IMG/VR virus record: IMGVR_UViG_3300034196_000086
Coordinates: 1 to 31,485 of that record
DNA length: 31,485 bases
Direction: 5' to 3' (one strand)
From: a virus
Shown here one piece after another: positions 1 to 31,485 of this stretch. Under the pieces are notes generated by a model. The model was not told where the DNA came from, made no database searches, and was given only the letters and a program-made list of their open reading frames with translations. Made by a program: the position numbers and the translations under genes. Each line of letters starts with the position of its first letter. The first letter of the stretch is position 1.

Positions 1-166
1 CGTAGAAGATTGACTTGAAGCCGATGATGACGATGGCGAAGAAGATCAGGGCTCCAGCGACGATCTTGCCGCCAGACTTCACACCGCTCTCATCAGTCTT
101 CCGCGTCCCGATCAGAACAAGGCTTCCGATGACAACCAGGAAGCCCGCGATGAATGTACCGAGCAT
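1..166 (-). CDS. Small membrane protein, C-terminus cut by window edge
   Basis: The reading frame starts at ATG 166-164 with a strong ribosome binding site (GAGAGGTAG, 2 bases before the ATG) and runs off the left edge of the window after 55 codons. The visible part has a hydrophobic segment at residues 5-18, a short polar stretch with Lys and Arg (about 20-33), and a second hydrophobic segment at about 34-50, so it is probably a two-pass membrane protein. It is the last visible gene of the leftward replication module. I do not recognise a family. The phage setting allows a holin-like or host-membrane role, but nothing in the sequence decides this. Confidence 0.6.
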   Translation of the reverse strand, partial: MLGTFIAGFLVVIGSLVLIGTRKTDESGVKSGGKIVAGALIFFAIVIIGFKSIFY

Positions 167-190
167 TTCTACCTCTCTTGTCGAGATCGA

Positions 191-580
191 CTATTCGCCG
201 ATCAGTTCCTTGACGGCAGCATTGAATGCCACCGCACACTGGTCATACCGAGCCTGCGCCGCTGCATACACCGCATAATGGTGAAGGGCATGAAGAACGT
301 CATTGTGGGCGTTTGCGAGGGTGCGGTCGCCTCTGGCGATGTCAGCGCCAGATTCCGTCTGATACATGACGATGGCGTTGTCGTAGATAGAAGAGAAGAA
401 ACTGTCGACATCATTAGGGCGACTGAAGTGTCCGCCCAGCATCATCTCCTGCATGGCTCGCTTGAAGTAGCGCAGCGCGAGTCGGGCATTTTCGTCGGAG
501 ATCCCGCATGCCATGATTTCCGCGTAGTTCTCCTTGGCCCAGATGAAGATGGCTGTGTCACCACCAGGACCGGGGATCAT
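191..580 (-). CDS. Hypothetical protein, 129 aa, helical
   Basis: This leftward frame starts at ATG 580-578 and overlaps the stop of the upstream gene in an ATGA arrangement (577-580), which points to translational coupling and supports the start. The protein is mostly helix-forming with a conserved-looking stretch SDENARLALRYFKRAMQEMM near the N-terminus and an alanine-rich second half (HHYAVYAAAQARYDQ). There is no signal peptide or membrane segment. I do not recognise the family. Its place in a chain of small overlapping genes downstream of endonuclease VII suggests an accessory early function. Confidence 0.7.
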   Translation of the reverse strand: MIPGPGGDTAIFIWAKENYAEIMACGISDENARLALRYFKRAMQEMMLGGHFSRPNDVDSFFSSIYDNAIVMYQTESGADIARGDRTLANAHNDVLHALHHYAVYAAAQARYDQCAVAFNAAVKELIGE

Positions 581-852
581 TCGTAGTCCTTTCCATAGAT
601 TCGAACGCGATCGTCAAGGCCACTGCGGTACTGGTGGCGATGGCGGGACTGATGGACAGCGGGAGGGAAGCCGAGAGCGTTGGCAAGATGTTGCCGTGCA
701 CCAGCGGAATCTGTGAACACCAGAACCTGGTCGCCGCCCATGTCGATCCCCGTGATGCCGATGTCATCACGCTTGAGGGCTTCGCTGATGATGAGAGCGA
801 CGCTATCCAGCATCACCTTCATCTTTCGCGTCTTCTCCGCTGGTGTCGTCAT
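577..852 (-). CDS. Hypothetical protein, about 91 aa
   Basis: The frame is open from 861 to 577. I prefer the ATG at 852-850 because an AGGA sequence lies 8 bases upstream of it; the ATG at 861 would have the same AGG directly against the start codon. The protein begins MTTPAEKTRKMKVMLDSVA, has an N-terminal amphipathic helix, a predicted beta strand pair (GITGIDMGGDQVLVFTDS) and a basic, His/Arg-rich C-terminal part. It ends in an ATGA overlap with the next gene. No family recognised. Confidence 0.65.
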   Translation of the reverse strand: MTTPAEKTRKMKVMLDSVALIISEALKRDDIGITGIDMGGDQVLVFTDSAGARQHLANALGFPPAVHQSRHRHQYRSGLDDRVRIYGKDYE

Positions 853-867
853 GATGACCATCCTACC

Positions 868-1158
868 CTAGATTTTATCGCCGGTCAAGCCCTCTTCTTC
901 GCGAATCCTCGTAAGTTCTTCGCGGTAGAGAGTTTTCCAGTCTTCCGGATAAAGGGCGCGGAGTCGAGTCGTTGCGTACATTTGAGCACGAGCGCGGATG
1001 CGAGCCACCATTACGGCGTCTGGAGTGTCACGACGGCGAGCATCGTACGCAGACTTCGCAGCGAGACATGCTGGGCAGGGACGCTCGCCAAGCTTTTGGT
1101 GTCGACCGTTCCCAGCGATAGTTCCATGCCTAGTCTTGCCCCAGGCTTTTTGCGTCAT
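868..1158 (-). CDS. Small Cys-pair protein (HGTxAGxxxH...PCxxC type)
   Basis: The protein carries the signature KTRHGTIAGNGRHQKLGERP followed by PCPACLAA and a tyrosine, a pattern I know from many short actinophage proteins of unknown function. The single CPAC pair with nearby histidines may bind zinc, but a complete site is not visible. The C-terminal half is a charged helix (RALYPEDWKTLYREELTRIR). An in-frame ATG two codons upstream (1164) is possible, but a promoter (-35 at 1188-1193, -10 at 1165-1170) places the transcription start about at the ATG at 1158, so a leaderless mRNA beginning at 1158 is the best reading. It is not WhiB, which has four conserved cysteines. Confidence 0.75.
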   Translation of the reverse strand: MTQKAWGKTRHGTIAGNGRHQKLGERPCPACLAAKSAYDARRRDTPDAVMVARIRARAQMYATTRLRALYPEDWKTLYREELTRIREEEGLTGDKI

Positions 1159-1164
1159 GTTCAT

Positions 1165-1193
1165 ACACTATCGTCTGGTCAAGGACTTGTCAA
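1165..1193 (-). promoter_or_regulatory. Leftward promoter for leaderless small gene
   Basis: On the minus strand TTGACA (1188-1193) is followed by a 17-base spacer and TAGTGT (1165-1170). The expected start of transcription falls 6-7 bases further on, at the ATG at 1158, so the mRNA would be leaderless. The -35 overlaps a copy of the ACTTGTCAAC motif seen in other control regions of this window. Confidence 0.55.
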
Positions 1194-1754
1194 CACCGAC
1201 CGGGCCGGGGGCTCCTCAAGGTAAGCGACAATGCGCCGAGCCATCGCCAAGTCCCTGATGTTGCCAAGGATCGCATGATTGCAGCCACGCTCGCCATCCG
1301 CGCAGAGGAGTCCTCGCACTTCGCCGGTAGCATGGTCATGGTCCACGGCGAGGCGCTTCGTGTGGGTCTGGCGCTGACAGATGTAACAGCGGCCACCCTG
1401 TGCCACGAAGAGATCCTTATACTGCGCGGCTGTGATTCCATACTTCTTCTCCACGGCGCCTGCGTGAGCCGACACGGAATTGCAGGTCTTGCAGCGAGAT
1501 GCCCCGTTCGAGCAATCCGAGAGTCGGACGAAACTCTGGCAACCGGAGCACCAACGGCGACCTTCCGGCCAATCTTCCTTCGGGACGCGAGAAAGATGGT
1601 AGATGGGAGGAATGGCGTTCTTTCGCCAGTGTGCCCATTTTTCCTTGAACTCGATAGGCTGCCTGGAAAGCCAGCACTCATAGCACCAAAGAGGGTGATC
1701 CTTCTTCTTCTGGTGAATGCAGCAGACCTTACAGATCTTTCGCTTGACAGTCAT
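1179..1754 (-). CDS. Recombination endonuclease VII family (HNH) nuclease
   Basis: The C-terminal half (about residues 100-170) matches phage endonuclease VII proteins: GGRCYICQR (C123, C126), a catalytic LAVDHDHATG block (D138-H141), RGLLC (C151) and GCNHAILGNIRD (C158, N159, H160). The Cys residues hold one structural zinc, and the His/Asp block forms the beta-beta-alpha metal nuclease site. Family members resolve branched DNA or nick DNA during replication and packaging. The N-terminal 95 residues contain additional Cys pairs (C8/C11, C24/C27, C69/C72, C88/C91) that look like extra zinc knuckles. The gene lies next to other recombination genes. It appears to be transcribed from a -10 box (TATCAT) six bases before the ATG, giving a leaderless mRNA. 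Family assignment is firm; the precise substrate is inferred. Confidence 0.93.
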   Translation of the reverse strand: MTVKRKICKVCCIHQKKKDHPLWCYECWLSRQPIEFKEKWAHWRKNAIPPIYHLSRVPKEDWPEGRRWCSGCQSFVRLSDCSNGASRCKTCNSVSAHAGAVEKKYGITAAQYKDLFVAQGGRCYICQRQTHTKRLAVDHDHATGEVRGLLCADGERGCNHAILGNIRDLAMARRIVAYLEEPPARSVLTSP

Positions 1755-1766
1755 TGGTCAATGATA
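1751..1766 (-). promoter_or_regulatory. -10 box and palindrome over the endonuclease VII start
   Basis: The minus strand has TATCAT (1761-1766) exactly six bases before the ATG at 1754, the spacing expected for a leaderless transcript. A 6-bp inverted repeat, TCATTG-2-CAATGA (1751-1764), covers the start codon and most of the -10 box, which would suit an operator. The -35 region falls inside the preceding hairpin and is weak. Confidence 0.4.
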
Positions 1767-1772
1767 CGACAA

Positions 1773-1802
1773 TGCCCGGCCCGCATAGTCGCGGGCCGGG
1801 CA
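1773..1802 (-). terminator. GC-rich hairpin after the coiled-coil gene
   Basis: A perfect 12-bp stem (TGCCCGGCCCGC / GCGGGCCGGGCA) with a 6-base loop lies just beyond the stop of the gene at 1815-2177 and just before the endonuclease VII gene. There is no long T run, only TTG on the minus strand, which is common for actinobacterial terminators. Confidence 0.7.
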
Positions 1803-1814
1803 CGTCAATTGGAC

Positions 1815-2177
1815 TCAGAGAACGCCGTCGTCCGAGTTCTCGTCGACCTCGACCTCGTCGACCTCGATCTCGTCGAGGTCGCCCTCAGCGTCGACAGCCG
1901 CGATAACGGCGTCAACGTTCGGGACATCGGTCGCGGGCTTGCCAGCGTTGATGGCCTCACGAAGCTTGCGGATGTAAAGTTCCGCCTCCTCCTTGGCGCC
2001 GGAAAGCTTCGAGAACTTGAACTCAGCCAGTTCCAGAGCAGCCTTCTGCTTCGCGAAGGTAGCGCGCTTCTTCTCGATAGCAGCGCTCTGTCGCTCGTAG
2101 CGAGGACCGATCTTCTCGACCTTGGCCTCAAGCTTCTCGATGTCGCGTTCGGCCTTCTCGGCCAGGGACAGTGCCAT
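1815..2177 (-). CDS. Coiled-coil protein with acidic tail, 120 aa
   Basis: Residues 3-80 are rich in Lys, Glu, Ala and Leu in a heptad-like pattern (AEKAERDIEKLEAKVEKI and following), so this is very probably a long coiled coil. The last 25 residues are strongly acidic (DLDEIEVDEVEVDENSDD). There is no membrane segment or signal. The start ATG at 2177 has a TAGGAA site upstream and its own probable promoter, and hairpins flank the gene on both sides, so it is a single-gene transcription unit between the SSB-like gene and endonuclease VII. No family recognised; a scaffold or DNA-mimic role is possible from the acidic tail but is only a guess. Confidence 0.8.
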   Translation of the reverse strand: MALSLAEKAERDIEKLEAKVEKIGPRYERQSAAIEKKRATFAKQKAALELAEFKFSKLSGAKEEAELYIRKLREAINAGKPATDVPNVDAVIAAVDAEGDLDEIEVDEVEVDENSDDGVL

Positions 2178-2218
2178 GATTCCTACTTTCGTTTCAGTGG
2201 TGATTCCGTCTGATGTAG

Positions 2219-2247
2219 AACTTACCAGAACTTCGCGAGAGATGCAA
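2219..2247 (-). promoter_or_regulatory. Probable leftward promoter of the coiled-coil gene
   Basis: Minus-strand TTGCAT (2242-2247), a 17-base spacer and TAAGTT (2219-2224) lie directly behind the terminator hairpin of the upstream gene and about 40 bases before the ATG at 2177. Confidence 0.4.
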
Positions 2248-2250
2248 CAA

Positions 2251-2291
2251 GGGCCCGGCTGAACCTACTCGACATAGATTCGGCCGGGCCC
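2251..2291 (-). terminator. Hairpin terminator after the SSB-like gene
   Basis: A 13-bp stem (2251-2263 GGGCCCGGCTGAA with 2279-2291) with one G-T wobble and a 15-base loop lies 9 bases beyond the stop of the gene at 2300-2998. The minus strand continues with TTGTTG rather than a pure T run. Confidence 0.7.
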
Positions 2292-2299
2292 GAGTCAGA

Positions 2300-2998
2300 T
2301 CAGAACGGAGGCTCTTCGCCCTGGTCAGGTGCACCGCTTCCCGGCTCGCTGGTCAGAGAACCGCCAGCGTAGGGGTCGCCATCCTGCGGAAGCGATGCGC
2401 GGTAGCGTTCGACGGCGGCGCGGGACTCTTCGGTCGGAGCCTCGAACTTGACGTCGAAGATCTTCGTCTCGCCGCCATGGTCGTTCGCCTCAAGCTTGAT
2501 CAGCGTGACCGTGACGATAGTCCCCACGACGGGACGGGGGCTGCCAGTCGCCGAGGAGATCGACGCAGCCGCTGCGCGGAAGCCCTTCTCCAGGCTTTCG
2601 CCCTTGACGATCTGCCGACGAAGGGCGAAGTGGTTGACCCGATCGATCAGTTCGATCGCTGCGGTCTCGTTGGCCTCGCGAGCCTTTTCGAAGCGCTCAG
2701 TTGCCTTCGAAGAGATGTAGTCCTCTTCGGTGAAGGGGGTTCCGTTCTTGACGTGAACCAGGTTGCCAAACAGGAAATCCTGCTGAACGCGAGGCTTCTG
2801 GCTTCCGTCGGCGCGATTCCACCACAGGAGTTCGCCTGCGATGTTCGTCTGCTGACCGAGTCGGTATGCGACTTCGGCTCCGTCATCGTTCTTCTGCGGG
2901 AGGATCACTCCCCGGTATCCGTCCTTGACCCTCGCGAACTTCCACGAAGCGGTCGGAATACCGATCTTGACGTCATACGGGTCATCGAACTGTTCCAT
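2300..2998 (-). CDS. Probable ssDNA-binding (SSB-like) protein, 232 aa
   Basis: I do not see a textbook OB-fold signature, but two features suggest a single-stranded DNA binding protein. It sits in the replication/recombination cluster beside a RecB-type exonuclease, and its C-terminus is a flexible Gly/Pro/Asp/Glu tail ending GEEPPF, like the acidic tip (DDDIPF type) that SSB proteins use to recruit partners. Residues 14-60 and 155-195 are beta-rich, including the VVGTIVTVTLIKLEA stretch. The N-terminus MEQFDDPYDV resembles the N-terminus of the neighbouring exonuclease. Residues 90-150 are helical (KATERFEKAREANETAAIEL). It has its own promoter, a palindrome over the start codon and a terminator. 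It could instead be a recombination mediator; family identity is inferred. Confidence 0.6.
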   Translation of the reverse strand: MEQFDDPYDVKIGIPTASWKFARVKDGYRGVILPQKNDDGAEVAYRLGQQTNIAGELLWWNRADGSQKPRVQQDFLFGNLVHVKNGTPFTEEDYISSKATERFEKAREANETAAIELIDRVNHFALRRQIVKGESLEKGFRAAAASISSATGSPRPVVGTIVTVTLIKLEANDHGGETKIFDVKFEAPTEESRAAVERYRASLPQDGDPYAGGSLTSEPGSGAPDQGEEPPF

Positions 2999-3008
2999 AT
3001 CTGGAACA
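2991..3008 (-). promoter_or_regulatory. Palindrome over the start codon of the SSB-like gene
   Basis: TGTTCCA (2991-2997) and TGGAACA (3002-3008) form a perfect 7-bp inverted repeat with a 4-base centre. The ATG at 2998-2996 lies in it, so an RNA hairpin would hide the start codon, or a dimeric protein could bind it as DNA. Confidence 0.5.
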
Positions 3009-3042
3009 CACCCCTTTCCTGGGTGCTTGATGGTAATGACAC

Positions 3043-3070
3043 TCTATATCCATTCAACGAGAATCGTCAA
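3043..3070 (-). promoter_or_regulatory. Leftward promoter of the SSB-like gene
   Basis: Minus-strand TTGACG (3065-3070), a 16-base spacer and TATAGA (3043-3048) lie in the gap before the gene at 2300-2998, giving a leader of about 35-40 bases with an AGGAAAGGGG ribosome binding site. Confidence 0.55.
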
Positions 3071-3077
3071 ATGGCAG

Positions 3078-3386
3078 TCAGCCGCGCCGACACTCCTTCA
3101 GATCATTGGGGTGAGCATCGATGAAGGCCATGAGTACATCGTATTCATCGACGTCGAGATGCCCTCTCCCCAGGGACCAGATCATGTAGACACGCTCCAT
3201 GATCACGTACTGGTGGAGATGGTAGACCAGAACTCCGGTCCTCATGGCCCCTGGAGTCGCCTCTGTGGCCCCGTAGAGCCATACCGAGGGTTCTACCAGT
3301 GCATGCATCACATGGTAGACCGTAGCCCCACCAGGGGCGTCCAGGACCCTGCCCCGCTCTGGTCCGTCAACGATGTATGCCTTCAT
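3078..3386 (-). CDS. Hypothetical protein, 102 aa
   Basis: The gene starts inside the stop of the exonuclease gene (ATGA at 3383-3386), so it is translationally coupled to it. The protein starts MKAYIVDGPERGRVLDAPGG, resembling small beta-rich phage proteins whose N-terminus forms a strand, a Gly-rich turn and another strand. It continues with aromatic strands (SVWLYGATEA, RVYMIWSLGRG) and ends in a short basic stretch. No membrane segment or metal motif is visible. I do not recognise a family with certainty. Confidence 0.7.
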   Translation of the reverse strand: MKAYIVDGPERGRVLDAPGGATVYHVMHALVEPSVWLYGATEATPGAMRTGVLVYHLHQYVIMERVYMIWSLGRGHLDVDEYDVLMAFIDAHPNDLKECRRG

Positions 3387-4408
3387 CGCAAGGCAGCGAT
3401 CCTTTCCTCAGCGGCAGCGGTGTGCTCCGGAGTCCAATGCTCCTTGTAGACCCGATACAACGAACTCAGTTCGTTTCGAGCATTCGGCCCCTCGATCTGC
3501 TGAATCATCTTCATCAGATTGGGGACGGCAATGAATGTCACCCGTCCGGCCCGAATGCGCCTAGCCTTGCGAACTGCTGCGGCGACACCGACGAGATTCC
3601 ATCCCGTGGCAATGTCAATCCAATGCAGTTCGGCCGTGCCGCTTCCGGCAGGGAGCGCGCAGATGATTCCCTTGTGGAGACAGATGTCGGGAAGATCTTC
3701 CCTGACTCCAGTGAAGGGGCTGTAGATCTTCGAATGTGCATAAACGGCCAACTGCATCGCCTGAGAGTTCTGCGTGTAGTTGTCAACGCGCCCAGTCTTC
3801 AAGTCGAAGATGTAGAAGCGCTTTCCGCAGATTTCGCAAGGAAGGTACTCAGTCACGCGATCAGGCGTTCCGGCCGTCTGAATCTCATCGTTCACCAGGA
3901 GACGTTCAACGATGACATGCTTCAGGTACTTCGTCGCCTCGATGTACGCAGCCAAGTCGCCTGCGTAGAGATCGTCGACATCTCCGAGGGGAAAGCCGAG
4001 ATCGTATCGCTCGGTGATGGCGTGCACCGCAGTTCCGATCGCAGCCTGATCTTCTGCACCGGCCGCTTCCTTGATCTTATGAATCAAGGCATTCAGGTTC
4101 CGCTTCATGTCATCAGTCAGCATGGAGGAAGCCTCGGCGCGGAAGCGATTGCCGCGAGGGCCGAGGAGTCCCTTTACCAACTGGCGCTCACCCCAGCGAG
4201 CAATCGCTGACTTATCGTCAACACAGTCGATGAATGTGGTGACTCGGGTGTAAGTCACTTCCCGGCCGGTCAATTCACCGGTGATGTCAATTTCCTTGAT
4301 GTAGGGGCGGCCCTTTCCATCCCTACGTACCTGATCCTCGTCCCGGTCGGGACGGAAGATGCCAGCCGGGGCCTTCCCCGGAGAGTCATACGGATCTTCG
4401 AGATGCAT
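3383..4408 (-). CDS. PD-(D/E)XK exonuclease, RecB/Cas4-like
   Basis: Numbering from the Met at 4408, the protein has the motifs of RecB-family nucleases in order: GTAVHAITE (H129), VIVERLLVNDE (E168), AGTPDRV (D183), FDLKTGR (D202, K204) and the QAMQLAVYA helix (Q219, Y223). These coordinate the metal ions for DNA hydrolysis. A CEICGK knuckle lies just before the catalytic strand. Such phage enzymes process DNA ends for recombination or degrade DNA. The frame is open up to a TTG at 4438, but the ATG at 4408 gives an N-terminus (MHLEDPYDS) that matches that of the SSB-like neighbour (MEQFDDPYDV) and avoids overlap with the gene upstream; its GGAG site is unusually close. The next gene starts in its stop codon. 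Confidence 0.88.
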   Translation of the reverse strand: MHLEDPYDSPGKAPAGIFRPDRDEDQVRRDGKGRPYIKEIDITGELTGREVTYTRVTTFIDCVDDKSAIARWGERQLVKGLLGPRGNRFRAEASSMLTDDMKRNLNALIHKIKEAAGAEDQAAIGTAVHAITERYDLGFPLGDVDDLYAGDLAAYIEATKYLKHVIVERLLVNDEIQTAGTPDRVTEYLPCEICGKRFYIFDLKTGRVDNYTQNSQAMQLAVYAHSKIYSPFTGVREDLPDICLHKGIICALPAGSGTAELHWIDIATGWNLVGVAAAVRKARRIRAGRVTFIAVPNLMKMIQQIEGPNARNELSSLYRVYKEHWTPEHTAAAEERIAALR

Positions 4409-4418
4409 ACTCCGAAGG

Positions 4419-4643
4419 TTACTCGGGAGCACCGACAAGAGGAGGGTCAGCCTCCGCGTAGGTCACTGCATCGACGAATTCGAATGCCGTCGCGGCAGCC
4501 GCATCAATGATCGCCTGCACGACTGCCGCCTTGTTTTCTCCCCAGGGGAACTTAATCGTCAGACTGTAGTTCAGACTGATGTTATCTCCAGGAAGCAAAC
4601 GAACCGGAGAGAATTCATGGTCATGCTGAATTTCGAGTGTCAA
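4419..4643 (-). CDS. Hypothetical protein, 74 aa
   Basis: The gene overlaps the 3' end of the lipoprotein gene by four bases (ATGA at 4640-4643), a sign of coupling. The N-terminal half is beta-rich (MTLEIQHDHEFSPVRLL, NISLNYSLTIKF), followed by an alanine-rich helix (KAAVVQAIIDAAAATAFEFV) and an acidic C-terminus. The strand-rich half followed by one helix suggests a small folded domain, but I do not recognise a family. Confidence 0.65.
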   Translation of the reverse strand: MTLEIQHDHEFSPVRLLPGDNISLNYSLTIKFPWGENKAAVVQAIIDAAAATAFEFVDAVTYAEADPPLVGAPE

Positions 4644-4879
4644 CAGGGCACCTTTTCGTTAAGTTCAGCAATTCCAATATCTCCCGTGGAGCGATTGAAG
4701 ATCAGCAGATAACCATTCCAGCAACGATACTCGACACGGTTATCGATATTCTTCCAACTATCCCCTCTCTGCACCTGTGCCCCTGAAGCACTGGCCCCGC
4801 ATCCAGCCACAATCCACGAAAGTGCGCAGACAACGATAACCGCGATCGAAACAATGATCGAATGCTTGACTGTCCTCAT
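4640..4879 (-). CDS. Small predicted lipoprotein, 79 aa
   Basis: The N-terminus has basic residues (R2, K5), a hydrophobic core (residues 8-24) and a lipobox IVAGC with Cys27 as the lipidated residue. This is the pattern of a secreted, membrane-anchored lipoprotein processed by signal peptidase II. The mature part is about 52 residues with two more cysteines (in EYRCWNGYLLIF and at the C-terminus), which could form a disulphide. The ATG shares its A with the TAA stop of the helicase gene (TAATG), so it is coupled. Known small phage lipoproteins often block superinfection at the cell surface; that role is an inference here. Confidence 0.65.
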   Translation of the reverse strand: MRTVKHSIIVSIAVIVVCALSWIVAGCGASASGAQVQRGDSWKNIDNRVEYRCWNGYLLIFNRSTGDIGIAELNEKVPC

Positions 4880-6276
4880 TACTTCCTCACCAACGTGATG
4901 TCCTTGCTTGCCCGAGTGATACCTGTGTAGCGCCAGCGGCGAGTGATTTCATCAGCCCAGGCGGAACCGATGCGGTTGTATTCCATTCCCCACATCGCGC
5001 GGCCTTCGTCCACCAGGCAGACGTTCCCCCACTCAGAACCCTGCGCCTTATGCACGGTCAGGGCATGGCTGAAGGTAAAGAGCGCTGTCTGCCCATTCCA
5101 GCCGATCCTGGCCTTGAGCGCCTGATTCTCACCATTCTGAGTGAAACCTGCGATGAATGAGAAGATATCCCGAACTTCGCCAGCACCATCCTCAAGAGTG
5201 AGGAGTAATTCATCCTCTTCGCGGCCAGGCTGAACTTCCAGAACAGTGAAGGTCTGTCCGTTAAAAACGTCCAGATCCTTGTTGTTCTGAAGATTCATTA
5301 CAGGATCACCGGGAACGGGCACGCCAGGCTGACGACCCAGGGCCTTTCGAACATGTCCGATGGCTCCCCAGCGAGTTGCGCGCCGCCAGCAGAGGATCTG
5401 ATCAAACTTGGTATAATCAAGCCTCTTACCGTGCGCGTACTCATCATCGTGAATCATCCCCCCATTCCGCACGCGAGTCGCCAATGCGATGACGGGTGAG
5501 TCAAGGGCCTGCCGATGCACCTCAGTGAGCATGATGTCCGGCGCCTGGCTGGTGAAGTAGCCTTCCCCGCGAATCGGCGGCAACTGCTCGGGGTCGCCGA
5601 GGACCAGGACGCGGACGCCGGTGGCAAGGATGTCATCGGCCATCTTGTCGCTGACCATGGAGACTTCGTCAGCAATCAGCAACTGCGCATCAGCGAGAGG
5701 GCTTTCGAAGTTCGTCGGCCAATACAGCGCGCCGTTGGCGCGAATCATCGAAGTGAGTTCCTTGATGTGATTCTCGACGGCTGTAATCAGAATCTCATCG
5801 CGAACGTCCATCTCCTCAAGCTTCTGGAGCATATTGCGCTGACGAGTCCTTGCCGCCTCAAGGTTCTGGGGAGCCGTGTAAAGCATCGAATGCAACGTTC
5901 CGGAGGGGACGCACCCCTTGCTACGCAGAACCTGCGCAGCCTTGCCAGAAAAGGCACCGAAGAGAACATCGTCGAGACTCAGAACGTAGGGGACGAGTCG
6001 GGCGATCGTTGTCTTTCCTGTCCCAGCCTGGCCGAACATCCGGTAAACCTGGGTCGTTCCGTTTTGATACCAATCCTTGATGGCTTCGATGGCCGCCACC
6101 TGGCCCGGCGAAAGCTTGGCCTTCAGTGCCTCAAGTTCTGCTACTTCCTCCGATGTGCGCTCGCTGTTCCTACGCGGAAGGTGGTTGCCTTCCTTGGACT
6201 CGCCAGGTCCGTCACAAAAGGCGAGATCTCCCCCTGCGACTTCAACCAGTTCGCTGCTTCCAAAGGTGAAGGCCAT
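4879..6276 (-). CDS. RecD/Dda-like SF1 DNA helicase
   Basis: The 465-residue protein carries the SF1B helicase motifs in order: a Q-like segment LSPGQVAAIEAIKDWY (55-70), Walker A GQAGTGKTT (82-90), FGAFSGKAAQVLR (motif Ia), Walker B LLIADEVSMV (D203, E204), VLVLGDPEQLPPI (motif III), TEVHRQ (motif IV), FSHALTVHKAQGSEW (motif V) and RYTGITRASKDITLV (motif VI). It should unwind DNA 5' to 3' using ATP, in phage replication or recombination. The first 45 residues have no helicase motif. The gene starts directly after the TGA of the upstream membrane protein gene and shares a base with the lipoprotein start downstream, so all three are co-transcribed. Confidence 0.93.
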   Translation of the reverse strand: MAFTFGSSELVEVAGGDLAFCDGPGESKEGNHLPRRNSERTSEEVAELEALKAKLSPGQVAAIEAIKDWYQNGTTQVYRMFGQAGTGKTTIARLVPYVLSLDDVLFGAFSGKAAQVLRSKGCVPSGTLHSMLYTAPQNLEAARTRQRNMLQKLEEMDVRDEILITAVENHIKELTSMIRANGALYWPTNFESPLADAQLLIADEVSMVSDKMADDILATGVRVLVLGDPEQLPPIRGEGYFTSQAPDIMLTEVHRQALDSPVIALATRVRNGGMIHDDEYAHGKRLDYTKFDQILCWRRATRWGAIGHVRKALGRQPGVPVPGDPVMNLQNNKDLDVFNGQTFTVLEVQPGREEDELLLTLEDGAGEVRDIFSFIAGFTQNGENQALKARIGWNGQTALFTFSHALTVHKAQGSEWGNVCLVDEGRAMWGMEYNRIGSAWADEITRRWRYTGITRASKDITLVRK

Positions 6277-7041
6277 TCAGTTTCCCTCTTCGTTTCCCTC
6301 GTTACCGCTATCCATCGGGAGTTCTTCCTTGTACTTGGATTGAGGCATCGGATTCTCCCGATGTTTCTCCATTCCCCCGATACCAACAAGACCACGTGTT
6401 GACCGGATGAGGGGTCGCCCGGCCTGACCGGAAAGCTTGAAAGGTCGTGTGAACGGACTCGAACTTCCCTCATCTTCAGTAATCGCCCTCATCTCAGCGG
6501 TGACGTGTCCAACCTTCTCAGTATGCTGAACGAACAACTTCTCGGCACTATCGATGCGATGCGCGAGATCTGCGATCTGGAGGCTGATCTCGGCGAGACC
6601 ATTCAGAACCGTCTCTGTTTCGAAGTTCAGGCCAGGCTTAACGTCAACGGGGAGGAGGGTCGGCGTTGTCTCATCCCAGAGGGCGTTGACCTTCTCGATC
6701 TGGGAAAGAATGCGCTTGACATGCTCCCAGTTGCGAATGTTGTGGACATGAGTGGTTGTCCGCTCAAGCCACTCAGAGTAGGCCATAACCTCGATGCTTC
6801 GGCCAGAGTTGGCCCAACGGCGACGCGCCTGCTCAGCCTTGGTCTTAGACCGCATCTGGTCAAGCATGGCAAGGCCAAAGAAGTCAAGGTCCTCCACGAG
6901 AACCCAAGTATCACGAACCTTGCGGAATCGACGTCGGGCATCCATCCGGCCCAGAAGGTAGGCCGCAGTCACCGAAATGCTCACTCCGCTCGCGAAGGGA
7001 GCCCATGTCGCCCAGTTCTGCACATCAACCAACATAGTCAC
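6277..7041 (-). CDS. Membrane-anchored helical protein, about 254 aa
   Basis: The frame is open further upstream, but the GTG at 7041-7039 has an AAGGAG site seven bases before it and is the likely start; the ATG two codons later (7035) is second choice. Residues about 8-27 (WATWAPFASGVSISVTAAYLL) form one membrane segment followed by basic residues (RMDARRRFRKVR), so the bulk should be cytoplasmic. The rest is helical with heptad-like stretches (HVKRILSQIEKVNALWDE, ETVLNGLAEISLQIADLAHR, SAEKLFVQHTEKV). The C-terminal 70 residues are polar and probably disordered, ending in GNEGNEEGN. No family recognised. The ribosome binding site lies in the loop of a short inverted repeat. Confidence 0.7.
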   Translation of the reverse strand: MTMLVDVQNWATWAPFASGVSISVTAAYLLGRMDARRRFRKVRDTWVLVEDLDFFGLAMLDQMRSKTKAEQARRRWANSGRSIEVMAYSEWLERTTTHVHNIRNWEHVKRILSQIEKVNALWDETTPTLLPVDVKPGLNFETETVLNGLAEISLQIADLAHRIDSAEKLFVQHTEKVGHVTAEMRAITEDEGSSSPFTRPFKLSGQAGRPLIRSTRGLVGIGGMEKHRENPMPQSKYKEELPMDSGNEGNEEGN

Positions 7042-7060
7042 TTGTTGACTCCTTGTCAAG
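7041..7060 (-). promoter_or_regulatory. Inverted repeat around the ribosome binding site
   Basis: TTGAC (7045-7049) and GTCAA (7055-7059) flank TCCTT; on the minus strand the AAGGAG ribosome binding site therefore lies in the loop of a small hairpin just before the GTG at 7041. The segment also contains two versions of the ACTTGTCAAC motif (CACTTGTTGAC and CCTTGTCAAG). Confidence 0.4.
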
Positions 7061-7094
7061 TCTCGACGGGCCCAGCAACGCCACGGCGGGGTGG

Positions 7095-7250
7095 CTGAGG
7101 CAGGTAGGTAGGAGGAGGAGTCCCGGAGGGTGGTACGACCCCCCACAGACCTCTTTTCATGATCACGATTATTCGTAGACCAAATAAAGAGGTCTCTCCC
7201 CCCTATGAGGACCCTCCAGGGGTACTACTCCTACCTACCACCTACCTCAG
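7095..7250. repeat. Long imperfect inverted repeat, candidate origin or structured element
   Basis: The left arm (7095 to about 7156, starting CTGAGGCAGGTAGGTAGGAG) and the right arm (about 7186 to 7250, ending in CTACCTACCACCTACCTCAG) are imperfect reverse complements of each other, with the central 10-bp stem AGACCTCTTT / AAAGAGGTCT perfect (7147-7156 and 7186-7195). The central 29 bases are AT-rich compared with the arms. It fills most of the gap between the primase stop at 7247 and the next gene and overlaps the last codons of the primase. It could act as a replication origin, a terminator or an RNA structure. Confidence 0.7.
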
Positions 7251-10018
7251 GACTGCATCCCCATCTCGATCTCCAGGAGAGCCCCCGTGTTGATCTTACT
7301 GGAGCGCTCGATCTGGTAGATCTGGACGTTCTTCCGACTTCCGGTGGTGCCCTTGCCGAGATCGGCGACCTTCAGGTCGCCTGCGTAGCGGCCGATCCTG
7401 TTCTTCAGCCAGAGCCCCAGAGACTTGACGAACTTGCCTGCATCGTTCCAGGACCCGAACTTTTCGGCCAGATCGCCGGGAAGCATCATCGGATCGATCG
7501 GAGTGCCGATCGGCTTGCCGAAGGAGTTTCCCATGATCTGTGCATAGAGTTCCTTCGACGTGAATGCAGTCTCAGTTCCGAACGAATCTACGATGGCCTC
7601 CAGGAAGATGGCCCATTCCTCATCCTCTGCGCTGCGCTCCTTGCGCTGCTCAGCATTCGAGAAGGTTCCGGGGAAACCAGCGAACTCCAGGATTCCCCGG
7701 ATAGTCTTGACCCATACGGCGTAATCGTCGGAACGCTTGACCTCAGGCATCGGGCGGCCAGCAACTACCCATGCCCTTGCCACAGTCAGCAGGGCCGTGA
7801 TGTATTCGGCGCGATTCTCGCGGGTCCAGAGGATCGGGTGGCACTTGAAGCCAGTCCGGGATTCCGGGTTCGGAACGCGAGGGTCGATGGTGATCCTGAG
7901 AGTACGACGCGCCAGGTCGCCACCGATCTGCGCATTGTTCCCAGTCATGGCCCAGAGCCGATCATTCGGCACCTGCATGAACTGGTCGTTCCTTCCGAGC
8001 GTTCGGTCGGAAACCGTGTCGGTGGTGAGCAGACCTTCAAGAACGGAGGAGTGAATGACGCCACGGACGTTATCGAAGGCGATGATGGGCGCAGTCGTCC
8101 CGGAGAGCATGGTCATGACGACCTTCGACCATTCTTCGTCCTTCGTCGGCATCCCGGGACGCAATGCCACCCCGTGTGCTTCACGGAGCACGCCGAGGAG
8201 GTATCCCTTGCCAGAACCAGGCGAAGGTGCCTCAATGACAGCGAACTGATAGGGAGGCGGCACCATCGGCCTCAGCAGGGGCGTGAAGGCGCATCCAACC
8301 CAGTTAGCCAGGTCGTCCGGCGTAACGAAGGGGAATTCGCTGACGGGGAAGAGAATCAGGTCGCGCGCTGCCTCAACCTGCGCCCGCGTGGGATTTTCGG
8401 GCACAGCGATGGTGCCCATGCCACCTGTAGGCAGATACAGCATCCCGGTGGCTTCATCGTAGCCGGGCCTGTCGAAGATGCTGCCATCGCCCCGCATCAC
8501 CGGGGTATGCGTGATTCCCTGAAGTGTGCGAAGATTCGGCGTATCTCCGACTTCCGAGGAACCGATGCAACGCTGAGCCAGGTCAAGAGGGAGAAGGGTC
8601 CGGCGCCACTGCTTTCCGGTGGCCTTGCCTTCCTTGTCCTTCTTTACCTCAGCCTTACCCACATCGTAACGGGTTTCGATCATAGACACGAGACCATTGA
8701 GGGTAATCGGCCGGACCTGCGCCGGACCATCGTCAGCGCCGGACTCCTTCGGTTCTACGTAACCTTCCTCACCGATCAGGGGGGTATGCACCAGCATGCG
8801 GGAACCGCGCAGGAACAGGCCAGCCAACTGGCCCCTGCCGACTTCTTCGCGAAGCCAGGGCATCGCCGAAGCCTTGTCCCCGACATTGATGCGGAGTACG
8901 CCATCCTTGTTCTTGTCGCCAGTCCGGAAGCCATCGCTTGACTCTGCGGGAGCCTTCTCGATAATCTGGACTTCGGTGGGAGGCGCAGTAGGATCGTAGG
9001 GATCTTCCAGAAGGATTGTCGTCGTCGTTACTCCCCGGTCGGCCCAGCCGTTCTCTTCGTCCCTCTCGCCGAGGCGCTGTTCGTTCCGGGAGAGCCGTTC
9101 CTCGACATTGATCAGGTTCGCCTGCGCTACAGCCCAGGCCAGCGCAGCCTTGAACTCTGACTTCGGGAACCTGCCCCGATCGCGCACAGGATCGAACATC
9201 AGCAGAAAGAATTCGTACATCTCGTCAAGCACGGGCCGGATCTGGTAATATCCGAGCCGTGCCTCACGACATGCCTGAACCAGGTACTTGACGAGGGCTT
9301 CGTGGCGCGAGCCAGAATTCATGGCGCGCTTGAAGCCGGGGTCACGCTCGGAGCCTTCAAGGACAACCTTGGCGAAACCAGGCTTCGTAGCGCTTTCGTT
9401 GTGGTCAGCGATGAACTTCTTCACGACATCATCGGTTGCAGATCCTGCGCCGAGTTCATCGCGATTGACGTTCGGCAGAAGGCCAACCATGAAGTCAGAG
9501 AGCACCGGAATTTCACCGGTGACCATCCACTTGTAACGTCCGCCAGGCTTCGTATGTGCAGAAGGCTCCACGACGATGATCGCGTTCATTCCGCGAATCT
9601 CGCCCCACTTGGAACCAGAAAGCTTCCCCAGTCCATTTCCGAAGACTCGATCTTCGGGGCAGCGATAAACTCGGTGACCACGCAGCCCGACTTCGCGGGT
9701 GCTCTGCCAGGGGCCAGGGTTCTTCTCGAACTCCTCGGCGAGGGCGGCAGGGATCAAATCGTAATCATCGACATCAAAGACGATCAGACCAGAACGGCCG
9801 ACGTGGATACCCAGCAGGTACCTTCCGTCGGAGAACCATTCCTTGATCTGCTCAGGGTCAACACTGGTCTTGGCCTGCCACTTATCCTTCAGAAACTTGG
9901 CAGGACGCTTGGTATCAGGCTCCACCGGGAGGACATAGATGTCCTGCTTGATCAGGAGCAATGCCGCCCCGAGGACGTCATACTCAGCCGGGATCGAAGG
10001 AATCGAACGCGCGCTCAT
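7247..10018 (-). CDS. Prim-Pol primase/polymerase fused to ATPase helicase
   Basis: The N-terminal domain (about 10-200) is a bifunctional primase/polymerase: YVLPVEPDTKRPA, then the metal site IVFDVDDYD (D82, D84), GHRVYR (H115) and a third strand WGEIRG. The middle (about 310-450) is less conserved. The C-terminal ATPase has Walker A PSPGSGKG (598-605), a Walker B-like PIIAFDNV (644-651), sensor LWAMTGNN (689-695) and a basic finger DLARRTLR. This layout is that of phage replicative primase-helicases, which make primers and unwind the fork. A DPYD element (LLEDPYDPTAPP, about 336-347) is shared with two neighbouring proteins. The ATG at 10018 has only a weak GGGA site, but the following residues align with the family's usual N-terminus. 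It is the largest gene of the replication module. Confidence 0.93.
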   Translation of the reverse strand: MSARSIPSIPAEYDVLGAALLLIKQDIYVLPVEPDTKRPAKFLKDKWQAKTSVDPEQIKEWFSDGRYLLGIHVGRSGLIVFDVDDYDLIPAALAEEFEKNPGPWQSTREVGLRGHRVYRCPEDRVFGNGLGKLSGSKWGEIRGMNAIIVVEPSAHTKPGGRYKWMVTGEIPVLSDFMVGLLPNVNRDELGAGSATDDVVKKFIADHNESATKPGFAKVVLEGSERDPGFKRAMNSGSRHEALVKYLVQACREARLGYYQIRPVLDEMYEFFLLMFDPVRDRGRFPKSEFKAALAWAVAQANLINVEERLSRNEQRLGERDEENGWADRGVTTTTILLEDPYDPTAPPTEVQIIEKAPAESSDGFRTGDKNKDGVLRINVGDKASAMPWLREEVGRGQLAGLFLRGSRMLVHTPLIGEEGYVEPKESGADDGPAQVRPITLNGLVSMIETRYDVGKAEVKKDKEGKATGKQWRRTLLPLDLAQRCIGSSEVGDTPNLRTLQGITHTPVMRGDGSIFDRPGYDEATGMLYLPTGGMGTIAVPENPTRAQVEAARDLILFPVSEFPFVTPDDLANWVGCAFTPLLRPMVPPPYQFAVIEAPSPGSGKGYLLGVLREAHGVALRPGMPTKDEEWSKVVMTMLSGTTAPIIAFDNVRGVIHSSVLEGLLTTDTVSDRTLGRNDQFMQVPNDRLWAMTGNNAQIGGDLARRTLRITIDPRVPNPESRTGFKCHPILWTRENRAEYITALLTVARAWVVAGRPMPEVKRSDDYAVWVKTIRGILEFAGFPGTFSNAEQRKERSAEDEEWAIFLEAIVDSFGTETAFTSKELYAQIMGNSFGKPIGTPIDPMMLPGDLAEKFGSWNDAGKFVKSLGLWLKNRIGRYAGDLKVADLGKGTTGSRKNVQIYQIERSSKINTGALLEIEMGMQS

Positions 10019-10056
10019 GCACGGTTCCCGAATGATGCGCTATCGTGATGCACGGT
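10017..10056. repeat. Direct repeat ATGCACGGT before the primase gene
   Basis: ATGCACGGT occurs at 10017-10025 and again at 10048-10056, 31 bases apart, about three helical turns. The first copy overlaps the primase start codon. It could be a binding site, but with two copies chance is possible. Confidence 0.35.
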
Positions 10057-10085
10057 AAGACAACCTCTCTCATCAGCGGTTGCAA

Positions 10086-10118
10086 GAGCCCCCGGACCGA
10101 GGCGACGGCCGGGGGCTC
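10086..10118 (-). terminator. Hairpin terminator after the RHH/membrane peptide pair
   Basis: A perfect 10-bp stem GAGCCCCCGG / CCGGGGGCTC (10086-10095 and 10109-10118) with a 13-base loop lies about 30 bases beyond the stop of the 42-residue gene and before the primase gene. On the minus strand it is followed by TTGCAA. Confidence 0.7.
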
Positions 10119-10145
10119 ACCCGTTCCTCCGGAGGGACCTAGAGA

Positions 10146-10274
10146 TTACCTCCGGTGATGCCTGTCATCGTGGGAAGAATGGCGACTCCTGCCCTCCCCG
10201 ATCAATGGCTGAATAATCAAGTAGTAGATGCCGTGAGCGATGACAATCCCGAAAAGTGCATGAGCGACGGTCAT
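10146..10274 (-). CDS. Membrane peptide, 42 aa, with His/Arg-rich tail
   Basis: This short frame begins at ATG 10274-10272, whose ATGA overlaps the stop of the ribbon-helix-helix gene (10271-10274), and ends at TAA 10148-10146. Residues 3-24 (VAHALFGIVIAHGIYYLIIQ) are one membrane segment. The last 15 residues are unusual: SRHSSHDDRHHRR, rich in His and Arg. The translational coupling to a DNA-binding protein and the hairpin terminator directly after it support that it is a real gene. No family is known to me; a membrane toxin-like or signalling role cannot be told from the sequence. Confidence 0.6.
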   Translation of the reverse strand: MTVAHALFGIVIAHGIYYLIIQPLIGEGRSRHSSHDDRHHRR

Positions 10275-10444
10275 GCTGCCGCTTCCTTCTGTTCCGTGAT
10301 GTAGTTGTCCAATGCACGTCGAAGGATCTCCGCTCGGGAGACTCCGTCCGCCTTCGCCTGTTCGTCAATGAAGGCTCGCTGTTCCGGCGTACCCACGAAG
10401 GGCATCTGCGCCGTGTATCGAGCCTGGATGTACGTATGAGACAC
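10271..10444 (-). CDS. Ribbon-helix-helix DNA-binding regulator, 57 aa
   Basis: The frame starts at GTG 10444-10442 with AAGGA five bases upstream and encodes a 57-residue protein. Its core, MPFVGTPEQRAFIDEQAKA then DGVSRAEILRRALDNYI, is the typical order of a ribbon-helix-helix domain: a beta strand, helix A, a turn with Gly, and helix B starting SRAEILRRAL. Such proteins bind DNA as dimers, inserting the strand in the major groove, usually at repeats near their own promoter. Here the divergent promoter region with two ACTTGTC(A/G)AC repeats one helical turn apart lies just upstream. It overlaps the membrane peptide gene. It is the only recognisable transcription regulator in the window. Confidence 0.8.
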   Translation of the reverse strand: MSHTYIQARYTAQMPFVGTPEQRAFIDEQAKADGVSRAEILRRALDNYITEQKEAAA

Positions 10445-10495
10445 CTGGGTCCTTCCCGGTCCTGACCTGCTCGTTCCCCGCCCATGCGAGGCTAG

Positions 10496-10546
10496 TTGCC
10501 CAGTGTACTAGGCGTCAACTAGACTACTTGTCAACGACTTGTCGAC
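10496..10546. promoter_or_regulatory. Divergent promoter region with ACTTGTCAAC tandem repeat
   Basis: Leftward: TTGACA (minus strand, 10529-10534), an 18-base spacer and TAGTAC (10505-10510) towards the ribbon-helix-helix gene. Rightward: TTGCCC (10496-10501), an 18-base spacer and TAGACT (10520-10525) towards the gene at 10563. ACTTGTCAAC (10526-10535) and ACTTGTCGAC (10537-10546) are spaced 11 bases apart, covering the leftward -35 and the expected rightward transcription start, so one bound protein could control both. Confidence 0.5.
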
Positions 10547-10562
10547 TCAAGGAGAGTAGCAG

Positions 10563-11003
10563 ATGGTCAGGTGGGCGGATGTGGGCGTCGGAGATGTCGT
10601 GATCGGTGCCAAGGACAAGAAGGCCTGGGAGGTGACCAAGAAGGGCCCCGGTGAAGAGGTAACGATCCAGAATGGTGAGCGTTCCTATACCTTTGCTCCT
10701 TCCGGCGAGGTTGAGCGACTTGCCACCGCTTCTGAGATGGTAGCGGCTGCTCAGGCATCTGTCAAGATCGTTATGCCTGGAGCCGTCACGATTGCCGAAC
10801 AGGGGCCGGACAAGGTCTGGGTCTGCCCGAACACGTACCCTGACGCAGGATCGCTGCTTTCGCATCTTTTCGTCATGCATGGCAAGAAGTTGACAGAAAC
10901 TGACCTGATTGGTATGCTCGGTGAACATCGGGCCTGGCACGACAAGCACGACGTGCAGAAGCCCCACATCCACGACAAGGACTTCTGGAGGGACAGGGCG
11001 TGA
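10563..11003 (+). CDS. Hypothetical protein, 146 aa, first gene of rightward operon
   Basis: The ATG at 10563 has a strong AAGGAG site eight bases upstream. The N-terminal 60 residues are a small beta-rich domain (VGVGDVVIGAKDKKAWEV, GEEVTIQNGERSYTF). Around residues 85-110 there is a segment that recalls a C2H2 zinc finger but has only one Cys before the two histidines (VWVCPNTYPDAGSLLSHLF then VMHG), so it is a degenerate finger at best. The C-terminal 35 residues are His/Asp rich (HRAWHDKHDVQKPHIHDKDF). It opens a three-gene operon with overlapping starts and stops, the only rightward genes here. No family recognised. Confidence 0.8.
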   Translation: MVRWADVGVGDVVIGAKDKKAWEVTKKGPGEEVTIQNGERSYTFAPSGEVERLATASEMVAAAQASVKIVMPGAVTIAEQGPDKVWVCPNTYPDAGSLLSHLFVMHGKKLTETDLIGMLGEHRAWHDKHDVQKPHIHDKDFWRDRA

Positions 11004-11194
11004 AGCTTCCGCTCAGGAAGTGGCAGATCCACTTGCTTACCGTCGATCGCGAAGGTATCGTGCTCCAGCGGCAGCGGATGTGGAAGTATTGGACCCTTCG
11101 CTTCGCGCGCCAGGACATGCGCAACATTCATGAAAAGGTTCGCTGGGGTTATGACGGATACCGACCGATGGTGATGGTGGCGAAGATTCGATGA
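11000..11194 (+). CDS. Small basic protein, 64 aa
   Basis: It starts with GTG at 11000, overlapping the previous stop (GTGA 11000-11003), and ends in an ATGA overlap with the next gene (11191-11194). The protein is very basic and aromatic (KLPLRKWQIHLLTVDREG, MWKYWTLRFARQDMRN), with beta-strand patterns ending RPMVMVAKIR. That composition fits nucleic acid binding or a partner of an acidic protein. No family recognised. Confidence 0.75.
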   Translation: MKLPLRKWQIHLLTVDREGIVLQRQRMWKYWTLRFARQDMRNIHEKVRWGYDGYRPMVMVAKIR

Positions 11195-11889
11195 AGGTCG
11201 ACGAGATCGACGACGCTCTTGAGGAGTCCGAGTACATCCGGCTTGCCATGGAGCATGATCTCCCTCGCATCCCGCGCACGCCGACCGAAGTTGTCGATGA
11301 CATCTTCGCGGGTCGGCTGTCAATCAATGGCAAGGGAGACGCTTACTGTGCAACTTTCGAAGATCCTGCATCCTACCATGGTGAAGTAGAATTTGGTGAG
11401 TATGAAAGGATTCTGACTGAAGAACAGGCTGAGCGCCTGATTGAGGCTGCTGGTGAGGCATATCGCCGCCGCAATGAGCCCATCCAGGAGCAGGGGGGGG
11501 TCCGCGACGAAAACATTGGGCGCAGAAATCGGAACAACATCCAGGTTAACCCCAGGCGTTTTGGTGCTGTCCGCCCTCCGGATGCGAGGATCAATCCTTA
11601 CCTGGATGAGATCGCACGACTTCGCGGACGAATGAGCGCGAGGAATGGCCGCGTCCGTTCTGCGCGATTCGGCATGGAAGAAGTCAACGAAGCGATGCGG
11701 ATGCTTCCTGAGGCGAACCCTGTGTCGGCGGCGCGTTTTCTGCGGACCTGGGCGACCCAGGAAGCCCAGCGAGAATGGCTCAGTGGCCGGATCACTCAGC
11801 AGGACTACCAGGATGCCATTGAGCAGGTCATAGAGTCCCACAACGCGGTCATAGCCTCCCTGGCAGAGGAGAGGCGCAGCGGCGAATGA
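11191..11889 (+). CDS. Hypothetical protein, 232 aa, last gene of rightward operon
   Basis: It starts at ATG 11191 within the previous stop and ends 8 bases before a strong hairpin terminator. The N-terminal third is acidic and has a short beta segment (RLSINGKGDAYCATFEDP). The middle (about 90-150) is Arg/Asn-rich and probably disordered, including GRRNRNNIQVNPRRFGAVR. The C-terminal 80 residues are helical (MEEVNEAMRMLPEANPVSAA, AQREWLSGRITQQDYQDAIE). The GGVR region in the middle is coded by a run of eight G residues (about 11494-11501), a possible slippage spot. No membrane segment; no family recognised. Confidence 0.75.
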   Translation: MKVDEIDDALEESEYIRLAMEHDLPRIPRTPTEVVDDIFAGRLSINGKGDAYCATFEDPASYHGEVEFGEYERILTEEQAERLIEAAGEAYRRRNEPIQEQGGVRDENIGRRNRNNIQVNPRRFGAVRPPDARINPYLDEIARLRGRMSARNGRVRSARFGMEEVNEAMRMLPEANPVSAARFLRTWATQEAQREWLSGRITQQDYQDAIEQVIESHNAVIASLAEERRSGE

Positions 11890-11896
11890 TCATGAC

Positions 11897-11934
11897 CCAG
11901 AGGGGCACCCAGGGCTTCCCAGGCGCCCCTCTGG
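11897..11934. terminator. Bidirectional hairpin terminator between convergent genes
   Basis: A 10-bp perfect stem CCAGAGGGGC / GCCCCTCTGG (11897-11906 and 11925-11934) with an 18-base loop lies between the rightward operon ending at 11889 and the leftward lysis genes ending at 11937, so it can serve both directions. Confidence 0.75.
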
Positions 11935-11936
11935 TA

Positions 11937-12071
11937 TCAGGCCAGACCGAGCAGTCGTCGACATTCCTTGCAGGTGACGATGTTCCGGTGGAATGAGTAG
12001 ACCTCAGGCTTACTCACGCCACATTCCGTCACGCCACCAACTTCGGTGACGAAATGGATGTTCTGGTTCAC
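11937..12071 (-). CDS. 44-aa Cys-pair microprotein (zinc-ribbon-like)
   Basis: The GTG at 12071-12069 overlaps the stop of the secreted protein gene (GTGA), and the frame ends at TGA 11939-11937, just before the shared terminator. The protein has the pattern TECG ... NIVTCKECRRLLGLA: a first Cys followed by Gly, then 16 residues later a CxxC pair followed by RRLL. His6 and His28 are also available, so a single zinc site is likely. The TxCG...VTCxxCRRLL pattern recurs in short actinophage proteins in my memory, but no function is established. Coupled translation and the terminator behind it support that it is real. Confidence 0.65.
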   Translation of the reverse strand: MNQNIHFVTEVGGVTECGVSKPEVYSFHRNIVTCKECRRLLGLA

Positions 12072-12697
12072 GGAACCGAGATCACCGTGACGGAGAGAGT
12101 GAAGGAATTACTCCCCAGTCCTGTCGCTGCGACCGTAAACTTGCGGTCAGTCGAACCTGCCGCCGCAGCAACCGGCGTGATCGTTACGGTCGAACCGACC
12201 GGGCGAGCCTCGGCGTTATTTCCGGCGTATTCGATGACTCCGGTGGCGAATGCAGGAAGACCACTGACTGTCAGCGTCCCTGAAGTATTCGCCGAAGTCA
12301 GGGCAAGAGTGCCCTTCTTGACGACAACGCCTTCTCCTGCGTCACCCTTCGGTCCCTGCGGACCAACTGCTCCGGTGATTTCAGCGATCGGCCCGAAAGC
12401 CTCCACCAATGTGGTCGGCGTCCAATAACGGTTGCCCTCGCTGTACTCCGGGCACTTTCCGGTATTCTTGTCATACCAGAGGTTCGCATAGGCTCCTGTG
12501 CCGACCTTGACGCAGAGCCCGCGCTTCGTCGTTGAAAGCACGACCGGAGGATAAACCTTCGGGGTCGGGGATGTGGAAGGGGTGACCGTAGCTGCCGCCG
12601 GGGCAGAAACGGCAACCGTTGCAGAAGCGGGAGTAACGAGGAGAGCGCCACCGATCAGCGCTGCTGCGGCACCAGCCGCGAGAACGAACTTCTTCAT
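12068..12697 (-). CDS. Secreted protein with short collagen-like stretch, 209 aa
   Basis: The N-terminus (MKKFVLAAGAAAALIGGALL ... ASA) is a classical Sec signal peptide with cleavage around residue 26. A Thr/Pro/Ser-rich linker (about 35-48) follows, then a domain with two cysteines (RGLCVKVG, TGKCPEY), then a very short collagen-like segment, GAVGPQGPKGDAGEG (four Gly-X-Y triplets, about 109-122). The C-terminal 80 residues are beta-rich (KGTLALTSANTSGTLTVSGL), resembling a jelly-roll or Ig-like fold. The gene follows the holin gene and precedes the microprotein, with an AAGG site seven bases before ATG 12697. It should be exported, so it is probably not a normal virion part; a cell-surface or extracellular role is inferred. 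Confidence 0.75.
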   Translation of the reverse strand: MKKFVLAAGAAAALIGGALLVTPASATVAVSAPAAATVTPSTSPTPKVYPPVVLSTTKRGLCVKVGTGAYANLWYDKNTGKCPEYSEGNRYWTPTTLVEAFGPIAEITGAVGPQGPKGDAGEGVVVKKGTLALTSANTSGTLTVSGLPAFATGVIEYAGNNAEARPVGSTVTITPVAAAAGSTDRKFTVAATGLGSNSFTLSVTVISVP

Positions 12698-12701
12698 GGG
12701 A

Positions 12702-13046
12702 TTACCTTACCCCCGCCACGGTGCGGCTGGAGTTCGCCGCTGCGCCGACCTGGATGGCGCCGAGCACTGCCAGGATGATTGCCGTCAGTTCTTCACCGCT
12801 GATGTGGTAATCGCTCCAGGCCGAAACCAGGACCGTCACACCGGCGACGAAGACAGCGACGAGCATCTTCGCCCAAGGCTGCTCCGGAGTGTTCGCCTTC
12901 AGGTAAACTGCGGCTGCACCACCAGCGAGGATGAGAATGTTGACAATCTCATCCGAAGTTAGGTGCCAGTCCGACAGACCCGCAACTAGCGTTCCGACCA
13001 CAGCGATCAGCACGTAGTTGAAGAACTTGGCTGCGTAGTTGAACAT
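12702..13046 (-). CDS. Holin-like membrane protein with internal duplication
   Basis: The 114-residue protein has four hydrophobic segments (about 9-25, 35-48, 60-77, 87-102). The two halves repeat each other: LVAGLSDWHLTSDEIVNILI and LVSAWSDYHISGEELTAIIL, each followed by a hydrophobic helix. This form is often called holin in actinophages, where it makes the pore that lets the endolysin out, and the gene directly follows the endolysin gene. The membrane role is well supported; the holin function is inferred from position and type. Confidence 0.75.
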   Translation of the reverse strand: MFNYAAKFFNYVLIAVVGTLVAGLSDWHLTSDEIVNILILAGGAAAVYLKANTPEQPWAKMLVAVFVAGVTVLVSAWSDYHISGEELTAIILAVLGAIQVGAAANSSRTVAGVR

Positions 13047-13058
13047 CTGTTCTCTCTC

Positions 13059-13841
13059 TCAGTGAACGTTACGGTTCAGGTACCTCTGGAGTGCCTTAAC
13101 CGTCTGCGGGCCAATGACCGCATCCTGGGCCACGCCTACACGATACTGCAATGCTGTCTTGATGGCCGTAGACCAGCCGCCGACCTGCTTCTGACCCAAC
13201 CAACGTGCCAACGCATTGAAAGTGACGGGGCCCATCTGCCCGTCCCTAATCTGCACGCCGAGGAGGATTTGCAGACGCCGCGTGGTCGCCGCACCCCAGG
13301 CGCCATCAACCACCAGCGGAGAAATCCCGGAATGCGTGTAGGCAACTGGAACAGTCTTGATCGGCGTTACTGCAATTTCCCCAGCATAGAATGGGCGGCC
13401 GAAACCAACTACCGTGGAAATATGACGAGTTCGCTTGTGGACGCCGCCACCGTCGGATTGGTTCCCATAACCCGCTGCGGTATTGAATTCGACGGTCAGG
13501 ACATAGGAACCGCTGATACTTTCAACGATTCCGACATGGGCCTCGTATCCGCGACGCTTCTTCCCAGACCAATCGAAGAAGACGATGTCCCCGCGCTGGC
13601 CGGTCTGATGCATACGACCCTTGGAGCGGAACCAATTCGCCCACGAAGGACAGTAAGCCCAACGTCCACCAATTGCAGCGAGCCCACCTGGAACTCGCGC
13701 TGCGCACCAAGTCAATCCGATGGCGCAATAGGCGACATTGTTCCAGCCATACCAGAGACCATACTTGTTGTAGTTCCTGGCGCCTTCGCGGTATCCGACC
13801 TGCGAACGCGCTTCATTTAGAACTTGAGTCGCTGTTGCCAT
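13059..13841 (-). CDS. Endolysin: CHAP amidase/peptidase with PG-binding-like repeats
   Basis: Residues 1-150 form a CHAP domain: the catalytic Cys lies in NVAYCAIGLTWCAARV, the His in EAHVGIVESISG and the third polar residue in TVEFNT. CHAP enzymes cut peptide bonds or amide bonds in peptidoglycan. After a linker (about 155-170), two related modules of about 35-40 residues follow (SPLVVDGAWGAATTRRLQ, and VAQDAVIGPQTVKALQRYL), resembling peptidoglycan-binding repeats. There is no signal peptide, so release needs a holin. Its ATG shares a base with the stop of the acidic peptide gene (TGATG). It is the main candidate for the phage's lysin. Confidence 0.88.
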   Translation of the reverse strand: MATATQVLNEARSQVGYREGARNYNKYGLWYGWNNVAYCAIGLTWCAARVPGGLAAIGGRWAYCPSWANWFRSKGRMHQTGQRGDIVFFDWSGKKRRGYEAHVGIVESISGSYVLTVEFNTAAGYGNQSDGGGVHKRTRHISTVVGFGRPFYAGEIAVTPIKTVPVAYTHSGISPLVVDGAWGAATTRRLQILLGVQIRDGQMGPVTFNALARWLGQKQVGGWSTAIKTALQYRVGVAQDAVIGPQTVKALQRYLNRNVH

Positions 13842-13990
13842 CAGAACTTCACATCCTGAACAACGTCATCAGTAAATTCGTTGCTCGGTTCCGTTGACTC
13901 CGATTCCTCGAAGGTGACGGACTGATCCGTCGGGACCTCATCGAGAGGACCGTTAGTATCCAATGTTGTCATGTCAATCTCAGGATTCAC
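13841..13990 (-). CDS. Acidic 49-aa peptide between the two lysins
   Basis: The GTG at 13990-13988 overlaps the stop of the transglycosylase gene (GTGA) and has GAGGAG six bases upstream; the frame ends in TGATG with the endolysin start, so both borders are coupled. The peptide is strongly acidic (many Asp and Glu, one Lys, no Arg) and rich in Thr, Ser and Pro (TFEESESTEPSNEF), so it is probably disordered. No family known. Its place exactly between two cell-wall enzymes invites the idea of a chaperone, inhibitor or linker, but this is a guess. Confidence 0.65.
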   Translation of the reverse strand: MNPEIDMTTLDTNGPLDEVPTDQSVTFEESESTEPSNEFTDDVVQDVKF

Positions 13991-14739
13991 GAATAGCTCC
14001 TCACTCCATCGACATATGCACGAGACTGCTCAGTCGGATACTGACCCGTGTTAAGCAGTTCGGTCGCATTCTTCGGGGAGTTGTGATTCAGAATCGCCAC
14101 GTTCCAGGCGAGTTCCGTAGAAATACCACGCTTCGTTGTGTATGTGCGGTTGAAGACTGTTCGGAGAATCTTCGCAGTCCAGTCCAGTGCAAGGTCCGGC
14201 GTCATCGCGAAGTCGAAGGAAATCGCGCTGCCGTTCCCGTTCCTCGGGTCCAGATTGATTTGAGCGAATCCATGGTCCCATCCGCTGACTCCTACCGCTC
14301 CGGGATCGAATGTAGATTCAAATCCCACGATACCCCGAAGAATGTCGCGAGGGACCGCATACAGGTCAGCCTTCGTATAGACCAGGCTCATGAAGGCGCG
14401 CTTCATTGTAACTGGTCCGAAGATACCGTCAGCCTCGACCCCCAGGCTCTGCTGAAGCTTAATGCCAGCCTCGGCAGTCTTCGGGCCAAGCCAGCCATCG
14501 CGCTCAAGGAAAGGCATCCCGGCCATGGCCTGGAAAGCCTTGACAGCCGCGTTTACAGAACGAGCGGAGTCTGAACGATCCTTGCCGGTAACGAAGGCAG
14601 ATCCGACTGGAGTCTCGTCAACCATCGCGAGACGGTAATAGCCAGGACCCTTTCCGCCAGCCTTCGCGGGAAGGAGTCCACCCTTGAGAGTCCAGGCTCC
14701 ACGACCAGGAACGTCGGGAACAATCGGAGTTGGTGCCAT
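13987..14739 (-). CDS. Lytic transglycosylase-like lysin with PG-binding domain
   Basis: Residues about 60-115 form a peptidoglycan-binding domain (AVKAFQAMAG, GWLGPKTAEAGIKLQQSLG, DGIFGPVTM). Residues about 120-250 resemble a soluble lytic transglycosylase or lysozyme-like fold: GIVGFESTFDPGAVGVSG has the catalytic Glu in the ESxF position, followed by HGFAQINLDPRNG, the Gln-Ile-Asn core of this family. It would cut the glycan strands of the cell wall. The gene follows the membrane protein gene with a GAGGTAG site two bases before ATG 14739 and ends overlapping the acidic peptide. It may be a second lysin or act from the virion; the position favours lysis. Confidence 0.8.
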   Translation of the reverse strand: MAPTPIVPDVPGRGAWTLKGGLLPAKAGGKGPGYYRLAMVDETPVGSAFVTGKDRSDSARSVNAAVKAFQAMAGMPFLERDGWLGPKTAEAGIKLQQSLGVEADGIFGPVTMKRAFMSLVYTKADLYAVPRDILRGIVGFESTFDPGAVGVSGWDHGFAQINLDPRNGNGSAISFDFAMTPDLALDWTAKILRTVFNRTYTTKRGISTELAWNVAILNHNSPKNATELLNTGQYPTEQSRAYVDGVRSYS

Positions 14740-14741
14740 TT

Positions 14742-15164
14742 CTACCTCGCCTCGATGCCTTCTGGAGGAGTCCAGGGATTCGCTGTGATTCCGTTTTCTT
14801 CAAGCAACTTCGTTAGGTTCGCGATCCTGGTAGCACACGACTTCATACCTCGACCCAGGACAACTACATCGTACTCGGCTTGGGTCGCCCTTGCCTCAGC
14901 CTTCGAAGCCCTCGCCTCGGCGGCGTCAGCCCTGGTCCTGATCTCTTCACTCTCCTCTTCAGAAGCCTTCAGCCTGGTGGATAGCCGACCGATTTCTTCC
15001 CTTAGGTCCTTGATGATGGAAAGTGTCGTCGATGTTGCGATTGATTCAGCCTCAGCCTTCGTCTTTCCCCGAGCCATGAATCCAGTTACGATCGAAGCGA
15101 GAAGTCCTCCTCCGACTGCGGTCAAGATGCCGACGACAATTACGGTGACGGTAGACCCATCCAT
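14742..15164 (-). CDS. Membrane-anchored coiled-coil protein, 140 aa
   Basis: The N-terminal segment (about 5-30, TVIVVGILTAVGGGLLASIV) is a single membrane helix, followed by a long coiled coil (about 40-105: KDLREEIGRLSTRLKASEEE, AEARASKAEARATQAEYD) and a short Pro-rich end. The layout (one membrane helix plus coiled coil, in a lysis cassette) is like that of several small lysis-related membrane proteins. No lipobox and no clear second helix, so it is not a classical spanin pair. It stands directly after a four-helix membrane protein gene, separated by two bases. Confidence 0.75.
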   Translation of the reverse strand: MDGSTVTVIVVGILTAVGGGLLASIVTGFMARGKTKAEAESIATSTTLSIIKDLREEIGRLSTRLKASEEESEEIRTRADAAEARASKAEARATQAEYDVVVLGRGMKSCATRIANLTKLLEENGITANPWTPPEGIEAR

Positions 15165-15166
15165 CG

Positions 15167-15619
15167 TTAGGCACCGTCCTTATCTGGCATCTCCCTCGAA
15201 AATCGGATAATCGCCCGCTGACGTATTCCAATGCGAAAGGCACGCCATACTGCGGCAGTGCCGAACCCTCCGACAAATGCAGTAAGAACCGATGCTCCCT
15301 GGATACTTTCCAATTGCGAGAGCAGCACGACTGCATAGATCAGAGAAGCACCGGCTACAGCGATAAGTCCGATCTGCTCGATGACCAGGGCAGTGGTCTC
15401 CCGATAAGGCCAGACGATTCCGACGAAGGCGGTAATCGAGCCTAGACTGAGTAGGATTCCCCAGACAATGAGAATTGGTTCATCGAGAACCTTCGTAATC
15501 GACGAAGGTGTGCCCAGGTGGGTAAGTGTAGACGCCCCACCAAAAGCTAGGAAAAGCATGATGACAAACTCGAACGGGTCTGGCCCGCCTTCGCGGCCAA
15601 TTCTGGTGAACGTGCGCAT
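15167..15619 (-). CDS. Four-helix membrane protein of the lysis region
   Basis: Start chosen at ATG 15619-15617, with GGAGG six bases before it; a TTG two codons upstream is less likely. The 150-residue protein has hydrophobic segments at about 17-33, 50-68, 81-100 and 111-127 (for example ILIVWGILLSLGSITAFVGI), with short charged loops, and a basic C-terminal tail (RAFRIGIRQRAIIRFSREMP). It begins the lysis region after the tail genes. Its size and shape suit a holin or an accessory lysis membrane protein, but no motif decides. Confidence 0.7.
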   Translation of the reverse strand: MRTFTRIGREGGPDPFEFVIMLFLAFGGASTLTHLGTPSSITKVLDEPILIVWGILLSLGSITAFVGIVWPYRETTALVIEQIGLIAVAGASLIYAVVLLSQLESIQGASVLTAFVGGFGTAAVWRAFRIGIRQRAIIRFSREMPDKDGA

Positions 15620-15660
15620 GAGCAACCTCCCTCAGGTATAGCTTACCTGGGGCAAGTGGA

Positions 15661-16560
15661 TCACGAAGCACGGATGATATATGGCATCGCAACAAAAGGC
15701 GGCATGTTCTCATGGGAGTTGCCACTACCGGCATTGTCTGTGCTTCCGGCCAGGCTGTGGCCGTGACCGCCCTGGGAATCGGTAGAAACGCTGTGGGAGT
15801 GCCCTCCACCGCCCCCGGTGCTACCTCCACCATTACTCGCCGTGGTAGTTCCACCGCCAGCGAGGATATCCGAACGGGTGCTCTGATTGCCAACTCCGTG
15901 AGAGTGGTCGCCCTCGAATCCAGTAGAACCACCGTGACTGTGAGATCCAGCAGAACCGACGGACGCGGAGGATAGGTTGTGGTTGTGGACTGGCATTTCT
16001 GCCCACAACAGCGCAACACTCGCTGCGCCACCGGTGTTACCGCGACTGTAAGAGCCCCCAGAGCCTACTGGGATGCGGTTCGTCAGGTTCGGAACATTGA
16101 ATGTTGTAGTGCCGTTCCCGGCCCCATAGGTTGTCCCACAGACGGCGAAGAGGGCTGCATAGGTTGTCCGACTGACGGCGGACCCATCTGCGATGAGCCA
16201 TCCACTAGGCGCCGAGGAGCCAGCGAAGGGGAGCAATGTCCCGATCGGGGTGAAGGCATCGATCGCATTCAGCCTACCCGCAACGATTGTCACCTCGCCC
16301 TGCTGCATTGCCCAAGCGCGATCCCCGACCTTCAAGGATGCGTCGGCGGTGCGGGAAAGCCAAGCAGTGCCCGTGATATCTAGCTTGACACGGAATGGAC
16401 TTACGGATTCGACAGATGTCACAACACCGACGCGGACATTGCTCGGATCGCCTGAAGTCGGCGCAGTGATGGCGTCAGCTAGGTCAGCTACGACTCCAGC
16501 GATATCCGCTGCCGCCGGTGGGCTTTCCGGAGAATATCCGGCCACAGGTAGCTCAGTCAC
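15661..16560 (-). CDS. Tail fibre/collar-domain protein with HxH motifs
   Basis: Residues about 104-165 match a phage tail collar domain (GTLLPFAGSSAPSGWLIADG, NVPNLTNRIPVG), found at the tips of tail fibres and in adhesion proteins. After it the protein is rich in Gly, Ser and His and carries five HxH motifs (192-194, 207-209, 219-221, 254-256, 266-268), as in the iron-binding needle tips of phage fibres. The end (NMPPFVAMPYIIRAS) fits the family's C-terminal strand. The N-terminal 90 residues include an OB-like segment (VRVGVVTSVESVSPFRVKL) typical of a baseplate attachment part. The GTG at 16560 overlaps the stop of the previous gene. It is likely a receptor-binding tip. Confidence 0.88.
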   Translation of the reverse strand: MTELPVAGYSPESPPAAADIAGVVADLADAITAPTSGDPSNVRVGVVTSVESVSPFRVKLDITGTAWLSRTADASLKVGDRAWAMQQGEVTIVAGRLNAIDAFTPIGTLLPFAGSSAPSGWLIADGSAVSRTTYAALFAVCGTTYGAGNGTTTFNVPNLTNRIPVGSGGSYSRGNTGGAASVALLWAEMPVHNHNLSSASVGSAGSHSHGGSTGFEGDHSHGVGNQSTRSDILAGGGTTTASNGGGSTGGGGGHSHSVSTDSQGGHGHSLAGSTDNAGSGNSHENMPPFVAMPYIIRAS

Positions 16561-17645
16561 AGAGCACTCTCCCGTAGCTTGAGACGAATGGTCGAAGTCG
16601 GGCGAAGTGGAACCGTTGCACCAGCGACAACGTAAACTCCGCTAGTCCGGGACCTGCCGTCAACAACCGTTACAGCATCCCCAACATCGTGCCCCGGGTG
16701 ACCAATGGTGTTGATCGTAATCTCCTGGCGCATCTTCGTAACGCGCGGAAGCAACGTAGCGGCAGCGGCATCCGCCTTCCCCTGGGTATCAATCAGAGGG
16801 GAGGAGTATCCATAAGGTCGCTTTCCGAATGGGCCCAGATAGTATGTGGGAGAAAGCGGATCTGTGTCCCAAAGAACGGTACGGATCGGACCGGCCTCGG
16901 GATGTTCTCCGGTGACGACGACTCCACTGTATGTGGTGTCTGCCTTGATTGTTCGGGAGGTGTCGACAAGGAGGGACGACTCGCCGGGGGAGTATGTGAT
17001 TCCGGTCGGGGCTTCGCTGTAGGGCTCGACAACGAGGGTTCCCAACTGGTCGAAGTAAGCCGATAGGTTGTCGGCGGCTGCGAGCTTTCGGACCGCATCC
17101 CATGGATCGGATAGGGCATCGAACACAACCTCCGGAGTAGTGTTCCCAGTCTGGGTAATCCGGACCGGGACCGTCAATCGCGAAGTAACGATATCGGAAA
17201 TCGCTTGCCAAGTCGGAGTCCCGCTTGCAATTGGGTATGCCGCATCAAATCGTCGGACCCGAACAGAGTCGACTCGATCCCAGCCCTTTACCTTGATCTG
17301 CGTTCCGGCGCCATGAGCGGTGACCTCTGGCTCGACGATTCCGAACACACCAAGAGGGACGTACTCATAGGCGCCATCCACCATGAGACCACGGTACAAC
17401 CGCAGTTCGGTGCCCTTCGGGGCGAGGAGGTCCTTGGCACTGGCGGGGGTGAGGATTCCTTCAGGGTCCACAAGCCTGAGGTTGCATGAACGCCTGACAG
17501 CCACGTCATCAATTTCCACGCTCCCGTCAATCACAACATCAAGAGTGGTGACAAGTTCAGTGTTGTAGAGAACTTCGACCTTACTGTTCCACCGACGAGA
17601 GGTCTGGAACAATGCTGCGCTAAATGCTGGAGTCGTGGGCCACAT
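16557..17645 (-). CDS. Minor tail (baseplate hub-like) protein, 362 aa
   Basis: The ATG at 17645 shares its A with the stop of the large tail protein (TGATG), with GAGG seven bases before it; a GTG one codon upstream is possible. The protein is mostly beta and resembles tail hub proteins of actinophages (DUF5047-like in my memory): an N-terminal strand-rich domain (KVEVLYNTELVTTLDVVIDG), then DAAYPIASGTPTWQAISDIV and SYSPGESSLL-like segments in the middle, and a final strand domain (TVVDGRSRTSGVYVVAGATV). It would link the tail tube to fibre proteins. Position between the tail tip protein and the collar fibre supports this; the exact domain name is not certain. Confidence 0.75.
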   Translation of the reverse strand: MWPTTPAFSAALFQTSRRWNSKVEVLYNTELVTTLDVVIDGSVEIDDVAVRRSCNLRLVDPEGILTPASAKDLLAPKGTELRLYRGLMVDGAYEYVPLGVFGIVEPEVTAHGAGTQIKVKGWDRVDSVRVRRFDAAYPIASGTPTWQAISDIVTSRLTVPVRITQTGNTTPEVVFDALSDPWDAVRKLAAADNLSAYFDQLGTLVVEPYSEAPTGITYSPGESSLLVDTSRTIKADTTYSGVVVTGEHPEAGPIRTVLWDTDPLSPTYYLGPFGKRPYGYSSPLIDTQGKADAAAATLLPRVTKMRQEITINTIGHPGHDVGDAVTVVDGRSRTSGVYVVAGATVPLRPTSTIRLKLRESAL

Positions 17646-20600
17646 CACTTCACCTCAACGAAGGAGATGGTGATGGTCCGGTTGACGCGAGCTTCGACTT
17701 CATAGTCACGGGAAAGGAAGCGCACGTAGGTAACCTTACCTGCCGGACTCTGAATGACCAAAGGAACAGTCCTGGTAACGATGTCCTTGATTCGGTCGAT
17801 ATCTGCGGCTGGAACATAAATGGCGATGCTTCCGTCAGGCGACTGCAATGCCTCGACATCTACGACAGCGGCATAGCGTCCGGCGGGACGAAAAACCGTC
17901 GACCCATCTTCGTCATGCACGGAGTACCCAGTGACATATGCGTTGAACTCAGCCTGATCTTCATCCGGGTCACGAATTGACCATAGGAGGGAATCGACGT
18001 GCGCCTCGGCGTAGGGGGAGAAGTCCGAAGTGAGGACTTCGGTTCCGCCGACATCTGCATTGGTAACGGCGCGATACAGGACATCTGAGTTGAAAGGCAT
18101 TGTCCTATCGGAAAGCGTGGCCTGCTGGTAGAAGTCGGGCTTGACCGCATCTGTCAACTCAGTCCAGGAGATCCCGCCATCATCGCTTCGCTCAACATGA
18201 ACCGTCTGAGTCTGCGAATATCCTCCACCCTGCCAATTCGTATCTCGGCCGGGGTGGAACGAAAGCCTTGCAGCGAAGAATGTCTCCGCAGCCGCGGTCG
18301 TTCCCAATACTTCAAGGACGACCCTCGCAAGGACGGCATTATCTGGCGCATCGGCAGTGATGAAGGCCGGAACATAGGATGTCGTACCTGTAACGATCTG
18401 ATCGCCAATCGACTCAGAAATCAGAGTCCCAGTTCCATCGTCATTGTTGTACCAGCGAATCCTGATGCGGGCAGCACGAACTGTCCCACCAGAAGCAGTC
18501 TTGAAAGCCGCGACGGAAGTGTAGGTGTTCCCGCCAATCACGGGAAAACTCAGCGGCCTAGTATAAGCAGGCTGGCCAAGAGGTGCCAGGGGAGGCGAGC
18601 CTGCTGTCGTGCGCGCGCGCATGTCACCAGCCGCAACGCTCACCATCTTCAGCGATGCAACCAACTGATTCGGAGCATCATCAACCTGAGCGAAAAGCGT
18701 GGAGTTCGCATCGTTCTCCCAGTCAGCCTGACCGATGGCCTGATTGGAGGAGAAATAGTTCGACCTCGCCTCCACCAGCAGATTGACCCTGGGGACTCCA
18801 GTCCCCCAATCCTCCTCATCAACCGCCTCCAGGAGCGGACCAGCGGGCGGCTGAAGGCTCAGCGTGAAGTCCGTGTAGCTCCACGGTGAGGCGACGGTGT
18901 TGGCGTCTACAGACTGCACGTAGGCCCTGTAGGCGGTGCCATCCGTGAGGGACGTCCCGATCCGGACGCTACGACCAATCGCGCTGGTAACAACGCCAGA
19001 AGTCCACGTTGAAGGCGAAGGGTTGTTCGGGTCGATCGTAACGCCGAGAGTCGGGACGATACGAACCTCATAAGTCTGCTGCGCAGCGACACTGGTGTAA
19101 TTCCAGGTAACGAGCGGAGTCGAAGACCCATAGGAGATTCCGACTGGCGAAGTGACAACAACCGTAGGCGCAAGCGATGCGGTGACCGTACGGTTCGCGG
19201 CATACGAAGAGTTAGCGCCAGTGCTCGACTTAGTACGAACCGACCAGGAATACGTTGTTCCAGTCGTCCACTTCCCGGACGGGAAAGATACCTGGTATGG
19301 GTTCGTGGTGTCGGTTGTGTTGTAAACCTCGCCAGACTGCCAAGCCTGCGTCGAAACATTCCAATACTCGGTAGTCGGGCCGCCGCCGAACTGACGACGG
19401 AAAGCCCAAGCCTGCTGAGTATCACCAGGAGAAACAGCGTTGTACTGCCACTTGAAGGTGTACCCAGCAGCTAGGTCAACCCGGGCTCCATTGGCAGGAG
19501 AAAGTAGAGTTGGCGTACCTGGAGCACGAGTCAGGGAAAGCAACTGCTGCGACTTGATGGTGTGCGAGGATGTTCCCTCGGACCAGATCATGTCAATGGA
19601 ATCGCGCGGAGGGTGTCGAACTAGCTGAAGATCTCCGTCTTCGGAGTAGGCTGTTCGAGTAACCGCTGTTGTCCAACTCCCCCACGTAGTTGTACCGCGA
19701 GTGAACTTAACGTAGATGATATTTCCATTTGTTCCGCCGTACGCGGCAAGGTAGATATCACCGGTGGTAGGATCACAAGCAAGCGAAATGCCCAGAACGC
19801 TACCCGTTCCTCCAGGCATCGCGGGTGGATTCCTGGTCGTGACTGATCCGGCCGTGCCATCCCACTCTGCGCCCTTCAGCGAAGTGCCATTCGTGGTCCA
19901 CACCATAAAGTCGCGCGAACCATCGTAGACCGAACAGAAGACAGTGTTCGGGACGGTCACGCTAGTTTCGATGGTCAGCGGGCTTCCCCAGGTCCAGTTA
20001 CCCGAAGAGTAGGTCGCCTTGTGGACATAGGTATTTCCACCCGTTGCCGACGAAACGAAGAGATAGACGTGCGGCGAAGCGGATGGAGTCTTGCCATCTC
20101 CAGTGTGTGCGAACTCGATGGACTTTACCTGGAAAGCCTCGAATCCAGAGGCGGGACCATGAGCCGTCGAATCAACGGTAATGCTTCCGCTCGCCGCGAC
20201 GGAAAGCTTGGAAACTCGGGCGCCATTGGCTCCGGAGTCATATGTCCAGGTAACCCAGACAACCCAGCCAGTTCCGTTACGAAAGGCGACAATGTCGGAG
20301 TCAACGCCAACCCGGCCACCCGCAGGTGAAATCGCCTTGGTAGTCCAGGACCATCCTCCACCCGTACGCGGGACTCCGCGCGCATACATGACGATCTGCG
20401 GGTTCTTATCCCACTGGACGAAGGAAACGTGGGCATATCCGTCAGCATCGATGAAGAACGATGGGACCGCAGTCCCCTGCCCTAGATCTAGGTCACTTCC
20501 GGCAGAGATCGCCCAAGTGTTCCCGCCATCGCCGGAGGAGAAAAACCTGGCCCTTCCTGTGTCAACGAGCAATGCCCAGAGTGTTCCGTCTGGGGAGACA

Positions 20601-20671
20601 TCCAAACGCTTCTCGGGAGAACCGGAGAGCGAATCTCCGTGTGGTAGCCCCGATGTGATGACGGTTGCCAC
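17645..20671 (-). CDS. Large minor tail protein with Asp-box propeller and Fn3-like domains
   Basis: A GTG at 20671 with AGGAGG four bases upstream starts this 1008-residue protein. The first 380 residues look like a beta-propeller with sialidase/BNR-type Asp boxes: FSSGDGGNTW (about 45-54) and later repeats such as YDGSRDFMVWTT. Residues about 385-630 contain Fn3-like units (GTPTLLSPANGARVDL, WSVRTKSSTG, APTVVVTSPVGISYGSSTP). The C-terminal part has a carbohydrate-binding-like segment (YTRPLSFPVIGGNTYTSVAA) and a tail-attachment-like region at the end (VRFLSRDYEVEARVNRTI). It is probably a tail-tip or receptor-binding protein. Sugar binding is inferred from domain types; no catalytic site is clear. 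Confidence 0.8.
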   Translation of the reverse strand: MATVITSGLPHGDSLSGSPEKRLDVSPDGTLWALLVDTGRARFFSSGDGGNTWAISAGSDLDLGQGTAVPSFFIDADGYAHVSFVQWDKNPQIVMYARGVPRTGGGWSWTTKAISPAGGRVGVDSDIVAFRNGTGWVVWVTWTYDSGANGARVSKLSVAASGSITVDSTAHGPASGFEAFQVKSIEFAHTGDGKTPSASPHVYLFVSSATGGNTYVHKATYSSGNWTWGSPLTIETSVTVPNTVFCSVYDGSRDFMVWTTNGTSLKGAEWDGTAGSVTTRNPPAMPGGTGSVLGISLACDPTTGDIYLAAYGGTNGNIIYVKFTRGTTTWGSWTTAVTRTAYSEDGDLQLVRHPPRDSIDMIWSEGTSSHTIKSQQLLSLTRAPGTPTLLSPANGARVDLAAGYTFKWQYNAVSPGDTQQAWAFRRQFGGGPTTEYWNVSTQAWQSGEVYNTTDTTNPYQVSFPSGKWTTGTTYSWSVRTKSSTGANSSYAANRTVTASLAPTVVVTSPVGISYGSSTPLVTWNYTSVAAQQTYEVRIVPTLGVTIDPNNPSPSTWTSGVVTSAIGRSVRIGTSLTDGTAYRAYVQSVDANTVASPWSYTDFTLSLQPPAGPLLEAVDEEDWGTGVPRVNLLVEARSNYFSSNQAIGQADWENDANSTLFAQVDDAPNQLVASLKMVSVAAGDMRARTTAGSPPLAPLGQPAYTRPLSFPVIGGNTYTSVAAFKTASGGTVRAARIRIRWYNNDDGTGTLISESIGDQIVTGTTSYVPAFITADAPDNAVLARVVLEVLGTTAAAETFFAARLSFHPGRDTNWQGGGYSQTQTVHVERSDDGGISWTELTDAVKPDFYQQATLSDRTMPFNSDVLYRAVTNADVGGTEVLTSDFSPYAEAHVDSLLWSIRDPDEDQAEFNAYVTGYSVHDEDGSTVFRPAGRYAAVVDVEALQSPDGSIAIYVPAADIDRIKDIVTRTVPLVIQSPAGKVTYVRFLSRDYEVEARVNRTITISFVEVK

Positions 20672-20679
20672 CGGTCCTC

Positions 20680-23600
20680 CTAGCTAGACTGTCGCTTCTG
20701 AATCGCCGTAAGCAGCGCTTCTGCCATCGTATCCTGCGCACCATCGAAGGCCGCCCTCGCCGCAGCAGGGTCCATCCCAGCGGGGATTTGCAGAACGATA
20801 TCCCCAACTGAGATCGAAGTTGCAGCGCTCGCTCCATTTGCCCCTGTGCCGAAAGCCCCCGCCGTGGAGGTCAGTGGACTGGTGATCGCATCGAATGCTG
20901 CGGTCGGGTTCGCATTGAGCGACATGATGTCGGCAATGTCACTCATGGTCATGCTCAGCGGACCAGTCGCACTAAGACCGGCCGCCAAGTCCTGAACGAA
21001 ACGCTGACCACGAAGCTTGACATATCCGTGGCCGGAAAGCGGTCCGGTCTCAGCAGGCGAGCCAGGCATGACGGATGCGACCTTTCCGATGATCTTAGAT
21101 GCAGCATCACCAGCAGCCTGAGCCATCGACTCGATTCCCTTGATGAATCCGCTGATGAGATCCTTACCCCAGTTATAAGCAGAAGAGATCAGCCCGGTGA
21201 ATGCTCCAGTGATATCCGAAACAATCCCACGGATTGCTGCCATAACGTTCGTTACCATCGTCCTAACTGCATCGACGAGTCCGTTCCAGATCTTATCCCA
21301 GAGCGCCTTGATCGTATTGAGAACGCCCTCGATTGTCGTGCGAACCGTGTTAATGGCGTCGGAGACGTTAGTCTTGATCGTATTCCAGATCGCGGAGAGC
21401 TTTGTTGAGACCGCATCCCAGGCTGTGTCCCAAATCCCCTTAATGAAATCTAGTCCAGTCTGAATCACGGCCTTGGCATTGTCAATCCCAGTCTGAACGA
21501 ATGCCTTGATTTCGGTCCACTTTGTAGAAAGATAGGTCGACACTACATCCCAGGCTGTATTCCAGATAGTCTGGATGAAATCGAGACCAGCCTGAATGTA
21601 ACCCTTCACTGTTTCGATAGCTGTCGAAACGGTCGAAGTAATGTTGGTCCAGACAGTTACTAGGAAATTCCAGACATTTGTAAAGATTGTCGAAACAGTA
21701 TCCCAGATCGCGGAAACTGCTGTCATCACACCATCCTTGATGGTATTCCAGGCGGTGATGACAAAATCAATGACAGGCTGCATGACAGCCATAAGGAAGT
21801 CGACCATCTTGTTCCACCACTCGATAACCCCGTTAACGAGGTCAGGAATGATGGAGTTGCCGATCAGCACATCATAGAGCCACTGGAAGAATCCGATGAT
21901 GGTATTGATGAAGTTCATCGCTCCACCGGCAATTCCATCCCAGAGGAACTGGAAGAACGAAACGATTCCGTTCCAGGCGGACTTCAGGAATTCAACAGCG
22001 TTCGTCGCGCCGCCCTTGATTGCATCCCAGATGTAACTCCAGGCTGCGGAAATGGCGGCTCCAGCGATCTGGATGATCCCCTTGATGATCTCGAATCCGC
22101 CCTTAAGGATTCCCCAGATAATGTCCCAGAATCCGAACAGGATCATCACCAGGCCATCCCAGATCTTTCCCCAGTCGCCAGCGAAAATCGCGGCAAAAAT
22201 GGTGAAGATTCCTCGGATGATGTTGAAGGCGCCAGAAATGACACCCTTGATTACTTCCCAAACTCCGGAAAGAATTGTCGACAACCCGGGCCAGACTGCA
22301 TTCCAAATAGACATGATCTGATCGAGTGCGCCAGAAATTTCATCGACCAGCCAATTTAGAACAAATTCAGCGCCCGTCTTGATGTTATCCCAAGCCTTCG
22401 TAAAAGTCGCGGAGTTGTCATCCCACCACTGAACGAACTTGGCCCATTCTTCCTGAAGGAACTTGAGACCTTCCTGAATAGCAGGTCCAACTGTATCCAG
22501 GATGCTCTGACCGATATCCTTCAACTTCTGAACGAACTCATCTACCTTCGCTCGGAAGCCATCAAAATTCTGGTAGGCCAGAATGAGGGCTCCAACGACC
22601 AGCGCAATAATTCCGGCCCAGGCGAAGAAGGCGGCGCTGATCCCCGCCACGGCGGAAGCGCCCGCGCTGATCCCAGACCAGATAAGACTGAAGATGGGAA
22701 GAAGCAGGCCGACAACGTTAACGACCGCAAGGATCGGGCCGATCATATTAACGAAGACAGCCGAAACACCGGCGAAAGCTAGAAGTCCAGTCAGGGTGAT
22801 AGGAGAGATCTCTCCGAGCTTAGTCAGGCCATCGAAGACCTGGGTCAGCATCTGCATGACCCTTTCGCCGATTGGGGCAGCGGCGATAACTAGGGCAACA
22901 AAAGCCTTGCCAAGCGATGCAAGGAGATTTAGAACTAGTGGAGTGTTTTCCTTGATGTAAGTAACGAACTTCTGGAATCCAGGGTTGCTACCTAGAGTTG
23001 CACCCCACTCAGCGAACTTCCGTGTAAGTTCCTCAAGCCCTCCTAGGAATCCCTTCTGGAATGGGAAGAAAGCATTGAGGATTCCGACGAAGCCAGTGGC
23101 TAGGTTCCCCAGGATGTGACCGAACGAAGTAATGGCCGGACCAGCATTGTTGGTCAGGTTATTGAAGAACTCCTGCCATACTGGACTCTTGAATGCGGCG
23201 ATCGACTCAGTCTGCAATCCATGGATAGCCTTAGTCGCATTCTGCATCAGCGGAGTCATCGCTGGGATTGCCGCAGAAAGAGCGTTCATTGCCTCAGAAG
23301 CCATGACAAAGATCTCAGGCCGAAACTGTTCGGCGAAATCAGTCCATGCCTTCTTCAGCGCCATGAAACTCGTAACTAGCTTCTGCTGTGCAGGATCCAG
23401 GGATTCATACAGGGCCTTTAGCTTGGCAAGCGCAGTTTCCTTCTGCTTATCCGTAACGGCCTGATCATAAGCAGTCTGTGCCGCTGTCATCTTCTTGATG
23501 ACGTCGGTGATCGGCTTGAAGACAGTGATGGCAACGCCAGCGAAGAGAGCAGCCCCAGCGCCAGCCGCAGAGGCTGCGGCAGCGAAGGCTAGGAGTCCAG

Positions 23601-24126
23601 TCACACCAACGGCAGCGATCGGAACTAGGCCAGGACCTAGAGCGATGACCGCAGTTGTCAATCCACGGATGGTTCCGGAGGCGCGCTGCGCAGCAGCGGA
23701 GATCTGGTTCAGAGACTTGAAGGCGCTCTGATCCTTGTCGACTTCGATCTTTTCCTTCGAAAGCGCCTTCAGTTCTTCCTTGAAGATCGCCATATGAAGG
23801 AGAGCGCCGGTTGTATCGATATCAACGTCAACCCCGACCGTCGATCGATCCAATTCACGCATCTTGCGCTGGAGTTCTTCTAGCTGCGCAATTGCCTGCT
23901 TTGCCTGAACATCAGTCTCAATGTCGACGGTGTTACCCTCAAGCCACACCATTTCTTCCTTGAGGCGTTCAAACTCCTTCTTTGCGGCATCAGCGCTAAC
24001 GCGGACGGAAATGTCAGGATCTTCGGTAGCCAGACGCTGAAGCATCTGCTGAAGCTTCAGAATGTCTTCCTGAGCACCCTGGTCCTTGACGGTGACCTCA
24101 ATGCTCAGTTCGGCGACCGTAGGCAC
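20680..24126 (-). CDS. Tape measure protein, 1148 aa
   Basis: The GTG at 24126 follows a GAGAGGCGG site. The first 150 residues are charged coiled coil (DILKLQQMLQRLATE, ERLKEEMVWLEGN). Hydrophobic segments lie at about 160-215 (VPIAAVGVTGLLAFAAAASA) and 410-520 (SAVFVNMIGPILAVVNVVGL). The C-terminal half contains many tryptophan repeats of the form ...WDxxWxxVxxxL/TxWxxI (IQTIWNTAWDVVSTYLSTKW, FIKGIWDTAWDAVSTKLSAI). This is the pattern of siphovirus tape measures, which set the tail length and enter the host during injection. By the usual 1.5 angstrom per residue rule the tail would be about 170 nm. It follows the frameshifted chaperone, the conserved order. Confidence 0.95.
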   Translation of the reverse strand: MPTVAELSIEVTVKDQGAQEDILKLQQMLQRLATEDPDISVRVSADAAKKEFERLKEEMVWLEGNTVDIETDVQAKQAIAQLEELQRKMRELDRSTVGVDVDIDTTGALLHMAIFKEELKALSKEKIEVDKDQSAFKSLNQISAAAQRASGTIRGLTTAVIALGPGLVPIAAVGVTGLLAFAAAASAAGAGAALFAGVAITVFKPITDVIKKMTAAQTAYDQAVTDKQKETALAKLKALYESLDPAQQKLVTSFMALKKAWTDFAEQFRPEIFVMASEAMNALSAAIPAMTPLMQNATKAIHGLQTESIAAFKSPVWQEFFNNLTNNAGPAITSFGHILGNLATGFVGILNAFFPFQKGFLGGLEELTRKFAEWGATLGSNPGFQKFVTYIKENTPLVLNLLASLGKAFVALVIAAAPIGERVMQMLTQVFDGLTKLGEISPITLTGLLAFAGVSAVFVNMIGPILAVVNVVGLLLPIFSLIWSGISAGASAVAGISAAFFAWAGIIALVVGALILAYQNFDGFRAKVDEFVQKLKDIGQSILDTVGPAIQEGLKFLQEEWAKFVQWWDDNSATFTKAWDNIKTGAEFVLNWLVDEISGALDQIMSIWNAVWPGLSTILSGVWEVIKGVISGAFNIIRGIFTIFAAIFAGDWGKIWDGLVMILFGFWDIIWGILKGGFEIIKGIIQIAGAAISAAWSYIWDAIKGGATNAVEFLKSAWNGIVSFFQFLWDGIAGGAMNFINTIIGFFQWLYDVLIGNSIIPDLVNGVIEWWNKMVDFLMAVMQPVIDFVITAWNTIKDGVMTAVSAIWDTVSTIFTNVWNFLVTVWTNITSTVSTAIETVKGYIQAGLDFIQTIWNTAWDVVSTYLSTKWTEIKAFVQTGIDNAKAVIQTGLDFIKGIWDTAWDAVSTKLSAIWNTIKTNVSDAINTVRTTIEGVLNTIKALWDKIWNGLVDAVRTMVTNVMAAIRGIVSDITGAFTGLISSAYNWGKDLISGFIKGIESMAQAAGDAASKIIGKVASVMPGSPAETGPLSGHGYVKLRGQRFVQDLAAGLSATGPLSMTMSDIADIMSLNANPTAAFDAITSPLTSTAGAFGTGANGASAATSISVGDIVLQIPAGMDPAAARAAFDGAQDTMAEALLTAIQKRQSS

Positions 24127-24147
24127 TGATGACCGCCTCTCATGACA

Positions 24148-24695
24148 TCAACGAGCGGAATGCTTTCGCTTCTCCGCGTGCGCGCGAGCACGACGCTCCG
24201 CATCCATTGCTGCCAATGCTACCTCAGTCCAATACAGAGGCTGGCGAGCCAATTCCCATGGCGGAACGCCGAGATACTTCGCGGCGCGCACCAGTGGATA
24301 CCATTCGGGCTGTTCGCCCATCTGCCCCTCGGTAATCAGCCAGCGTCCGAGGAGCTTTCCGCTTCCCCCGCGCTCTGGTGGTTCCTCACGGCGAGCAGGA
24401 TCTCCCGGAAGATGTTCGTACGAACATGGCGAAGGCGCTCGAACTCAAGCGGGACCTTCGTTTCGTTGTCATCCTCCATCAGGTCCCAGTCCTCGACAAT
24501 TTCGATGACCTGGTTGATGATTCGAGTAACCTGCTCCTCTTCGGTGCCATTCATCATCGCCTGTAGTTCTGCGATGGTGGCATGCGAAGGGCGGTACTTC
24601 ACCTTTAGGACAGCGCCCCCAGCGAAGGGGACGGATAGCCAGGAGGATGGGCTGAGTGCTTCGGATAGGCGCATGGCCTGAGGATGCCAAGCCAT
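24148..24695 (-). CDS. Tail assembly chaperone GT fusion made by -1 frameshift
   Basis: The second frame has no good own start but reads through from the G protein if the ribosome slips back one base at GGGGGAA (minus strand, 24369-24363; zero-frame codons GGG GAA). The -1 frame then encodes SGKLLGRWLITEGQMGEQPE, followed by a Pro/Trp-rich part (YLGVPPWELARQPLYWTE) and a basic end, stopping at TGA 24150-24148. This is the conserved G/GT layout in which the fusion helps the tape measure fold and recruits tail subunits. The slip site is imperfect: GGG re-pairs fully, but GAA to GGA has one mismatch. Coordinates mark both frames joined. Confidence 0.75.
24336..24695 (-). CDS. Tail assembly chaperone G protein, 119 aa
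   Basis: The ATG at 24695 has a GGAAGG sequence three bases upstream. The protein has the typical chaperone composition: a beta-rich start (SWLSVPFAGGAVLKVKYRPS), then a helix-rich acidic middle (NGTEEEQVTRIINQVIEIVE), and a C-terminal helix (NIFREILLAVRNH). It ends shortly after the slip site with AGEAESSSDAG. Its place directly before the tape measure gene and the frameshift overlap define it. It follows the SLOG gene by ten bases, so that gene lies within the tail operon. Confidence 0.85.
   Translation of the reverse strand: MAWHPQAMRLSEALSPSSWLSVPFAGGAVLKVKYRPSHATIAELQAMMNGTEEEQVTRIINQVIEIVEDWDLMEDDNETKVPLEFERLRHVRTNIFREILLAVRNHQSAGEAESSSDAG
24363..24369 (-). other. Programmed -1 frameshift site GGGGGAA
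   Basis: On the minus strand the heptamer G GGG GAA sits 9 codons before the zero-frame stop codon of the G protein (24336-24338). A single base slip backwards gives the T extension frame, which is open to 24148. Sequence alone cannot prove the exact slip point. Confidence 0.65.
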
Positions 24696-24705
24696 GCGCC
24701 TTCCG

Positions 24706-25161
24706 TCAAACGGCGGTCGTCAGATTCGACAGAACATAGACCTTCGCCATCTTTCCGGAGTTCCTTGCCTTCCGAATGGTCTGCCAGGTACCGGAGCGAG
24801 TGGACTTCGGATGAGATTCACGTTCGCGCGGGAAGGCGACAAGACTGTCACTGTTCTCGACGATCTCATAATTTCTCTGGGCGTAAGAAGTGCCCGGAGG
24901 CATGAAGTGAACTTCGACTCTCTTCTGAAGCAACATCATGTCGATGAAGCGCATGTTCACTCGACTGCGATCCGCAGGAACGAAAATCTTCTGAGTCATG
25001 TTCGGACGGTGGTGCAGAAACCAGACGGCGATAAATTCGTCGATTCCGATGCAGGCACCAGTCACCACCGCATCGCCATACAGCGAATGCAGAATCCTTT
25101 CTACGCTGACTTCTTCTTCTTCGGAGAGGTCTCGGGAGCCAGAAAATCCGATGGTTCGCAT
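24706..25161 (-). CDS. SLOG-family Rossmann protein (DprA/YpsA-like), 151 aa
   Basis: The N-terminus IGFSGSRDLSEEEE is the Gly-rich nucleotide loop of SLOG proteins, followed by VVTGACIGIDEFIAV (residues 32-46) in the position of the VTGGAxGID motif, a phosphate-binding RNYEIVENSDSLVAFP (96-111), and the final SGTWQTIRKARNSGKM (about 122-137) where the family has Gly-Thr-x-x-Thr-Ile and an Arg/Lys helix. SLOG domains bind nucleotide-like ligands and appear in DprA, in stress and in anti-phage defence (ThsA-type) proteins. This gene is a cargo insert: it has a hairpin before it, a -10 box five bases before its ATG (leaderless) and sits inside the tail operon between the major tail protein and chaperones. 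The ligand is unknown. Confidence 0.8.
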   Translation of the reverse strand: MRTIGFSGSRDLSEEEEVSVERILHSLYGDAVVTGACIGIDEFIAVWFLHHRPNMTQKIFVPADRSRVNMRFIDMMLLQKRVEVHFMPPGTSYAQRNYEIVENSDSLVAFPRERESHPKSTRSGTWQTIRKARNSGKMAKVYVLSNLTTAV

Positions 25162-25166
25162 GCTTC

Positions 25167-25172
25167 ATCATA
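25167..25172 (-). promoter_or_regulatory. -10 box placed for leaderless SLOG transcript
   Basis: TATGAT (minus strand) lies five bases before the ATG at 25161, so a transcript starting about there would have no leader. The -35 region, 17 bases further, is weak; the CTTGTCAAG motif lies between them (25182-25190). Confidence 0.45.
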
Positions 25173-25195
25173 CAACAACTTCTTGACAAGCGAAA

Positions 25196-25221
25196 GCCCC
25201 CGGCGCCGAAGCACCGGGGGC
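25196..25221 (-). terminator. UUCG-loop hairpin terminator after the major tail protein
   Basis: An 11-bp stem GCCCCCGGYGC / GCRCCGGGGGC (25196-25206 and 25211-25221, one G-T wobble) closes on a TTCG tetraloop, followed on the minus strand by TTTCG. It lies 10 bases beyond the stop of the major tail protein gene. Confidence 0.8.
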
Positions 25222-25231
25222 ACGCCTTGGA

Positions 25232-26233
25232 TCAGAGAGTGGCAGTTGTCGTGATAACCTCAGCGTGGAAAGCCTTGGCCCAGGTTGCGTCGACCGTGTT
25301 CCCGAAGGTCCATTCGATGGCGTAAACACCATCCTCGTCCGAGAACTCACCGACATCGGAGATCTGGCCTGCGCAGTCCAGCGTGAACTTGTGCTTGACC
25401 GTAACGCCGCCCGTGTAGATCGTCGGCCCAACAGCCTCCATGCGGAGGAACTTCGTCGTACCCGCCCGCATCGCGGTTAGGTTCGCCATACCTTCGGCAT
25501 CGGCCTCCTGCATGATGGTGAACTGCGCAGTCGGCTCAGTTTCGACGGTAGTCACGAACGAAGGTAGGGATGCGTCGACAACCCAAAGGGGACCGAAGCG
25601 GGACGACAATTCGAAGGAACCCGAAAGCGCGCGGGTCATCTTCGTAGTCCCCAGCGCCGCCGCGGAGTTGTCCAGGTAGAAGGTAACTTCGGTCGGCCGG
25701 ACCGGAACCTGAGGAAGCATCGTCGGCGCTGCCGTCAACGTCACTCCGTCCTCAAGGGCACGAGCGATAGCCGTGCCTTCGAGCGTGACCTCTTCGCGGG
25801 AGAAGTTGATAGTAAGGTCAGAGATGATGACGTTGGTAGCCCTGTGCGCCCGCACCGAGGAGCCCTGCTCGACCGTGAAGGTCTTCGGGGTGTCAGCACC
25901 GAAGGCGTTCGAATCGAAGACCCACTTCCGTCCAAGTGTGTCAGTCGAAGCATCCATGACGTTTGTGACAGTTCCTGTGCTCATCAGGGACGAGAGCACG
26001 TAAGGCAGTTCGGTGTAGGCCGGAGCCCCTTCTAGGGAAGCTTCAGACCATTCCTTGCCTAGGATCTGAAGGTTCGCGTACTTCTGACCGATGGGACGCT
26101 GGGAGTTGGTTTCAACCTTCGGTGCAAGATTGAAACCAATCGAACCTAGACGCCTCGGTGCGGCGACGGCGGTACCCGGGGTCGTTTCGACACCGATCTG
26201 AACCGCCTGGGAAATGGTGCTGCGCTCCGCCAC
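25232..26233 (-). CDS. Major tail protein
   Basis: The GTG at 26233 has GAGGAG seven bases upstream. The 333-residue protein has the features of siphovirus tail tube proteins: the start ISQAVQIGVETTPGTAVAA followed by RRLGSIGFNLAPKVE, a long beta-rich core, and GVTVKHKFTLDCAGQISDVG then EFSDEDGVYAIEWTFGN near the end. Tube proteins form hexameric rings that stack into the tail. Position upstream of the chaperone and tape measure genes agrees. A strong terminator follows, so the tail tube gene can be expressed at a higher level than its downstream neighbours. Confidence 0.92.
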   Translation of the reverse strand: MAERSTISQAVQIGVETTPGTAVAAPRRLGSIGFNLAPKVETNSQRPIGQKYANLQILGKEWSEASLEGAPAYTELPYVLSSLMSTGTVTNVMDASTDTLGRKWVFDSNAFGADTPKTFTVEQGSSVRAHRATNVIISDLTINFSREEVTLEGTAIARALEDGVTLTAAPTMLPQVPVRPTEVTFYLDNSAAALGTTKMTRALSGSFELSSRFGPLWVVDASLPSFVTTVETEPTAQFTIMQEADAEGMANLTAMRAGTTKFLRMEAVGPTIYTGGVTVKHKFTLDCAGQISDVGEFSDEDGVYAIEWTFGNTVDATWAKAFHAEVITTTATL

Positions 26234-26303
26234 GGCGGGGCTCCTCTCGCTGTCGAATCTGACCCCGGGCCCTATTCTGCCAGGCTCCGGGAGTACCTAT
26301 CTG

Positions 26304-28073
26304 TTACTGACCCCAGACCAGGGACACGTACTTTGCTGCGGTTGCAGGCTGATTGCCCTCCGGGCCGTAAAGCGCGAAGCGCGGCCACAGATTGAACTGG
26401 ACATCGTAAAGAAGTTCGCCTGGCCCAGTTCCAGCGTGCGCGCGGAAGTAGCGGTTCATCTGCTCAACATATGCAGGAGATTCGCCCCCTCCACCGGCGC
26501 ACTGGGAAGCGATTCCACAGTTGCCCCACTCGCCAACCGACAGGGGCACGCCCTGCGCTTCAGCAAACTTCCGGTGGGATTCAATGCTATCCGGGTTGGT
26601 CGTGTCGTTCAGGGAAGCCCAGACGGCAGCCGCATCGGTCCGGTGCGGATACTGGTTGTAAGTGTCTAGGCAGTAGACATCGACGACCTTGCGGTCCAGC
26701 CCGTCAGTCTTGACGAACAAGTTCTCGGGATTCGCTGCGCCAACCGAAGAGCCATCGTTCGGACAGAGGACGACCTGAGGCGCATTGGTGTCGCTGAAGG
26801 TGCTGTAGCGCAGCGAAGAGAAGCGAGCGATGGCGTTACGGAAGTTGGCTTCCTGCCCGGTCGGAACATTCCATTCCGTCCAGTTGCCATTCATCTCGTG
26901 CGCGAAGCGGATGTAGACCTTCTTCGGGTCCATTCCATTGGCGGCAAGCTTTCCCTTCAGGGCCGTCAGCATCGACTGCCACTGGACATTGTAAGCACCG
27001 GCCGCAGCATTCGCCCAGGACTGTCCGCTCCAGATCGCACCGACTGCAATGTCCAGAGAAATATTCGGGCCGGTCACTCCGGCCATGTCTCCAGTGGTTC
27101 CGAAGGAACATGCACTTGCGGAGCAATCCTGGCTGTCCGACCAAGTTCCGACGATCTTAACCGGTTCGCCGCGCCAGGTCCCGAAGGTTCCGTTCGCTGC
27201 GTAGATCGAAGATGCCCCGGAGAGCCACGTAGCGGCCCCTGTGGGGCTCGGAGATGGCGAAGTGGTGCTAGGAGACGGAGAGGGGCTTTCCGTGGTTGGA
27301 GACGGCGACGTAGGGCTCGTAGAAGGGCTCTCCGTCGTCACCGTCGGCGTCGCGGTCACCGTAGGGGTAACCGTGACGGTCGGAGTGATAGTAACGGCCG
27401 GTGCAGTCACTGTCACGGTCGGAACGCCAGGAGTCACCGTAACTGCGGGAGCAGTCGACGTAACGGCAGGAGCCGTCACGGTTGGCGTAACCGTTACCGT
27501 TGCGGTCGGGCTTCCAGGAACCGACGTCGAAGGTGAAGGTGAAGGCCCGCCGATGTCGCCAGCCACAATGTTCGTCATCTTCACGCCAGCGCTGGACTGC
27601 CAGACGACGGGAACAACTCCGCGACCCGTGTAGGTCCCAGGAACAGTGCGCTGAGCGATCTGCGCACCATTCCAGAAGATCGTCAGCAGATTGGCGCTGT
27701 CGATGGTGACCTTGAGATTTCCGCTCGCGGTACGAGCAGAGTTGCCAGCAAGGTAGCTTCCGGCCGAAGGTTCTGTCTTCCAGGCTGTTGCGGAGACCGC
27801 AACAAGGATATTGCTGGTCGCGCTGTAGCGCAGGCGGAATCCTGCATTATGATCCTGGTCGGTGAGTCCGGAGATATCCGCCTGAGCAAACTGTCCAGCA
27901 GTGTCAGTGTTGCCAAGACTTGCGTCATTGACCCAAGTCCAAGCGGTCGCCGGTGCATACTGCGCGCGAGTGAAGCTAGCCGCCGACGCGGAGACCGCAG
28001 TAACCCCCGCCACGGCGAGGCACGCAGCGAGCGCGGCGCCCAGCCACGCTGCCATAGTCTTTCGTGGTGTCAT
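26304..28073 (-). CDS. Secreted GH26-like glycoside hydrolase with LamG-like domain
   Basis: Residues 1-31 are a Sec signal peptide (basic start, hydrophobic core, AxA end). Residues about 33-174 are a beta-rich domain resembling LamG/concanavalin or carbohydrate-binding folds. Residues about 176-280 are a Thr/Pro/Ser/Val linker of TVTVTPTVT-type repeats then SPSPSP repeats, typical of secreted actinobacterial enzymes. Residues about 282-589 match a GH26-like (beta-mannanase/endoglucanase) catalytic domain: IRFAHEMNGNWTEW holds the acid/base Glu393, and LSVGEWGNCG holds the nucleophile Glu515. The exact substrate cannot be read. It starts with GAGGATCACG before ATG 28073 right after the tail terminator gene, so it is co-transcribed with structural genes although it should be exported. 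Probably a moron. Confidence 0.85.
   Translation of the reverse strand: MTPRKTMAAWLGAALAACLAVAGVTAVSASAASFTRAQYAPATAWTWVNDASLGNTDTAGQFAQADISGLTDQDHNAGFRLRYSATSNILVAVSATAWKTEPSAGSYLAGNSARTASGNLKVTIDSANLLTIFWNGAQIAQRTVPGTYTGRGVVPVVWQSSAGVKMTNIVAGDIGGPSPSPSTSVPGSPTATVTVTPTVTAPAVTSTAPAVTVTPGVPTVTVTAPAVTITPTVTVTPTVTATPTVTTESPSTSPTSPSPTTESPSPSPSTTSPSPSPTGAATWLSGASSIYAANGTFGTWRGEPVKIVGTWSDSQDCSASACSFGTTGDMAGVTGPNISLDIAVGAIWSGQSWANAAAGAYNVQWQSMLTALKGKLAANGMDPKKVYIRFAHEMNGNWTEWNVPTGQEANFRNAIARFSSLRYSTFSDTNAPQVVLCPNDGSSVGAANPENLFVKTDGLDRKVVDVYCLDTYNQYPHRTDAAAVWASLNDTTNPDSIESHRKFAEAQGVPLSVGEWGNCGIASQCAGGGGESPAYVEQMNRYFRAHAGTGPGELLYDVQFNLWPRFALYGPEGNQPATAAKYVSLVWGQ
27230..27545. repeat. Tandem TVT/SPSP repeat coding region in the hydrolase linker
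   Basis: Short, imperfect repeats (units like ACGGTCGGAGT and CCGTAACG) make the low-complexity linker of the hydrolase. It is a coding repeat, not a CRISPR array: units are degenerate and there are no unique spacers. Such stretches tend to expand and contract. Confidence 0.55.
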
Positions 28074-28081
28074 CGTGATCC

Positions 28082-28504
28082 TCAGTTAGAGGCTGCCCGA
28101 AGCCGGTAATTCGCTCCGACATGCATGTACTGCACGCCGTCGATGGTCTCCGGGTAATGAAAAACAGTGTCTCGGACGCAGGTGATGCTTCCGTTCGCTG
28201 TCGTTGCGAACTTTCCGTGCAGGACAGATTCAAGAGCCCTCATCACAGCCCGGCCAGGGACGAATGAGTTCGAGCGATGAACCGCCTTGATCCCATATAG
28301 ATTGTCCGTGTCAAACCTCGTTGCGCCAACTCCTCGGATATCCCTTGTGGAGATGTGCCCGACTAGCACGTATGGAGGTTCAGTTACTTCCGTGGTCTGT
28401 CCATTGATTACTCGGGTTACGAGTTCCGTGGGCAGAACTGCATCCTTGATCACCTGAATTAGCCAGGGCTCAAGGACATCTAGCGTTTCGTATCCAGTTG
28501 TCAT
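28082..28504 (-). CDS. Tail terminator protein (DUF3168-like), 140 aa
   Basis: The ATG at 28504 overlaps the stop of the neck gene (ATGA). The sequence pattern, an N-terminal helix (LDVLEPWLIQVIKDAVL), strands with VLVGHISTRDI, a helix with RAVMRALESVLHG and a final strand pair (DGVQYMHVGANYRLR), is that of tail terminator or tail completion proteins, which cap the tail tube and join it to the neck. It is placed between the neck and the major tail protein as in other siphoviruses. The inserted hydrolase separates it from the tube gene. Confidence 0.8.
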   Translation of the reverse strand: MTTGYETLDVLEPWLIQVIKDAVLPTELVTRVINGQTTEVTEPPYVLVGHISTRDIRGVGATRFDTDNLYGIKAVHRSNSFVPGRAVMRALESVLHGKFATTANGSITCVRDTVFHYPETIDGVQYMHVGANYRLRAASN

Positions 28505-28857
28505 CCTGCCCTCGCCGCCTTTCGAAGCGCCTCAGCCATGATGACAATGAATCGCGGTTCGAACATGTGCGCAGTTGGCGCAACGATCGGGCGGGCAGCC
28601 TGCTTGATCGTCCCGAATTCCTGGAAACCGGAGTAGAAACCAATCTCTCCGATGTTTCCAATCCAGATGTCGGCGAGCAGAGGATCTAGGCTATGGTCCT
28701 TAATGGATGCGCTGATGTATCCATGACGCTTCCAGACCGCACCCTTGAGCAGGTCGATGAGTTCCTGTGCGGAAGTGTCGATCCCATTCTCTTCTTCCCG
28801 AGGGATCGCGCGCGCGACATCGGGAAGCTTGGAGTACACCAACGTGACCTTACCCAT
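28501..28857 (-). CDS. Neck / HK97 gp10-like head-tail connector
   Basis: ATG 28857 shares its A with the TGA of the gene upstream and has GGGAG five bases before it (GTG at 28860 is possible). The protein has the HK97 gp10-type motif GEIGFYSGFQEFGTIKQAAR followed by PIVAPTAHMFEPRFIVIM, i.e. a strand with G-x-E-x-G-T and the Arg-Pro segment near the C-terminus. These proteins help join the head connector to the tail. Position agrees. Confidence 0.82.
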   Translation of the reverse strand: MGKVTLVYSKLPDVARAIPREEENGIDTSAQELIDLLKGAVWKRHGYISASIKDHSLDPLLADIWIGNIGEIGFYSGFQEFGTIKQAARPIVAPTAHMFEPRFIVIMAEALRKAARAG

Positions 28858-29216
28858 CACATCTCCCTGATGAGGTAACGGTCGACGACCGCAGTCAAGC
28901 CATGAGGAGCTAGGTCAGAAATAACCACGTAATGCTGGCCTAGAACTTCGATGCGATCGTTCTCATCGATGTTTTCCCCGACATTGACAAGAAGCATCCG
29001 GACGCCAGCCTGCTGAAGAAGACCATCGCGGCCTTCGAGGGCTGGGTCTCGTGGCTGCACAACTCGACATGCGATTCGCTTTGCACGCGGAACCCATGTT
29101 TCGGTGCGACCACCTAGTTCGTCGTCGACGAACGTCCGATCCGAGATCAGCCCACTATCAAGGAAGGCAGTCGCGGCAAGGCGACGGCCCGTTGAGATAA
29201 TGGACTCAATGCTCAC
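28857..29216 (-). CDS. Head-tail stopper-like protein, 119 aa
   Basis: The GTG at 29216-29214 overlaps the previous stop (GTGA). The protein starts MSIESIISTGRRLAATAFLD, then has ETWVPRAKRIACRVVQPRD and a beta core (MLLVNVGENIDENDRIEVLG, YVVISDLAPHG). A small beta-barrel between connector and neck genes fits the stopper that closes the head before tail attachment. The assignment rests on position and this fold pattern, since the family is divergent. Confidence 0.7.
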   Translation of the reverse strand: MSIESIISTGRRLAATAFLDSGLISDRTFVDDELGGRTETWVPRAKRIACRVVQPRDPALEGRDGLLQQAGVRMLLVNVGENIDENDRIEVLGQHYVVISDLAPHGLTAVVDRYLIREM

Positions 29217-29338
29217 TTCTCGTCAGCCTCCTTGATGCGGGCCTCTTCGTAGGGACGCTCCGGGTATGCCGGATAAGCGATGTCCTCTGGAACCGGGACC
29301 TCGTGGTAGCCCTTCGGCTCAGTCTTCTTCTCAGTCAT
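29213..29338 (-). CDS. Small acidic Pro/Tyr-rich protein, 41 aa
   Basis: The start chosen is ATG 29338-29336 with GAGGAG six bases before it; a longer frame reaching 29464 has no ribosome binding site and would cover the neighbouring gene. The protein (MTEKKTEPKGYHEVPVPE, then AYPAYPERPYEEA) is acidic with repeated Tyr-Pro pairs and is probably disordered. The stop overlaps the next start (GTGA). No family recognised; short linkers like this are common in head-tail modules. Confidence 0.65.
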   Translation of the reverse strand: MTEKKTEPKGYHEVPVPEDIAYPAYPERPYEEARIKEADEK

Positions 29339-29348
29339 GCGATTCTCC

Positions 29349-29639
29349 TCAGAAGGTGCTTGGCTGGACAATGACAGGGATTTCATCGACACCGTCGATG
29401 ACTCCCGCCCCCTCAGCGCGGAACCACCAAGTTCCACCCTCGTCCAATGTGTAATAGACCTCATACTTGCCGAGGGCCGTGCGGACGAAGTTTACGTCAG
29501 GATAAGTCAATGCCGAGGTGCTTCCGGATGGAGCCCTGATAAACACCTGAGCAATGGTCGGATTCGTCGGAACGCCCTTGAGACGATAATTGATCTCAAT
29601 GCGAACACGCTGTCCCTTGTAAATTGTGTCGTGGGACAT
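29349..29639 (-). CDS. Small beta-sandwich virion-type protein, 96 aa
   Basis: The protein has strands throughout (QRVRIEINYRLKG, AQVFIRAPSG, KYEVYYTLDEGGTWWFRAEG) and no membrane segment, matching an Ig-like fold of about 90 residues. The closing TWWFRAEG strand is typical of proteins that check or decorate virion parts, but I cannot name a family. Its stop codon lies within the ribosome binding site of the next gene (TGAGGAG), so the two are tightly joined. Location between the repeat protein and the stopper suggests a head-related role. Confidence 0.65.
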   Translation of the reverse strand: MSHDTIYKGQRVRIEINYRLKGVPTNPTIAQVFIRAPSGSTSALTYPDVNFVRTALGKYEVYYTLDEGGTWWFRAEGAGVIDGVDEIPVIVQPSTF

Positions 29640-29640
29640 G

Positions 29641-30675
29641 TCAACCCCTTCGTGCTCGCATGCGGACAGCGCCAGCCTTTTCGACCGTCACCTTAACAAT
29701 ACCTGGTCGGCCGAAGACACGACCCGCGAAAGTCGCCGCCACAGTTCCGGCCGTAGTGATCGAGCCGACGAACTTCCTAACGAAAGCCTTCCGAAATACG
29801 CCACTGCCCGTAACTGCGCCAGTTAATGTCTTCGGCGTGCGCTTGTACTGATCGCCGAACGCAGTAGAAGATCCAGTCAGGACCTTCTGACCAATCTTCT
29901 TGAAAGGACCATTACTGGTGATAGATCCGGTAAAGACCCGAGTGACGACCTTAATGTAGGACCAGAGACCAGTCGCGGTCACCGAACCTGTAAATGGATT
30001 CTTTGTTACCAGATTTCGACTAAAAGTTCCCGCCGTCGGCGTGCATGAGCCAGTGTAGGTAAACTGGTTATCCGTGCCATCCGTCAACTTCACGTCATCG
30101 AAGTCGGCGATCATTCCCGCAGCGCCACCGTTGTTGGCGATGAGGATAGTTAGCCCGGAACCTGTGTGCGTAGAGTCAGTCGTGCTGACCTGATACGAAC
30201 CTGGCTCTGCGCCGGATGTCGCCCAGACCTTGGCCTTGATCGTCGTGCCGACGGCATAAAGCCGGAAACCATACTCAGTGTTCTGAGCAATGTTGAATCC
30301 GGTAACAGTTGCAATCGTTGGGTAGGTAAATCCAGAACCCTTCGACAAGGTAACAGCGCTTCCCAGGCGGAAGGTAAGGAAGTAGCCGTTTCCATTGTCG
30401 GGAGTGACATTGTCAGCCCTGACCCAAACTTCGACACCACTGTTATTCGTGGTAGTTAGGACAAGCTTTCCGGAAATCTCGACGTCGGTAAGATTGCTTC
30501 CGGAGTAACGCTGGGCGCGCTTATTCGATGGGCCACTCGAAGATCCACCATTCAGGCGGCCCTTGTTGCTCTGAATAGTCGCCGAAGCGCCGGTCGACGA
30601 AACGAAGCTAGTCCAGTTGCCAGACCAGGCTGCGCCATTCGAACCGGTGAAGTCGTCCAGGAAATACGTAACCAT
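29641..30675 (-). CDS. LamG-like protein with five 18-residue TGS repeats, 344 aa
   Basis: The N-terminal 210 residues look like a LamG/concanavalin domain (FLDDFTGSNGAAWSGNW, VEVWVRADNVT, GMIADFDDVKLTDG), usually a sugar- or protein-binding sandwich. The C-terminal part, about residues 225-315, is a tandem repeat: PFTGSVTATGLWSYIK, VFTGSITSNGPFKKIG, VLTGSSTAFGDQYKR, TLTGAVTGSGVFRKA and KFVGSITTAGTVAAT, each about 18-20 residues and with the core (F/L)TGS(V/I)T. The end is basic (GRPGIVKVTVEKAGAVRM). It sits between a capsid-region protein and the connectors, so it may be a head fibre or decoration; receptor or sugar binding is inferred. Confidence 0.75.
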   Translation of the reverse strand: MVTYFLDDFTGSNGAAWSGNWTSFVSSTGASATIQSNKGRLNGGSSSGPSNKRAQRYSGSNLTDVEISGKLVLTTTNNSGVEVWVRADNVTPDNGNGYFLTFRLGSAVTLSKGSGFTYPTIATVTGFNIAQNTEYGFRLYAVGTTIKAKVWATSGAEPGSYQVSTTDSTHTGSGLTILIANNGGAAGMIADFDDVKLTDGTDNQFTYTGSCTPTAGTFSRNLVTKNPFTGSVTATGLWSYIKVVTRVFTGSITSNGPFKKIGQKVLTGSSTAFGDQYKRTPKTLTGAVTGSGVFRKAFVRKFVGSITTAGTVAATFAGRVFGRPGIVKVTVEKAGAVRMRARRG

Positions 30676-30704
30676 TCCTCACTCCCTTCGTGAGGGAGGA
30701 GAAA

Positions 30705-31418
30705 TCAGGAACCGCTAGGGAATGTCAACTGATAAGTAGCCTGAAGCGATTCGCCGGTAGCAAGGTTGACGGCAGCGAACTGGGACCGGTCCAGGAGAAC
30801 TCCGGTTCCGGAAGTCGCTGCGGAGAAGATTCCGTGCTCTGTAATAGCAACGCCCGAAGAAACCGTGACAGTGGCTGTAGTTTCGTAAGTCTTGGCGTCA
30901 CCGGACTTCTCGCCAAGAGTTCCCGTTGGACGGGTGTTCGATGTCGAATACTGAGTAGTTAGCTCAGTTCCGAGCGCAGTCTGCGCAGCAGCCTCAGCGG
31001 AAGTCGAAGTTCCAACGGCGTGGTACTTCATGTTCTCTAGCTCTGTCAGGTTCTGGAATGCGTCAACAATGAACTGCACACCAGCATCGGTGACGACTCG
31101 GCAGGAAGCTAGGCCATAGTCCTGAATTTCGCCATCGATACCAACCTTGGCAAGCCATAGGTGGCCGATCGCTCCAAGGCGATTCGGAAGAGCCCCGGCA
31201 TCCGACTTGACCTGATCAATCAGAGAACGACGGAAGTTCCGCATGTTCGCGACCTGCCATGCAGTCCTGCGCCGAGCCCTTCGGCCAGCGAACAGGCTCA
31301 GACCATGCCTGTTCGGCACGCCATATTCGATAGCGTCCTCGAAACTCTCGATCGTCGGCCGCTCTAGGACCGGAACGGTGCGAAGCGAGACATTCCCGCT
31401 CGGACGAAGAAGTGCCAT
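30705..31418 (-). CDS. Structural-region protein, 237 aa
   Basis: The first 110 residues are helical and basic (RRARRRTAWQVANMRNFRRS, then GHLWLAKVGIDGEIQDYG), while the last 120 are beta-rich with repeated Thr/Ala (KYHAVGTSTSAEAAAQTALG, TTATVTVSSGVAITEHGIFS, LQATYQLTFPSG). The C-terminal pattern HAVGTS...EHGIF...QATYQLTF is one I know from phage proteins near the capsid gene. It starts at ATG 31418-31416 and ends in TGA, and a short hairpin lies in the 29-base gap to the next gene. No firm name. Confidence 0.7.
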   Translation of the reverse strand: MALLRPSGNVSLRTVPVLERPTIESFEDAIEYGVPNRHGLSLFAGRRARRRTAWQVANMRNFRRSLIDQVKSDAGALPNRLGAIGHLWLAKVGIDGEIQDYGLASCRVVTDAGVQFIVDAFQNLTELENMKYHAVGTSTSAEAAAQTALGTELTTQYSTSNTRPTGTLGEKSGDAKTYETTATVTVSSGVAITEHGIFSAATSGTGVLLDRSQFAAVNLATGESLQATYQLTFPSGS

Positions 31419-31427
31419 CAGAATCCC

Positions 31428-31485
31428 CTAGGCAGTCGGAAGCGTAGTCGTGGTCGGGGCGGATGACGCCCGGTAGTTCATCGTA
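31428..31485 (-). CDS. C-terminal end of an upstream gene (possibly capsid)
   Basis: In one frame the last 18 codons before a TAG stop (31430-31428) read TMNYRASSAPTTTTLPTA. The Thr/Pro-rich end and the place just before head-proximal genes suit the end of a major capsid protein, but only the tip is in the window, so the identity is uncertain. A 9-base gap separates it from the next start. Confidence 0.45.
   Translation of the reverse strand, partial: TMNYRASSAPTTTTLPTA

Follow-up and report, generated by a model that had tools for sequence, protein, structure and literature searches.

The gene at 26304–28073 of a 31,485-base IMG/VR virus contig with tail, lysis and replication genes (the whole stretch of which is referred to here as the window) is predicted to encode an exported glycosidase of the GH26 type, and it is embedded in the tail operon. 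We give about an even chance to the product being a late-made, Sec-exported, non-virion GH26-type endoglycosidase that cuts host exopolysaccharide before or at lysis. The open reading frame had been noted in a sequence-only reading of this DNA that gave no strand; it is borne out here and lies on the minus strand, and its reported place between a tail terminator and a major tail protein is upheld as well, both neighbors being candidates for these functions. The product contains, in order, a signal, an N-terminal domain (approximately residues 34–173), a linker (approximately 174–280) and a catalytic domain (281–589). Two uncultivated phage contigs, L002 and L003, carry the gene in the same slot, with 59–60% identity in the catalytic domain; conservation of this degree, together with two glutamates that are invariant among 28 relatives, would not be seen in a chance open reading frame. 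The features are as follows.

26304–28073, minus strand: GH26-type glycosidase gene, predicted exported; a 589-codon open reading frame (589 aa) with syntenic relatives and a ribosome-binding-site-like sequence.
27978–28073, minus strand: export-type signal, residues 1–32, MTPRKTMAAWLGAALAACLAVAGVTAVSASAAS, with a basic n-region, hydrophobic core and small-residue end.
27555–27974, minus strand: N-terminal domain, residues 34–173, no family assigned; 64% identical in L002.
27234–27554, minus strand: linker rich in Thr, Pro, Ser and Val, residues 174–280, with VTVTPT-type repeats in the sequence.
26307–27233, minus strand: GH26-type catalytic domain, residues 281–589, assigned from a family profile, Pfam matches of relatives, AlphaFold2 and Foldseek.
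26895–26897, minus strand: codon of Glu393, the predicted acid/base (HEMNG), aligning with the HEANGDW Glu of CtLic26A.
26529–26531, minus strand: codon of Glu515, the predicted nucleophile (VGEWG), aligning with the AEF Glu of CtLic26A.
28082–28504, minus strand: tail-terminator candidate, the upstream neighbor, with a weak PF11367 match; same neighbor in L002 and L003.
25232–26233, minus strand: major-tail-protein candidate, the downstream neighbor, with 72% identity to its L002 counterpart and 63% to that of L003.
26234–26303, minus strand: 70-bp leader ahead of the major tail protein, with the motif TGGCAGAAT at 26274; the L002 and L003 leaders are of approximately this length too.

The catalytic domain is recognized through intermediate sequences. 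Single-sequence searches with it return nothing usable from Pfam, NCBIfam, PHROGs, the PDB or phage genomes, and residues 281–589 alone do not match PF02156 (GH26), the best Pfam hit being to a GH5 cellulase at a sub-threshold E of 0.018. Relatives were collected from L002 and L003, from three other phage records whose copies are closer (L005, L058 and L059), from one whose copy is distant (L006) and from many bacterial loci, and a profile was built from a 28-row alignment of phage and bacterial catalytic-domain relatives. First, this profile matches the GH26 lichenase CtLic26A across the entire domain (E 3.6e-20), followed by GH26 mannanases and xylanases. Second, PF02156 is matched by 24 of the 28 relatives, and several full-length relatives exceed its cut-off. 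Third, an AlphaFold2 model of the catalytic domain computed on the 28-row alignment (pLDDT 92.9, pTM 0.92) has eight strands in barrel order; for the entire protein, modeled from two sequences only, the pLDDT is 38.9. Fourth, the 13 top Foldseek matches in the PDB are all GH26 enzymes, led by CtLic26A, AlXyn26A and CjMan26 enzymes with E-values down to 2.2e-12, while predicted viral structures give only weaker matches, to other glycosidases (best 5e-6, 11% identity). Finally, both of the catalytic glutamates reported previously, in HEMNG and VGEWG, are present and invariant in all 28 alignment rows; E393 (E113 of the domain) lies just past strand 4 of the model and E515 (E235 of the domain) on strand 7, which is the clan GH-A arrangement. 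The sequence-only reading had asked for a structure prediction, and the clan-A barrel on which its assignment depended is what the prediction yields. The intermediate sequences and the predicted fold together argue strongly for a GH26-type domain, such that the earlier GH26-like description holds by way of the relatives' profile and the predicted fold and does not hold as a detection from the window sequence alone. Retaining endoglycosidase activity would be expected of a GH26 member.

The best match in both profile and fold is Lic26A of Clostridium thermocellum (Endoglucanase H, a GH26 lichenase; PDB 2bv9, 2bvd, 2vi0, 2cip and 2cit), in which both glutamates occur in the same motifs. However, it is only about 14% identical, and it is not phage-borne but a plant-glycan enzyme that a cellulolytic bacterium secretes. 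Because the nearest characterized relative is a lichenase of such low identity, the substrate of the phage enzyme is unreadable from sequence. The GH26 enzymes characterized to date comprise mannanases, lichenases and xylanases, and the gene could be read as an auxiliary metabolic gene whose exported product digests glycan from plants, algae or fungi (lichenan, mannan or xylan) around the infected cell and feeds that cell in infection or lysogeny. Soil viral glycosidases have been interpreted in this manner, including 14 virus-encoded glycosidases in a permafrost study, one of which, a GH5 endomannanase, was shown to be active (PMC6786970); GH26 mannanase calls have been listed for mangrove viromes (PMC6460857), and the structure of a GH75-type viral chitosanase from soil has been solved (PMC9485262). 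Neither PMC6786970 nor PMC9485262 mentions signal peptides. The window gene resembles these soil viral hydrolases in that they too are glycosidase genes on uncultivated phage contigs, GH26 included, although they are different enzymes and are read as carbon-degradation genes. We consider a metabolic role of this kind unlikely for the window gene: it is grouped with late tail genes, at a stage when feeding the host gains little, and in the loci inspected its nearest relatives from cells belong to clusters for exopolysaccharide synthesis and are not beside sugar uptake genes.

The N-terminus of the protein carries a pair of basic residues, then a hydrophobic core (Kyte-Doolittle maximum of 2.28 over 15 residues) and SASAAS. 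The n-region, core and small-residue cleavage region of the Sec signal claimed previously are thus all present, and the glycosidase is predicted from them to be exported. All five distinct phage proteins examined (window, L002, L003, L005 and L058) keep this basic-hydrophobic-small pattern, with the sequence diverged; the N-terminus of L005 could alternatively be a membrane anchor. The remaining head-tail genes of the operon all stay below a Kyte-Doolittle level of 2.28, whereas lysis-region proteins and a few small open reading frames of the window reach it. A ribosome-binding-site-like GAGGA/GGAG lies upstream of the ATG in the window, L002 and L003 (three of three), and since it precedes the matching start in both syntenic relatives, the signal-bearing start is likely the true one. 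A second export-type protein (209 aa, MKKFVLAAGAAAALIGGALLVTPASA...) is encoded at 12068–12697 (minus strand), after the CHAP endolysin gene; it includes a short collagen-like GPQGPKGDAG stretch and has no match in Pfam, PHROG or phage records.

Such an export-type N-terminus would be superfluous in a virion protein whose assembly takes place in the cytoplasm. This bears on the possibility that the enzyme is a virion-borne depolymerase, a structural tail component like tail spikes, with its hydrophobic N-terminus serving for attachment or unused as a signal. The location of the gene among virion genes leaves room for such a role, and it lies between two tail genes in three phages. Moreover, the 159-kb phage record L006 encodes at 8693–10822, among apparent virion genes, a protein of 709 aa that has a distant GH26-type domain as its C-terminal part and no obvious signal, and it is possible that this protein is a virion-borne counterpart. 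Nonetheless, we regard a structural role for the window protein as distinctly unlikely, as its N-terminal pattern persists across diverged sequences and is unlike other head-tail genes, its N-domain is dispensable in L003, relatives located at unrelated genomic positions in other phages retain the signal, and most related phages have a complete tail module but do not have the gene.

The N-domain, of 140 residues, is missing from the L003 protein. It has no Pfam match, and sequence and profile searches find relatives of it in L002 only. It had been described as LamG-like, which receives no support from Pfam, PDB-sequence or profile comparisons; this judgment is made at the level of sequence and does not exclude the fold. 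Beyond L002, the only match is a weak one to a GH11 xylanase (E 0.026). A surface- or glycan-binding role for the domain is plausible. Grouping the N-domain and the N-terminal part of the protein at 29641–30675 as a single lectin-like module was also considered and rejected, as the profiles are unrelated, a weak negative given two sequences in each. The linker, at residues 174–280 or thereabouts, agrees with the Thr/Pro/Ser repeat linker described previously and contains a short imperfect 21-bp tandem repeat at 27432–27479.

The window, L002 and L003 share the order of tail-terminator candidate, 8–10 bp, glycosidase gene, approximately 70 bp, and major-tail-protein candidate. In the window the glycosidase gene starts 8 bp past the tail-terminator candidate, which has a Pfam match below the cut-off to Tail_completion_gp17 (PF11367; E 0.0065), and the major-tail-protein candidate begins 70 bp downstream; the latter is without any family match and is named from its size, position and synteny. 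L002 is 59% identical across the entire protein and L003 60% in the catalytic domain. The gene has no match in 50,697 phage records, as might be expected of host DNA or a chimeric assembly, but we find an artefact of this type barely credible and have dropped it, as it is refuted by the synteny: the same slot is occupied in three divergent contigs from different datasets. The gene also has a third-position G+C (GC3) of 0.67–0.70, inside the range of the window, and its catalytic domain has a pN/pS of 0.39–0.42, indicating purifying selection with synonymous sites near saturation.

The sequence-only reading suggested that related phages be compared for presence or absence of the gene, and the 51 fetched loci whose major-tail-protein candidate is related comprise two that encode the catalytic domain and 49 that do not. 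Five of the nearest non-carrier records, searched in their entirety, have no such domain, bearing in mind that virus records can be fragments. The gap ahead of the major tail protein is already approximately 60–66 bp in L009–L012, and the simplest history is therefore that the gene was inserted after the terminator, ahead of a leader that was already there. Between the window and L003 the catalytic domain is still 60% identical, while the tail terminators are down to 36%. A scan for sigma-70-type promoters and for terminators reveals no convincing promoter or terminator of the gene's own and no sign of a separate transcription unit. The proposal that the gene is a moron from an actinobacterium is consequently half retained: kinship to actinobacterial enzymes is evident, but the gene occupies the same slot across three divergent phages, is phage-like in composition and is under purifying selection, all of which speaks against a recent moron. 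Rather, it is a long-resident gene under purifying selection, yet a lineage-specific insertion.

In a tree of the catalytic domain the window, L002 and L003 form a clade (support 100/99), and the six phage rows are never one group in 200 bootstrap trees (0/200). With long branches, the number of gains by phages is uncertain. L005 and L058 are other phage types in which relatives with an export-type signal lie outside the tail-terminator/major-tail-protein slot; the L005 gene is placed after the endolysin and that of L058 between portal and fibre genes, and because these positions are unrelated, more than one gain is favored. The tail-terminator/major-tail-protein junction takes other insertions too, as L024 has a 124-aa open reading frame resembling a LAGLIDADG homing endonuclease from −367 to +7 of the major-tail-protein start.

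The leader contains the motif TGGCA(G/C)A(A/C/G)T, which occurs once in the window, 30–55 nt upstream of the major-tail-protein start, and in the same place in three related phages (at 8955 in L002, 10964 in L003 and 9949 in L009). In the window and L002 a hairpin is predicted whose loop region contains the motif; in the window this hairpin is not clearly stabler than shuffled sequences. The window (24706–25161, minus strand) and L002 (10088–10531) also share a conserved small protein, of weak DprA/Rossmann-like similarity, whose gene separates that of the major tail protein from the following tail gene. A 1008-aa minor-tail candidate at 17645–20671 (minus strand) matches PF25788 (E 4.7e-7), the Rha78A N-terminal immunoglobulin-like domain, which takes its name from an alpha-rhamnosidase.

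Among cellular proteins, the nearest relatives are GH26 proteins of a surface type from Geodermatophilaceae, Kineosporiales and myxobacteria. Close relatives are found in Blastococcus, Geodermatophilus, Trujillonella, Goekera, Quadrisphaera, Kineococcus, a genome labeled Streptomyces sp. NP160, and myxobacteria, and there is a strong match in 14 of 99 sampled Geodermatophilus-family genomes, often with two to four copies each. Proteins of the Geodermatophilaceae, Kineosporiales and Myxococcaceae loci (L060–L078) have 35–42% domain identity and, like the phage protein, are of an exported or surface type with an N-terminal module and a low-complexity linker; unlike the phage gene, theirs are chromosomal, lie inside Wzx/Wzy-type clusters and have CWB2 cell-wall-binding or malectin modules at the N-terminus. 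Within the fetched stretches, Wzy-like and Wzx-like genes are each present in 13 of 20 close-relative loci and in none of 58 remote GH26-type loci, a contrast that is indicative only and not a formal test, as some loci overlap one another and the taxa represented in the two sets are not the same. The names Wzx and Wzy are given from mutual similarity and context, and neighboring Wzz, sugar transferase, polysaccharide synthesis and glycosyltransferase genes are confirmed by Pfam. Glycosidases inside exopolysaccharide clusters are a described pattern (PMC9075953). At 57% G+C, the window falls well short of the 74% seen in two of the closest cellular loci, so the phage host may not be among these bacteria, and no relatives of the major-tail-protein candidate are found in the 395 bacterial genomes of the class that were searched.

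The exopolysaccharide clusters in which the cellular relatives sit make a role at the cell surface likelier. The suggested surface-glycan target thereby gains ground, although in place of the broad list of glycans offered previously the host exopolysaccharide is the likelier target. We propose that the late operon would make the glycosidase along with the head and tail proteins, and that the host Sec pathway would export it, such that it would act outside the membrane and not as part of the virion. It would then cut the host's own exopolysaccharide, with the infected cell and its neighbors losing their coat before or at lysis, and progeny would be freed from slime and kept from sticking to debris. 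In this scheme the export itself, the substrate, the timing and the benefit are inferred. The same evidence for export and a surface target would equally fit an enzyme that strips a phage-bound surface glycan, so that progeny and rivals do not adsorb to a dying or lysogenic cell; but binding of exopolysaccharide by these phages is without support, and exclusion of this kind, which is inseparable by sequence from removal of the exopolysaccharide at lysis, seems to us more doubtful than even a structural role. As for the digestion of host matrix more broadly, we suggest only tentatively that several phage lineages have separately recruited a GH26 enzyme of the kind that actinobacterial exopolysaccharide loci encode, kept its Sec signal, and dissolve the host matrix with it as a non-virion enzyme before or at lysis, unlike virion-bound depolymerases.

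Phage attack on slime or capsule is known mainly through particle-carried enzymes. Virion-bound depolymerases such as tail spikes act on host surface polysaccharide, but are part of the particle, lack a signal peptide and usually have beta-helix folds; the window enzyme resembles them in its proposed target and differs in having an export-type signal. Viral glycosidases, GH26 included, are already known, and what differs here is an export-type signal on a tail-operon gene across divergent phages, together with kinship to exopolysaccharide-locus enzymes. Searches of an open-access library found no paper on an exported phage GH26. If the proposal is correct, phages would turn the matrix-editing tools of the host against it by means of an enzyme exported by the infected cell itself. 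This would also offer an alternative reading for some metagenomic glycosidases filed as carbon-cycling genes, for which simple markers to seek would be an export signal and a relationship to the enzymes of exopolysaccharide loci.
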